From Candidatus Woesearchaeota archaeon (GTDB taxonomy: Archaea; Nanobdellota; Nanobdellia; Woesearchaeales; 21-14-0-10-32-9), in assembly GCA_020854775.1 (NCBI GenBank), contig JAHKLZ010000005.1:1-49796 (forward strand): a stretch of 49,796 nt of DNA, read 5' to 3'. Positions 1-49,796 of this stretch are shown here, piece by piece. The notes beneath the pieces are model-generated. The model was not told the origin of the DNA. It saw nothing but the letters and a program-made list of their open reading frames with translations, and ran no database searches. Both the position numbers and the translations under genes were made by a program. Numbering within the stretch: position 1 is the first letter of the stretch; each line of letters begins with the position of its first letter.

Positions 1-44
1 CCGATATCATATCCGATATCATATCCGATATCATATCCGATATT
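1..44. repeat. 12-bp tandem repeat upstream of padR
   Basis: Three perfect copies of CCGATATCATAT followed by a partial fourth (CCGATATT). The unit contains the palindrome GATATC. It begins at the window edge, so the array may extend further left. It lies about 25 bases ahead of the PadR-type regulator start, where an autoregulatory operator would be expected, but that role is inference. Confidence 0.8.
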
Positions 45-69
45 TTGAAGGGGTTGAGGTTAAAAAAAA

Positions 70-567
70 ATGCGCAGTCACTTAAAGTCTTTAATATTAA
101 AAATGCTTAATGATAAAGCTATGTCTGGTTCTGAAATAATAACTGAAATAAACAATTTGATGAATTGGAAACCGAGTTGTGGCTCAATATATCCTTTATT
201 AAACTCTTTAGAAACTGATGGTTTAACTATTTCTAATCTTAATCAAGGTAAAAAGATTTATTCTTTAACTGCTAAAGCTAAAAAATTAGTTAAAGAAAAA
301 TATGATGAAAAAGAAGAATTAATTGTTGCTATGGAGAAATCTTACAAATTATTAGAATCAATTTATGGGTTTGATACGTCCATGGAACGTGAGATGCTTA
401 AAGATATAAAAAAAGGAAGTATGCCATTTCATGAAATATATGATGAATCAATGTTTTTAAAAGAAGAATTAGCTAGGATTCAAAAAAAGAATTTATTATC
501 TAAGAATATTGTTGAAATAAAAAATATATTAAGAAAGGCAGGTAATGATTTAAAAAAAATAAGGTGA
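70..567 (+). CDS. PadR family transcriptional regulator
   Basis: A 165-residue DNA-binding protein of the PadR family. The N-terminal ~75 residues form the winged helix, with the family-typical stretch reading SGSEIITEIN then SCGSIYPLLNSLETDGL, where the recognition helix and wing begin. The C-terminal half is charged and helical, as in the PadR dimerisation region. The ATG follows a GAGGT motif about ten bases upstream. It is the first gene of an export operon: the ABC ATPase starts six bases after its stop, so it probably controls that operon and itself. The ligand cannot be guessed. Base use is richer in A than most downstream + strand genes. Confidence 0.85.
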   Translation: MRSHLKSLILKMLNDKAMSGSEIITEINNLMNWKPSCGSIYPLLNSLETDGLTISNLNQGKKIYSLTAKAKKLVKEKYDEKEELIVAMEKSYKLLESIYGFDTSMEREMLKDIKKGSMPFHEIYDESMFLKEELARIQKKNLLSKNIVEIKNILRKAGNDLKKIR

Positions 568-573
568 ATCATA

Positions 574-1347
574 TTGAAAGATAAAAAAATTAAAGATGAT
601 GAAATCATAATTGAATTAAAAGATGTTTGGAAAACATATATCATGGGTGAAGTTAAAGTTCATGCTCTTCGTGGTATGAATTTGCAAGTAAAAAAAGGAG
701 AATTCTTGTCAATTATGGGTCCTAGTGGTTCTGGTAAGAGTACCGCGATGAACATGGTTGGTTGTTTGGATACTCCTTCTAAGGGTAAGATTTTTCTTAG
801 TGGTAAAGATATTTCTAAATTGTCCGAATCTGATTTAGCTCAGATAAGAGGTAAAAAGATAGGTTTTATTTTTCAAAAATTTAATCTTATAACTAGTATG
901 ACTGCTAAAGAAAATGTGATGTTGCCTTTAATATTTCAGGATGTAAATCCTTTAAAAAGAGAAAGGACTGCTAAAAGATTCTTAGATTTAGTTGGTTTGA
1001 AAGATAGAATGAATCATAATCCTAATGAGTTATCAGGAGGTCAACAACAAAGAGTTGCTATTGCTCGTGCATTATCTAATTCTCCTGAAGTTATATTGGC
1101 GGATGAACCTACGGGTAATTTAGATAGTAAATCTGGAACAACAGTTATGGATTTTCTTAAAAAGTTGCACAAAGAAGAAAATACAACTATTGTTTTAGTT
1201 ACGCATGATGAAAAAGTTGCTGCGAAAGCAGATAGGACTGTTTTTTTGAAGGATGGTATGATTGTTAATAATTTAGATGTTGATACGTCTAAATTGATTG
1301 AAACTCAATTAGTTGAGGAAAAAAGAAAAAAAGCTAAAATGAAGTAA
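574..1347 (+). CDS. ABC transporter ATP-binding protein, MacB/LolD type
   Basis: A 257-residue cytoplasmic ATPase that powers the FtsX-type permeases encoded downstream. Walker A GPSGSGKS is at residues 49-56, the signature LSGGQQQR at 153-160, Walker B VILADEP at 173-179, and the switch histidine lies in LVTHDEK. The sequence GEVKVHALRGMNLQVKKGEF before Walker A is characteristic of the MacB/LolD exporter class. The start is TTG, chosen because AAGGTGA sits six bases upstream and no ATG fits. MacB-class proteins use mechanotransmission across the membrane rather than carrying substrate through it; the substrate here is unknown. Confidence 0.93.
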   Translation: MKDKKIKDDEIIIELKDVWKTYIMGEVKVHALRGMNLQVKKGEFLSIMGPSGSGKSTAMNMVGCLDTPSKGKIFLSGKDISKLSESDLAQIRGKKIGFIFQKFNLITSMTAKENVMLPLIFQDVNPLKRERTAKRFLDLVGLKDRMNHNPNELSGGQQQRVAIARALSNSPEVILADEPTGNLDSKSGTTVMDFLKKLHKEENTTIVLVTHDEKVAAKADRTVFLKDGMIVNNLDVDTSKLIETQLVEEKRKKAKMK

Positions 1348-1379
1348 GAGGTGTAATTATGTTTAATGGAGGAATTTTT

Positions 1380-2612
1380 ATGAAAAAAATAAGTTTGGTA
1401 TTTGCTTTGTTGTTGTTATTGCCGATGGTTGTTAGTGCTCAGAACGCGCCTATTATTAGGTTGAGTATTTCTAACTATGATCCTATGCCTGTTCAACCAG
1501 GTGAATTTGTTGATGTTTGGATAAGTATTCAAAACATTGGTGCGGGTGAAGCTAAAGATTTAAGATTAGAATATTTGGATTCGCCTTTTTTTGAATTAGT
1601 TAATCCTGATGAGAAAGTAAGAGAAATTTCTGTTCTTGGTTCTTATAGAGATTACACTTTGAAGTATCGATTTAAAGTTGCTAATAACGTGGTTGAAGGA
1701 GTTAATGAATTAAGATTTGAATATTCTCTTGGTGGCGCACCTGGTGTTATTAGTACGTCTAATTTAAGATTGGATGTTAAGTCAACTGATGTTCCTATTA
1801 GTATAAGTTCTGTTCGTTTATATCCTGATCCTGTTGAGCCAGGGCAGAAGGCTGAACTAGTTATAGGGGTTACTAATCCTGCGCAGTCATCTAATTTGAG
1901 AGATGTTAGTGTGGCTTTGCAATTAGCTGATACTCAAGGTGGTTCCATGTTTAATTTGCCGTTTGCACCTATTGGTTCAACTAATAAGAAATCTATTAAT
2001 AGAATATTACCTGGTCAAACAACTGAGTTCAGGTTTAGTTTAACTGCGTATCCTGATGCTGATTCTAAAATTTATAAAGTTCCTGTTGTTTTTGCTTATT
2101 ATGATGATTTGGGAAGAAGATATGATGATATTTCTTTTGTTTCTATAAATGTTAATTCTCAACCTGATTTATACGTGATGATAGAAGGAATAACTGTTGA
2201 TACTGATTCTAGGTCAGGAGAAGTTATTTTTGATGTTGTGAATCAAGGAGTATCTGATGTTAAGTTATTATCTGTTATTCTTGAAGATTCTGATTCTTTT
2301 AAAGTAACTTCTGCTTCTAACATTGAATATCTTGGAAGTGTTGAATCTGATGATTTTAAGTCTGCTAGGTTTAGAATTCTTGTTGATGGTGACGTTGATG
2401 AAGTTGCGTTTCCTTTAACTTTAACTTTTAGAGATGCTTTGAATAATGAATTCGTGGAAACTTTTGAAATTATTCATGTACTTAGACATCCTGAGAGTAA
2501 TGGTAATAGTTCTGGAACTTTAATTGTTGTTTTAGTTATTCTTGGAATGGTTGTTTATTGGTATCATAGAAGGAAGCAAAGAAAAAAGAAATTATTGGAT
2601 GAGGATGACTAA
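1380..2612 (+). CDS. Secreted COG1361-like protein with C-terminal membrane anchor
   Basis: About 410 residues. An N-terminal signal peptide (KK, a leucine-rich core, cleavage near VVSAQ) is followed by repeated CARDB/immunoglobulin-like beta modules (phrases such as YDPMPVQPGEFVDVWI and YPDPVEPGQKAELVI introduce successive domains), then one transmembrane helix near the end (LIVVLVILGMVVYWY) and a basic-acidic cytoplasmic tail. This matches COG1361 (S-layer-domain-like) proteins often encoded with MacB-type ABC systems in archaea. An upstream in-frame ATG at 1359 is possible, but 1380 is preferred because GGAGG lies seven bases before it and the product then begins with a clean signal peptide. 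Probably the extracytoplasmic partner of the transporter. Confidence 0.8.
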   Translation: MKKISLVFALLLLLPMVVSAQNAPIIRLSISNYDPMPVQPGEFVDVWISIQNIGAGEAKDLRLEYLDSPFFELVNPDEKVREISVLGSYRDYTLKYRFKVANNVVEGVNELRFEYSLGGAPGVISTSNLRLDVKSTDVPISISSVRLYPDPVEPGQKAELVIGVTNPAQSSNLRDVSVALQLADTQGGSMFNLPFAPIGSTNKKSINRILPGQTTEFRFSLTAYPDADSKIYKVPVVFAYYDDLGRRYDDISFVSINVNSQPDLYVMIEGITVDTDSRSGEVIFDVVNQGVSDVKLLSVILEDSDSFKVTSASNIEYLGSVESDDFKSARFRILVDGDVDEVAFPLTLTFRDALNNEFVETFEIIHVLRHPESNGNSSGTLIVVLVILGMVVYWYHRRKQRKKKLLDEDD

Positions 2613-2643
2613 CTTTTTTTAATTTTTTTTTTAGGTTTTTAAG

Positions 2644-3843
2644 ATGATTAAGGATTATTTTAGGATTGCTGTCAAGAATTTGACTAAGAAGAAGATGAGG
2701 AGTTGGTTAACTCTCATAGGTATATTTATTGGTATTGCTACTGTTGTTAGTATTATTAGTCTTGGTCAGGGCTTGGAGAAAGCTGTTGTTCAGCAATTTC
2801 AAGATCTTGGTGCAGAAAAAATTTCTGTTTCTGCTCTTGGTACTGCTGGTAGTTCTAAAGGTATTACTAATAAGGATTTAGAAGTTATTCGTAGAACTAG
2901 GGGTGTTGATGTCGCTGCTGGTCAAATGATTGATTCTATAATTATGTCTTTTGGGGATAAAACTAGGAATTCTTATGTTGCTACTCTTCCTAGGAATACT
3001 GTTGAAAGAAACTTTATTATTAGTACTAATAATTATGATGTCGTTGTGGGTCGTATGTTGAAGCCTGATGAGCGTACTAAGATAGTTTTGGGTTCTACAT
3101 ATAAAGATAGACCTATTTTTGATAGATTATTAAGGATTGGTGATGATGTTAATATTAATGGAGAATATTTTGAAATTGTTGGTTTCTTAGAGAGAACAGG
3201 TTCTTTTCAGGTTGATAGTGTTGTTTTGATGAATGAGGATGCTGCGAGATTTTTGTTTGATAAACCTGATGTTTTTAGTGTAATTCAAGTTGTGCCTATT
3301 AACGTTCAGGATATAGATGTTGTTGCTGAGAACATTAGACATGATTTGAGAAAAAGTAGAAATGTTCGTATTGGTAAAGAAGATTTTAGTGTTGCAACTA
3401 GTCAAGATATTCTTGATAGTTTGAATAATATTTTGTCTGTTGTTACTTATTTTTTGATTGGTATTGCTGCTATTAGTATATTGGTTGGTGGTGTGGGTGT
3501 TATGAATACTATGTTTACTTCGATTCTTGAAAGAACTAAGGAGATTGGTATTATGAAGGCTATTGGTGCTCGTAACTCTGATATTTTGTTAATGTTTTTA
3601 TTTGAGTCTGGTTTGCTTGGTTTGGTTGGTGGCTTAATTGGTTTAGGTCTAGGTATGAGTCTTGGTTTGCTTGTTCAAACTCTAGGCAGATTATTATTAG
3701 GTACTAGTCTTGTTCAGGCTGTTTTTACTTTAGAATTAATTTTTGGTGCTTTGTTTTTTTCATTTTTAATAGGTGCAATCGCTGGTTTATTACCTGCTTA
3801 TAGGGCTTCGATTATGAAGCCTGTTGATGCTTTGAGGCAATAA
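2644..3843 (+). CDS. MacB/FtsX-type ABC transporter permease (copy 1)
   Basis: A 399-residue membrane protein with the MacB layout: an N-terminal helix (SWLTLIGIFIGIATVVSIISL), a ~200-residue extracytoplasmic MacB-PCD-like domain, and three C-terminal helices of the FtsX domain (around 270-395), including the conserved stretch LERTKEIGIMKAIGARNSDI. It ends PAYRASIMKPVDALRQ, a typical FtsX ending. Its stop overlaps the next permease start by one base, so the two are translationally coupled and likely form a heterodimer served by the ATPase at 574. Confidence 0.92.
   Translation: MIKDYFRIAVKNLTKKKMRSWLTLIGIFIGIATVVSIISLGQGLEKAVVQQFQDLGAEKISVSALGTAGSSKGITNKDLEVIRRTRGVDVAAGQMIDSIIMSFGDKTRNSYVATLPRNTVERNFIISTNNYDVVVGRMLKPDERTKIVLGSTYKDRPIFDRLLRIGDDVNINGEYFEIVGFLERTGSFQVDSVVLMNEDAARFLFDKPDVFSVIQVVPINVQDIDVVAENIRHDLRKSRNVRIGKEDFSVATSQDILDSLNNILSVVTYFLIGIAAISILVGGVGVMNTMFTSILERTKEIGIMKAIGARNSDILLMFLFESGLLGLVGGLIGLGLGMSLGLLVQTLGRLLLGTSLVQAVFTLELIFGALFFSFLIGAIAGLLPAYRASIMKPVDALRQ
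3524..3585 (+). repeat. 62-bp block identical to 4741-4802
   Basis: Inside the FtsX domains of the tandem permeases this block is identical base for base in the second copy at 4741-4802. It encodes most of the conserved LERTKEIGIMKAIGARNSDI segment. Synonymous positions also match, which protein selection alone does not demand. Confidence 0.85.
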
Positions 3844-5063
3844 TGATGATAGGAGATTATTTTAGGATAGCTTTAGGAAGTATTAAGAAAAGAAAGATGA
3901 GGAGTTGGTTAACTCTTATTGGTATATTTATTGGTATTGCCGCAGTGGTTAGTCTTATTAGTATTGGTCAGGGGTTGCAAGCTGTTATTGAAGATGAGTT
4001 TAAAGCGTTAGGTACTGATAAAATTGTTGTTCGAGCAGCAGGTAGTTCTTTTGGTATGACTCAATCTTCTAATCCTTTAACTAAGGATGATGTTGATGTT
4101 TTGAAGAATGTTCAAGGAGTTAATGTTGTTGGTTATTCTACTTATCGCGCGGGTTTGGTTGAGTGGGGTAAAGATGATTTTCAGGTTGCTTTCGTTGTTA
4201 GTGTTCCTTCTGGTGAGCAAGGAGTTATAATGAAGGAATTAATGGGTTTGAATAAAATTATAGTTGGTAGGGAGCTTAGGGATAATGAGAGAAGAACAGC
4301 GTTTATTAGTTATAATTATGGTTTTTCTTCTAGGTATGATACTTTGATTACTCCGGGTAGAAAGATCACTGTTAATGGTGTTGAGTTTCAGGTTGTTGGA
4401 ATAAAGCAGAGTGAGGGTAATGAAGCTGATGATAATATTATTTATTTGAATGAGCATGATTTTGATGATTTATTTGATCATGGTGATGAGGTTAGTATGA
4501 TTGTTGTTCAGGTTCTTCCTGGCAGGATTCCTGCTGATGTTCTTGTAAATGTTGAAGAGGCTCTTAGGCGTCATCGTGATGTGAAATTTGGTCAGGAAGA
4601 TTTTGAGGCTGAAACTTTTGAGAATATATTAGATTCTTTTCTTGTTATTTTTAATGTTGTTCAAGCTATAATTATTGGTATTGCGAGTATTAGTTTATTT
4701 GTTGGTGGTGTAGGTATTATGAATACTATGTATACTGCTGTTCTTGAAAGAACTAAGGAGATTGGTATTATGAAGGCTATTGGTGCTCGTAACTCTGATA
4801 TTCAGAACATGTTTTTGATTGAGTCTGGTTTACTTGGTTTGGTTGGTGGCTTAATTGGTGTTTTGTTTGGTTTTGGTATTAGCAAATTAATTGAATTTAT
4901 TGCTGCTGATGCTCTTGGAACTGATTTGTTAAAGCCTTTATTTCCTGTTTGGTTAATTGTTGGTTCTTTGTTTTTTGCGTTTGTTCTTGGTAGTGTTTCT
5001 GGTTGGTTCCCTGCGAAACAAGCCGCGAAGATGAATCCTGTGGATGCATTGTCTACGGAGTAG
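3843..5063 (+). CDS. MacB/FtsX-type ABC transporter permease (copy 2)
   Basis: A 406-residue paralogue of the preceding permease with the same arrangement: first helix SWLTLIGIFIGIAAVVSLIS, external domain, then three C-terminal helices and the ending PAKQAAKMNPVDALSTE. The start overlaps the previous stop by one base (TAATG); a second ATG follows immediately. Sequence identity with copy 1 is concentrated in the FtsX core, including a 62-base block identical at DNA level (3524-3585 and 4741-4802), while the external domains have diverged. That suggests either strong constraint or gene conversion after tandem duplication. Confidence 0.92.
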   Translation: MMIGDYFRIALGSIKKRKMRSWLTLIGIFIGIAAVVSLISIGQGLQAVIEDEFKALGTDKIVVRAAGSSFGMTQSSNPLTKDDVDVLKNVQGVNVVGYSTYRAGLVEWGKDDFQVAFVVSVPSGEQGVIMKELMGLNKIIVGRELRDNERRTAFISYNYGFSSRYDTLITPGRKITVNGVEFQVVGIKQSEGNEADDNIIYLNEHDFDDLFDHGDEVSMIVVQVLPGRIPADVLVNVEEALRRHRDVKFGQEDFEAETFENILDSFLVIFNVVQAIIIGIASISLFVGGVGIMNTMYTAVLERTKEIGIMKAIGARNSDIQNMFLIESGLLGLVGGLIGVLFGFGISKLIEFIAADALGTDLLKPLFPVWLIVGSLFFAFVLGSVSGWFPAKQAAKMNPVDALSTE

Positions 5064-5223
5064 ATAATGCTACGCGCGTTAGTAAGTTTGTATTGGCTAA
5101 GGAGTAGATAAATCTAAGCTTGTGAGTATGTTTGGTTGATAACTGAGTAAATTCTTTTTTTTGGGCTTAATAAATCATTTTTGAGCTTTTTTTGGCTTTT
5201 TTTTGGGTTTTAAATTCAAAAAA

Positions 5224-5233
5224 TTTATAAATA
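5224..5233 (+). promoter_or_regulatory. TATA box for the phosphohexomutase gene
   Basis: TTTATAAATA centred about 27 bases before the ATG at 5255. The spacing implies transcription starts at or next to the start codon, a leaderless mRNA. The 190-base gap before it otherwise holds T-rich tracts and two short GGAGTAGATAA repeats near 5057 and 5100. Confidence 0.6.
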
Positions 5234-5254
5234 ATACTTTTTAGTTTCTGTTCC

Positions 5255-6598
5255 ATGGTGGTTAAGAAAGATTACTCTTCTGTGTTTAGAGCTTATGATT
5301 TAAGGGGGGTTTATCCTAAGGAAGTTGATAATAATTTTGCTTATCTACTTGGTAAGTCTTTTGCTACTTATGCTAAGGTTAAAGAGGTCGCTGTTGGTTA
5401 TGATGGTAGGAAGAGTTCTCCTAAGTTATTTGAAAATTTAAAGAAGGGTCTTGTTGAGTGTGGTGTTGATGTTGTCGATATTGGTTTGGTTAGTACGCCT
5501 ATGAGTTATTTTGCTGTTATTAAGGGTAAGTTTGATGCTGGAATAATGATTACTGCTAGTCATAATCCTAAGGATTGGAATGGTTTTAAATTAATGCTTA
5601 AGAAAGCTGAGCCTTTGTTCTCTGAGAATGGTTCTTTGGATTTGTTGAAAATTATTGAGTCTGAGGAATTTATGTCTTCTAAGAAGAAGGGTAAATCTAA
5701 GAAGAAGAGTTTCGTTAAGGATTACGAGGTTTTTATTAGTTCTTTGTTAAAGAAGTTTAAAACTAAGAAGAGCATCAAATTAGTTATTGATCAGAGTAAT
5801 GGTTCGGGTATTAACGAAGTTAATACTTTGAAGAAGTTATTTCCTTCTTCTAAGATTATTAATGGTAAGGTTTCGGCTTCTCCTAGTCATGAGCCTAATC
5901 CTTTATCTCCTGATGCTCGTAAGCAATTAGTTGCTGAGGTTAAGAAGCAGAAGGCGGATCTTGGTTTAATTTTTGATGGTGACGCGGATAGGGTATGTTT
6001 TGTTACGCATAAGGGTCATTTTGTTAGGCCTGATTTGATTCTTTCTTTGTTATCTAAAGAGATAAAGAAAGGTCCTGTTGTTTATGATACTAGGTCTTCT
6101 CAAGCTGTTGCTGATACTTGTAAGGCTAGGGGTATTCGTGCTATTATGTCTAAAGCGGGTAGAACTTTTATTTATAGGGTGATGAAGGATGAGGGCGCGG
6201 AGATTGGCGCAGAGAATTCAGGTCATTATTTTTTTAAGGAATCTGATTATTTAGATAATGCAGGTGTTTGTGCAATTAAAGTTTTGAATATCTTGCTTTC
6301 TTGTGATGAGTCCTTATGTGATTTAGTTAAGGAATTTGAGAAGTATCATCATTCGGGTGAAATAAATTACAAGGTTAAGAATACTAGTAAGGCTTTTTTG
6401 TTAGTTGAGCAGTCTTTTTCTGATCCTGTTAAGTCTTTGTTTATTGATGGATTATCTGTTTATTATGATGATTTTTGGTTTAATCTTCGTAAAAGTAATA
6501 CTGAGAACATTGTGCGTCTTAACGCGGAGTCAACTTCTAAAGAAGTTTTAGATAAGCATCTTCAAAGAATTAATAATATTATGAGTCTTGTTAAGTAA
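5255..6598 (+). CDS. Phosphomannomutase/phosphoglucomutase
   Basis: A 447-residue cytoplasmic alpha-D-phosphohexomutase that interconverts hexose 1- and 6-phosphates, supplying sugar nucleotides for glycans and glycoproteins. The phosphoserine loop TASHNP is at residues 100-105 (catalytic Ser102), the metal loop DGDADR at 241-246, and the sugar-binding loop AENSGH at 319-324. The early motif FRAYDLRG also fits the ManB/AlgC branch. Length is normal for the family. A lysine-rich insertion (KKKGKSKKK) near 143-151 is unusual. Preference for mannose or glucose cannot be told from sequence, so no gene symbol is given. Stands alone with its own promoter. Confidence 0.93.
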   Translation: MVVKKDYSSVFRAYDLRGVYPKEVDNNFAYLLGKSFATYAKVKEVAVGYDGRKSSPKLFENLKKGLVECGVDVVDIGLVSTPMSYFAVIKGKFDAGIMITASHNPKDWNGFKLMLKKAEPLFSENGSLDLLKIIESEEFMSSKKKGKSKKKSFVKDYEVFISSLLKKFKTKKSIKLVIDQSNGSGINEVNTLKKLFPSSKIINGKVSASPSHEPNPLSPDARKQLVAEVKKQKADLGLIFDGDADRVCFVTHKGHFVRPDLILSLLSKEIKKGPVVYDTRSSQAVADTCKARGIRAIMSKAGRTFIYRVMKDEGAEIGAENSGHYFFKESDYLDNAGVCAIKVLNILLSCDESLCDLVKEFEKYHHSGEINYKVKNTSKAFLLVEQSFSDPVKSLFIDGLSVYYDDFWFNLRKSNTENIVRLNAESTSKEVLDKHLQRINNIMSLVK

Positions 6599-6613
6599 AA
6601 TCTTTGATTTTTT

Positions 6614-7042
6614 TTAAGGAGTTTTACATCTGGTTATTTCTGCTAGGGCTTTTATGCTTCTTGAGCCTTCGTATACTTCTTTGTTTATTTGTATTTCTGG
6701 TACGTAGTTTGTTTTTGTTTGTGTACATCTTTGTTGTTCTTTTGTGCATTCTACGTACACAGAGGTTACTGCTTCATATCCTCCTAGGCTTTGTACAAGG
6801 CTTCTGCACGCAGGACACCACTCTGATCCGTATATTACTACGCCGTTATCTGCTAGGCAATCGTTAAATTCTTTTAATCCGTATTCTTCATTATTATTTT
6901 CTTTGTTTGATTCTTTTTCGTTATTGTTTAATTCAGTATTATTACTATTATTTTCATAATTATTATTGTTGTAAGTATTATTTGTGCAAGCGCTTAATAT
7001 TAACAAGCTTATTATTGTTAGGATTATCATTGTTTTTTTCAT
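6614..7042 (-). CDS. Thioredoxin-like lipoprotein
   Basis: A 142-residue exported protein. The N-terminus is a lipoprotein signal (MKK, hydrophobic core, lipobox LLILSAC), followed by an Asn-rich linker of about 40 residues and then a thioredoxin/glutaredoxin-fold domain with the redox motif CPAC inside GSEWCPACRS. A second cysteine pair lies in CTKEQQRC. An upstream in-frame ATG at 7078 exists, but the ATG at 7042 overlaps the trxB stop as ATGA and gives a proper lipoprotein signal. Last gene of the thiol redox operon; it probably receives electrons from the membrane protein at 8178 and acts outside the membrane. Confidence 0.8.
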   Translation of the reverse strand: MKKTMIILTIISLLILSACTNNTYNNNNYENNSNNTELNNNEKESNKENNNEEYGLKEFNDCLADNGVVIYGSEWCPACRSLVQSLGGYEAVTSVYVECTKEQQRCTQTKTNYVPEIQINKEVYEGSRSIKALAEITRCKTP

Positions 7043-7932
7043 TTTAGTTCCTCTTTGGCTTTTAGTGCCGCGATGCATCCTTGTGCCGCCGCGATTATTA
7101 TTTGTTCTTTTCCTTTGTTGTTTACGTCTCCTGCTGCGAATATTTTGTTGCTTGATGTTTTCATATCATCAGTCACTATTATTTTTCCTTCTTTGTTTTT
7201 TTCTACGTTTGTTATTTCTGAATTCGGGATTAGGCCTATTTCTATTGATATTCCTTGAACTTCTAAATTTTTTGTTTCATTATTTGTTTCGTATTTTAGT
7301 CCTTTTACGTATTCATCTCCGTAAATCTCTAAAGTTTTTGCTCCAGTTATTACTTCTATGTTCTCTGTTTTCTTTACTTGTTCTATTAATAGTTCTTCTC
7401 CGCTTAATTCGTTTTGTATCTCTATTATGTATACTTTTTTTGCTATTTTACTTAAGTACATCGCTGATTTTGTTCCTGCGTAACTTCCTCCTATTACTGC
7501 TACTTCTTGGTCTTGAAATAATGATCCATCACATACTGCGCAGTAAGTTATTCCTTTGTTCGCAAATTCTTGTTCTCCTTTTATTCCTAATTTTTTTCTT
7601 TTGCTTCCTGTCGCGATTATCGCGATTTTTGATTTTAGGATTTGTCCGTTTTCTAGTTCTGTTATTACTTCGTTGTTTTCTTGTTTCACTGTTTTTACTG
7701 TTTCATCTTCTATTATTTCTACGTCGTATGATTTTAAATGTTCTTCTAACGCTTTAGTTAATTCGAGGCCTGTTATTGTTTTAAATCCAGGATAGTTCTC
7801 TATTTTATCTGTTTTTGTTAAGTATCCTCCTAGCTCTTCAGTTACTAAGGTTATGGTCATTTTTGCTCTCGCTGCGTATATCGCAGCTGTTATGGCTGCT
7901 GGTCCTCCTCCTATTATTGTTAAGTCTTTCAT
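7039..7932 (-). CDS. trxB: Thioredoxin reductase (NAD(P)H)
   Basis: A 297-residue flavoprotein that passes electrons from NAD(P)H through FAD and a disulfide to thioredoxin-like proteins. The FAD-binding motif GGGPAAITAAIYAAR begins near residue 8, the redox-active CAVCDG has cysteines at about 131 and 134, the second Rossmann motif is VIGGSYAGTKSA, and the C-terminal FAD motif is IFAAGDVNNK. Length is typical of low-molecular-weight TrxB. Start and stop overlap neighbouring genes as ATGA on both sides, so the operon is tightly coupled. Its likely partner is the glutaredoxin-like protein just upstream. Confidence 0.95.
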   Translation of the reverse strand: MKDLTIIGGGPAAITAAIYAARAKMTITLVTEELGGYLTKTDKIENYPGFKTITGLELTKALEEHLKSYDVEIIEDETVKTVKQENNEVITELENGQILKSKIAIIATGSKRKKLGIKGEQEFANKGITYCAVCDGSLFQDQEVAVIGGSYAGTKSAMYLSKIAKKVYIIEIQNELSGEELLIEQVKKTENIEVITGAKTLEIYGDEYVKGLKYETNNETKNLEVQGISIEIGLIPNSEITNVEKNKEGKIIVTDDMKTSSNKIFAAGDVNNKGKEQIIIAAAQGCIAALKAKEELK

Positions 7933-8159
7933 TTTAGTTGTTTTTCAATCTTTTTTTTATCAAAACCTGAAAAAGCTTTATCTCTTATTTCTATTATAGG
8001 TATTCTTTTTTGGCCTGCTTTCTTGAATGCTTTTTCTGTTGCTTCTTTATTTTCAAAAGTATCTATTTCTTCGTATTCAATATTATTTTCTTTAAAATAT
8101 TTTTTGGCTTTCTCACATTCTAAGCATATAGGTGTTGTGTATATTTTTACTTTCGTCAT
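7929..8159 (-). CDS. Glutaredoxin-like small thiol protein
   Basis: A 76-residue cytoplasmic thioredoxin-fold protein of the NrdH/glutaredoxin size class. The active-site motif CLEC sits at the usual place after the first strand (KVKIYTTPICLECEKAK), and the cis-proline region is KRIPIIEI. It lies between trxB and the membrane thiol transporter, so it is the natural carrier of reducing equivalents from TrxB. GAGG upstream supports the ATG. Confidence 0.88.
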   Translation of the reverse strand: MTKVKIYTTPICLECEKAKKYFKENNIEYEEIDTFENKEATEKAFKKAGQKRIPIIEIRDKAFSGFDKKKIEKQLK

Positions 8160-8177
8160 GTTATCAATCCTCTTTTT

Positions 8178-9320
8178 TTAAAATCCTATTAAGTAATTAT
8201 ATGATAATGCTAATAGTACTAGTGATCCGAATAAATAAATCCATGTTATCCATTTTGATTCTGTAAAATACATTTCTCTTGTTGCTACTACTACTCCGAA
8301 TATTATTAGTTCTATGAGCATATAAAAGAACAAGTATAATCCTACGTATGAAACGTAGCCCATGGTGCTTAGTCCTTCCGCGGCTAGTACTCCTGCGTAT
8401 ATCATAGGTAATCCAAACGAACAAGGTAATTCTACCAGGGTTACTATGAACGCGAAGAGTACTATTCCTGATGCGAGTAATATAGTTTTTTCGTTGGAGC
8501 TAAAAGCGTTTTTTAGTTTATTTATTGATTTTGATAAATATTTATTAGATGAGTATTCGCACGCGGGTCCGTATCTGTAAAAATCTATGAATTTTTTAAA
8601 AAAGAACGCTCCTCCTCCGAGTGCTGCTATTCCTATTATTATGTTTATTCCGCCTATGTATGTTGCTAATGCGTGAAATACTGCGGTCCATGCAAAGATT
8701 AGTAAGCCATATACTAATACTGTTGTTATTATGAATAGTCCTCCGAATAAAATTAAATCTCTTCTTCTCTTAAAAGATGCTAAAACTAGAGTTAATATTA
8801 GTATGAGTGCGCCTATTGAGCAAACGTTTAATCCGTCTACTGTTCCTATAATTACTGCTAACACAGGGATTGACCATTCGCTTATGTTAACTTCTCCGAA
8901 GAAAGGCACAGTTATTATGCCTTCTCCTCGTACTTGGTAAATTTGATTTTGTACATTTTCTCCTTTAAGCGCTCTTATTATTAATTCTTTATCTCCTTCG
9001 TAGAAGTTCTGGAAATAATTATTTCCTATGAATGTTGTTGGTACTATTAAATTATAATCTTCAATTTCTCTTTCTTTCATCATTTCGTGGAACTTGTTTT
9101 GATTTTCAGGACTCATTATAGAATAACTTATAATGTTTACTTCAGGATAGTTTAGTTTTATTTCTTCTTCTAAGAATTGTTTTTGTCTCGCGCAATCTGG
9201 GCATCCTCTTTGTTCAAAGAAATGTATTTCGTTTTCAATTAGTTCAGTTTCAGCGTATGCTTGTCCTAATAGTATCGTTAAAAACAATAACGTGATTAAA
9301 AATAATTGTGTTTTTTTCAT
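8178..9320 (-). CDS. CcdA/DsbD-like membrane thiol transporter with N-terminal thioredoxin-fold domain
   Basis: A 380-residue protein: signal peptide (to about residue 23), an extracytoplasmic thioredoxin-fold domain with CPDC (Cys40/Cys43), then six transmembrane helices. Conserved cysteines occur in helix one (GLNVCSIG) and helix four (LPCSFG), matching the pair that shuttles electrons in CcdA/DsbD. Reducing power would pass from the cytoplasmic glutaredoxin through these cysteines to CPDC and on to the lipoprotein at 6614. The gene starts as ATGA over the stop of the upstream regulator. Domain order is reversed relative to bacterial DsbD, which has its thioredoxin domain at the C-terminus. 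Confidence 0.85.
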   Translation of the reverse strand: MKKTQLFLITLLFLTILLGQAYAETELIENEIHFFEQRGCPDCARQKQFLEEEIKLNYPEVNIISYSIMSPENQNKFHEMMKEREIEDYNLIVPTTFIGNNYFQNFYEGDKELIIRALKGENVQNQIYQVRGEGIITVPFFGEVNISEWSIPVLAVIIGTVDGLNVCSIGALILILTLVLASFKRRRDLILFGGLFIITTVLVYGLLIFAWTAVFHALATYIGGINIIIGIAALGGGAFFFKKFIDFYRYGPACEYSSNKYLSKSINKLKNAFSSNEKTILLASGIVLFAFIVTLVELPCSFGLPMIYAGVLAAEGLSTMGYVSYVGLYLFFYMLIELIIFGVVVATREMYFTESKWITWIYLFGSLVLLALSYNYLIGF

Positions 9321-9784
9321 TTCACTAATTCCTCCCTTAGTTCTTTTTTCAAAATTATTTTGTTTGTTTTTCCTTCTTTTTTTATGTCGATTATGTTTTT
9401 TTCTTGTAATTTTTTTAATATTCTGTGTGTTTTTATTTTATCGTATTTTTTTGATAATTCTGCTTGTTCCATTTTTCCTTTGTTCTTGATGATTAGGTCT
9501 AAGAATTTGTTTTCGTCTTTGTCTAAGATTGAGCTAAGAACTTCCATGTTCTTAGTTATTACTTTTTCTTTTTTTTCTATTTTTAGAGAAAATAAATAAT
9601 AAAGTAAAGAACTCACAAATAATATTGCTAATACTATAAATAACCATATAAAATTGTGTGAGACTACTTTTGGGCATCCGCATCCTCTTACTTGGAATCT
9701 GTCAGCTAATAAGAGGCTTAAGCTAATAATTAATGTTAAAAATGATGCTCCTCCTATTATAAGTATGAAATCTCTTACCCTCAT
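9317..9784 (-). CDS. Membrane-anchored winged-helix regulator with external CxC motif
   Basis: A 155-residue protein. Two transmembrane helices (about 8-27 and 45-68) flank a short loop with the sequence RGCGCPK; the C-terminal ~75 residues form a winged-helix DNA-binding domain (AELSKKYDKIKTHRILKKLQEKNIIDIKKEG). The loop between the helices lies outside if the DNA-binding domain is inside. It is the first gene of the thiol redox operon and sits immediately downstream of two 18-bp palindromes. Redox sensing through the Cys-Gly-Cys loop is inference from position and topology. Confidence 0.72.
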   Translation of the reverse strand: MRVRDFILIIGGASFLTLIISLSLLLADRFQVRGCGCPKVVSHNFIWLFIVLAILFVSSLLYYLFSLKIEKKEKVITKNMEVLSSILDKDENKFLDLIIKNKGKMEQAELSKKYDKIKTHRILKKLQEKNIIDIKKEGKTNKIILKKELREELVK

Positions 9785-9802
9785 GATTCTGTGTGAATTA
9801 AT

Positions 9803-9815
9803 AACTATATATAAA
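9803..9815 (-). promoter_or_regulatory. TATA box of the thiol redox operon
   Basis: On the minus strand the sequence reads TTTATATATAG, centred about 25 bases before the ATG at 9784, consistent with a leaderless transcript. Both palindromic operators lie just upstream of it. Confidence 0.6.
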
Positions 9816-9826
9816 TATTTCGTAAC

Positions 9827-9844
9827 GTTTCATAATTATGAAAC
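9827..9844. promoter_or_regulatory. 18-bp perfect palindrome, putative operator 1
   Basis: GTTTCATAATTATGAAAC is its own reverse complement. It lies about 12 bases upstream of the TATA box of the thiol redox operon. A second, near-identical site is centred 31 bases away at 9858-9875, close to three helical turns, as expected for two dimers on one face of DNA. The binding protein is not known; the winged-helix gene at 9317 is the obvious candidate. Confidence 0.75.
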
Positions 9845-9857
9845 TGTTTTTTTTATG

Positions 9858-9875
9858 GTTTCATAAATGTGAAAC
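9858..9875. promoter_or_regulatory. 18-bp near-palindrome, putative operator 2
   Basis: GTTTCATAAATGTGAAAC keeps the GTTTCA/TGAAAC arms of operator 1, with changes only near the centre. Position upstream of the TATA element favours activation or cooperative repression. Confidence 0.7.
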
Positions 9876-10035
9876 TTTCTTTCTTTATTGTCTATTAATG
9901 AGTTTTATTTTTTTATTTCTTTGTAGTGATTGATTGTTTGTAAAGTTTTGGTTATAGTTGAGTTTTTGTGTTAAAAACAACAAAATACTTAAATAATAGT
10001 TGTTATCATTTCTCTGTGTTAAAGGGTGGTTTTTG

Positions 10036-13000
10036 TTGAGTAAGAATGTTGGATTAAGCAGTTTGTTATTTGTTGGTTGCTTGATTTTATTCTTTTTTTT
10101 GTTTTTGTCTTTTGTTTCTGCTGATCTTACTTGTGGTGTTTTTAGGTCTGATTTTTGTAGTGATTCACTTCTTGATTATGTTAGAATTTTTAATTGTGAT
10201 GATTTGCAAAATGTTAGTTATGATTTATCTGGTAATTATGTTTTAATGAATAATATTGATTGTTATGACACTGTTAATTGGGTCGGTGGTGGTTTTGAGC
10301 CTATTGGCACTTCTTTGGAAGCATTCACTGGTGTTTTTGATGGTCAGGGTTTTAATGTTTCAGGATTGTTTATTAATAGGCCTTCTAGTTCTGAGCAAGG
10401 GTTGTTTGGTTTCGTTGATGGCGGTATTATTAGAAATGTTGGTTTAATTAATGTTAATATTACAGGAGATGATAATGTTGGTGGCTTAGTTGGTTGGAAT
10501 GATGGTTCTGTTTCTAAGTCCTTCGTTATTGGTTCCGTTATTGGTAGTAGTGATGTTGGTGGCTTAGTTGGTCAAAATGAAGATTCTATTTTTGATTCTT
10601 ATTCTAGAGCGAGTATTAGTTCTACTACTAATGTTGGTGGCTTAGTAGGTCATAATAATGGAGGTCAAATATCTAGGTCTTATTCTTCAGGATTGGTTAG
10701 CGGTTCTACTAATACAGGAGGCTTAGTTGGTTCTAATTCAGGTTCTGTTTCTAATTCTTTTTATGATAATCAGACTTCTGGTCAGAGCGATACTGGTAAA
10801 GGCAGTCCTAGAATCACTGCTGATATGAGGAATTTTGATACTTTTGATGGTGCTAATTGGGATATTGCTTTAATTGGTAATTATGATGGTGATTCTTGGA
10901 TTATTAGTAATGGTTTAGATTATCCTAGGCTTGGTTATGAATTATTAGTTGCTAGTTCTGTTTCTGATTATGTTTTGTTTAAGCTTAGGAATTATACTGG
11001 TGGTTTTGATAATTCTCATGCTCAGATGAGGAGTTTTTCTCCGCATTATTCTTATGGTGTTTGTTGTTCTTCTCCTAATCAAGTTTTTTCTTATGATTGT
11101 AGTTTGTCTAACGCTGTTGAATTTCTTAGAATGAATAATGAATCTAATTCTCATGTTCAGGTTCCTGTTGATTTTCAAGGTTTAGTTTCTTATTGGAAAT
11201 TTAATGATGATTTTACTGACTTCGTTGGTGGTTTTCATGCTACTAATAATGGTGCGTCTTGGACTTCTGATAGGAGGGGTAATTCTAATAGTGCTTTGTC
11301 TTTTAATGGTGTTGGAAATTATTTAGGTACTGATTTGGATTTGTCTGATATCTCTAAGGGTTTGTCTGTTTCTGCGTGGATTCAAATTAGTACTATTGAT
11401 GGTAGTAGGAGAAGAATTATTTCTCAGGGTACGGGTGCTCAATTTATTAGGACTGAAGAAAATAGTAATCGGATTTATCCTTATTTGAGGGATAGTAATG
11501 ATAATATTATTGCTAGTGCTATAATGTCTACGTCTGTTCTTGTTGATGAATGGGTTCATGTTGTTTTGACTATTGATGAGGATTATTCTGGTTTTGTGAG
11601 ACTTTATATTAATGGGTCTTTGAATAGGGAAACTAGTAATATTCTTAATTCTAGTTTGATTACTTCTGGTGGTTTAAGAATTGGTGGTGATTCTACTTTT
11701 TTTCATGGCTTAGTTGATGAAGTTATTATTTTTGATAGGGCTTTGAATGCTACTGAGGTTAGTCAGTTGTATAGTGATGGCTTGGTGGGTCATTGGCGTT
11801 TTAATGGTGATTTCTTGGATTATTCTGGTAGTGGTGTTCATGGTACTAATTCTGGTGCTTCTTGGGTTAATAATAGGTTCGGTGCTGAGAATAGTGCTTT
11901 GTTTCTTGATGGTTCTAGTTATGTTTATCTTGCGGGTAGTTCTGCTAGTTATAGTTCTTTTTCTGCTTGGATAAAGTCTAGTAGTTCTGCTGAGCAAGTT
12001 ATTGCGGCGGGTGTTTTTGATAATTTTTGTGTTTTGATGCAGAATGGTAGAATTGTTAAGAGTTCTTCTGGTGGGGGGGAGTCTTTACAAACGGTTAATA
12101 CTTTTAATGATGATACTTGGAGGCATTTGGTTGTTGTTAAGACTGGTTTGAGTTATCCTGATAGTTATAAGATTTTTGTGGATGGTGTTGAGCAAGAATT
12201 ACAATCTAGCAGTAATGCTCGCGCGGCTGGTCGTTTAATTATTGGTGCTCGTTTTTATAGTTCTACTTATAGTATTTTTTTTAATGGTTTGATTGATGAT
12301 GTTCGTATGTTTAATCGTGCGTTGTCTGAGTTTGAGATTGGTTCTTTGTTTGTTGATGATTTGCGTAAGTATGATTATTCTGTTTGTGTTGCAGGTAATG
12401 GTGATGGTGAATGCTTTGGTTCGTATGGTGCTTGTTCTGAGAATTATACTTGCATAGGGAGTGTTGCTTCTAGTGAGGGTTGGGATTTTACTAATGCTCA
12501 TTTTGGTAGTTGTGATTATTATGATTTGAATATTTGTTGTTCTGTTTCTAGTCCTCCTGGTGTGCCTGAGCTTATTTATCCGGTTAATAATGATTCTTTG
12601 TTTGTTGATAGGAGTCCTGGTTTTGAGTGGTCTGATGTTGATACTGCTGTTGAGTATCAGATTGTTTTAGCGGAGGATCCTGATTTTATTTCTTTGGTTT
12701 TTGATGAAACTGTTATTGATAGTAATTATTCTTATTCTGGTATTTTGGATTTTGGTTCTTATTATTGGAGGGTTCGTGCTTTTAATGGGGTTTTATTTGG
12801 TGTTTGGAGTGAGGTTTTTAATTTTACTCTTGTTACTAATGTGATGATTGATTTGGCTACTGCGTCTGTTGATTTTGGTGGTTTGTCTGTTAATGAATCT
12901 GCGAATACATCTAGTAATACGCCTCCTCCTTTTAGGTTTTTGAATATTGGTAATATCGAGGCGGATTTGGTTAATGTGTCTGTTGATGAGTCTTTATGGG

Positions 13001-13248
13001 ATTCTGTTGAGGCAGGTCTTGGTACGGATTATTGGTTGATTCGTGCTAGGTCTAGTGGTTCGTTTAATTATGAGGCATCAATTATTGATTGGGTTAATGT
13101 TTCGTCTGTTATTGATTATTTAATTAAAGGATTGAATTTTACGGGTAATAACGAAGTCTTGGTTGATGTTGCTGTTAGAGTTCCTGTTTCTGAGGGTCCT
13201 GGTGATAAATCTTCTAATATGAGTTTTTTTTGGGGTGTTGCTAGTTGA
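10036..13248 (+). CDS. Large secreted GLUG/LamG surface protein
   Basis: About 1070 residues. After a signal peptide (LSSLLFVGCLILFFFLFLSFVSADL) come four GLUG-type repeats (GGLVG followed by ...SVSxSF, ~26 residues apart), two tandem LamG/concanavalin-like domains that each open with a G-L-V-x-x-W-x-F-N/D pattern and end with a GLVDEV or GLIDDV phrase, Cys-rich segments (NYTCIG, NICCSV) and a fibronectin-like module near PPGVPELIYPV. This is a cell-surface adhesin or glycan-binding layout. The reading frame is open from a TTG at 10000, but TTG at 10036 is preferred because GGGTGG lies six bases upstream and a signal peptide follows directly. No C-terminal anchor is obvious. The next gene overlaps its stop and may supply one. 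Confidence 0.8.
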   Translation: MSKNVGLSSLLFVGCLILFFFLFLSFVSADLTCGVFRSDFCSDSLLDYVRIFNCDDLQNVSYDLSGNYVLMNNIDCYDTVNWVGGGFEPIGTSLEAFTGVFDGQGFNVSGLFINRPSSSEQGLFGFVDGGIIRNVGLINVNITGDDNVGGLVGWNDGSVSKSFVIGSVIGSSDVGGLVGQNEDSIFDSYSRASISSTTNVGGLVGHNNGGQISRSYSSGLVSGSTNTGGLVGSNSGSVSNSFYDNQTSGQSDTGKGSPRITADMRNFDTFDGANWDIALIGNYDGDSWIISNGLDYPRLGYELLVASSVSDYVLFKLRNYTGGFDNSHAQMRSFSPHYSYGVCCSSPNQVFSYDCSLSNAVEFLRMNNESNSHVQVPVDFQGLVSYWKFNDDFTDFVGGFHATNNGASWTSDRRGNSNSALSFNGVGNYLGTDLDLSDISKGLSVSAWIQISTIDGSRRRIISQGTGAQFIRTEENSNRIYPYLRDSNDNIIASAIMSTSVLVDEWVHVVLTIDEDYSGFVRLYINGSLNRETSNILNSSLITSGGLRIGGDSTFFHGLVDEVIIFDRALNATEVSQLYSDGLVGHWRFNGDFLDYSGSGVHGTNSGASWVNNRFGAENSALFLDGSSYVYLAGSSASYSSFSAWIKSSSSAEQVIAAGVFDNFCVLMQNGRIVKSSSGGGESLQTVNTFNDDTWRHLVVVKTGLSYPDSYKIFVDGVEQELQSSSNARAAGRLIIGARFYSSTYSIFFNGLIDDVRMFNRALSEFEIGSLFVDDLRKYDYSVCVAGNGDGECFGSYGACSENYTCIGSVASSEGWDFTNAHFGSCDYYDLNICCSVSSPPGVPELIYPVNNDSLFVDRSPGFEWSDVDTAVEYQIVLAEDPDFISLVFDETVIDSNYSYSGILDFGSYYWRVRAFNGVLFGVWSEVFNFTLVTNVMIDLATASVDFGGLSVNESANTSSNTPPPFRFLNIGNIEADLVNVSVDESLWDSVEAGLGTDYWLIRARSSGSFNYEASIIDWVNVSSVIDYLIKGLNFTGNNEVLVDVAVRVPVSEGPGDKSSNMSFFWGVAS

Positions 13249-14327
13249 GATTTATTAGTTTGTTTGTGTTGTTGTTAATGTTACCTTTTGTTTCAGGTTT
13301 AGGAGTGGCTCCTGGTTCTATAGAATTAGAAGAGGGTGTTGATTCTTTTATTTTTAAAGTTTTTAATAATGAGGGTCTTGATTTGGATATTTTTTTTGAA
13401 GTTCAGGGTGATGACTTCATTGAATTGGACGTTAATAATTTTTCTTTTACTAGGGATGTTAGGGATAAGATTTTTAGGGCTAGGGTTATAAATGATGATT
13501 ATGATTTTTCTCAGAGGGCTAACATAGTTATTTATGAATCTAGGGGTGGTGGTTCTCAGATTAATGTTAATCTTGGTTTGTTTTTGCCTGTTGCTTTGCT
13601 TGTTTATGAAGAAAATGCTTTGTTGGATGTTTCTTTAAATGTTCCTTTAAGGAGTGCTTTTGCTAAGGGTCCTTATGTTATTTCTTTAAGGAACTTAGGG
13701 TTGAATGATGCTTCTGGTTTTGTTAGGTTAGTTGTTGATGATAGAGAAGTTTCTAAGTCTTTCTTTGTTGAGGGTAGGGGTCGTGATTATTTAGTTCTTG
13801 GTTTTGATGATGTTTTTAGTAAGGGTTCTTATGATGTTAATGTTTTTATTGAGTATGATGATTCTTTGAATTTATCTTCTGTTGTTTATTCAGGTAGTCC
13901 TTTTGTTAATGTTTCTAAGTTGAAGGTTCTTGATTTTGCTAATAATATTTTGTCTTTGGAGTTGTTTATGAACAGTGATTGGCCTAGTTCTTTGAGTGAT
14001 TTAAGTGTTGTTGCTAAAGCTTCTGGTTCTGAGTTTGAATCTAGGTCTTTTTCTTTAGATGGTTTTGGTTCCGTTGTTATTCCTTTGTTCGTTGAGGTAT
14101 TAGAAGAGGAATTTGTTCTTTTTGTTAGTGTTAATAATCAGGAATTTCAAGAATATAATATTATTATAAGAGATGGTGTTGTTTTTGTTAATGGTGAGTC
14201 TTTTATTCTTAGAAGTAGTAATCCTTTTAATTTAGTTTTAGTTATTGTTATTTCTGTTTTTGTTTTTTTATTCTTGCTTCTAGAAATTGGTTTATTGAAA
14301 AAGAATAATAAAAAGTATAAAAAATAA
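13245..14327 (+). CDS. Secreted beta-domain protein with C-terminal membrane anchor
   Basis: 360 residues: signal peptide (RFISLFVLLLMLPFVSG), about 300 residues of predicted beta-sandwich sequence opening with LGVAPGSIELEEG, then one transmembrane helix (FNLVLVIVISVFVFLFLLLEIGL) and a lysine-rich tail. The APGSIEL opening is common in archaeal COG1361-like surface proteins. Start is TTG overlapping the upstream TGA, so it is coupled to the LamG protein. A role in anchoring or assembling that protein is inference. Confidence 0.7.
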   Translation: MRFISLFVLLLMLPFVSGLGVAPGSIELEEGVDSFIFKVFNNEGLDLDIFFEVQGDDFIELDVNNFSFTRDVRDKIFRARVINDDYDFSQRANIVIYESRGGGSQINVNLGLFLPVALLVYEENALLDVSLNVPLRSAFAKGPYVISLRNLGLNDASGFVRLVVDDREVSKSFFVEGRGRDYLVLGFDDVFSKGSYDVNVFIEYDDSLNLSSVVYSGSPFVNVSKLKVLDFANNILSLELFMNSDWPSSLSDLSVVAKASGSEFESRSFSLDGFGSVVIPLFVEVLEEEFVLFVSVNNQEFQEYNIIIRDGVVFVNGESFILRSSNPFNLVLVIVISVFVFLFLLLEIGLLKKNNKKYKK

Positions 14328-14336
14328 AGAAACGCG

Positions 14337-15740
14337 TTATTTTTTTGTTTCTATGTGTAATTCGTTTAGTTGTTCTTTTGTTACTGTTGAAGGCGCGTTT
14401 ACTACTGGGTCTTTCGCGGAGCTATCTTTTGGGAACGCGATTACGTCTCTAATTGTGTCTTTTCCCATTATCACCATTAATAACCTGTCTAGTCCTGGTG
14501 CGATTCCTCCATGTGGTGGTACGCCGTATTTGAATGCTTCTAGTATGTGTTTGAATTCTTTTTTTTGTTCTTCTGTGAATCCTATTAAGTCAAAGATTTT
14601 TGCTTGCATCTCTGAATTGTGTATTCTTATGCTTCCTCCGCCTACTTCGAATCCGTTTAGTACTAAGTCGTGTTGGTATGATTTAACATTTTGTGGTTCT
14701 GTGTCTAGTAAGTGTTCGTCTTCTTTTTTTGGTGCCGTAAACATGTGGTGGCTTGGTGCTAGATTTTTTCCTGCTCCGTGGAAGTAGTCTTCTTCTGTTT
14801 GTTTTGTGAACAATGGGAAATCTATTACCCAGCAGAAGCCCATTTCGTTTTTGTCTTCTTTGTTTTTTCTTATGTCTGGGCTGTCTGTTCCGTATTCTTT
14901 CATTACGTCTTCATATTTTAATCTTGGGAAGGGTATTTGTGTTATTTTTTTGTCTGGGAAAACAGTTTCTATGAGTTTTATCATCATGTCTTCTACTATT
15001 TTTAAGACATCGTCTTGTGTTACGAAGCTCATTTCCATGTCTATTTGGTAGAATTCGCCTGGGCATCTGTTGGCGCGTGCTGCTTCGTCTCTGAAACATG
15101 GCGCGATTTGGAAGTACTTGTCGAATCCTGCTACCATTAGTAATTGTTTATATTGTTGTGGTGCTTGTGGTAACGCGTAGAATTTTCCTTTGTGTATTCT
15201 TGATGGTACTAAGTAGTCTCTTGCTCCTTCTGGTGTGGATTTTGTTAGTATTGGTGTGTTTATTTCTAGGAATCCTTGTTTATCTAAGTATTCTCGGACG
15301 AACATCACTGCTTCGTGTCGTTTGATTATGTTTTTTGCCATTTTTGGCATTCTTAAATCTAGGTATCTGTATTTTAGTCTTGTTTCGTCTCCTGATTCTG
15401 TGTTTTCATCTAATTCTAGGGGTAATGGGTCTGCGTGTGTTAGGATTGTTATTTTTTCTGCCGATAGTTCTATTTCGCCTGTGCTTAGTTCTTTTTTTAT
15501 TTGATTTTCAGGTCTTAGTACTACTTCTCCTGTTACTTGTATGACGCTTTCTCTTCTTATTTCGCCTATTTCTTGTGTTATTTTAGGATTGACAAATATT
15601 TGGGTTGTTCCGTATCTATCTCTTAGTAATATGAAGCTTAATTTTCCTTGGATTCTGTGGGTTTGTACCCATCCTGATAGTGTTGTTTTTTGTCCTGCGT
15701 GTTCTTTTCTTAATTCTCCGCATGTGTGTGTTCTTAGCAA
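14337..15740 (-). CDS. aspS: Aspartyl-tRNA synthetase, bacterial-like, without GAD insert
   Basis: A 467-residue class II synthetase that charges tRNA-Asp (or tRNA-Asp/Asn). N-terminal OB fold (GWVQTHRIQGKLSFILLRDRYG), motif 2 CFRDEAARANRCPGEFYQID, and motif 3 GGIAPGLDRLLMVIMG. The wording LPQAPQQYKQLLMVAGFDKYFQIAPCFRDE and the ending TIRDVIAFPKDSSAKDPVVNAPS are those of bacterial AspRS, not of the archaeal/eukaryotic type. The ~130-residue GAD domain that bacteria insert between motifs 2 and 3 is missing (about residues 265-285 bridge the gap), giving archaeal-like length. Start is TTG with GGAGGGA upstream. The stop is nine bases from the convergent gene at 14327. Confidence 0.92.
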   Translation of the reverse strand: MLRTHTCGELRKEHAGQKTTLSGWVQTHRIQGKLSFILLRDRYGTTQIFVNPKITQEIGEIRRESVIQVTGEVVLRPENQIKKELSTGEIELSAEKITILTHADPLPLELDENTESGDETRLKYRYLDLRMPKMAKNIIKRHEAVMFVREYLDKQGFLEINTPILTKSTPEGARDYLVPSRIHKGKFYALPQAPQQYKQLLMVAGFDKYFQIAPCFRDEAARANRCPGEFYQIDMEMSFVTQDDVLKIVEDMMIKLIETVFPDKKITQIPFPRLKYEDVMKEYGTDSPDIRKNKEDKNEMGFCWVIDFPLFTKQTEEDYFHGAGKNLAPSHHMFTAPKKEDEHLLDTEPQNVKSYQHDLVLNGFEVGGGSIRIHNSEMQAKIFDLIGFTEEQKKEFKHILEAFKYGVPPHGGIAPGLDRLLMVIMGKDTIRDVIAFPKDSSAKDPVVNAPSTVTKEQLNELHIETKK

Positions 15741-15813
15741 TTTATTTCCCTCCTCGTTTAGGGAACATTGTTGCTTATATAAAAATATTTGCTTAAATCT
15801 TAGAAATTTTTTT

Positions 15814-16383
15814 TTAGTAAAGTATTGCTATTACTTTTCTGTCTATTTGGTTACATCTTATTCTGCCAGGATCTGATGCTGGATTATTATCTCCTTTTAA
15901 TACGAAGTAAATTCCTTGTTCATCTTCATCTATGTGTATTACTCTGTGTATTATTATTCCGCTGGCGTAATTTGATCTATATGAAACTATATCTCCTAGT
16001 TGTATGTCTTCTGGACAATTTGGTATTATTTGTAGTGCGTTTGAGTCTTTGTTTATTATTGGTAGCATGCTTTTTGTGTCTTCGAATCCTGCCCATACTA
16101 TGTTTTCTGCTTCTAGTACTACTCGGTCTGGGTATACTCTTATTTGGTGTGTGTTAAAGAAATTTGAGGGGCTTGGTTTGTTTCTTTCGTCTGCTGTTTG
16201 TTTTGGTATTTCTGTATTTAAATGTGCTATATCATTAATTAATTCGCTGTTTTTTATTATTGGATATGTTTCTGCTACGCTTGGTGTTATGCTACTTATT
16301 AATAGTAGGGTTGTGGCTATGCCTAATAGAAACATTACTATTGGTTGTGTGATTGCTTTTTTGAGTAATTTTTTTTTGTTCAT
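15814..16383 (-). CDS. Signal peptidase I-like serine protease (S26 family)
   Basis: 189 residues with one N-terminal transmembrane helix (PIVMFLLGIATTLLLISSI). The catalytic serine lies in TKSMLP; the His of IIIHRV and the Asp of KGDNNPASD match the Ser-His-Asp arrangement of archaeal and endoplasmic-reticulum type signal peptidases rather than the Ser-Lys of bacteria. A long linker of ~70 residues separates helix and catalytic box. Cleaves signal peptides outside the membrane; the window encodes several exported substrates. Divergent from the pyruvate oxidoreductase gene. Confidence 0.85.
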   Translation of the reverse strand: MNKKKLLKKAITQPIVMFLLGIATTLLLISSITPSVAETYPIIKNSELINDIAHLNTEIPKQTADERNKPSPSNFFNTHQIRVYPDRVVLEAENIVWAGFEDTKSMLPIINKDSNALQIIPNCPEDIQLGDIVSYRSNYASGIIIHRVIHIDEDEQGIYFVLKGDNNPASDPGRIRCNQIDRKVIAILY

Positions 16384-16411
16384 TTTTCCAAACCCTAAAA
16401 AAACATTTATT

Positions 16412-16424
16412 ACTACTTAGTAGT
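16412..16424. promoter_or_regulatory. Palindrome between signal peptidase and nifJ
   Basis: ACTACT and AGTAGT arms around a single T. It lies just downstream of a minus-strand TATA-like element (16430-16440) of the signal peptidase gene, where a repressor would block transcription. A related imperfect site (TTACT...AGTAA) occurs near 16459-16472. Confidence 0.4.
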
Positions 16425-16591
16425 GTTTATCAATATATAAATGTTTCTATGTGTTTTTACTTATTAGTAATTACACTAATTGTTTTGGGGTTTTTTAGTT
16501 TCTCTTATGTTCTCACCAAAAAAAAACGCAAAAATGTTTCTACTACAAAATTACTATATTATTTTAAATACTGTTTGCATATAACAAGAAT

Positions 16592-19500
16592 ATGGAAAAA
16601 GATTCTGCACTATACGAAATATTTGATGGAAATACTGCTGCTGCAAAAATAGCATATCAATTCAGCGAAGTAGCAGCAATTTATCCTATAACTCCTTCTT
16701 CACCAATGGGTGAACTAATAGATTTATGGTCTTCCCAAAACAAAAAAAATCTTTTTGGAAAACCAGTTAAAGTTGCAGAGATGCAATCAGAAGCTGGAGC
16801 GGCAGGCGCCATCCATGGTTCATTAAGCGCGGGCGCGTTAACAACTACGTTCACAGCGTCTCAAGGATTACTATTAATGATGCCTAACATGTTCAAAATA
16901 GCAGGAGAACTCTTACCAGCAGTGTTTCACGTCGCGGCTCGTTCCCTAGCATATCAATCTTTATCTATTTTTGGTGATCATTCAGACGTAATGGCTGTTC
17001 GTGGAACAGGATTTGCGTTAATGGCCGCATCAAACATTCAAGAAGTTCAAGATTTAGCAGTCATCTCTCACTTATCTACTCTAGAAGCCAGTATTCCTTT
17101 TTTGAATTTTTTTGATGGATTTAGAACGTCTCACGAAATTCAAAAAATAAGAACTATTAATACTGAAACTCTTAAAGAAATGCTTCGTGAAGAACACGTT
17201 TTACGATTTAAAAAAAATGCTTTAAATCCTGATTCACCATACGCTAAAGTAGGCGCTGAGAATCCTGATGTTTATTTTCAAGGAAGAGAATCTTCTAATA
17301 AGCATTATGAGGTTCTTCCTAGCATTGTTAAAAAATACATGGTTGAATTCAAAGAGAAAACAAGCAGATCTTATTCCTTGGTTGAGTATCAAGGTCATCC
17401 TGAAGCCGAGAAATTAATAGTTGCGATGGGTTCTGCTACTGACACGATTAAAGAAACTGTTGATTATCTTAACAATAAAGGTGAACGAGTTGGTTTAATT
17501 AAAATAATCATGTATAGACCTTTTCCTTCTGAGGAATTACTTAATTTAATTCCTGAATCTGTTAAAAAAATAGCTGTTCTTGATAGAACTAAAGAATCAG
17601 GGTCTGTTGGTGAACCATTATACTTAGATGTTATTGCAACTCTTAAAGATAAAAATTTAAAGATTATTGGTGGTCGTTACGGCTTGTCATCTAAAGAGTT
17701 TACGCCTTCCATGGTGAAAGCTGTTTTTGATTTTCTTGATGAAGAGTGCAAGCATGATTTCACTGTGGGTATTAATGATGATTTAACTCATAAATCTTTG
17801 AAGGTGAAAGAACAAATTTTTACTGAGCCTGATTCAACTTTTAAGTGTAAATTTTGGGGTTATGGTTCTGATGGCACAGTTAGTGCTAATAAGAATTCTA
17901 TAAAGATTATTGGTGAAGCTACTGATTTGAATGTTCAAGCTTATTTTTCTTATGATTCTAAAAAAAGTGGTGGAGTCACCGTTTCGCATCTCCGTTTTGG
18001 TAAAGAAAAAATTAGGTCTCAATATTTATTAACTGAAGCTGATTTTATTGCGCTTCACAAACCTTCTTATATTGGCAGATACGATATTTTAGAAGGAATA
18101 CGCGATAATGGAACCTTTTTGATTAATTCTTCTTTGAAGCCTGAAGAAGTTTTTGAGAGTTTAACTAAGGACATGCAAGAAACTATTATTAGTAAGAACA
18201 TAAAGGTTTATGTTGTTGATGCGTCTGATATTGCTTACAAAGTAGGTCTTAGAAATAAGATTAACACAGTTATGCAGACTGCTTTTTTTAAGGTTACTAG
18301 TATTATTCCTGTTGATGAAGCTATTAAATTAATGAAGAAACACGTGGAGGACCAGTTTAAATCTAAGGGTAAAGAAATAGTTGATATGAATTTTCAGTGT
18401 ATTGATGAAACTCTTAATCACGTACACGAAGTTCCTATTGTTAAAACTGATAAATCCGCGTCTATGTTAAAGCTCATTCCTGATGGCGCTTCTAATTTTG
18501 AAAAAGGCATAGTTGAGCCCGTTATGCGTCAAAAAGGAGATTCTATTCCTGTTTCTTTAATGACTAATACAGGCGCGGTTCCTACTGGCACTACTAAGAT
18601 TGAGAAGAGAGGTGTTGCTTTAGAGATTCCTAGGTGGTTGCCTGAAAATTGTATTCAGTGTGGTCAATGTTCTTTTGTTTGTCCTCATGCAGCTATAAGG
18701 ATGAAGCAGATTCATCCTGATTCTTTAAAGAATGCTCCTAGTTCTTTTGAGGTTATTAAGTCTAATACTAAAAATAATAATGATCTTGATTTTAAGGTTC
18801 AGGTTTATCCTGAGGATTGTATTGGTTGTCGTGTCTGTGTTGATGCTTGTCCTGTTAAGAATAAGGCTTTAGAAATGATTCCTATTGAGGAAGACAGAAA
18901 AAAAGAAAATGTTAATCTTGATTTCTTTGAGTCTTTGCCTTATATTAGTGAAGGTACTGATTCTGCTACTATTAAAGGTTCTCAGTTCTTAAGGCCTTAT
19001 TTTGAGTTTTCTGGTGCTTGTGGTGGTTGTGGTGAAACTCCTTATGTTAAATTAGTAACTCAGTTGTTTGGTGATAGGATGATTATTGCTAATGCTACGG
19101 GTTGTTCTTCTATTTTTGGTGGTACTTTTCCCACTATTCCTTATTGTAAAGATGATGATGGTAGAGGTCCTGCGTGGGCTAATTCTTTGTTTGAGGATAA
19201 CGCGGAATATGGTTATGGTATGCGTTTAGCTGTTGATGAGAATCGTGAATCTTTAAGACTTTTGATTGAGCAATTACTTAATTCGGGAACTACTGCTGAA
19301 TTAAAGGATCAGTTTTCTAAGCTTTTAGGGTTGTGGCATGAAACTAATAATGAAGCTAAACAAGTTAGGGATAAAATTCTTGAATTAATGCCTGATGCTT
19401 TATCTAAGGTTTATGGTGAAAGCGAACCTATTCTTAAAAAGATTGATGAGTTAAAAACTTATTTGCTTGATAAGAGTGTTTGGATATTCGGAGGGGATGG

Positions 19501-20116
19501 TTGGGCTTATGATATTGGTTTTGGTGGATTAGATCATGTTTTGGCTCAGGGTAAAAATGTTAATGTTTTAGTTTTGGATACCGAGGTTTATTCTAATACT
19601 GGTGGTCAGGCTTCTAAAGCTACTCCTAGGGGTGCTACGGCTAAATTCGCTATGGCTGGTAAGTCTTTGCCGAAGAAGAATCTTGGTTTGATGCTTACTT
19701 CTTATGGTTATATTTATGTGGCTTCTGTTAATCTTGGTGCTAATAAGGCTCAGGTTCTTAAGGCTTTGAAGGAAGCTGAGGCTTATGATGGCCCTAGTAT
19801 CGTTATTGCGTATGCTCCTTGTATTGCTCATGGTTATAATATGTTTGATCGTGAGATTCATGCTAAGAACGCTGTTAGTAGCGGTTATTGGCCTTTGTAC
19901 AGGTTTAATCCTGGTAATGAGGGTGACGAGTTTTCGTGGGATGCTCCTCCTAAGTCTTTAGATTTTAATGAATTCTTGATGTCTGAAAACAGGTATAGGT
20001 CTTTGTTAAGTAGTCATCCTTTGAATGCTCAGAAATTATTTGATCAGGCTGAGAAGGATAATGTTTTAAGATTTGAGCGTTATAAAGCTTTAAAAAAATT
20101 TGACGGAGGGCAATAA
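16592..20116 (+). CDS. nifJ: Pyruvate:ferredoxin (flavodoxin) oxidoreductase, single chain
   Basis: 1174 residues, close to the usual ~1175 of fused PFOR. It oxidises pyruvate with CoA to acetyl-CoA and CO2, reducing ferredoxin. Domain order: alpha-like pyrimidine-binding domain (YPITPSSPMGE near 31; EAGAAGAIHGSLSAGAL), domain II, gamma domain (SGGVTVSHLRFG), a 2[4Fe-4S] ferredoxin module (CIQCGQCSFVCP, CIGCRVCVDACP), and the TPP-binding domain (SGACGGCGETPY, GDGWAYDIGFGGLDHVLAQG, NTGGQASKATPRGA). Single-chain PFOR is typical of anaerobic bacteria and protists; most archaea use four separate subunits, so transfer is likely. Probably leaderless. The first ~800 bases are less T-rich than the rest. 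A ferredoxin gene follows two bases later. Confidence 0.97.
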   Translation: MEKDSALYEIFDGNTAAAKIAYQFSEVAAIYPITPSSPMGELIDLWSSQNKKNLFGKPVKVAEMQSEAGAAGAIHGSLSAGALTTTFTASQGLLLMMPNMFKIAGELLPAVFHVAARSLAYQSLSIFGDHSDVMAVRGTGFALMAASNIQEVQDLAVISHLSTLEASIPFLNFFDGFRTSHEIQKIRTINTETLKEMLREEHVLRFKKNALNPDSPYAKVGAENPDVYFQGRESSNKHYEVLPSIVKKYMVEFKEKTSRSYSLVEYQGHPEAEKLIVAMGSATDTIKETVDYLNNKGERVGLIKIIMYRPFPSEELLNLIPESVKKIAVLDRTKESGSVGEPLYLDVIATLKDKNLKIIGGRYGLSSKEFTPSMVKAVFDFLDEECKHDFTVGINDDLTHKSLKVKEQIFTEPDSTFKCKFWGYGSDGTVSANKNSIKIIGEATDLNVQAYFSYDSKKSGGVTVSHLRFGKEKIRSQYLLTEADFIALHKPSYIGRYDILEGIRDNGTFLINSSLKPEEVFESLTKDMQETIISKNIKVYVVDASDIAYKVGLRNKINTVMQTAFFKVTSIIPVDEAIKLMKKHVEDQFKSKGKEIVDMNFQCIDETLNHVHEVPIVKTDKSASMLKLIPDGASNFEKGIVEPVMRQKGDSIPVSLMTNTGAVPTGTTKIEKRGVALEIPRWLPENCIQCGQCSFVCPHAAIRMKQIHPDSLKNAPSSFEVIKSNTKNNNDLDFKVQVYPEDCIGCRVCVDACPVKNKALEMIPIEEDRKKENVNLDFFESLPYISEGTDSATIKGSQFLRPYFEFSGACGGCGETPYVKLVTQLFGDRMIIANATGCSSIFGGTFPTIPYCKDDDGRGPAWANSLFEDNAEYGYGMRLAVDENRESLRLLIEQLLNSGTTAELKDQFSKLLGLWHETNNEAKQVRDKILELMPDALSKVYGESEPILKKIDELKTYLLDKSVWIFGGDGWAYDIGFGGLDHVLAQGKNVNVLVLDTEVYSNTGGQASKATPRGATAKFAMAGKSLPKKNLGLMLTSYGYIYVASVNLGANKAQVLKALKEAEAYDGPSIVIAYAPCIAHGYNMFDREIHAKNAVSSGYWPLYRFNPGNEGDEFSWDAPPKSLDFNEFLMSENRYRSLLSSHPLNAQKLFDQAEKDNVLRFERYKALKKFDGGQ

Positions 20117-20118
20117 AT

Positions 20119-20301
20119 ATGGTTAAGGTTAGTGTTGATTCTGATAAGTGTATTGGTTGTGGCGCTTGCGTGGATGCTTGTCCTTCTGGCGTGTTCGAAA
20201 TGAATAATGGAAAAGCAGTTGTTAAAAATGAAAATGCTTGTATTTCTTGTAAGTCTTGCGTTGATACTTGTCCTGCGGGTGCTATTTCTGTTAAAGATTA
20301 A
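20119..20301 (+). CDS. 2[4Fe-4S] ferredoxin
   Basis: 60 residues with two CxxCxxCxxxCP clusters (CIGCGACVDACP and CISCKSCVDTCP), the clostridial-type eight-iron ferredoxin. It starts two bases after the PFOR stop, with GGAGGG just upstream, so it is almost certainly the electron acceptor of PFOR and the carrier to the [FeFe] hydrogenase encoded at 43806-48033. Confidence 0.95.
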   Translation: MVKVSVDSDKCIGCGACVDACPSGVFEMNNGKAVVKNENACISCKSCVDTCPAGAISVKD

Positions 20302-20304
20302 TAA

Positions 20305-20332
20305 TTTTGTTTTTTTTTATTTATTTTTTTGT
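20305..20332 (+). terminator. T-rich terminator after ferredoxin
   Basis: A run of T tracts broken by single G or A bases directly after the ferredoxin stop and before the TATA box of the next operon. Archaeal termination commonly uses such U-rich tracts without a hairpin; general T-richness of this strand lowers confidence. Confidence 0.4.
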
Positions 20333-20341
20333 TTCATAAAA

Positions 20342-20352
20342 CTTATAAATAG
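20342..20352 (+). promoter_or_regulatory. TATA box of the S27e operon
   Basis: CTTATAAATAG about 80 bases before the S27e ATG, predicting a leader of roughly 50 bases that carries the GGAGG ribosome-binding site at 20414-20418. Confidence 0.55.
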
Positions 20353-20423
20353 ACTTGTTTTTCCTCTAATTAATTAATTATAGGTCAATACTATTGTTTA
20401 ATTTTGAGGTATTGGAGGAAAAA

Positions 20424-20603
20424 ATGATGAAGCAACCTGAATCTAAATTTATTAAAGTTAGATGTATTAAATGTAAGAATGAACAAGTTATTTTTGGAAA
20501 ATCTTCTTCTAAAGTTTCTTGTTTAGTTTGTGGTAAAGAACTTGGTTCGCCTACTGGTGGTAAAACTAAGGTTAAAGCAAGAGTTCTTGAAGTTTTGGAA
20601 TAA
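20424..20603 (+). CDS. rps27e: Ribosomal protein S27e
   Basis: 59 residues of the small-subunit zinc-ribbon protein S27e. Zinc ligands are CIKC and CLVC; the body KFIKVRCIKCKNEQVIFG and the ending GKTKVKARVLEVLE are diagnostic. An upstream in-frame ATG at 20394 would add ten residues that match nothing; 20424 follows GGAGG by five bases. Heads a classical archaeal cluster with aIF2 alpha and Nop10. Confidence 0.93.
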   Translation: MMKQPESKFIKVRCIKCKNEQVIFGKSSSKVSCLVCGKELGSPTGGKTKVKARVLEVLE

Positions 20604-20620
20604 TTAGGAGTTCGTAAATA

Positions 20621-21406
20621 ATGTTATTTAAGAAGACAGGGTTTCCTGAGGAAGGTGATTTAGTTTTTGCTACTGTGACGAGTGTTCAGTATAATTCTGT
20701 TTTTGTTAAGATTGAAGATTATAATCGTCAAGGTCTTATTCATATTTCTGAGGTTAGTCCTGGTAGGATTAGGAACATCAGGGATTATGTTAAAGAAGGT
20801 AAAATGGTTGTTTGTAAGGTTATTAAGATTGATGAATCTAAAGGTCATATTGATTTGTCTCTTCGTCGTGTTACTGAGATGCAGAAGCGTTCTAAGAATG
20901 ATGAGCGTAAGCAAGAGCAGAAAGCTGAGAATATTATTGAATTGTTGGCGTCTACGCTTAAGGAATCTGTTGATAAGGTTTACAAAGAAATTAGTGATGT
21001 TTTACTTCCTAAGTATGAAATGTTACAATATGCTTTTGAGGATGTGATTGAGAATGGTATTTCTCTTAAAAGTGTTGGTGTTCCTGATAAGTATGCTGAT
21101 AAATTAGAGGTTTTGGTTAAAGAGAAGATTAAACCTAAAAAAGTTACTATTTCTGGTACTTTGATGATTAAGAGTTATGAAGAGGAAGGTGCTGAATTTG
21201 TTAAGAATGCTTTGGTTAAAGCTCAGGGTGTTACTGATGAGCTTCTTATTAAGTGTTTGGGCGCTGGTAATTATTCTTTGGAGCTTCATGATAAGGATTA
21301 TAAGGGCGCGGAAGCTAAGTTAAAATTGGTTCTTGATTCTATTCATGACTCTATTAAAAGTAGTAAGTTGACCTCTTTTAGTTTTAAGAAGAAAGAGAAA
21401 GATTAA
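20621..21406 (+). CDS. Translation initiation factor 2 subunit alpha
   Basis: 261 residues. The N-terminal S1 domain (GDLVFATVTSVQYNSVFVKI ... GRIRNIRDYVKEGKMVVCKVIKID) is followed by a helical domain and a C-terminal alpha-beta domain, as in aIF2 alpha. With aIF2 gamma (48155) and a beta subunit not in this window it delivers initiator tRNA to the ribosome. TAATG overlap with Nop10 shows coupled translation. Confidence 0.94.
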   Translation: MLFKKTGFPEEGDLVFATVTSVQYNSVFVKIEDYNRQGLIHISEVSPGRIRNIRDYVKEGKMVVCKVIKIDESKGHIDLSLRRVTEMQKRSKNDERKQEQKAENIIELLASTLKESVDKVYKEISDVLLPKYEMLQYAFEDVIENGISLKSVGVPDKYADKLEVLVKEKIKPKKVTISGTLMIKSYEEEGAEFVKNALVKAQGVTDELLIKCLGAGNYSLELHDKDYKGAEAKLKLVLDSIHDSIKSSKLTSFSFKKKEKD

Positions 21407-21579
21407 TGATGCATATCCTTAAATGTGTTGTTTGTGGAAATTATTGTTTAGATAATGTTTGTAGTTGTGGGGCTAAGACTGAGCGGGTTGTTCCTCCTCG
21501 TTTTAGTCCTGATGATAAATATGCTAAGTATAGGAGGCAAGCTAAGCTTGAGTTAGAAAATGAAAAAGCAAATGGTTAA
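21406..21579 (+). CDS. nop10: H/ACA RNP component Nop10
   Basis: 57 residues, read directly from the DNA. The N-terminal zinc ribbon (CVVCGNYCLDNVCSCG) and the following motif TERVVPPRFSPDDKYAKYRR are the Nop10 signature; the protein supports Cbf5 in pseudouridylation of rRNA. ATG at 21406 overlaps the aIF2 alpha stop; a second ATG at 21409 is equally possible. Its end overlaps the PAC2 gene start by 20 bases. Too small for common gene-finder cut-offs. Confidence 0.93.
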   Translation: MMHILKCVVCGNYCLDNVCSCGAKTERVVPPRFSPDDKYAKYRRQAKLELENEKANG

Positions 21580-22345
21580 TGATTGGGAAATAACTGTTGT
21601 GAAGAAGGTTGCTTTGTCTAATCCTGTTCTTATTGAGGGTTTGCCTGGTATTGGTAATGTTGGTAAGATCGTTGTTGATTATTTGGTTGAGGAATTAGAT
21701 GCGGATAAAATAATGGTTTTTTTTAGTTATGATTTGCCTAATTCTGTTTTTGTTAATGAGGATAATTTGGTTGAGTTGCCTAAGATTGAGATGTATCATA
21801 AGAAGATTAATGGTAAGGATTTTTTGTTTTTAGCTGGTGATGTTCAGCCTTCTTCTGAGCGTGCTAGTTATGTTTTTTCTGAGTTAGTTCTTAATATTGT
21901 TGAGAAGCATGGTTGTAAAGAAATTATTACTCTTGGTGGTATTGGTTTGTCTGAGCCTCCTGAGAAGCCCGCTGTTTTTTGTGCAGGTAACAATGAGGTT
22001 TTTGTTAAGAAATTTTTGAGTAAGGGGGCTAAGAACAATGTTTATGGTTTAGTTGGACCTATTATTGGTTTGTCTGGTTTACTTGTTGGTATGAGTGCTA
22101 AGCGTAATATTAAATCTACTGCTTTGTTAGCTGAGACTTTTGGTCATCCTATGTACTTAGGTTTAAAAGGTGCTAGGTCTTCTATTAAGGTGCTTAATAA
22201 AGTATATGATTTTAAGGTTAGTCTTACTAGTTTGAATAGGGAAATTAGGCTCGTGGAGAAGGAAGAATTAGAATATGAAGAAGGTTCTACTTCTGCTTCT
22301 TTGCAGAAGATTAAGAAGCTTAAGGAAATTAATTATATTGGTTGA
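21560..22345 (+). CDS. PAC2 family protein (proteasome assembly chaperone-like)
   Basis: 261 residues of the archaeal PAC2/COG2047 family. The family opening NPVLIEGLPGIGNVGKI and the later GGIGL and YGLVGPIIGLSGLLVGMS are present. In eukaryotes PAC2 assists proteasome assembly; the archaeal role is not settled. It regularly follows Nop10 and aIF2 alpha in archaea. The start lies inside nop10; an alternative ATG at 21572 gives four fewer residues. Confidence 0.88.
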   Translation: MKKQMVNDWEITVVKKVALSNPVLIEGLPGIGNVGKIVVDYLVEELDADKIMVFFSYDLPNSVFVNEDNLVELPKIEMYHKKINGKDFLFLAGDVQPSSERASYVFSELVLNIVEKHGCKEIITLGGIGLSEPPEKPAVFCAGNNEVFVKKFLSKGAKNNVYGLVGPIIGLSGLLVGMSAKRNIKSTALLAETFGHPMYLGLKGARSSIKVLNKVYDFKVSLTSLNREIRLVEKEELEYEEGSTSASLQKIKKLKEINYIG

Positions 22346-22397
22346 TTCTTTTTTTTTTAGGAAATTTAATAAATTAGTTTGTTTCTTTATTTTTATT

Positions 22398-22751
22398 ATG
22401 ACTCTTTATTTTTCTAAGAATGGTAAGAAAGTATTTGTTACTAGTAATGTGGTTTTTAGAAGAAGTGTTTTTAGTAAGGGTTTTGGTTTAATGTTTCATT
22501 CTAAGATTATTGATGAGGCTCATCTTTTTTATTTTTGTAGTCCTAGAAGGGTTGCTTTGACTATGTTGTTTGTTTTTTTTCCTATTGATGTTGTTTTTTT
22601 AAAGAACAATGTTGTTGTTGAGTTAAAAAAGAATTTTAGGCCTTTTAGTAATTATATTTCTAGAGAAAAAGCTGATTTGGTCATTGAGTTGCCTTTGAAT
22701 TTTATTGATGATAAAAAAATAATTGTTGGTTCTAAGTTAGTTTTAGATTAA
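22398..22751 (+). CDS. DUF192 family protein
   Basis: 117 residues matching DUF192 (COG1430): the family landmarks GLMF, a central MLFVFFPIDVVFLKN segment in place of the usual M-x-F-x-F ... MKNT ... DIIF, and ADLVIELP near the end. Function is unknown in the family. The open frame reaches back to 22275 inside the PAC2 gene, but the ATG at 22398 gives a standard-length protein. Convergent with tfs. Confidence 0.75.
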   Translation: MTLYFSKNGKKVFVTSNVVFRRSVFSKGFGLMFHSKIIDEAHLFYFCSPRRVALTMLFVFFPIDVVFLKNNVVVELKKNFRPFSNYISREKADLVIELPLNFIDDKKIIVGSKLVLD

Positions 22752-22759
22752 TTTTTTTT

Positions 22760-23074
22760 TTAAGAATAATCTCTCCATGTATGGTTGCATTTTGTGCATT
22801 TGTAGAATTTGGTTTCTGGTTCGTCTCCTGCTCTTGTTTGTATCATCCAGAAGTATGCTTTTTTGTTTCCGCATTTTTCGCATTCCATGTCTATTTCTGG
22901 TAGTGTTTCTTTGTTTGCGTCTATTATTTCTATTTCTGTTTCTTTTGATTTTACTTCTTCTTTTACTTCTACGTTTCCTGTTTTTAGGATGTATCCGCAA
23001 CTACATCCTATGAAGGTTTTGTTTTTCTCTTTTTTTTGCGTTAGAATTGATCCGCACTTCGGGCAAAACATCAT
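22760..23074 (-). CDS. tfs: Transcription factor S (TFS/RpoM-like)
   Basis: 104 residues with two zinc ribbons: N-terminal CPKCGS ... CSCG and C-terminal CEKCGN ... CTKCNHTW. The catalytic acidic pair is in the loop QTRAGDEPETKFYKC, which reaches the polymerase active site and stimulates transcript cleavage as TFIIS does. ATG at 23074 or 23071. Confidence 0.93.
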   Translation of the reverse strand: MMFCPKCGSILTQKKEKNKTFIGCSCGYILKTGNVEVKEEVKSKETEIEIIDANKETLPEIDMECEKCGNKKAYFWMIQTRAGDEPETKFYKCTKCNHTWRDYS

Positions 23075-23113
23075 TGTTCATTGAAATTTCTGTGTATTTA
23101 AAAACCTTTTTGT

Positions 23114-23332
23114 TTAGAATCTTTTTATTCTAAACCATCTGAATCTTGTTTGTTTTGTTAGAAAATATATTCCTGTGCCTAGTAGCATTATTGCTAGTGT
23201 TATTTTTAGAAAGTGTAATATGTATGGTATTAGTAGTATTATTGCTATTAGTATTGCTATTATTCCTATTGCTTTGTGTATTATGTTGCTTTTGTCACGT
23301 TCTATTTTGAATGTTTGTATTTTGCTCATCAT
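23114..23332 (-). CDS. Small two-helix membrane protein, unknown
   Basis: 72 residues. A basic N-terminus is followed by two transmembrane helices (about 21-40 and 45-62) and an Arg-rich tail (RFRWFRIKRF). No family recognised. It follows the methionine aminopeptidase gene by 19 bases and is probably cotranscribed. Confidence 0.55.
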   Translation of the reverse strand: MMSKIQTFKIERDKSNIIHKAIGIIAILIAIILLIPYILHFLKITLAIMLLGTGIYFLTKQTRFRWFRIKRF

Positions 23333-23351
23333 TTTTTTGTTCTCCTTTTTT

Positions 23352-24236
23352 TTAGTCGAATTTTGTGTATATTATTGGTTCTTTTAATACTATTACTGAG
23401 TGTTCTGCTTGGCTTACTAATCCTTTATTTTTGTCAACTAGTGGAGGGTGTTCTCTTAGCATTCCTTGTTGTTTCATTTCTCTTAATGCGAATAGCGTTG
23501 TTGGTTTTCCAAATATTTTGTATAGATTAGTGGAGCAGAATGGTAGTCCTTTATATTTTTTTATTTCATTTAGTACTTTTCTTGAGTCAGGTCTTCTTAG
23601 TGGTTTTTCGTTTATTAGTGTGAATATTGTTGCATTTCCTGATTCGTATACTACTCCTGCGCCGTTTGTTGCGAATGGTTCTATCGCTATGATCATGCCT
23701 TCTTCTAGTACTGAGTCATTTTCTATTTTGATGTTTGGTATTGATGGTTTTGCGTGTATTTCGTATCTTTCTAAGCCGTGTCCTGATAAATTTATTATTG
23801 ATGAGAATCCTTTCTTTGTTATTACTTCTTGTATCTTTGCGCCTATTTCGCTTATTTTTATGCCTGGTTTTATTATTTTTAGTGCTTCGTTTAGTGCTTC
23901 TCTGCTTGCATCTACTAATTCTTTGTTGTTTCCTAAATCGTAGGTTATTGCGTTATCTGCTATGTATCCGTCTATGCTTACGCCTACGTCTAATTTGGCT
24001 AAGTCTCCTTCTTGAAATATGTATTCTTCGTCTGGGTAGAAATGTGCGGCTACGCTATTTAGTGATATTTGTGGTGGAAATGCAGGGAATCCTCCTTCTT
24101 TTATTATGTATTCTTCTATTTTTTGTAGAGCTGTAAGCATGTCTTTTCCTGGTTTTATTAGTTCTTTTCCTAGTTTTAGTGCTTGGTTAGCTATTCTTCC
24201 TGCTTCTTTGTATTTTTTTATTATTTCTTCATTCAT
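23352..24236 (-). CDS. map: Methionine aminopeptidase, type II
   Basis: 294 residues. Removes the initiator methionine from nascent proteins. The metal ligands can be read in order: His in VAAHFYP (substrate-binding), Asp in KLDVGV and IADNA, His in SGHGLERYEIH, Glu in AIEPFAT and Glu in SQAEHSVIV. The stretch FPAFPPQISLN is typical of archaeal type II enzymes, with their ~60-residue helical insert (about residues 200-260). Confidence 0.95.
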   Translation of the reverse strand: MNEEIIKKYKEAGRIANQALKLGKELIKPGKDMLTALQKIEEYIIKEGGFPAFPPQISLNSVAAHFYPDEEYIFQEGDLAKLDVGVSIDGYIADNAITYDLGNNKELVDASREALNEALKIIKPGIKISEIGAKIQEVITKKGFSSIINLSGHGLERYEIHAKPSIPNIKIENDSVLEEGMIIAIEPFATNGAGVVYESGNATIFTLINEKPLRRPDSRKVLNEIKKYKGLPFCSTNLYKIFGKPTTLFALREMKQQGMLREHPPLVDKNKGLVSQAEHSVIVLKEPIIYTKFD

Positions 24237-24276
24237 TATGTTTTTAGAATGTTTTTTTATTTATAAGTTTTTAGGC

Positions 24277-24462
24277 TTATACTAATATTGTTCCGTCTGA
24301 GGAGAAATCTAATTTTTTGAATAATGTGTATCCGCAATTATTGCATTTTTGTTTTTTGTAGCACGTGAAGTGTTCAAACTCTGGTTCCCATTTAGATTCG
24401 TGTTTTGTGTTGCAGTTAGGACAAAGTTCTTCTATGTGGTCTTCTAATGTTTTGTATATCAC
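24277..24462 (-). CDS. Small zinc-ribbon protein, unknown
   Basis: 61 residues with four or five cysteines arranged CPNC ... C(4)KCNNC, a zinc ribbon. The family is not recognised. Start is GTG at 24462 with AAGGGA about seven bases upstream; no ATG is available. Lies between L44e and methionine aminopeptidase on the same strand. Confidence 0.6.
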   Translation of the reverse strand: MIYKTLEDHIEELCPNCNTKHESKWEPEFEHFTCYKKQKCNNCGYTLFKKLDFSSDGTILV

Positions 24463-24498
24463 TAATTTCCCTTTTTTTTTAGATTAATAATCAGGTTT

Positions 24499-24816
24499 TT
24501 ATATTAGTTCTAGTTTTTTTACTCTTATTCCTGATTTTTGAACGCTTGTTTTTTTACAGTCAGGACAGGTGTATCTTAGGTCTGTTTTCTTTGTTGTTTT
24601 TTTTCCTGTGCTTTTCCAATTTTTTATTGGTGGTTTTGAGAATTTTCCTTGATTTCCTGCGCCTCTTCTTAGGCCTCTGTCTAGTAATCTTCTTAATCCG
24701 AATCTTGATAGTGGATTTGCTTTGCTTCTTCCTCTGTTTTTTGATTCTGCGACTTTGTGTTCTGTGTGTTTTTTACATTTGGAACAGTATCGCTTCATTA
24801 CTTTTGGCTTTTTCAT
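24499..24816 (-). CDS. rpl44e: Ribosomal protein L44e
   Basis: 105 residues, slightly above the usual ~95. Zinc ligands in YCSKCKKHTEHKV and YTCPDCKKTS, and the basic middle NPLSRFGLRRLLDRG belong to L44e. A start at the second Met (24798) would give MKRYCSKC, which is nearer the family norm. In many archaea L44e directly precedes S27e; here it is 4 kb away on the other strand, a rearrangement. Confidence 0.92.
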   Translation of the reverse strand: MKKPKVMKRYCSKCKKHTEHKVAESKNRGRSKANPLSRFGLRRLLDRGLRRGAGNQGKFSKPPIKNWKSTGKKTTKKTDLRYTCPDCKKTSVQKSGIRVKKLELI

Positions 24817-24929
24817 GGTTTCTCAGAAATTATGTTTGATTTATAAACCTTTTGGGTTGGTTGTTTTTTTGTTTTGTTTTGTTTTTGTAATCACCAAAAA
24901 AATCGATTATTTACTAATTAATAGTAACA

Positions 24930-24939
24930 TTTATATATT
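24930..24939 (+). promoter_or_regulatory. TATA box for kinase/dCMP deaminase gene
   Basis: TTTATATATT centred about 26 bases upstream of the ATG at 24960, predicting a leaderless transcript. A palindrome with TTACTA/TAGTAA arms lies directly before it at about 24911-24927. Confidence 0.6.
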
Positions 24940-24959
24940 TGTTTTGGTTAACTTGTTTT

Positions 24960-25964
24960 ATGAAGTTTGGAATTACAGGTAAAATTGGTTCCGGAAAAGA
25001 CACTGTTGCTGATAAACTAGTGGAAAAAGGTTTTATTCACATTTCTTTATCTGATATTCTTCGTGAAGACTTAAAAAGACAAGGTAAAAATGTTACTAGA
25101 GATAATCTTGTTGAGTTAGGTGCAAGAATAAGAAAGGAATATGGTGGTGCTATTCTTGCTGAGAGGGCTTATGCTAAAGTTGAGGAAGATAAGAATTATG
25201 TTTTTACTTCTGTTGGTAGAACTGAAGAAGTTGAGTTCTTTAAGAGTAAAGGTGTTAAGATTATTTTTGTTGATGCTCCTTTAAAATTAAGGTTTGAAAG
25301 AGCTAGGAAAAGAAAGAGAGAAAGCGAACCTTTAAAGTTTAGTGATTTTAAGAAACTTGAAAGAATTGAGTCTAAGGGTAAGAAGCTTGAAAGGAACTTG
25401 GATGATATAAAGAAGGTTTCTGATATTATTTTATTGAATGATTCTTCTTTGAATTCTTTGTATAAAAAGATTGATAGTATTTCTAAGTATCAAAGGCCTG
25501 GTTGGGATGATTATTTCATGGAGCTAGTTAAGGTTGTTGCTAAGCGTGCTACTTGTGGTAGGGGTAGAACTGGGTGTGTTATTACTAAGAATAATCATAT
25601 TTTAGCTACTGGTTATGTTGGTTCTGCTCCGGGTTTGCCTCATTGTGATGATGTTGGTCATTTGATGGTTAAGACTTTGCATCCTGATGGTGTTGAGCGT
25701 GATCATTGTATTAGGACTACTCATGCTGAGCAGAATGCTATTGCTCAGGCTGCTAGGAATGGTATTTCTTTAGAGGGTGCGACTATTTATATGAAGTTAG
25801 AGCCTTGTTTTTCTTGTGCTAAGCAAATTATTACTGTTGGTATTAAGAAAGTTATTTGTGCTAAGCGGTATCATGCTGGTCAGGAAACTAGGAAAATGTT
25901 TAAAAAAGCAGGCGTAGCACTTATTGCGTTAGAAGATAAAAATATAGATTATGAGCGAGGTTGA
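24960..25964 (+). CDS. Fused nucleotide kinase-like domain and dCMP deaminase
   Basis: 334 residues in two domains. Residues 1 to ~175 are a P-loop kinase-like domain (GKIGSGKD at 7-14), resembling dephospho-CoA or deoxynucleotide kinases. Residues ~185-334 are a cytidine/dCMP deaminase: zinc ligands in THAEQNAIAQ (HAE) and EPCFSCAK (PCxxC), plus an inserted CDDVGHLMV/RDHCIRTTHAE stretch typical of dCMP deaminases. It would turn dCMP into dUMP for dTTP synthesis. An upstream in-frame ATG at 24939 overlaps the TATA box and is rejected. The next gene overlaps or nearly abuts. Confidence 0.88.
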   Translation: MKFGITGKIGSGKDTVADKLVEKGFIHISLSDILREDLKRQGKNVTRDNLVELGARIRKEYGGAILAERAYAKVEEDKNYVFTSVGRTEEVEFFKSKGVKIIFVDAPLKLRFERARKRKRESEPLKFSDFKKLERIESKGKKLERNLDDIKKVSDIILLNDSSLNSLYKKIDSISKYQRPGWDDYFMELVKVVAKRATCGRGRTGCVITKNNHILATGYVGSAPGLPHCDDVGHLMVKTLHPDGVERDHCIRTTHAEQNAIAQAARNGISLEGATIYMKLEPCFSCAKQIITVGIKKVICAKRYHAGQETRKMFKKAGVALIALEDKNIDYERG

Positions 25965-25969
25965 TTGAT

Positions 25970-26437
25970 ATGAGTGATTTTTTTAAGCAACAAATTAAGG
26001 ATTTGAAGTATTTGCATATTGTTATTCCTGATAAGCGGTGTGTTATTCCTTTGGATAGTGTAATGGCTCATTATAAGGAATCTGATGATTATGTGTCTGA
26101 GCATAGGGCTCTTAGTGTGTTTGATGCTGAAAATCAGATGCGTGTTTTGGCTGAGAATTTGGATGCTATTGATAGTTTTGTTTCTAATGTTGCTTCTGAG
26201 CTTAAAGATAAGAAAGTGCTAGCGTTTAGTAGCAAGTATAAGACTTTTAATCCTGTTAAGTCTAAGCTTGTTGGCATGTATGAACGTGGTGAGAAATTAT
26301 GTCCTTTGGATGGTTTGGTTGCTAATTCTTTTAGTGATAATTCTTTTTTGAAGGATTTGTCGGTTAATTCTCAGAATGATTTATTTCAGGATTATTTAAT
26401 GACTTATATGTTGCATTCTGAGTTGTGTAAGAAATAA
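25970..26437 (+). CDS. Hypothetical protein
   Basis: 155 residues, not recognised. Contains no transmembrane segment or cysteine motif; sequence is mixed alpha/beta with acidic stretches (DSVMAHYKESDDYVSEH). A TTG at 25961 overlapping the upstream stop would add three residues; the ATG at 25970 with GAGG about nine bases upstream is preferred. Position after the deaminase suggests cotranscription, not function. Confidence 0.55.
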   Translation: MSDFFKQQIKDLKYLHIVIPDKRCVIPLDSVMAHYKESDDYVSEHRALSVFDAENQMRVLAENLDAIDSFVSNVASELKDKKVLAFSSKYKTFNPVKSKLVGMYERGEKLCPLDGLVANSFSDNSFLKDLSVNSQNDLFQDYLMTYMLHSELCKK

Positions 26438-26485
26438 TTTTTTTTAACTTAATATTTAAATAAGATTATTATTTTCTTTTTTTTC

Positions 26486-27625
26486 ATGGTTGATAAATGG
26501 CCTTTGTATTTTTCGGATAATCTTTATTTGAGTAATCCTGAGTCTGAGACTGGTATTCTTTGTTTGTGGACTAAGAAGGAGCGTCTTATTGAGAAGTTAA
26601 ATCCTGATTTGTATAGTTTTATTGGTCAGCTTTATTCTAAGGATTATGGAGTCATGGTTCTTTTGAGGAATTTGTTGGCTAAGAATGATTTAAGGAATCT
26701 TGTTATGGTTGGTATTGATCTTAATGGTTCTGGTAAGGTTATTTCTTCTTTTTTTTATGATGGTGTTGATTCTAATGGTAAGATTCTTGGTACTGAGACT
26801 TATTTGGATAAGGATGTTTTGGAGCATGTTGATTTGTTGAGGGAAAGAATTAATTTTGTTGATTTGACTAATAAGAAGTTTGATGAGTTGAATGATTTTT
26901 TGTTGTTTGATAAGCGTGGTGCGTTTGGAGATTGTGTTGTTTTGGATTTGCCTAGTCTTGAGCCTCCTAAGCGTTTGCCGACTGATTTTTCTGGTTTTAA
27001 GGCTCGTGGTCTTGATTTTACTACTGCTTATAAGATTTTGATTAATTTTGTTTTGAAATTTGGTGTTTTTAATGATGTTGAGAAGAAATTAAAGGTTTGG
27101 AATGTTACTCTTGTTGCTAAAAGGGTTTCTGGTCAGGATAAGCAATTTCTTGGTTCTAAAAAGAATGTTTTGGTTGAGTCTGATTCTTTTTTGTCTAATA
27201 AGTATTTTGATTCGTTTTTTTTTAAGAAATTCGATGCTTGGAATTCTTTGCAGGAATTGGCTAGGGTTCATGATAAGGATAATTCTTTGAATGTTGTGTG
27301 TTTTGAGTTGTTTATTGACGAAGCGGATTTGGAGTCTGCTTATGAGTTGGTTGGCAGTATTCCTGATTCTCAGGTTTGGGATCAGGATCCTCATGGTTCT
27401 TTGCTTGTTAGGGTTGAGGATGATTTGATTAAGGTCACTCATTTAGATGTTGATGGCGTGGTTCTTGAGGAGTTTTGTGCTGATAATTCTAAGTCTTTGT
27501 TTAAAAAATTGATTGATGATAATAAGGTTTCTTTGTTGTATCATGCTTTGGATATTGGTGGTGAAATTAAGCGCGCTGAGGATGCTTTAAAGCGCAACAT
27601 GGTTTTTGTTCAGGATAAGAAGTGA
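26486..27625 (+). CDS. MtrA-like/DUF4346 pterin-associated protein
   Basis: 379 residues. The first ~170 follow the pattern of MtrA-like domains (WPLYFSDNLYLSNPESETGILCLWTKKE, then GIDLNGSGKVI and GTETYLDKDVLEHVDLLRE), related to tetrahydromethanopterin S-methyltransferase subunit A. The C-terminal ~100 residues, ending LLYHALDIGGEIKRAEDALKR then FVQDKK, fit the DUF4346 ending (usually HAAYLGRELAKAE ... YVQD). This architecture occurs in archaea near thymidylate and folate genes. Neighbouring dCMP deaminase supports a link to pyrimidine or one-carbon metabolism. The middle ~110 residues are unassigned. Calls here are from remembered patterns, so moderate confidence. Confidence 0.65.
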   Translation: MVDKWPLYFSDNLYLSNPESETGILCLWTKKERLIEKLNPDLYSFIGQLYSKDYGVMVLLRNLLAKNDLRNLVMVGIDLNGSGKVISSFFYDGVDSNGKILGTETYLDKDVLEHVDLLRERINFVDLTNKKFDELNDFLLFDKRGAFGDCVVLDLPSLEPPKRLPTDFSGFKARGLDFTTAYKILINFVLKFGVFNDVEKKLKVWNVTLVAKRVSGQDKQFLGSKKNVLVESDSFLSNKYFDSFFFKKFDAWNSLQELARVHDKDNSLNVVCFELFIDEADLESAYELVGSIPDSQVWDQDPHGSLLVRVEDDLIKVTHLDVDGVVLEEFCADNSKSLFKKLIDDNKVSLLYHALDIGGEIKRAEDALKRNMVFVQDKK

Positions 27626-27630
27626 TTTTT

Positions 27631-27870
27631 ATGTCTTTTGATTTGAAGAATTTTGTTGATAGGTCTGGTTTTGATGTTGTTGTTAAAACTAATCAACGTA
27701 AGGATTGTGTTGATTTGGTTGATGATTTGGTTGTTGTTTGTGTTAGGGCTAAGCCTGAGAATAATTTAGCTAATTTAGAGGTTGAACGCGTTTTATCTAA
27801 GTTTTTTGGTAAATCTGTTAAGATTGTTAAGGGTAAATCTTCTAGGAAAAAAGTTGTTGTTTTTTCTTAA
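27631..27870 (+). CDS. DUF167 (YggU-like) protein
   Basis: 79 residues matching DUF167/COG1872: VCVRAKPENNLANLEVERVLSKFFG followed by VKIVKGKSSRKKVVVF corresponds to the family pattern of P-x-x-G-x-A-N ... G-x-x-S-R-x-K. Function unknown in the family. A GTG at 27622 overlaps the upstream stop; ATG at 27631 is preferred. Confidence 0.82.
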   Translation: MSFDLKNFVDRSGFDVVVKTNQRKDCVDLVDDLVVVCVRAKPENNLANLEVERVLSKFFGKSVKIVKGKSSRKKVVVFS

Positions 27871-27957
27871 AAAAAAATTCACTAAAATGTTTTGTTTTTG
27901 ATTAAATGTTTTAAAAACATCATAACATAACCTTTAAAAAACATATTTAAATTTAAT

Positions 27958-28059
27958 TATTGGAAATACAATAAATAAAATAACTTAAAAAATTAAATAT
28001 TGGAAAATCAATACATAATGACGACAAATATTATTTAATATTGGACAACCAATAAATTA
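27958..28059 (+). repeat. Three phased iterons
   Basis: Direct repeats of about 21 bases start at 27958, 27998 and 28039. All keep TATTGGA at the left and CAATA at the right with a 4-base variable middle, so each is also a short inverted repeat (ATTGG ... CAAT). Start-to-start spacing is 40 and 41 bases, about four helical turns. Such phased iterons bind initiator, partition or regulatory proteins; which applies here is not known. Confidence 0.8.
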
Positions 28060-28097
28060 TTTTTTTATTTTTTTTTAAAAAAAGAAAATATAATAAT

Positions 28098-28113
28098 CTA
28101 AAAGTTTTAAGCA
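28098..28113 (+). repeat. 16-bp motif, left copy 1
   Basis: CTAAAAGTTTTAAGCA, identical at 28153-28168. The reverse complement with one central change (C to G) appears at 29333-29348 and with one further end change at 29389-29404, on the other side of xerA. Confidence 0.75.
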
Positions 28114-28152
28114 TTTATCAGAATTTTTATTATATATTTTTTTAATAAAAAA

Positions 28153-28168
28153 CTAAAAGTTTTAAGCA
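28153..28168 (+). repeat. 16-bp motif, left copy 2
   Basis: Identical to the copy at 28098-28113, 55 bases apart start to start. It lies 26 bases beyond the xerA stop codon. Confidence 0.75.
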
Positions 28169-28194
28169 AAAACTAAATGTTGTTTTTTTAGATT

Positions 28195-28995
28195 TTACAA
28201 AGAATCTAAAGGACTTATAACTTTCTTTTTATGTTCAGAACTAACATGAGTATATATTTGAGTAGTTTGTAAATTACTATGCCCTAATAATTCTTGAATA
28301 ACTCTTATATCATTACCTGTTTCTAATAAATGTGTTGCGAAACTATGTCTTAAAGTATGAGGTGTAACTTTTTTAGATATATTTGCTTTACTAGCCGTTA
28401 ATTTAACGATTTTTTGTATATTCTTAGTAGAGAGTTGTCCATTTCGTCCTGAAAATACGTATTCAGATTGTCTTGGAAGTTTTTTTAATAAATCAGATAA
28501 TGCTTCTGACAATATTATCATCCTGTCTTTTTGGCCTTTTCCGCTTCTCACCCAAGCTATTTTTTCATCCAACTCTAAATTATTCCATTTTAAATTTACG
28601 AGCTCTGAAACCCTTAAACCAGATGAATAAAGTAACATCATCATTAATTTTGATTTTTTCGCACTACTGTGCTCCAACAATCTCTTAACTTCTTCTTTTG
28701 TCAATACTGTTGGAAGAGAAGCAGTTATCTTTGGCGTTTTAATATTAACAAAACCTTTTTCTAAAACGTTGTTGTAAAAAAACAATAAAGCAGATCTTGC
28801 CAAATTCAGAGTTCTTGGCGATAATCTTTTTTCAGTTATTAAATGAGCTAAATAAATCTTTAAATCATTAGCTATTATTTCTTCAGGTTTTTTCTTTAAG
28901 AACTCTAAACAATCCAAATTATATTTTATGTATGATTCTATTGTTGATCCGCTGTAACCTCTTAATTTTAGTTCGGCTTCTAGCAATTTCATCAT
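28195..28995 (-). CDS. xerA: XerA-type tyrosine recombinase
   Basis: 266 residues. The N-terminal SAM-like core-binding domain spans ~1-90, the catalytic domain ~95-266. The full catalytic set can be read: Arg128 (SGLRVSEL), Lys153 (SGKGQKD), His213 and Arg216 (TPHTLRHSF), His239 (LLGHSN) and Tyr248 (TQIYTHVS). Such recombinases resolve chromosome dimers at a dif site or act on integrated elements. A dif-like site lies 54 bases upstream of its start (29049-29076), an arrangement known for single-recombinase Xer systems in bacteria (XerH/difH, XerS/difSL). The - strand coding sequence is less biased than its neighbours. ATG at 28995 or 28992. Confidence 0.93.
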   Translation of the reverse strand: MMKLLEAELKLRGYSGSTIESYIKYNLDCLEFLKKKPEEIIANDLKIYLAHLITEKRLSPRTLNLARSALLFFYNNVLEKGFVNIKTPKITASLPTVLTKEEVKRLLEHSSAKKSKLMMMLLYSSGLRVSELVNLKWNNLELDEKIAWVRSGKGQKDRMIILSEALSDLLKKLPRQSEYVFSGRNGQLSTKNIQKIVKLTASKANISKKVTPHTLRHSFATHLLETGNDIRVIQELLGHSNLQTTQIYTHVSSEHKKKVISPLDSL

Positions 28996-29004
28996 TTTTC
29001 ACCA

Positions 29005-29031
29005 TTTTTTTGATTTTTTTGATTTTTTTGA
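29005..29031. repeat. 9-bp unit, three perfect tandem copies
   Basis: Three perfect copies of TTTTTTTGA. In the xerA direction they read TCAAAAAAA and sit immediately before the ribosome-binding area (GGTG) of xerA, so copy number could change leader length by slippage. Confidence 0.8.
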
Positions 29032-29048
29032 TAAAAAAACCTTCGAAA

Positions 29049-29076
29049 AGTTACCATAATGTATATTGTGCGAACT
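29049..29076. other. dif: Putative dif recombination site
   Basis: Left arm AGTTACCATAA (11), spacer TGTATA (6), right arm TTGTGCGAACT (11): exactly the 11-6-11 format of dif. The right arm, reverse complemented, matches the left at 8 of 11 positions. The core CATAATGTATATT is identical to the core of the Escherichia coli dif sequence as I recall it, and the right arm ends in AACT as in Bacillus dif. It is embedded in a larger inverted repeat (AAAAGTT ... AACTTTT, 29047-29080). Location just upstream of xerA strengthens the call. Strand skew does not change sign here, so a terminus role is not shown. Confidence 0.7.
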
Positions 29077-29080
29077 TTTA

Positions 29081-29090
29081 ACTATTTATA
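29081..29090 (-). promoter_or_regulatory. TATA box of xerA
   Basis: Minus strand reads TATAAATAGT. Transcription would start some 25 bases downstream, within the dif-like site, so XerA bound at the site could repress its own gene. Inference from spacing only. Confidence 0.5.
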
Positions 29091-29108
29091 TGTTTCGGTT
29101 TTATACTG

Positions 29109-29121
29109 TTCTCGACGAGAA
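29109..29121. repeat. 13-bp perfect palindrome
   Basis: TTCTCG and CGAGAA around a single A. It stands out as GC-containing in very AT-rich DNA, 33 bases beyond the dif-like site. A second imperfect palindrome (AAAGGCCGGACTTT) is at 29160-29173. Confidence 0.65.
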
Positions 29122-29332
29122 AGATAAAAAAAGGCGTTAAAACACTATATTTTCATCAAAAAGGCCGGACTTTCTAAACAAATTTAGCTAAAATAAATCA
29201 TTAAAAATTATTTCTTCAATTTATGTTATAAAATTAATAGTTTGATAATTAATTCAATAATAGTTCAATAATGATTTAGTTAGTTTTATTTAATTTTTCA
29301 CCAAATTTTTTGAAAATAAAATGTTTAATTTT

Positions 29333-29348
29333 TGCTTAAAAGTTTTAG
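29333..29348 (-). repeat. 16-bp motif, right copy 1 (mirrored)
   Basis: TGCTTAAAAGTTTTAG, the reverse complement of the left copies except one central base. With the copy at 29389 the spacing is 56 bases, nearly the same as the 55 bases of the left pair. Confidence 0.7.
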
Positions 29349-29388
29349 ATTAATCTCGAAAAAACTTATTTATAAAACTTCTTAGATT

Positions 29389-29404
29389 TGCTTAAAAGTT
29401 TTAA
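29389..29404 (-). repeat. 16-bp motif, right copy 2 (mirrored)
   Basis: TGCTTAAAAGTTTTAA, one base different from right copy 1 at its end. Confidence 0.7.
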
Positions 29405-29571
29405 ACAATATTTTATTTATTATTTTCAATATTGAAACTAATTAGTTTGGAAATAAATCTTAATTTTTACAAATATCTTTCAATTATTTTAGAAAAATAT
29501 TTTTTGTTGTATTTTTGTAGACTGCTTTTTGTTTTATACTCATTAATCACTTTTTTGTTATAGGTGATATT

Positions 29572-30663
29572 ATGGGTAAAGAAAAATTATTAGATGTTGA
29601 ATCTGATGACTTACGAGATGCTATTGAACGACTTAAGAATTGTGCTACTAATAATGATTTATTAAGAGAGACTAATGATTTGATTAAGAAAGTTGAACAA
29701 ATTTATAGTAAAAAAAGCAGTACTAATCTTGATGAAGATACTGAAACTAATAAGGAATTAAATAATTCTTTTAGTGATGTTGAAACTTCTACTATGAATT
29801 TAAAAAATCAAGCATATGATGTGTTGAGTAATTTCTTAGGTATTGATATGTATAAATTAGAGAATAAAAGACAATTAAAAAAAGCTTATAGTTCTCTTGA
29901 TGTTTTAAAGAAAGATATTAAAGTTCTTGAGAAAGCTTTGAATGGAGAGGAAGTTTATAATCCTCCTAGTTTGAATAATGCTGAATTGCTTAGGTACATT
30001 AATAGTGTTAGTCCTAAAAGGAAAGGTTTGTATTTTCGTGATAGTGAGCTTAAAGATATAAATTTGATGTATAGATCTCAAGAAATTGAGTTGAATAATA
30101 GAATTGATTTGTTTGAACAACAAATTGATGATATAGATAATAAGTTGACTGATATTAAAAGTTCTGATATTAAGTCTGCTAGGATTTTAAGTAAAGAAAG
30201 AACTAATTTGTTAAGGATGCTTGATTCTTATCAGAGAAAAGTTGAAGATATTAATAATGATATGAACAAATACATTATTGATCATAAAATTGTTGAGAAT
30301 ATGATTTATGAATATTCCACTATTTTGAATACTGGTAGGAATTTGTATAATAATGTTGAGCTTAGTCTTAGTATCGTTGGTTCTGATTTATCTCCTGAGG
30401 GTAAGACTTTGGAGCAAGCTATTGATAGTTTGAAAACTGTTAAGAATATTAGTGAAAAGTTCAGATCGTTCATTAATAAGTATGCTGTTGAAAAAAAATC
30501 TAGGAATAGTCGTTTGTGTGATGAAGTTAATAAAGTTGTTAGTGATGATAATGGTGAAGAATTGTCTGATAGTATTACTAGGATTAATAAGCAGTTGTAT
30601 AATTCGTCTAAGTCTAATATGAAGGCTATGCGTGATACTTATTTTAATAATCTTGGTTTTTAA
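29572..30663 (+). CDS. Coiled-coil protein of unknown function
   Basis: 363 residues, almost entirely helical and charged, with heptad-like stretches at about 95-125, 175-260 and 275-310. No transmembrane helix or cysteine. Not recognised. ATG is preceded by AGGTGAT. It is the first gene after the xerA/dif region and is followed in the same direction by two ATPase genes, so it may be their substrate, adaptor or structural partner. Codon use is richer in A than the T-rich genes downstream. Confidence 0.65.
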   Translation: MGKEKLLDVESDDLRDAIERLKNCATNNDLLRETNDLIKKVEQIYSKKSSTNLDEDTETNKELNNSFSDVETSTMNLKNQAYDVLSNFLGIDMYKLENKRQLKKAYSSLDVLKKDIKVLEKALNGEEVYNPPSLNNAELLRYINSVSPKRKGLYFRDSELKDINLMYRSQEIELNNRIDLFEQQIDDIDNKLTDIKSSDIKSARILSKERTNLLRMLDSYQRKVEDINNDMNKYIIDHKIVENMIYEYSTILNTGRNLYNNVELSLSIVGSDLSPEGKTLEQAIDSLKTVKNISEKFRSFINKYAVEKKSRNSRLCDEVNKVVSDDNGEELSDSITRINKQLYNSSKSNMKAMRDTYFNNLGF

Positions 30664-30693
30664 TTTTTTTTATTTTTTTGGGGGTGCTTTATT

Positions 30694-32169
30694 ATGAGTT
30701 TGGATGATGTTTTAAGTCCTGATTTGGTTAAGAAAAATAAAAGATTTGTTGTTAAAGAGTATTCTAGTTTTTTGAATTCTCAGAGTTTTAGTTGTAATAT
30801 TAAAGATGTTGATTATGTTAAAAATCATCAGTTATTGTTTCTTGGTGGTTTTTATGCTGCTAAGGATTCTTTGTCTGGTGATGTTAAGCATCTTGATGAT
30901 TCTTTTCAGAGAATGTATTTTTCCGCGGTTAGTTCTGTTAATTTGTTGAATTCTTTTGAGGGTGTTGATTTTGGTTTTCCTTTGAATTTTGGTTCTTTGA
31001 ATTTTTCTGTTAGTGATTATGAGTCTAATTTGAGAATACTTAAGAAACACGTTGATGAAGTTAGTAAATATGATGATTTTGTTAATTCTTCTTATTCTTA
31101 TTTTTGTGGTTTGAATGATTTTTTGTTTTCTTTTTTGAAGGATTCTGTTGATGATAAATTAATTAAGTTTAAAGATCGTAAATCTAAGATTAATGGTTCT
31201 AATATTGTTCCTGTTAAAGTTAATGGTGTTGATTCTGTTGATTTAGAGAATATTAGTTTTGTTGAGACTTCTTATGATGATATTATTGGTAATGTTGTTG
31301 TTAAAGATTCTTTGGATTTGTCTATGCGTAAGCTTTTTTTGTATAATTCTGAACGGAAAAATAATCCTGCTCTTGAGAAGATGCAGTTTAAGCAGAATTT
31401 TTTGTTGGTTGGTGAGTCTGGTAATGGTAAAGGTATGCTTGCGGCTTATGCTGCGAGTGTTGGTTCTGATTTGGCTAGTAAGCTTGATAAGGATTTAAGG
31501 ATTGTTTCTATGGAGAATAATTCTAGTTATCAGGACGGTCCTATTCTTAAGTTGTTGAGTTATTTAAAGAATATTTCTAATAGTGATGATTTGTTTCTTG
31601 TTATTTTGGATGAGGTTGATTCTGTTTTTTCTTCTAGGGTTGATTATAAGACTCAGAATTATCAGAAAAAATTGGTTACTGAGTTGTTGAAGTTTACTAG
31701 TAATTCTGTTGAGTATGTGAATAAAGGTAATTATGTTTTAATTGCTATGACTAATACGCCTAATCAGTTAGATCCTGCTTTTCTTAATCGTTTGAATAAA
31801 GGTACTTATTTATGTGAGGGTCCTAAGTCTGTTGATGAGAAAATTTTGCTTGTGAAGAATTTGATTTATAAGTTGGTTCCTGATGATGTTGTTCGTGTTA
31901 AGGATTGGAATAAAATTGGTGGTGTTGCGTATGATTTAGGACTTTCTGGTAGGGAGCTTAAGGATTGTGTTGAGAATTTGTTTGAGTCTAGTTGTTTAAA
32001 TGGTCTTCCTAGTAATATTTATGGTTTGGATTATGATAAGCAGTTATCTTTTTTTAATGATTTTAAAGTTATTGATGATTCTGTTATTCTTGATGGAATT
32101 ATTAAGACGGGTGAGCGTAGAAAAGTTGATAATTATTTGTTGAGGGGTGGTTATGTTGAGTCTGTTTAA
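30694..32169 (+). CDS. AAA+ ATPase with atypical Walker A
   Basis: 491 residues. The first ~190 are unassigned; the ATPase module spans ~195-460. Walker A reads GESGNGKG at 240-247, with Gly where Ser/Thr normally follows the lysine. Walker B is FLVILDEVDS (Asp306, Glu307), sensor 1 is AMTN (351-354), and an arginine-finger-like NRL follows PAFLNRL (to 367). LSGRELKDCVENL (~425) fits the sensor 2 helix of FtsH/Cdc48-like AAA proteins. Loss of the Walker A hydroxyl would weaken magnesium binding. The end overlaps the next ATPase gene. Function unknown; a remodelling or motor role is inferred from family. Confidence 0.75.
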   Translation: MSLDDVLSPDLVKKNKRFVVKEYSSFLNSQSFSCNIKDVDYVKNHQLLFLGGFYAAKDSLSGDVKHLDDSFQRMYFSAVSSVNLLNSFEGVDFGFPLNFGSLNFSVSDYESNLRILKKHVDEVSKYDDFVNSSYSYFCGLNDFLFSFLKDSVDDKLIKFKDRKSKINGSNIVPVKVNGVDSVDLENISFVETSYDDIIGNVVVKDSLDLSMRKLFLYNSERKNNPALEKMQFKQNFLLVGESGNGKGMLAAYAASVGSDLASKLDKDLRIVSMENNSSYQDGPILKLLSYLKNISNSDDLFLVILDEVDSVFSSRVDYKTQNYQKKLVTELLKFTSNSVEYVNKGNYVLIAMTNTPNQLDPAFLNRLNKGTYLCEGPKSVDEKILLVKNLIYKLVPDDVVRVKDWNKIGGVAYDLGLSGRELKDCVENLFESSCLNGLPSNIYGLDYDKQLSFFNDFKVIDDSVILDGIIKTGERRKVDNYLLRGGYVESV

Positions 32170-33523
32170 TTCTTTGTCTGATGCATTGAAGGATCGGTTA
32201 AAGTCTTATGTTGATGTTGATAAGAATGATTCTTCTTTAATTAGTAGGATTAATCAGAAGAAGGATTTTGAGCGTGTTGCTTCTTTGCTTGATTTGGATG
32301 TTGTTAAGTCTAGGAAGTTGTCTCTTGATTTTGTTTCTGAAGAGCCTAAAAATGTTTTTCTTGATTTAAGTGATAAAAATAAGGATGATGATTCTGCTGA
32401 AGATGTTGTTGATGAGAATAATTTTTCTTTTAGTTTTAAAGAAGATGTTAGTCTTGGTTGTGTTTCTTTTGATGATGTTCTTTCTTATTTTCGTGGTAGG
32501 GGCGTGGTTGGCGAGGAATCTTTGTGTTTAAAGATTTTTTTAGCTGCTTCTAATAATTTGTCTTTTGGTGTTGAGGGTTTTAGTGGTTCTGGTAAGACTT
32601 TTGTTGTTGATAAGCTTATTGATTTGTTTGATGTTAATGATTTATATCGTCTTGATTTGAGTTCTAAGATGGCTGTTTTTTATGATTCTAAAAATATTAA
32701 TGGTTTTAGGACTATTTATATTCCTGAGTTGCAAAAGGCTTTGCAAGATACGAAGTCTCCTATTGTTGAGGTTGTTAAGAATCTTACTGAGGGTAAAGAT
32801 GTTAAGCGAGTTGTTACTGATTATAAAAATAAAGGTAGTAAAGTTTTTAATATTACTAAGGGAAAGTCGGTTATTTATACTCTTGCTTCTGAGAATTATT
32901 TTAAGAAGGATGAAGAGCTTAATCGTCGTTTTTTGAGATTTAAAACAAATAGTAGCGAGGAACATTTGGATGATGTTCTTAATAGTAAGTCTTTGAAGCG
33001 TCAGGATTTTTCTTTTTTTGAGGATGTTGATTCTTTAAAGTCTAAGTTAAAAAATTATTTTGGTTTTTTGAGGAACTTGGACGTTAAGATTTTTGATCCT
33101 TATTGTTCTTATTTGTCTGATTTTTTGCCTAGGACTCAGAAGTCTGTTGGTTATGTTGATCATTATTTTTCTTTGGTTGATGCTGTTACTCGTTTTAATT
33201 TTAAGGATAGGTTTTTGTTTAAGTATGGTGATAAAGACGTTGTTGTTTCTGAGTTGGAGGATCATTTCGTTGTTCATAAGCTTTATTATTCTGAGTTCTT
33301 GGATACTTTAAGTGGTTTTAGTGAGCGTAATAATTTTGATGATGAATTATTGTTAATTCAGGATTTGAGAAAGAAGTTTGTTGATTGGGACGTTGCATTT
33401 AGTAAAGGCTTAGAAGTTAGTAAGAATAATTTAGGTGATAATTTTTATAAGTATGTTTCCAGGCTTAATTCTAATAATTATGTTCATGATATGAAAGAGA
33501 AGTATTCTTTTTTGAGTTATTAA
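32153..33523 (+). CDS. P-loop ATPase, AAA+/helicase-like
   Basis: About 456 residues. An acidic N-terminal ~130 residues (KNKDDDSAEDVVDENN) leads to a P-loop GFSGSGKT at 142-149, a possible Walker B (FRTIYIPELQ), a segment TEGKDV, then VIYTLASEN and ELNRRFLRF, which resemble sensor and arginine-finger elements. The order recalls MoxR-like or phage/plasmid helicase-type ATPases but I cannot assign a family. Start uncertain: GTG 32147, ATG 32153 or TTG 32156, all overlapping the previous gene; GAGGGGTGG just upstream favours the latter two. Coupled with the upstream AAA+ gene. Confidence 0.65.
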   Translation: MLSLFNSLSDALKDRLKSYVDVDKNDSSLISRINQKKDFERVASLLDLDVVKSRKLSLDFVSEEPKNVFLDLSDKNKDDDSAEDVVDENNFSFSFKEDVSLGCVSFDDVLSYFRGRGVVGEESLCLKIFLAASNNLSFGVEGFSGSGKTFVVDKLIDLFDVNDLYRLDLSSKMAVFYDSKNINGFRTIYIPELQKALQDTKSPIVEVVKNLTEGKDVKRVVTDYKNKGSKVFNITKGKSVIYTLASENYFKKDEELNRRFLRFKTNSSEEHLDDVLNSKSLKRQDFSFFEDVDSLKSKLKNYFGFLRNLDVKIFDPYCSYLSDFLPRTQKSVGYVDHYFSLVDAVTRFNFKDRFLFKYGDKDVVVSELEDHFVVHKLYYSEFLDTLSGFSERNNFDDELLLIQDLRKKFVDWDVAFSKGLEVSKNNLGDNFYKYVSRLNSNNYVHDMKEKYSFLSY

Positions 33524-34243
33524 TTATTTTTTTGAGTTTTTCCATAGTACTTGGAATTGTGCTTTGTAATTGTTTGTTATTGATTCGTTTTGTATTCTTA
33601 AAGTTGTGATTTCTTTTGTCCATTCTGTTATTAGTATTTCTTTGTTGCATATTATTGTTGATACGTTGAAATCTTGGTTTTCGCATATTTTTGTTTTTGT
33701 TTTTTCGTCGTTTATTTTTTTTATTTTTTTTTCTAATTCTTTTGAGTATATTTGTTTTAGTGGTATGTTTTTTTGTATTCTTGTTTTGTGGAATGGGAAT
33801 ATTCTTGCGCCCAGGAGTTTTATTGCTTTTTCGGGCATTCCTAGAACTAGTATTTCTTCTTCGTGGTTCAGCAATTCGAATAGTTTGTCTATGAATGAGT
33901 TTATTCCTTTTATTAGTGTTATTTCTGATGTGTTTTCTGCTAGTTTTTTTGTTAGTATTAATTGCGGTATTATTTTTTTTAGGTTTTCTTCTTTTTCTTT
34001 TATTATTCTTATTAGTATGTTTGGGTCTGATGCTTCATAGAATGTTATGTTGTCTTGTTTCATATAGGATACTATTCCTTTGTTTGTTAGTTTTTTTAGA
34101 GTATCATAAACATTTGTTCTGTGTAGTTTGGTTTTTTCTGATATGTTTGTTACGGTTGTGCTTCCTAGTTCTAGTAGTGATAAGTATGTTTTTGTTTCGT
34201 TATTGGTCATTCCTATGTCTGTTAGTATTTCTTCTGGTTTCAT
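33524..34243 (-). CDS. TrmB family transcriptional regulator
   Basis: 239 residues. The N-terminal winged helix (GMTNNETKTYLSLLELGSTTVTNISEKTKLHRTNVYDTLKKL) is the TrmB signature, followed by a short coiled coil and an effector-like domain (LIKGINSFIDKLFELLNHEEEILVLGMP). Sugar binding is known for some family members; nothing here shows the ligand. Its stop directly abuts the stop of the convergent ATPase gene. Confidence 0.9.
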   Translation of the reverse strand: MKPEEILTDIGMTNNETKTYLSLLELGSTTVTNISEKTKLHRTNVYDTLKKLTNKGIVSYMKQDNITFYEASDPNILIRIIKEKEENLKKIIPQLILTKKLAENTSEITLIKGINSFIDKLFELLNHEEEILVLGMPEKAIKLLGARIFPFHKTRIQKNIPLKQIYSKELEKKIKKINDEKTKTKICENQDFNVSTIICNKEILITEWTKEITTLRIQNESITNNYKAQFQVLWKNSKK

Positions 34244-34413
34244 ATTTTTTTTAGAAGGGTTTGTTTTTATTTTAATTCTTCTGAGTTTTTTTCGTTGTTT
34301 TTTTGTTTTTGTTATTTGTTTTTTCGGTTTTTTCGGTTTTTTTGTTGTATTTTTTTGTACTGCTCATGATTAAATAATTATTTGTGTATTTTTTTGTGTG
34401 GAGGTTGATTACT

Positions 34414-34674
34414 ATGAGTAAGCTCGGAAAAATGTTGTTATTTGCGGGGTGTTTCACCGCGGGTTATTTTGTTGGTAAGGGTTTTGTTAATAAGGACGTT
34501 GTTTCTTCTAAGTATGAAGTTGTGCAACGGGAAGATAATCATTTTCTTCGTTCTAAAGAGCTTGATAAATCTTATGTTTTGCGTGAGATTAATCGTGAAG
34601 TGTACATGGGTGATTTGGAGCATATGATTAATGGCGTAAAGGAAATGGTTAGTTCTTATGATTCTAAGAGGTGA
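34414..34674 (+). CDS. Small membrane-anchored protein A
   Basis: 86 residues with one N-terminal transmembrane helix (MLLFAGCFTAGYFVGKGF) and a soluble tail. The tail pattern YVLREINREVYMGDLEHMINGV is echoed in the next protein (YELNEFSDNFYLGGVDHNLNGV), so the two are divergent paralogues. Start at 34414 chosen because GGAGG lies nine bases upstream; an ATG at 34384 is rejected. Function unknown. The last codons overlap the region before the next start. Confidence 0.6.
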   Translation: MSKLGKMLLFAGCFTAGYFVGKGFVNKDVVSSKYEVVQREDNHFLRSKELDKSYVLREINREVYMGDLEHMINGVKEMVSSYDSKR

Positions 34675-34679
34675 TTCGT

Positions 34680-35111
34680 GTGAGTAATTTAAGGAACGTT
34701 GTTAGTGGCTTATTGATTGGTGGCGTTGTTGGTTATTTTGTTGCTAAGAATAATCAGCCTTTGTATACTCTAAGTGAGAAGAATAATATTAATTATTTGT
34801 TTTCTAAGAATGTTAAAAAAGCATATGAATTAAATGAATTTAGTGATAATTTTTATCTTGGTGGTGTTGATCATAATCTTAATGGTGTTAGGGATTTGGC
34901 TTATTTTCAGGGTTTTTCTTTTAAGGAAAAAGAATTGTTGATTGAAAAACAGAGATGTGATAGTTTAGATATTATTCTTGAGGATTCTTTGGATAAATTG
35001 GATAAGCTTAGGAAAATTGATAAGTTAGATGATATTGGTGAAAAGATTAATCAAGGTTATCAGTACTTGCGTTTAAAGATGCGTGATTTAAAGAAAAAAA
35101 TGTTAGAATGA
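34680..35111 (+). CDS. Small membrane-anchored protein B with coiled coil
   Basis: 143 residues: one N-terminal helix (VVSGLLIGGVVGYFVA), a middle domain shared with protein A, and a coiled-coil tail (about 95-143). Start is GTG at 34680, six bases after GAGGTG; an earlier GTG at 34671 overlaps the upstream stop. Ends five bases from the convergent gene at 35117. Confidence 0.58.
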   Translation: MSNLRNVVSGLLIGGVVGYFVAKNNQPLYTLSEKNNINYLFSKNVKKAYELNEFSDNFYLGGVDHNLNGVRDLAYFQGFSFKEKELLIEKQRCDSLDIILEDSLDKLDKLRKIDKLDDIGEKINQGYQYLRLKMRDLKKKMLE

Positions 35112-35116
35112 ATTTT

Positions 35117-36430
35117 TTATTTTTTGAATATTTTTTTTGTTTGATTTTTTATTTTGTTTACTAGTTTTTTTTCTTGGTTCATTATATTATTCATTTGTTT
35201 CTCTGTTTTTTTGAGTTTGTCTATTATTATTTCTAATTCTTCGCATTCTCTTGCTAGTTGTGAGTCTATTGACATCTCTGTTTCTAATTCACCTATTAGT
35301 TTTTGTATTAATCCTGATGAATCAGGCGGTATTTGTTTTGTGTTTATTGCGTTTTTTAGTTCGTCTGCTATTTGTGTTTTACTTGTTTGATTAATCATGA
35401 ATTGTTGTTCTAGTTTTTTTACGTTCGTTATTTTTTGTTCGTATTGTTGTTCTAAAGCGATGAATTTTTGTAGTAACTCGTTTAGTTGTTTGTGTATTTG
35501 TTGTTCTGATTCTTCTGTTTTGTCTTTGAAGTCTTCTATGTGTTTTATTAGTACTTCTTTTATTGCCGTTATTGCTTGTTTTTCTTCGCCTTCTGATTTT
35601 TCTAATATGTTTTTTACTAGGTTTATTCTTCTTACTACTCTTTGTGTGTTTCCTTCTAGTCTTCCTATTGCGTTGCTTAAATCTTTCATGGCGCTGTGTA
35701 CTAGTGATCTTCCTCGTTCATCATTGACGTAGGATGATTCGCCTATCGTGTCTGATATTTTTTTTAGTTGTGCTACTAGTTTCTTGTTGTTTTCTATGTC
35801 TAATTCTACTATTCCTTTTCTTCTGAAGAAAGGTATTCCTGATTTGCCTATTATTTTGTCTAATGCGCTTTTTTCTTTATCTAATGCGCTTATTCCTGTT
35901 TTTGCGCTATCGCTTATTTGTCTTGCTTCTCTGTTTACTTCATCTGCATCCGCGGATATTTTATTTGCGTCTGCTAGTGCTTTTGATTGTTCTGACCATC
36001 CTCCTTTAAACAAGGCCCATATTGTGTATATTCCTAGGATTAGTACTGCTATCATGCTTAGTGAGGTGAATGTTCCTATTAGTCCTAGTAGGGCTGATAA
36101 GAATGGTGTTGAGAATATAATCATTAGTGATACTGCTATGCTGAAAATTTTGTGAGGTCCTTTGCTTGGTGCGTCTCTGAATAAAGGTATTTTTCCAGCT
36201 GCTAAAAATATTACTGAGAATGCTATCAAGAAACCTAGTATTAATATCCATAAAGGTCCTGTGTACGCTGCTGAGCTCACTATGTTTGGTATTGTGATTT
36301 CTATGCTTATTAATTCGAATATTGATACTATTATTCCGCTTGTGCCTCCTAACATGTCTCCTTGTTGTGCTAGAACTAATTTCGGAGTTAATAATGATAA
36401 TAGTAAGAGTAATGGTTTGTATTTTTTCAT
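35117..36430 (-). CDS. Membrane protein with long coiled-coil cytoplasmic domain
   Basis: 437 residues. Signal-like N-terminus (KYKPLLLLLSLLTPKLVLAQ), then about four transmembrane helices up to residue ~145, followed by ~290 residues of charged helix with coiled-coil character (SKALADANKISADADEVNREARQ onward). The layout resembles sensory or scaffold proteins without a recognisable output domain. No family recognised. The next - strand gene upstream (36493) is also a membrane protein and probably belongs to the same operon. Confidence 0.6.
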   Translation of the reverse strand: MKKYKPLLLLLSLLTPKLVLAQQGDMLGGTSGIIVSIFELISIEITIPNIVSSAAYTGPLWILILGFLIAFSVIFLAAGKIPLFRDAPSKGPHKIFSIAVSLMIIFSTPFLSALLGLIGTFTSLSMIAVLILGIYTIWALFKGGWSEQSKALADANKISADADEVNREARQISDSAKTGISALDKEKSALDKIIGKSGIPFFRRKGIVELDIENNKKLVAQLKKISDTIGESSYVNDERGRSLVHSAMKDLSNAIGRLEGNTQRVVRRINLVKNILEKSEGEEKQAITAIKEVLIKHIEDFKDKTEESEQQIHKQLNELLQKFIALEQQYEQKITNVKKLEQQFMINQTSKTQIADELKNAINTKQIPPDSSGLIQKLIGELETEMSIDSQLARECEELEIIIDKLKKTEKQMNNIMNQEKKLVNKIKNQTKKIFKK

Positions 36431-36492
36431 GTTATTGCTCTTTTTATTGTTTTATTTAAATCTTTCTTTTTGTTATTATTATTTAATAGTTA

Positions 36493-36891
36493 CTAAAACG
36501 GCAGGTATTGTCCTATTAGTCCTGCTAATAAGTATTCCCATATGTATGGCCCTATTATTAGTAATACTACTATTATTATGACGTGTAACCAGCTTTCGCC
36601 GACTCCTCCTTTTCCTGTTATGGATGCTGCTACTTTGATTTTTATCATAGCTATTAGTCCTATGGCTATTCTTGCTCCTAAGTATATTATGAAGTTTCCT
36701 GCTAATCCTACTAAGTTTAGTGCCCATGCCACGTTGAAACTTACAAATGTTAATATAAACATTATAGGCATTGTGTGTAGGCCGTGTTGTAGCCAGTGCA
36801 TTCCGTGTTCGTCTACTGATAAGAAATACAGCTCTATTAATCCTAGTAGTACTCCGAATATGAGTGGTGGTAGTATCATGAATTCTGCCAT
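36493..36891 (-). CDS. Multi-helix membrane protein, unknown
   Basis: 132 residues with four predicted transmembrane helices (about 5-25, 38-58, 60-85, 100-125). Contains a His-rich loop (DEHGMHWLQHGLHTM) between helices one and two, which could bind metal. Not recognised. 62 bases separate it from the gene at 35117. Confidence 0.58.
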   Translation of the reverse strand: MAEFMILPPLIFGVLLGLIELYFLSVDEHGMHWLQHGLHTMPIMFILTFVSFNVAWALNLVGLAGNFIIYLGARIAIGLIAMIKIKVAASITGKGGVGESWLHVIIIVVLLIIGPYIWEYLLAGLIGQYLPF

Positions 36892-37051
36892 GAATTTTTT
36901 TGCTCCTCTTAGATATTTAAATGTTTTGATTTTTTTCGCATTATTTACTTCATTACTAGTGATTTGATTAGTTCTAAGTACTTATCTTAAAGAATTTAAT
37001 AATAGTATAATTGATTAAATAAGTTAAAAAAAATTGTTTAATAGAACTTTT

Positions 37052-37306
37052 TTATTTGATTTGGACTTTTTGTCCTATTGCTTGTCCTGGCATTCCTGTT
37101 TCGAATAATACTCTGATTGCTCCTGAGTTTCCGTGTGCGCTTCTTATTTCGCCACTCATTTCTTTTTTTCCTGTGTTGTAGATGACTTTTTTTCCTATCA
37201 GTTTTTGTGCTTCTTCTTTTGTTTTTGTTGTTTCTGGTTGGATTATCATCTGATTTGGACTTGTTCTGTGTATTCCTCTTTTGAAGTTAATTATTGTTCC
37301 GTTCAT
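37052..37306 (-). CDS. rpl35ae: Ribosomal protein L35Ae
   Basis: 84 residues of the large-subunit protein L35Ae: NGTIINFKRGIHRTSPNQMII, then IGKKVIYNTGKKEMSGEI and HGNSGAIRVLFETGMPGQAIGQ are family landmarks. A TATA element (minus strand, 37329-37340) sits 28 bases before the ATG, so the mRNA is probably leaderless. Confidence 0.92.
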   Translation of the reverse strand: MNGTIINFKRGIHRTSPNQMIIQPETTKTKEEAQKLIGKKVIYNTGKKEMSGEIRSAHGNSGAIRVLFETGMPGQAIGQKVQIK

Positions 37307-37369
37307 TGTTTCTCGGAATCTTGGAGGGTTTATAAATATTACTCTTGGCGTAGAATTAATAGTGTGGTT

Positions 37370-39301
37370 CTAGACGTTTTTTTTCATTTCTTTTATGATC
37401 TTGTTTTTTAGTTTTTCTTTTCCTTTCCAGTCTAGTACTTCTTCGAAGACTTCGTGAAGCATGGTTACAGGGACTATTTTTACTTTTTTTAGCATTTTTT
37501 CGTCCACGACTATGTCTTGGACGTTGCTTTTTGGCACTATCACTTTTTCTATGCCTGCTTCTATTGCTGCCTCTATTTTGCTACTTACCCCTCCTATTGG
37601 GAGTATTTCTCCTCTTACGCTTAGACTTCCTGTCATGGCATAATTTTGTTTTATTGGTAAGTTGTTTAATGCTGATACTATGCTTAGTGCTACTGCGACG
37701 CTTGCACTGTCTCCTTCTACGCCTTCATATGTTTGTAAGAATTGTACGTGTATATCGTATTTATCTCGAATGTCTTTTCCGAAGTATTTCTTAATGATTA
37801 CTGACACGTTCTTTATGGCTTCTTTCGCTATTTCTCCTAGTTTGCCCGTAGCTATTATTTCTTTTTCTTTGCCTGGTGCGACTTCTGCTTCTATTGGTAG
37901 TATTATTCCTGAGTGGCTGTCTCCTTCGCCTATGACTGCTAATCCGTTTACTCGTCCTATTTGTTTTCCTTTTGTGATTATTACTTCGTATTCTTTTTTT
38001 CTTTCGATGTATTTGTCCGCGATTTGTTTTTCTAGGCTTCTAGCAATTGTTTTTGCTTCTTTTACGTGTTCCGGAGTCACTATTTTTGCGTTTTCGTCTA
38101 GTGCTAGGTCTCCTGCTGCTCTTACTAATCCTCCTAGATCTCTGAGTCTTAGTGTTAGGTGTCCTTTTCTGTTTGCTTTCTTTTTTGCTTCTTCTATTAT
38201 GTAATCTACTGCTTCTCTTGTGAAATGCGGTATTTTTCCGTCTTTTTTGACTTCTTGCGCGACGAATTTCGCGATGTGGGTTCTGTTTTTTTCTGTGTTT
38301 TTCATGGTGTCTGCCATGAATACTTCGTATCCATATCCTCGAATTCTGGATCTTAATGCGGGGTGCATGTGTTTTACTGTTTCCATGTTTCCTGCTGCGA
38401 TTAGTACGAATTTGCAAGGTACCGGATCGGTTCTTACCATTGCTCCTGCACTTCTTTCGCTTTGTCCTGTGATTGAGAATTTTCCTTCTTGTATCGCTGT
38501 TAATAATTCTTGTTGTGTGTTTGGTGCTAATGTTGCGATTTCATCTATGAATAATACTCCTAGGTGTGCTTTATGTATCATTCCTGCTACCACTCTTTCA
38601 TGTGCAGGTGTTCCTAAGCCTCCTGATTGGAAAGGGTCATGTAATACGTCTCCGAGTAGGGCTCCTGCGTGTGCTCCTGTTGCGTCATAGAAGGGTGCTT
38701 GACTTCTGTTGAAGTTGTCCACTATAACTTTTGGTGCGCTGGTTTTGTCGCCCATTTTTTTGTTTAAGTTTAGGAATATAATGAATATTGCTAGGAATGC
38801 TATTCCTCCTATGAAGAATGCTGCGAACATTATTGCTCCCGCTGCTGCTCCTAATTTTTCTGTGTAATGGTTTAGTATGAACCATGGTGCTATCATTGCT
38901 AGTAGTGCTAGTATTAGTATGATTGTGCTTTGTCCTTGCATTGATTTTAGTCCTTGAGTTTTTGATTCTGTGACTAGTGTTCTTCCTTTTCCTGCTGTTG
39001 CTGTTTTTATTATTGGTTGGTTTTCGTCGTTGGGGTTGTGGAAGCTTATTATATCTACTAGTTTTTCTTTTGGTAGTAGTTCCGCCATGGCTAGACCTAG
39101 CATGCTTTTTCCTGTTCCGGGTTCTCCTATTAGTAGTACGTGTCTTCTTTGTGTGCTTGCTTTTTTTATTACTCTTATCGCGTCTTCTTGTCCTATGACT
39201 TGGTCTATTAGTTTATCGTTTACTTTGAGTTCAGCTGTTGTTTTGAATGAGAATCCGTTTTTTGATGTATTTTTGGTTTTTTTCTTGGTCATGCTCGTCA
39301 C
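37370..39301 (-). CDS. lonB: Archaeal LonB membrane protease
   Basis: 643 residues. An AAA+ module (Walker A GEPGTGKS at 59-66; LFIDEIATL as Walker B) is interrupted by two transmembrane helices ([18 protein letters not shown] and [19 protein letters not shown]), the hallmark of archaeal LonB. The C-terminal protease domain carries the catalytic Ser in [12 protein letters not shown] and Lys in [14 protein letters not shown]. It degrades misfolded and membrane proteins on the cytoplasmic face. Convergence with other genes is absent; upstream neighbour is divergent. Confidence 0.96.
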
Positions 39302-39373
39302 TTTTTATTCTTTTTCGTAGTTTGTTGTCTTTTTAATAGTTTTCGTTTTCTTCTCTGTGTTTTTTGTGATAAT

Positions 39374-39383
39374 ATTTATAAAT
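39374..39383. promoter_or_regulatory. TATA element in lonB / DHH gene divergent region
   Basis: The sequence ATTTATAAAT is symmetric and could serve either direction. Forward it predicts a ~110-base leader for the DHH gene; reverse, a ~50-base leader for lonB. Confidence 0.45.
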
Positions 39384-39516
39384 GATTATTGTTTTCTTGT
39401 TTTTGTAGAGAAAAGAAGAGTTGTCTTTTTCAGATTTATTGAAATTGACTAATCCTGCCTAGATGATTGGGAGTGGATGAAAAATAATGTTTAATTCTTT
39501 TCAAGAGGTAATAAAA

Positions 39517-41082
39517 ATGAGTTACGATAGTAATAAAGATAGTAAGAATAATAATGTTAAAACTAACAGTGTTAGTAAGAGTGAAGATTTTGATAAGGGT
39601 CTTGTTTTTAGGAAGTTTGATAAGACGTTTTTGGTTAAGGATTTGAAGGATAATGATTTTTTTGAGGGGAACGTTAAGATTCTTAGGAAGTCTGTTCCTG
39701 GTCCTGTTATTTTTTTGGTGAGTGATGGTACTGGTAGCGTGGATGCTGTTACTAAGAATTCTGATTTTCAAGAGGATGATATTGTTTTTTTGAAGGGTAA
39801 GGTTAGTGAGCGCGCGGGTAAGCTTCAGATTGAGATTACTACTATTTTGAAGTCCGATGTTGATTTTGATTCTGTTCTTGATAAGCATAGTGTGCCTGTT
39901 CGTACTAATTTCAGTATTAGTTCTGAACGTTTTGATTTAATGAAGCCTCGTTTCTTGGAGATTGCTAAGCGTATTCGTTTGGCTGTTCTTAATAATCAGC
40001 CTATTTTTATTAGACATCATAATGATTCTGATGGTATTAATTCTGGTTTGGCTTTGGAGCAGTCAATTCGTGGTTTTATGGGTCGTGTTGGTATTAATCC
40101 TGATTATAATCTTTATAGGAGTCCTAGTAAGGCGCCTTTTTATGAGGTCGGTGATGTTTTTAAGGACGTGGTGTTTGCTAAGCGTCTTACTGGTTTTAAT
40201 CAGAAGAAGCCTTTGATTATTGTGGCTGATAATGGTTCTACGCCTGAGGATGTTTTTGCTTTTAAGACTTTGAAAAGTATGGGTTTTGAGGCTATTGTTA
40301 TTGATCATCATAATCCTGTTAGTGTTGTTGATGGTGTAACTAGTGTTTGTCCTTTTTTATCTCTTCATTTGAATCCTTACATGTTTGGTTTGGATAGTAA
40401 GACTAGTGCTGGTATGCTTTGTTATGAGGTTGCTAGGTTCGTGGATGAAGAATTTGAGAATTCTTTGATGCCTGCTATTGCTGGTATTAGTGATAGGTGT
40501 GATATTTCTGAGACTGATGCTTATATTGAGAAGACTGGTCTTGGCAAGGATGTTTTATCTAAGATGGGTGTTGCGATTGATTTTTTGGCTTATCAGATGC
40601 GTTTTGATCCTGGTAAAGGTTTATTTGAGGAAGTTTATTTTAATAAGGATTTGGTTGATATGATTAATGAGAAGGTTAGTGAGGGCGCGGAGACTCAATT
40701 GCAGAGTACTCTTCCTTATCTTAGGTCTCAGGATATTAACGGTGTTTTGTTTTCTTGGATTGATTTGGAGAAGTATACTCTTCGTTTTACGTATCCTACG
40801 CCTGGTAAGGTTATTGGTATGATTCATGATCGTGTGGCTGTTGGTAATGAGCACAAGCCTGTTATTTCTTTTGGGGTTTTGAGTGATATGATTATTATTC
40901 GTGCTACTAAGCCTGTTTTGCCTGTTCAGGAAATTTTGAGTACTCTTCAGAAGGAGTTGCCTGAGGCTAACGTGGATGGTGGCGGTCATGAGATGGCTGG
41001 TACTATTAAGTTTGTTCAGGCTCATGGTCATGATATTCTTGAGCGTATTAAGGGTATGATTCGTGAGAAAAACCTCGAATGA
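39517..41082 (+). CDS. DHH/RecJ-like phosphoesterase with OB fold
   Basis: About 521 residues. After a low-complexity N-terminus comes an OB fold (ISDGTGSVDAV-like segment VSDGTGSVDAVTK and KGKVSERAGKLQIEI), then a DHH domain with FIRHHNDSDGINSG and the motif VIDHHNP, and a DHHA1 C-terminal domain ending VDGGGHEMAGTIKF. These are the features of archaeal RecJ-like single-strand nucleases, including GAN-type proteins linked to replication. RISDRCDI-like (GISDRCDI) supplies another metal ligand. Start at 39517 is chosen for GAGGT eight bases upstream; 39487 is an alternative. Confidence 0.85.
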   Translation: MSYDSNKDSKNNNVKTNSVSKSEDFDKGLVFRKFDKTFLVKDLKDNDFFEGNVKILRKSVPGPVIFLVSDGTGSVDAVTKNSDFQEDDIVFLKGKVSERAGKLQIEITTILKSDVDFDSVLDKHSVPVRTNFSISSERFDLMKPRFLEIAKRIRLAVLNNQPIFIRHHNDSDGINSGLALEQSIRGFMGRVGINPDYNLYRSPSKAPFYEVGDVFKDVVFAKRLTGFNQKKPLIIVADNGSTPEDVFAFKTLKSMGFEAIVIDHHNPVSVVDGVTSVCPFLSLHLNPYMFGLDSKTSAGMLCYEVARFVDEEFENSLMPAIAGISDRCDISETDAYIEKTGLGKDVLSKMGVAIDFLAYQMRFDPGKGLFEEVYFNKDLVDMINEKVSEGAETQLQSTLPYLRSQDINGVLFSWIDLEKYTLRFTYPTPGKVIGMIHDRVAVGNEHKPVISFGVLSDMIIIRATKPVLPVQEILSTLQKELPEANVDGGGHEMAGTIKFVQAHGHDILERIKGMIREKNLE

Positions 41083-41087
41083 AAAAG

Positions 41088-41100
41088 TAATCACTGATTA
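41088..41100. promoter_or_regulatory. 13-bp perfect palindrome before TATA box
   Basis: TAATCA and TGATTA around a C. The TATA element TTTATATAT follows at 41112-41120. A putative operator of the interrupted gene below. Confidence 0.45.
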
Positions 41101-41167
41101 GTAGCTAAAGATTTATATATTGTTTGTTCTTTTTCTTTTTTTATAAATATTTTAAGAGGCATCAAAA

Positions 41168-41776
41168 ATGGTTTTTTGGAAAACAAAAAATGATTCATTT
41201 AATATTAAAGAAGAAATTAAAATTACTCTTTCTGAATTGTTTGAAGAAATGAATAGTAAAGGTTATAATAGAATAAGTGTTAACATCGCTGAGATTTCTA
41301 AATAAAGTGCTGATTCTCAAAGACCTGGTGGTTGGATGAATGTTACGCCTTATTATCCTAGTGAATTGTTTGTTTCTGATGAAATTTCATTAATGAAAGA
41401 TAAAAAGAGTTATCAAATTGCTAGTTTAGTTCTTGGTGGAGTTCCTGGCGTTGTTAATTATCCTAGTTTTGGTTTTGAATGTATTAACAGGATAAGACTT
41501 TTTCCTTTATTACCTAATATGGATGATACTTCTCCTTTATATTATGCTTCAACTCCTTCTTTTTATTCTTTAGATGATGCTGTTAATATAATGGTCGATT
41601 CTTATTTTTCTTCATCTGAATTAAAAGCAGGGTTTGTTAAAGGCGTTAAAGAATATAATAGGATTACTTCTGAGCTTTTTTCTAAAAACTGCGTTTATGA
41701 TTCTTTAAAAAAGCTTGAAGAAAAAAATACTTATTCTGATAAGATTTTTGATGATTTGATTCTTAGAACAAAGTAA
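41168..41776 (+). pseudogene. Reading frame split by one in-frame UAA
   Basis: The frame opens at ATG 41168 (GAGG eight bases upstream, TATA at 41112) and runs 45 codons to TAA at 41303-41305. Ten sense codons follow in the same frame (AGT GCT GAT ... TGG), then ATG 41336 begins a further 146-codon frame to 41776. One base change would give a single 202-residue protein. The sequence is not recognised; the first part is charged, the second contains YYPSELFVSDEIS and GGVPGVVNYPSFGFECINR. Options: a recent nonsense mutation, programmed readthrough, or two coupled genes (41168-41305 and 41336-41776; GGTGG four bases before the second ATG could serve as its ribosome-binding site). Base use is A-rich for this strand. 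Confidence 0.55.
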
Positions 41777-41822
41777 TTTTTTTTAGAAAAGTATTAATAC
41801 TTTGTTTGTTTTTTTTGTTTTT

Positions 41823-42389
41823 ATGGATGAAGTTGTTGAGTCTTTTAATTTTGATGGTGTTAATCCAGTTGTGAGTATTGATTTGTTGAGTAATATCACG
41901 TTTGCTTTAATTATTATGCTTGTTGGTTTCGCTGTTGGTAAACTTGTTGGTATTGCTTTGTTTAAGTTTTTTAATGGTATAGAGCTTAATAAGGGTTTGA
42001 AGAAGTTGTTTGTTTTTGGTTTTGATTTTAGTCGTTCTTTTAGTTCTTTTGTTTCTTGGATTATTTATGTGATTAGTGTTGTTTTAGCCTTATTATCTCT
42101 TAATATTCTTCGTGAATTATTATTAGTTGTTTTGTTTTTTGTAGGTTTTGTTTTTTTTGGTTCTTTTGTTTTTGGATTGTTTTTTTCTTTGCCTAATTTC
42201 TTTGCTGGTTTCATTATTAAGAATAAGTCTTTTGTTAAGGTTAATGATTTTGTTGTTGTTAATACGGTGCGAGGAGAAGTTGTTAGTATTGGTTTTTTTA
42301 ACACTAAGATTAAGGGTTTGAAAGGAGAAACATTTTTGGTTCCTAATAAATTAATTTTGAGAAAAGCTAAAGTTGTTAAAACTTTATGA
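41823..42389 (+). CDS. Small MscS-like membrane protein
   Basis: 188 residues. Three or four transmembrane helices ([61 protein letters not shown]) are followed by an MscS-like beta domain: VKVNDFVVVNTVRGEVVSIGFFNTKIKGLKGETFLVPNKLI, where PN is the conserved end of the domain. It lacks the large C-terminal vestibule of MscS, so it is a minimal version. ATG at 41823 is preferred over one at 41802, which would add MFVFFVF. Its last 6 bases overlap the convergent UPF0147 gene. Confidence 0.75.
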   Translation: MDEVVESFNFDGVNPVVSIDLLSNITFALIIMLVGFAVGKLVGIALFKFFNGIELNKGLKKLFVFGFDFSRSFSSFVSWIIYVISVVLALLSLNILRELLLVVLFFVGFVFFGSFVFGLFFSLPNFFAGFIIKNKSFVKVNDFVVVNTVRGEVVSIGFFNTKIKGLKGETFLVPNKLILRKAKVVKTL

Positions 42390-42632
42390 TAGTGTTTCTA
42401 GTAGACTTGTCACGCTCCATATCTGGGTTCTTACGAACATCGGTATGTTTACGTCACTTGATAATTCTTCTAGGTCTGATAATATTTTGTTAACTGTTAA
42501 TGATAAGTTTTCTTTGTCTGTTTCTTGTAATTCTTGTTTCATTATTTGTATTTTTGATTTGACGTTTTTTGACACTGATGTATCTTCTTGTAGTTCTTCT
42601 AGTAAGTCTATTACTTGTTTTACTTCTTTCAT
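42384..42632 (-). CDS. UPF0147 family protein
   Basis: 82 residues, all helical, matching UPF0147 (QVIDLLEELQEDTSVSKNVK ... LEELSSDVNIPMFVRTQIWSVTSLLE). The family is conserved in archaea without known function and commonly sits near ribosomal and prefoldin genes. Two bases separate it from prefoldin beta. Confidence 0.88.
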   Translation of the reverse strand: MKEVKQVIDLLEELQEDTSVSKNVKSKIQIMKQELQETDKENLSLTVNKILSDLEELSSDVNIPMFVRTQIWSVTSLLETLS

Positions 42633-42634
42633 TT

Positions 42635-42961
42635 TTATTTATCTCCTTTTTTTTCTAGTTCTTTTAGTACTTGTTGTTGTAGTTCTTTAAATCTTTTTTC
42701 GGTTTTTTCTTCTTGTTCATCGTAAGTTCTTATTCTTGTTTTTAGTAATTCTTTTTTTTCTATTAGTTCTTTTTTTAGTTCTTCAGAATTTTTTTTGAAC
42801 ATGAAGTTCCCTATGATTTTGTATGTTTCTGTACTTACTTCGTTTAGTGCTGATTCTGTTTCTAGTAATTGGTTTTGGAATTTCTTTTTTTGGTTTATTA
42901 TTTGTTGAATGCTTTGTTCCATTACTGATAATTGGTTTATTTTTTCTTCTGTTGTTATCAT
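42635..42961 (-). CDS. pfdB: Prefoldin beta subunit
   Basis: 108 residues: two long coiled-coil helices joined by a short beta hairpin (YKIIGNFMFKKNSEELKKEL), the prefoldin beta fold. With the alpha subunit it forms a hexamer that passes unfolded proteins to the thermosome. Start overlaps the pcc1 stop as ATGA. Confidence 0.9.
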   Translation of the reverse strand: MITTEEKINQLSVMEQSIQQIINQKKKFQNQLLETESALNEVSTETYKIIGNFMFKKNSEELKKELIEKKELLKTRIRTYDEQEEKTEKRFKELQQQVLKELEKKGDK

Positions 42962-43191
42962 TTTTTTAGTGCGTTCTTTGTTTTTTCGTGAACGCTTAAT
43001 AATTTAGTTATTGTGTTTAGTACGCTTCTTAGCGCGGTTGCGTCTTTTGCTTCTGCTATGAATTTTAATCCTTCTTCGGTAAGTTTTGTTTCGTAGCTTG
43101 CTCTTTCGTTTTGAAATTCTTTATCTTCGAATTCAAACAACTTGTTTAGTTCTTCACTGTCTTCTTTTACTGTTATTGTAGCTTTTAGCAT
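42958..43191 (-). CDS. pcc1: KEOPS complex subunit Pcc1
   Basis: 77 residues of Pcc1, the dimerising subunit of KEOPS, which makes t6A37 in tRNA. The opening LKATITV and the ending with ATALRSVLNTITKLLSV fit the family. The open frame continues upstream through rpoP, but the start at 43191 gives a normal-length protein and lies two bases after the rpoP stop. Confidence 0.85.
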   Translation of the reverse strand: MLKATITVKEDSEELNKLFEFEDKEFQNERASYETKLTEEGLKFIAEAKDATALRSVLNTITKLLSVHEKTKNALKK

Positions 43192-43193
43192 TT

Positions 43194-43331
43194 TTAGATT
43201 GCGTCTACAGTGGTGGATATTGATCTTTTTTTGAACATTATTTTTGAACCGCAGTACGGACATCTTATTCTTTTTCTTAGATGATCGTTCGTAAGGGTTT
43301 TACTACAACTAAAACAGACATATTCTGACAT
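43194..43331 (-). CDS. rpoP: RNA polymerase subunit P (Rpb12-like)
   Basis: 45 residues, read directly from the DNA because it is too short for usual cut-offs. Zinc ligands CFSC and CPYC, with the family pattern RIRCPYCGSKIMFKKR, identify RpoP. It sits between L37Ae and pcc1 in the conserved archaeal order L37Ae-RpoP-Pcc1-prefoldin. Confidence 0.95.
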   Translation of the reverse strand: MSEYVCFSCSKTLTNDHLRKRIRCPYCGSKIMFKKRSISTTVDAI

Positions 43332-43356
43332 TTTTTGGACCTCTCAAGAGTTTTTT

Positions 43357-43593
43357 TTATTCTTTTTTTGAGAAAACTGCTTTATCTACTGTGTATGCTT
43401 TGCTTGTGAATACTTTGTCACATTTTCTGCATTCCCAGATTCCTGCTGTTTTCTTTTTTACTTTTTCGGCGCTACAATACGGACACTTGTATGTTTTTTT
43501 TGCTAATGCTTCTACTTTTGCTACTTTTTGTTTTACTGTTCTTCCGTATCTAGGTCCGAATCTTTTCGTTGTTAGATTTGTTTTTTTTGCCAT
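43357..43593 (-). CDS. rpl37ae: Ribosomal protein L37Ae
   Basis: 78 residues: KRFGPRYGRTVKQKVAKVE, then zinc ribbon CPYC ... CRKC, and AYTVDKAV near the end, all typical of L37Ae. The frame extends further upstream to 43653 across the tRNA end, but Met at 43593 (MAKKTNLTTKRFG) is the standard N-terminus. First gene of the rpoP-pcc1-pfdB-UPF0147 operon. Confidence 0.94.
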   Translation of the reverse strand: MAKKTNLTTKRFGPRYGRTVKQKVAKVEALAKKTYKCPYCSAEKVKKKTAGIWECRKCDKVFTSKAYTVDKAVFSKKE

Positions 43594-43620
43594 TTTTTCC
43601 TCGTTGATTAATTGTGAAAA

Positions 43621-43722
43621 TGGGGCCGCCCGGACTTTCAATAACCAATCCAATTGGTTGTTTTTGAACCGGGGGCTTCAGGTCCCAAACCTAAAAGGTT
43701 AGCCAAGCTACCCCACGGCCCC
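43621..43722 (-). tRNA. tRNA-Pro(UGG) with T-loop intron
   Basis: Acceptor GGGGCCG pairs with CGGCCCC, discriminator A at 43621. D arm GGGTAGC...; anticodon stem TTAGG/CCTGA around loop TTTGGGA gives anticodon UGG, with G37 as usual in tRNA-Pro. The T stem is CCCGG/CCGGG, but 35 instead of 7 bases lie between its strands. Removing 28 bases (43635-43662) leaves the standard T-loop TTCAAAT and a 74-base tRNA. CCA is not encoded. A minus-strand TATA element lies at 43748-43757, 30 bases before the 5' end. Confidence 0.9.
43635..43662 (-). other. 28-nt tRNA intron in T-loop (position 59/60)
   Basis: The intron and flanks fold as a full bulge-helix-bulge: T stem (5 bp), 3-base bulge AGT, central 4-bp helix TTCA/TGAA, 3-base bulge AAA, then an intron helix AACCAAT/ATTGGTT with loop TGG. 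Cleavage after the second base of each bulge leaves exactly TTCAAAT. Introns at such a site are known mainly from Thermoproteota. Confidence 0.8.
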
Positions 43723-43747
43723 TCATGTACTTGAGAATTAGTAATTG

Positions 43748-43757
43748 CTTTATAAAC
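43748..43757 (-). promoter_or_regulatory. TATA box of tRNA-Pro
   Basis: Minus strand GTTTATAAAG centred 30 bases before the tRNA 5' end. Confidence 0.6.
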
Positions 43758-43805
43758 TTTTCTAGGAGATTTTGTTTCGTTTTTATCGTGCTTAGAGGAG
43801 AAACG

Positions 43806-45506
43806 TCATATTGATTCTTTTTCTTCGTACTTCGTGTGCAGTAATTTATGAGCTTTTTTACCTCCATATTCTCCTATGTATTCTTTGTAGAGCTTTATTA
43901 CTGATGGGTTTTGATGTGATTTCCTAATTTTTTTGTTTTTGTCTTCTTTTGTTATTGCTTGCATTCTTTGTTTTAGTTGTTCGTCTGATTCATATCTTGG
44001 TTGTCCTCCTCCACCTATACATCCTCCGTAGCACGCCATTATTTCTATGAAGTCATATGGGCTTTTTCCTTGTCTGATTTGGTTCATTATTTTTCTTGCT
44101 TCTCCTAGTGTGTGAACTACGCACACTTTTATTTCTTGGTTTCCTATTTTGATTGTGGCTTCTTTCGTGGTTTGTAAGCCTCGTACTTCTTTGTATTCTA
44201 TATTTTTTATGTCTTGTCCTGTTATTAAGTCCGCAGCCGTCCTTAATGCTGCTTCCATTACTCCTCCGCTTCGTCCGAATATTAATCCTGCCCCTGTGCT
44301 TTCTCCTAATGGATTGTCAAAGTCAGTGCTTGGTAATTCTTTGAAGTTTATGTTGTGTTGTTTGATTAGTCTTGCTAGTTCCACTGTTGTTAGGACGTAG
44401 TCCGCTTCGCCTTGAAATTCTGGTCTGTTTATTTCGTATTTCTTCGCGGTACAAGGCATTATGTCCACTAATATTATGTTTTCTGGTTTTATTTTGTTTT
44501 TTTCTGCGTAGTACGTTTTTATTAGTGACGCCATCATTGCCTGCGGGCTTCTGCATGATGACATGTGATTTAGTTGTTCGAAGAAGTATTGTTCCGCGAA
44601 TTTTATCCACGCTGGGCAACACGTCGTAATCATAGGTAAGTCTTTTTTGTTTTTTAGTCTTTTTGCGAATTCTGTGGCTTCTTCTACTATTGTTATGTCT
44701 GCGGCTAGGTCCGTGTCAAATACTTTTTGGAATCCTAGTTCTTTTAGTGCTGTGACCATTTTTCCTGTTACGCTTATTCCTGGTTTCATTCCTAGTAGTT
44801 CTCCCAGTGTTGCTCTTATTGATGGCGCGGTTTGGGCTATTAGTATTTTTTCTGATGCTAACGCGTTTGTTACTTCTCTTACGTTGTTTTGTTCGCTTAG
44901 TGCTCCTGTCGGACAAGTTATTACGCATTGTCCACAATTCACGCAGTTGCTTTCTTTCATGTTTAATTCGAATGGCGGGGCTACTTTGGTTTGGAATCCT
45001 CTGTTTTGTTGTCCTATTGCGTACACTGTTTGTATTTCGTTGCATGTTCTGTAGCATTGTCCGCATAATATGCATTTTGAGTTGTCCCGTTTTATTGAAA
45101 TGTTTGAATTATCCGGTGTTGATTGTCTTTTTTCTCCTTCAAATCTTACTTCGTTTATCATTAGTTCCTCTGAGTATCTTTGTAGTTTGCAGTTTAGGTT
45201 CTGTGAGCAAGAGGTGCAGTCTTTGTTATGGTTTGCTAGTAGGAGTTCTATGTTTATTCTTCTTGATTTTATTACTCTTGGTGTGTGTGTTTTTATGTTC
45301 ATTCCTTCTCTTACTGGCGTGGTGCATGAAGCGACGAGTTTTGGTGCGTTTTCTATTTCTACCACGCATAATCTGCATGCTCCTGCTGGGTCTAAGTGTT
45401 TGTTTCTGCACAGTGTTGGAACTATTATTCCGTTCCTCGTTATTGTGTCTATTATTTTTTCGCCTTCTTTAGCTTCTACTTCTTTTCCGTTTATTGTTAT
45501 TTTCAT
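43806..45506 (-). CDS. hydA: [FeFe] hydrogenase catalytic subunit HydA
   Basis: 566 residues. Produces H2 from protons at the H-cluster. Domain order: [2Fe-2S] ferredoxin-like domain (Cys33, 44, 47, 61), His-ligated [4Fe-4S] (His93, Cys97, 100, 106), two [4Fe-4S] (CILCGQCYRTC ~145-155; CVNCGQCVITCP ~188-199), then the H-cluster domain with L1 TTCCPAW (294-300), L2 MPCTAKKYE (350-358), and L3 ending MACYGGCIGGGGQP (490-503). All H-cluster cysteines are present; L1 has Thr and Ala for the usual Ser and Gly, L3 Tyr for Pro. The tail KAHKLLHTKY is standard. With HydB and HydC upstream it forms a trimeric, NADH/ferredoxin-using enzyme. ATG at 45506 fits the family, though it lacks a ribosome-binding site; TTG at 45554 is an alternative. 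Confidence 0.96.
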   Translation of the reverse strand: MKITINGKEVEAKEGEKIIDTITRNGIIVPTLCRNKHLDPAGACRLCVVEIENAPKLVASCTTPVREGMNIKTHTPRVIKSRRINIELLLANHNKDCTSCSQNLNCKLQRYSEELMINEVRFEGEKRQSTPDNSNISIKRDNSKCILCGQCYRTCNEIQTVYAIGQQNRGFQTKVAPPFELNMKESNCVNCGQCVITCPTGALSEQNNVREVTNALASEKILIAQTAPSIRATLGELLGMKPGISVTGKMVTALKELGFQKVFDTDLAADITIVEEATEFAKRLKNKKDLPMITTCCPAWIKFAEQYFFEQLNHMSSCRSPQAMMASLIKTYYAEKNKIKPENIILVDIMPCTAKKYEINRPEFQGEADYVLTTVELARLIKQHNINFKELPSTDFDNPLGESTGAGLIFGRSGGVMEAALRTAADLITGQDIKNIEYKEVRGLQTTKEATIKIGNQEIKVCVVHTLGEARKIMNQIRQGKSPYDFIEIMACYGGCIGGGGQPRYESDEQLKQRMQAITKEDKNKKIRKSHQNPSVIKLYKEYIGEYGGKKAHKLLHTKYEEKESI

Positions 45507-45522
45507 TTTTTTTTGGGGTTTA

Positions 45523-45612
45523 GTGACAACACCTAGCGAGCTGTGTTTTAACAAACACGAATCCTTTAAGCTCGGTGAAACGTCGATGAAAACATCGGTG
45601 CGAGCGTGTCAC
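45523..45612 (-). ncRNA. Candidate structured RNA between hydB and hydA
   Basis: A ~90-base stretch with more G and C than its surroundings and several helices: P1 45523-45528/45607-45612; P2 45537-45542/45569-45574; P3 45543-45548/45553-45558 with a 4-base loop; P4 45584-45588/45593-45597 with a 4-base loop. The strand 45570-45574 can instead pair with 45601-45605, excluding P2, so two states are possible, as in a riboswitch. In the hyd direction it occupies the hydB-hydA spacer. Read on the + strand P4 gains two G-U pairs, so an antisense RNA is also possible. No known class recognised. Confidence 0.5.
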
Positions 45613-45634
45613 GATTTTAAATTTTCATTTTTTT

Positions 45635-47428
45635 TTATTTTCTGTCTATTGAGTTGAATGCGCAGGCATGATAGCACGCTCCGCACTTTATACATGTTTC
45701 TTGGTTTATTACATGCATTTCTTTTGGTTCTCCTGTGATCGCGTTTACGGGGCAGTGTCTTTTGCAATTACCGCACCCTATGCAGTCTTTGTTTATTTCG
45801 TACGTTAATAAGTTGTCACATACTAGTGCTGGGCACTTTTTTTGTTTTATGTGTAAGTCATATTCTTCGTTAAAACTCTTTATGCTTGATAGTACTGGGT
45901 TAGCCGCGTTTTGTCCTAATCCGCAGAGTGCTGTGTCTTGTATGAAGTGTGATAATTCTTCTATTTTTTCTAGGTCTTGTGGCGTCGCGATTCCTCTTGT
46001 TACTTTTGTTAGTAATTCTAGTAATCTTTTAGATCCTTCTCTGCACGGTGTGCATTTCCCGCAACTTTCTTGTTGTGTAAAGTTTATGAAGAATTTTGCT
46101 ATGTTCACTATGCATGATTTGTCGTTTGCTACTATGAATCCACCTGATCCTATTATTGTTCCTAGTTCTTGTAGGGTTTCATAATCTAAGGGTGTGTCTA
46201 ATTTGTTTTTTGGTAAGAATCCTCCTGCTGGTCCTCCTGATAGTAATGCTTTGAATTTTGTGTTATCTATCATTCCTCCGCCAATGCTGTACACTAAGTC
46301 TTTTAGTGGTATTCCGAATGGTACTTCTATAACTCCTGTTCTTTTTATTTTTCCTGTTAAGCATATTATTTTTGTTCCTTTGGTTTTTGTTGTTCCTATT
46401 TCTGCGTATTTTTCAGGAGTTATTCTCATTATGGTTGTGACGTGTCCCCATGTTCCGACGTTGTTTACTAGTGTTGGTAATCCTCGGAATCCTTTCTGTG
46501 CTGGGAACGGCGGTCTAGGGTTTGGTTGTCCTCTTTTTCCTTCTAGTGAATTTATTAGTGCTGATTCTTCTCCGCACACGAATGCTCCTGCGCCTTGTTG
46601 TATTTTTAGGTCAAAATTAAATTTTTTTCCTAGGATGTGTTGTCCTAGTAGTCCTTTTTTGTATGCTTCATCTATCGCGTTTTGTAATATTTTGATTGCT
46701 AAGGGGTATTCTGCTCTTGTGTATATTATTCCTTCTTCGCATCCTGTGGCGTATGCTCCTATTGTCATTCCTTCTATTATTTTATATGGATCGCTTTCCA
46801 TTAATGTTCTATTCATGAACGCTCCTGGGTCTCCTTCGTCTCCGTTACAAATTAAGTATTTTTTTCCTTTTTTTTCTGCTAGGAACGACCATTTTAGTCC
46901 TGTTGGGAATCCTGCGCCTCCTCTTCCTCTTAGTCCTGATTTTTTTATGTCTTCTACTACTTCTAAAGGTTCTTTGTTTATCGCGTTTTGTAATGCTTGG
47001 TATCCTTCTTTTGCTAAGTAGTGTTCTAGTTTGTAAGGGTTTATTGTTCCGCAATTATTCATTACTAATCTTTTTTGTTTTTTGTAAAATTCTAGGTCTT
47101 CTAATTCGTGTGCTAAGAATAATTGTTTGTGTTTCTTATTTTGTTTTATTGAATCTATTAGTTCTTGTACGTTTTCTTCTGTGACGTATCCGTAAATCGT
47201 TTTTTTTCCGTTGTTTATCACTGTCACGATTGGTTCCGCGTAGCACATCCCTGCGCATCCTGTTTTGTCTACTTCGTAGGGTAAATCTGATTTTTTTAAT
47301 GCTTCATATACTGGTTGTGCTCCTGCAGATATTCCGCACGTGGCTAAGCCTATGGTTATTCTGTTCTTCTCTAGGTCTGTTTTGCCTTTTTTTCTTAGTT
47401 CTTCTAATTTTATTGTTGGGTGAATCAT
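45635..47428 (-). CDS. hydB: [FeFe] hydrogenase NADH-binding subunit HydB (NuoF-like)
   Basis: 597 residues. An N-terminal thioredoxin-like [2Fe-2S] domain (LATCGISAGAQPVYEAL ... TGCAGMCYAEP) precedes the NuoF core: FMN/NADH site GLRGRGGAGFPTGLKWSF and NGDEGDPGAFMNRTLMESDP, an SLBB domain, the [4Fe-4S] motif SCGKCTPCREG, and a C-terminal pair of [4Fe-4S] clusters (CIGCGNCKRHCP, CIKCGACYHAC). This is the usual HydB layout. It oxidises NADH and passes electrons to HydA. The start overlaps the hydC stop as ATGA; the longer frame to 47533 is rejected. Confidence 0.95.
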   Translation of the reverse strand: MIHPTIKLEELRKKGKTDLEKNRITIGLATCGISAGAQPVYEALKKSDLPYEVDKTGCAGMCYAEPIVTVINNGKKTIYGYVTEENVQELIDSIKQNKKHKQLFLAHELEDLEFYKKQKRLVMNNCGTINPYKLEHYLAKEGYQALQNAINKEPLEVVEDIKKSGLRGRGGAGFPTGLKWSFLAEKKGKKYLICNGDEGDPGAFMNRTLMESDPYKIIEGMTIGAYATGCEEGIIYTRAEYPLAIKILQNAIDEAYKKGLLGQHILGKKFNFDLKIQQGAGAFVCGEESALINSLEGKRGQPNPRPPFPAQKGFRGLPTLVNNVGTWGHVTTIMRITPEKYAEIGTTKTKGTKIICLTGKIKRTGVIEVPFGIPLKDLVYSIGGGMIDNTKFKALLSGGPAGGFLPKNKLDTPLDYETLQELGTIIGSGGFIVANDKSCIVNIAKFFINFTQQESCGKCTPCREGSKRLLELLTKVTRGIATPQDLEKIEELSHFIQDTALCGLGQNAANPVLSSIKSFNEEYDLHIKQKKCPALVCDNLLTYEINKDCIGCGNCKRHCPVNAITGEPKEMHVINQETCIKCGACYHACAFNSIDRK

Positions 47429-48033
47429 TTTGCGTTGTTTATTCTTAGTTCTTGTATTATTTTCTTTGTTTTTTCTTTGTTTTGTTCTCCGTAAACTTTT
47501 TGATTTATCATTATCGCGGGTGCTTTCGCGCATGCTCCTATGCAGTTTACTTCTTCTAACGAGAATAATTTGTCCTTAGTGGTTTCTCCGCTTTTTATTT
47601 TTAGTAATTCTTCTATGCTTTTTAGTAAGCTGTCTGATTTTTTTACGTGACAAGCAGTTCCTCTACACACACATACGTGGTTTTTGCCTGGTTCTTTAAG
47701 TTTGAATTGTGAATAAAATGTTAGTACGCCGTATAGGTTTATTGCTGGTATTCCTAGTTCTTTTGATATTTTAATTATTGCTTCTTCGCTTATGTATTTG
47801 TTTTTTTCTTGTATTTCTTGTAGTAGTTCTATGATGTTTTTTTCTTGTATTTCTTGTGTGTCTGGATTTTTTTGTATTTCTTCTAGGAATTGTTTTTCTA
47901 ATTTTTTTAATTCTAGTTTGTTTGGTTTATTGGTTCCTATGTATTTTTTGTATTTTTTGAATGGATTAGATTCGCATCTGAACAAGTAATAATAGTCTTG
48001 TTCGTGTATTTTTACTTTTCTTAGAAAAACCAT
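47425..48033 (-). CDS. hydC: [FeFe] hydrogenase subunit HydC (NuoE-like) with N-terminal extension
   Basis: 202 residues; HydC/NuoE is usually about 155-165. Residues ~60-202 are NuoE-like: helical part (LGIPAINLYGVLTFYSQF), then a thioredoxin-fold domain with [2Fe-2S] cysteines in CVCRGTACHV and CIGACAKAPA. The first ~58 residues (VKIHEQDYYYLFRC ... KKYKKYIGTNKPNKLELKKLEKQFLEEI) are unusual: they resemble the short beta-hairpin segment seen at the start of archaeal Fic-type and transposase-like proteins, but this is a weak likeness. Heads the hydCBA operon, divergent from aIF2 gamma. Confidence 0.92.
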   Translation of the reverse strand: MVFLRKVKIHEQDYYYLFRCESNPFKKYKKYIGTNKPNKLELKKLEKQFLEEIQKNPDTQEIQEKNIIELLQEIQEKNKYISEEAIIKISKELGIPAINLYGVLTFYSQFKLKEPGKNHVCVCRGTACHVKKSDSLLKSIEELLKIKSGETTKDKLFSLEEVNCIGACAKAPAIMINQKVYGEQNKEKTKKIIQELRINNAK

Positions 48034-48123
48034 ATCGTTTACGCATTGTTTATAGTTTAAAAATGTTTTGTCGTATTATTGAGTGATAAATTTTTTTTTG
48101 AATTCGTTTTTTTCTTGTAAAGA

Positions 48124-48132
48124 TTTATAAAG
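48124..48132 (+). promoter_or_regulatory. TATA box of aIF2 gamma
   Basis: TTTATAAAG centred about 27 bases before the ATG at 48155, giving a leaderless transcript. Confidence 0.6.
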
Positions 48133-48154
48133 TGTCGCTCTTTTCTTTTTGGTT

Positions 48155-49510
48155 ATGACGTCTGAAGATAAGCCTAAAGTTAAAAAAACTGTTAAGAAAG
48201 TTTCTAAAGTGGTTAAGGATAAAATTAAAGATGTTAAAATTGTTAAGGACACTAAGAAAAGTGTTAATATTGTTAAGAATAAATCTGATTTTTTGCAGCC
48301 TTCTATTAATATTGGTTTGGTTGGTCACGTTGATCATGGTAAGACTACTTTGACTGAGCGTTTATCTGGTAAGTGGACTGATACTCATTCTGAGGAGATG
48401 AAGCGTGGTATCACTATTAAGCTTGGTTATGCTGATACTGTTTTTTATAAGTGTCCTAAGTGTGCTAAGTTCTTGGTTAAGGCTAAGTGTCATGATTGTG
48501 GTGGGGTTGATACTGAGGTTGTTAGGAAGGTTAGTTTTGTTGATGCGCCTGGTCACGAGTCTTTGATGGCTACTATGCTTGCTGGTACTACTGTTATGGA
48601 TGGTGCTATTTTGTTGGTTGCTGCTAATGAGGTTTGTCCTCAGCCTCAGACTCGTGAGCATTTGATGGCTTTGCAGATTTCTGGTATTAAGAATGTTATT
48701 ATTGCTCAGAATAAGATTGATTTGGTTGATGATGAGCGTGCTTTGAAAAATCATGTTCAGATTCGTGAATTTTTGAAAGGTACTGCTTATGAGGATGCTC
48801 CTATTATTCCTTTGAGTGCTCAGCACGGTGCTAATATTCATTTCTTGATTAGTGCTATTGAAGAGAGGATTCCTACGCCTGATAAGGATAAGGATTTGGA
48901 TCCTTTGTTTTTGATTGCTAGGTCTTTTGATGTTAATAAGCCAGGTAGTGGTCCTGAGAAGCTTACTGGTGGTATTCTTGGTGGTGCTTTGGTTCAGGGT
49001 TCTTTTAAGGTTGGTGATAAATTAGAGATTCGTCCTGGTCGTGTTCTTGAGGAGCATAATCAGTTGGTTACTAAGCCTTTATTTGCTCGTGTTGTTAGTA
49101 TTACTAGTGGTGGTAGCTCAGTTGATAGTATTAGTCCTGGTGGTTCTATTGGTGTTATGACTTCTCTTGATCCTAGTATTGTTAAGTCTGATAATCTTGT
49201 TGGTAACGTCGCAGGTTTTCCTGGTAAGTTGCCTCCTGTTTGGACTTTTTTGAAGTTGGAGATGAATCTTCTTAATAGGGTTGTGGGTAGTCAGCAAGAC
49301 TTGGAGGTTCAGCCTTTGCGTTCTGGTGAGGTTTTAATGCTTAATGTTAATTCTGCTGCTACTGTTGGTCAGGTTGTTGATCTTGGTAAGAATATTGCTT
49401 CTTTGCGTCTTCGTTTGCCTGTTTGTGCTGATGTTGGTGCTAGGGTTAGTGTTAGTCGTAAAGTTGGTAATAGGTTTAGGCTTATTGGTTTCGGTATTAT
49501 TAAGGAATAA
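48155..49510 (+). CDS. Translation initiation factor 2 subunit gamma
   Basis: About 451 residues; the usual length is ~410, the surplus being a Lys-rich N-terminal extension of ~45 residues (KPKVKKTVKKVSKVVKDK). G1 GLVGHVDHGKTTL, switch I region, zinc knuckle CPKC ... CHDCGG, G3 DAPGHE, and G4 NKIDL are present, followed by domains II and III. It binds initiator Met-tRNA in GTP form. ATG at 48155 replaces a TTG two codons earlier because it fits the TATA spacing. Standing apart from alpha. Confidence 0.95.
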   Translation: MTSEDKPKVKKTVKKVSKVVKDKIKDVKIVKDTKKSVNIVKNKSDFLQPSINIGLVGHVDHGKTTLTERLSGKWTDTHSEEMKRGITIKLGYADTVFYKCPKCAKFLVKAKCHDCGGVDTEVVRKVSFVDAPGHESLMATMLAGTTVMDGAILLVAANEVCPQPQTREHLMALQISGIKNVIIAQNKIDLVDDERALKNHVQIREFLKGTAYEDAPIIPLSAQHGANIHFLISAIEERIPTPDKDKDLDPLFLIARSFDVNKPGSGPEKLTGGILGGALVQGSFKVGDKLEIRPGRVLEEHNQLVTKPLFARVVSITSGGSSVDSISPGGSIGVMTSLDPSIVKSDNLVGNVAGFPGKLPPVWTFLKLEMNLLNRVVGSQQDLEVQPLRSGEVLMLNVNSAATVGQVVDLGKNIASLRLRLPVCADVGARVSVSRKVGNRFRLIGFGIIKE

Positions 49511-49596
49511 TTCTTTTGTGTAGGGGTTGAACACTTTCGGCAAATTTTCATGATTTTTCATAAAGTTTTTAATTGATTGTTTATTGTTCTTGTTGT

Positions 49597-49796
49597 ATGG
49601 TTAATAAAAAGCTTGTTGATTCAATTTTGGATAAGGTTTTGGTTGATATTATGCCTAGTTCTGATTCTTTGGTTGTTGTTAATGATTTTGTTAATGAGTT
49701 AAATGTTTTGCTTGAGAAAAAAAAGGTTGGTGCTGTCGCGGTTCTTGGTGGTAGTACCGCTAAGGGTACTTTTCTTAAGGATGATTTTGATGCTGA
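49597..49796 (+). CDS. cca: CCA-adding enzyme, archaeal class I (5' part)
   Basis: 66 codons to the window edge. The sequence VGAVAVLGGSTAKGTFLKDDFD, with GGS and KGT before an acidic pair, matches the nucleotidyltransferase motif of archaeal CCA-adding enzymes (GSxxKGTxLxxxxDxD). It adds CCA to tRNA 3' ends; the tRNA-Pro here lacks encoded CCA, consistent with need. Truncated by the window. Confidence 0.8.
   Translation, partial: MVNKKLVDSILDKVLVDIMPSSDSLVVVNDFVNELNVLLEKKKVGAVAVLGGSTAKGTFLKDDFDA

Follow-up and report, generated by a model that had tools for sequence, protein, structure and literature searches.

Is the 28-bp palindrome in front of a tyrosine recombinase gene in a woesearchaeal archaeon a chromosomal dif site, and if so, to what kind of Xer system does it belong? 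The palindrome was found in a 49,796-nucleotide stretch of Candidatus Woesearchaeota archaeon DNA, referred to below as the window, where it occupies positions 29049–29076 (AGTTACCATAATGTATATTGTGCGAACT). Read on the minus strand, i.e. in xerA orientation, it consists of AGTTCGCACAA TATACA TTATGGTAACT, in which two 11-bp arms, symmetric at 8 of 11 positions, flank a 6-bp spacer (29060–29065, minus strand). Its 13-base core CATAATGTATATT is identical to the core of Escherichia coli dif (as printed in PMC3025954), and the whole 28-mer agrees with both E. coli and Bacillus subtilis dif at 20 of 28 positions as written and at 21 of 28 in the reverse orientation. The gene behind it, xerA (28195–28995, minus strand), is complete and encodes a 266-aa tyrosine recombinase with the catalytic residues R128, K153, H213, R216, H239 and Y248; its ATG lies 53 bases from the site. 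An initial annotation had proposed the 11-6-11 structure, the arm symmetry, the bacterial-type core and the placement just before a complete XerA gene, all of which we confirmed in the window sequence.

The 28-mer was the sole match at up to 3 mismatches in the 1.18-Mb genome (a 58-contig draft), whose host is an archaeon by both SSU and LSU rRNA; genome sizes throughout the phylum sample searched were 0.4–2.1 Mb, which fits DPANN. By a position-weight matrix built from 39 sites, with the window's own family excluded, the site scored 26.9; the runner-up in the 264-kb contig reached 9.6, and the highest score in 40 shuffled versions of that contig was 15.6. It also topped the covariance-model matches genome-wide (30.8 bits versus 22.0 for the next), and is thus the single best match that the initial annotation had asked to test for. 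The surrounding region has only 24–25% GC, so that a palindrome could arise by chance in such AT-rich intergenic DNA, but the score far exceeds those of the shuffles and the site is conserved across families, making a chance origin practically negligible. Bacterial sigma-70 promoters or terminators occurred at the site no more than expected by chance, and no known RNA family was found in the window.

The neighbouring protein is a genuine archaeal XerA. It passed the archaeal XerA model NF040815 (250.6 bits, cut-off 220) and scored far below the cut-offs of the XerC and XerD models, its six catalytic residues (the R-K-H-R-H-Y set) were invariant among 29 relatives, and its closest solved structures were the XerA proteins of Pyrococcus abyssi and Thermoplasma acidophilum. 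In a maximum-likelihood tree it was placed in an archaeal clade, near these two enzymes and the bacterial chromosomal Xers. The initial annotation had also raised the possibility that the Xer module was captured from bacteria, which the E. coli-type core might suggest. However, window-type (class-1) xerA genes fall in the archaeal clade with XerA-type relatives, their identity to the window gene decreases with taxonomic rank (71% within the genus, 65–67% within the family and 47–60% within the order), the xerA promoter is archaeal, and the dif consensus is common to the phylum and to two euryarchaeal contigs, so that a recent bacterial capture appears very improbable. The lone 'bacterial' row in the clade may be misbinned: this 3.6-kb Patescibacteria MAG contig (L053), which bears a weak dif-like site, has an xerA inside the archaeal clade that may reflect either misbinning or transfer.

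FtsK-gamma was detected in none of 8 genomes, with positive results for the bacterial controls, and a search for the FtsK ATPase gave weak partial matches only. The best reading is thus an FtsK-free single-recombinase XerA/dif module, inherited vertically rather than captured from bacteria; the one-recombinase system put forward by the initial annotation is the simplest reading of a single-copy dif that stands beside xerA and is conserved in relatives. The 28-mer is probably the chromosomal dif, at which XerA would bind, recombine and resolve chromosome dimers. In such a system the neighbouring xerA would encode the sole cognate recombinase, and XerA monomers would occupy the two near-symmetric arms; in a chromosome dimer, two dif sites would synapse and XerA would exchange strands across the 6-bp spacer, yielding monomers without FtsK. 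The arms of the archaeal sites were alike at 8.6 of 11 positions on average, versus 6 of 11 in E. coli dif, arm columns 7 and 22 co-varied (8 of the 22 sites had T-A and 7 had C-G), and two-sided arm changes in these 22 sites numbered 18, compared to 8.9 after shuffling. Arms that are alike and co-vary fit a single recombinase acting on both.

The same genome encodes a second full-length Xer-like recombinase (on contig C25) plus other integrases. This second Xer class (L032–L051, e.g. G000:C25:78552-79325) shares about 40–46% identity with XerA, is frequent within the order and falls mostly elsewhere in the tree, apart from XerA; its genes often lie at the ends of contigs, and repeated CACTGGACA motifs stand in front of several copies. 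We considered these enzymes as users of the window dif and rejected them because most lack a strong site, the exception being G049, in which the xer frame is divergent and a strong dif site is present. They probably represent a different recombination system.

Homologues of xerA were present in 84 of 99 relatives (E ≤ 0.001). When the 29 closest relatives were scanned, dif-like 28-mers preceded xerA in the window's genus as well as in many other families, and all three other members of the window's own family for which a close xerA was fetched had one. The distance to the gene was mostly 60–150 bp and in some cases 300–450 bp; in the first scan, 11 of 29 close xerA homologues had no strong site in the roughly 1.5 kb preceding them. 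The search was then widened to 279 genomes of the phylum with a covariance model (R1) derived from 22 sites, mostly xerA-linked, of 20 genomes, 13 of which belong to the 279-genome sample. This gave 66 sites in 64 genomes (E ≤ 0.02), and 215 genomes had no site at this threshold with stricter filters. At least 57 of the 66 sites were on the contig of an xerA-like gene and at least 49 within 5 kb upstream of one, while none was within 5 kb downstream among the xer matches listed; when the 13 training genomes were left out, at least 36 of 53 sites were within 5 kb upstream of a xer gene. Since the xer positions are those of the best-scoring matches listed, unlisted genes could add further dif–xer links. 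Conservation beside xerA in relatives, which the initial annotation had wanted checked, is supported. Unlinked exceptions (G093, G110, G215 and others) retained the 28-mer geometry, and a bacterial-like dif also precedes xerA on one Methanosarcinales and one Methanomicrobia contig.

What the initial annotation missed is that dif is embedded in the core promoter of xerA and follows immediately on its predicted TATA box. This box (TATAAATA on the xerA strand; 29083–29090, minus strand), recognized by its consensus match and conserved spacing, starts 14 nt before dif, and a putative BRE-like stretch, CCGAAAC (29093–29099, minus strand), is located upstream of it. In archaea, transcription generally begins some 25 nt downstream of the centre of the TATA box, and by this geometry the predicted xerA start falls inside or near dif, in or close to its 6-bp spacer. 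At 21 of the 29 loci with dif within 500 bp of xerA, a TATA box started 8–16 nt ahead of dif. The pattern had first been noticed in about half of the loci tested, and the near loci fetched thereafter showed it in 6 of 9 cases. By contrast, none of 15 loci with dif more than 500 bp from the gene had it (near versus distant, Fisher p = 2e-6), shuffles gave a mean of 1.8 and a maximum of 7, and equal windows further upstream gave 0–5. Across loci, between about 24 and 476 bp separated dif from the start codon, indicating that dif is tied to the promoter and not to the start codon.

A position fixed relative to the TATA box would also be expected if the palindrome served only as a transcriptional operator of xerA, for XerA itself or some other regulator, and took no part in recombination. 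This is unlikely, because the single 28-mer persists away from the promoter (on another contig in G093, at 32 kb in G164 and at 1–9 kb in many genomes), where it is never behind a TATA box, and because the archaeal matrix gives E. coli dif a score of 20.8 and B. subtilis dif one of 14.3. A recombination site that also acts as an operator is a different matter: since dif covers the predicted transcription start, XerA should autorepress. XerA bound at dif would block xerA transcription and thereby couple the level of the enzyme to how fully its site is occupied, an autoregulation that the promoter geometry makes plausible, though we stop a little short of calling it probable.

Other elements of the xerA upstream region were also inspected. 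A second palindrome, TTCTCGACGAGAA (also given as TTCTCGTCGAGAA; 29109–29121), is the sole copy in the genome at up to 1 mismatch. We ruled it out as a dif accessory site, since in relatives (L270, L277 and L272) it also precedes gyrB, a TFB gene and further genes; it is probably an operator for xerA, bound by some transcription factor. A conserved membrane protein with two helices and about 80 aa is encoded between dif and xerA in three families (f36, f41 and f60), as the first gene after dif at loci L150, L180, L260, L136, L168, L179 and L135. Strong matches to it elsewhere are rare (G028), and it is a possible membrane partner of XerA. On the other side of dif, the window carries a run of three genes (29572–33523) encoding a 363-aa unknown protein, a 491-aa AAA ATPase with weak similarity to CdvC and a 458-aa unknown protein; this run has no clear family, and the relatives compared did not show it next to xerA.

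The relatives have xerA and the site in common, whereas their flanking genes differ, which could be taken to mean that a mobile element uses the two for its integration, as an integrase with its attachment site or an integron-like attI. In addition, G242 has two dif-like sites (G242:C23, L209:4389-9435; scores 32.0 and 17.4) 5.0 kb apart around eight ORFs, mostly without Pfam match. Against a mobile module, dif is present in single copy with no attC-like repeat array beside it (short AT-rich repeats only), and xerA identity tracks taxonomic rank, so that vertical inheritance together with fluid gene order is likelier than transfer; the fluid gene order of these genomes may suffice to explain the differing flanks. 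Integrons are further set apart by an IntI with an extra domain, whereas the 266-aa XerA stayed below the integron-integrase cut-off (222 versus 265) and matched in two separate stretches. We consequently consider a mobile module quite improbable and retain the vertically inherited XerA/dif module. Elements may nevertheless make use of dif. The ORF block of G242 is possibly an element integrated at dif, and contig ends within 50 bp of dif (G307:C12:4, G289:C28:14680 of 14707 and G261:C8:47) may be population variants joined there; the double site and these contig ends give a hint that elements use dif. A strong dif-like site also lies beside terminase-like and portal-like ORFs in IMGVR_UViG_3300006802_000042 (L278:4150-4177), a candidate for a virus integrating at dif. 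A viral origin of the system was rejected, as one IMG/VR contig had this pattern and XerA was undetected on its examined stretch.

XerA/dif systems have been described in Thermococcales, where the site is unlinked to the gene, and in Sulfolobales, where it is linked (PMC2958812), and Xer systems have been reviewed in PMC5357621 and PMC8371274. The P. abyssi system is likewise described as a single XerA with one copy of a 28-bp 11-6-11 site and no FtsK. The window system shares these traits along with the catalytic set; however, dif is linked to xerA here, and P. abyssi dif (ATTGGATATAATCGGCCTTATATCTAAA) is unlike the window dif in sequence, scoring −6.1 on the matrix, so that the difference from the Thermococcales site expected by the initial annotation was borne out. 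For Sulfolobales, the likeness rests on the described location of dif close to xerA; a flank of 13 bp on one side has been reported in that group, and the description that we consulted in PMC2958812 mentions no TATA–dif arrangement. The linkage itself had been presented as more novel than it is: it is conserved, but with Sulfolobales and the two euryarchaeal contigs also linked, it is not of a new kind. Bacterial XerCD/dif, with which the window dif shares its core, relies on two recombinases, distinct arms and activation by FtsK-gamma, whereas here one XerA, similar arms, no FtsK-gamma and a site linked to the gene were found. The XerS/difSL system of streptococci and lactococci also has a single recombinase gene adjoining its own site (PMC5357621); difSL differs in that it is atypical, spanning 31 bp around a centre of 11 bp, and needs FtsK (PMC5357621), and XerS is only distantly related to the window XerA (P0001, 81.7 bits; cut-off 267 bits). 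In working principle, therefore, the system is of the archaeal XerA/dif kind, and its new arrangement is a dif within the core promoter of its own recombinase. We found neither a dif description for DPANN nor a Xer recombinase for Nanoarchaeota in the open-access literature; with the search confined to that literature, the DPANN-type sites and the TATA–dif promoter overlap can be called new only provisionally.

Unlike P. abyssi dif, the window dif is not at a skew switch: no change in sign of GC or TA skew was seen along the 264-kb contig, which extends 29 kb from dif in one direction and 235 kb in the other, and hence there is no sign of a terminus there. The whole contig (G000:C5 1-264338) has a strong, uniform excess of T over A and mostly of G over C. 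In G268, a complete 535-kb contig, dif is unique (33.7 versus 8.4 for the next) and lies 3.8 kb from orc1/cdc6 and 32–40 kb from the cumulative GC-skew maximum. Outside the window's order, orc1/cdc6 was within 15 kb of dif in 13 of the 28 genomes of the class that have a site, compared to 0 of 20 inside it. Distances of 1.4–13.4 kb were observed in G268, G266, G260, G299, G204, G233, G170, G193, G131, G100, G307, G261 and G293.

These results extend dif to a phylum for which we found no prior description in the open-access literature, and the matrix can now be used to locate dif in many draft genomes. More tentatively than for autoregulation at this locus, we suggest that throughout a large clade of small-genome archaea dif may be the operator of its own recombinase, with XerA occupancy repressing xerA and this feedback replacing control by FtsK, and that in sister orders the module may be positioned beside orc1/cdc6 rather than defined by the terminus. 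The dif sites near orc1/cdc6 in those orders challenge the assumption that a terminus location is obligatory, and the joining of dif to the xerA core promoter would provide a simple control circuit for dimer resolution in archaea lacking FtsK.
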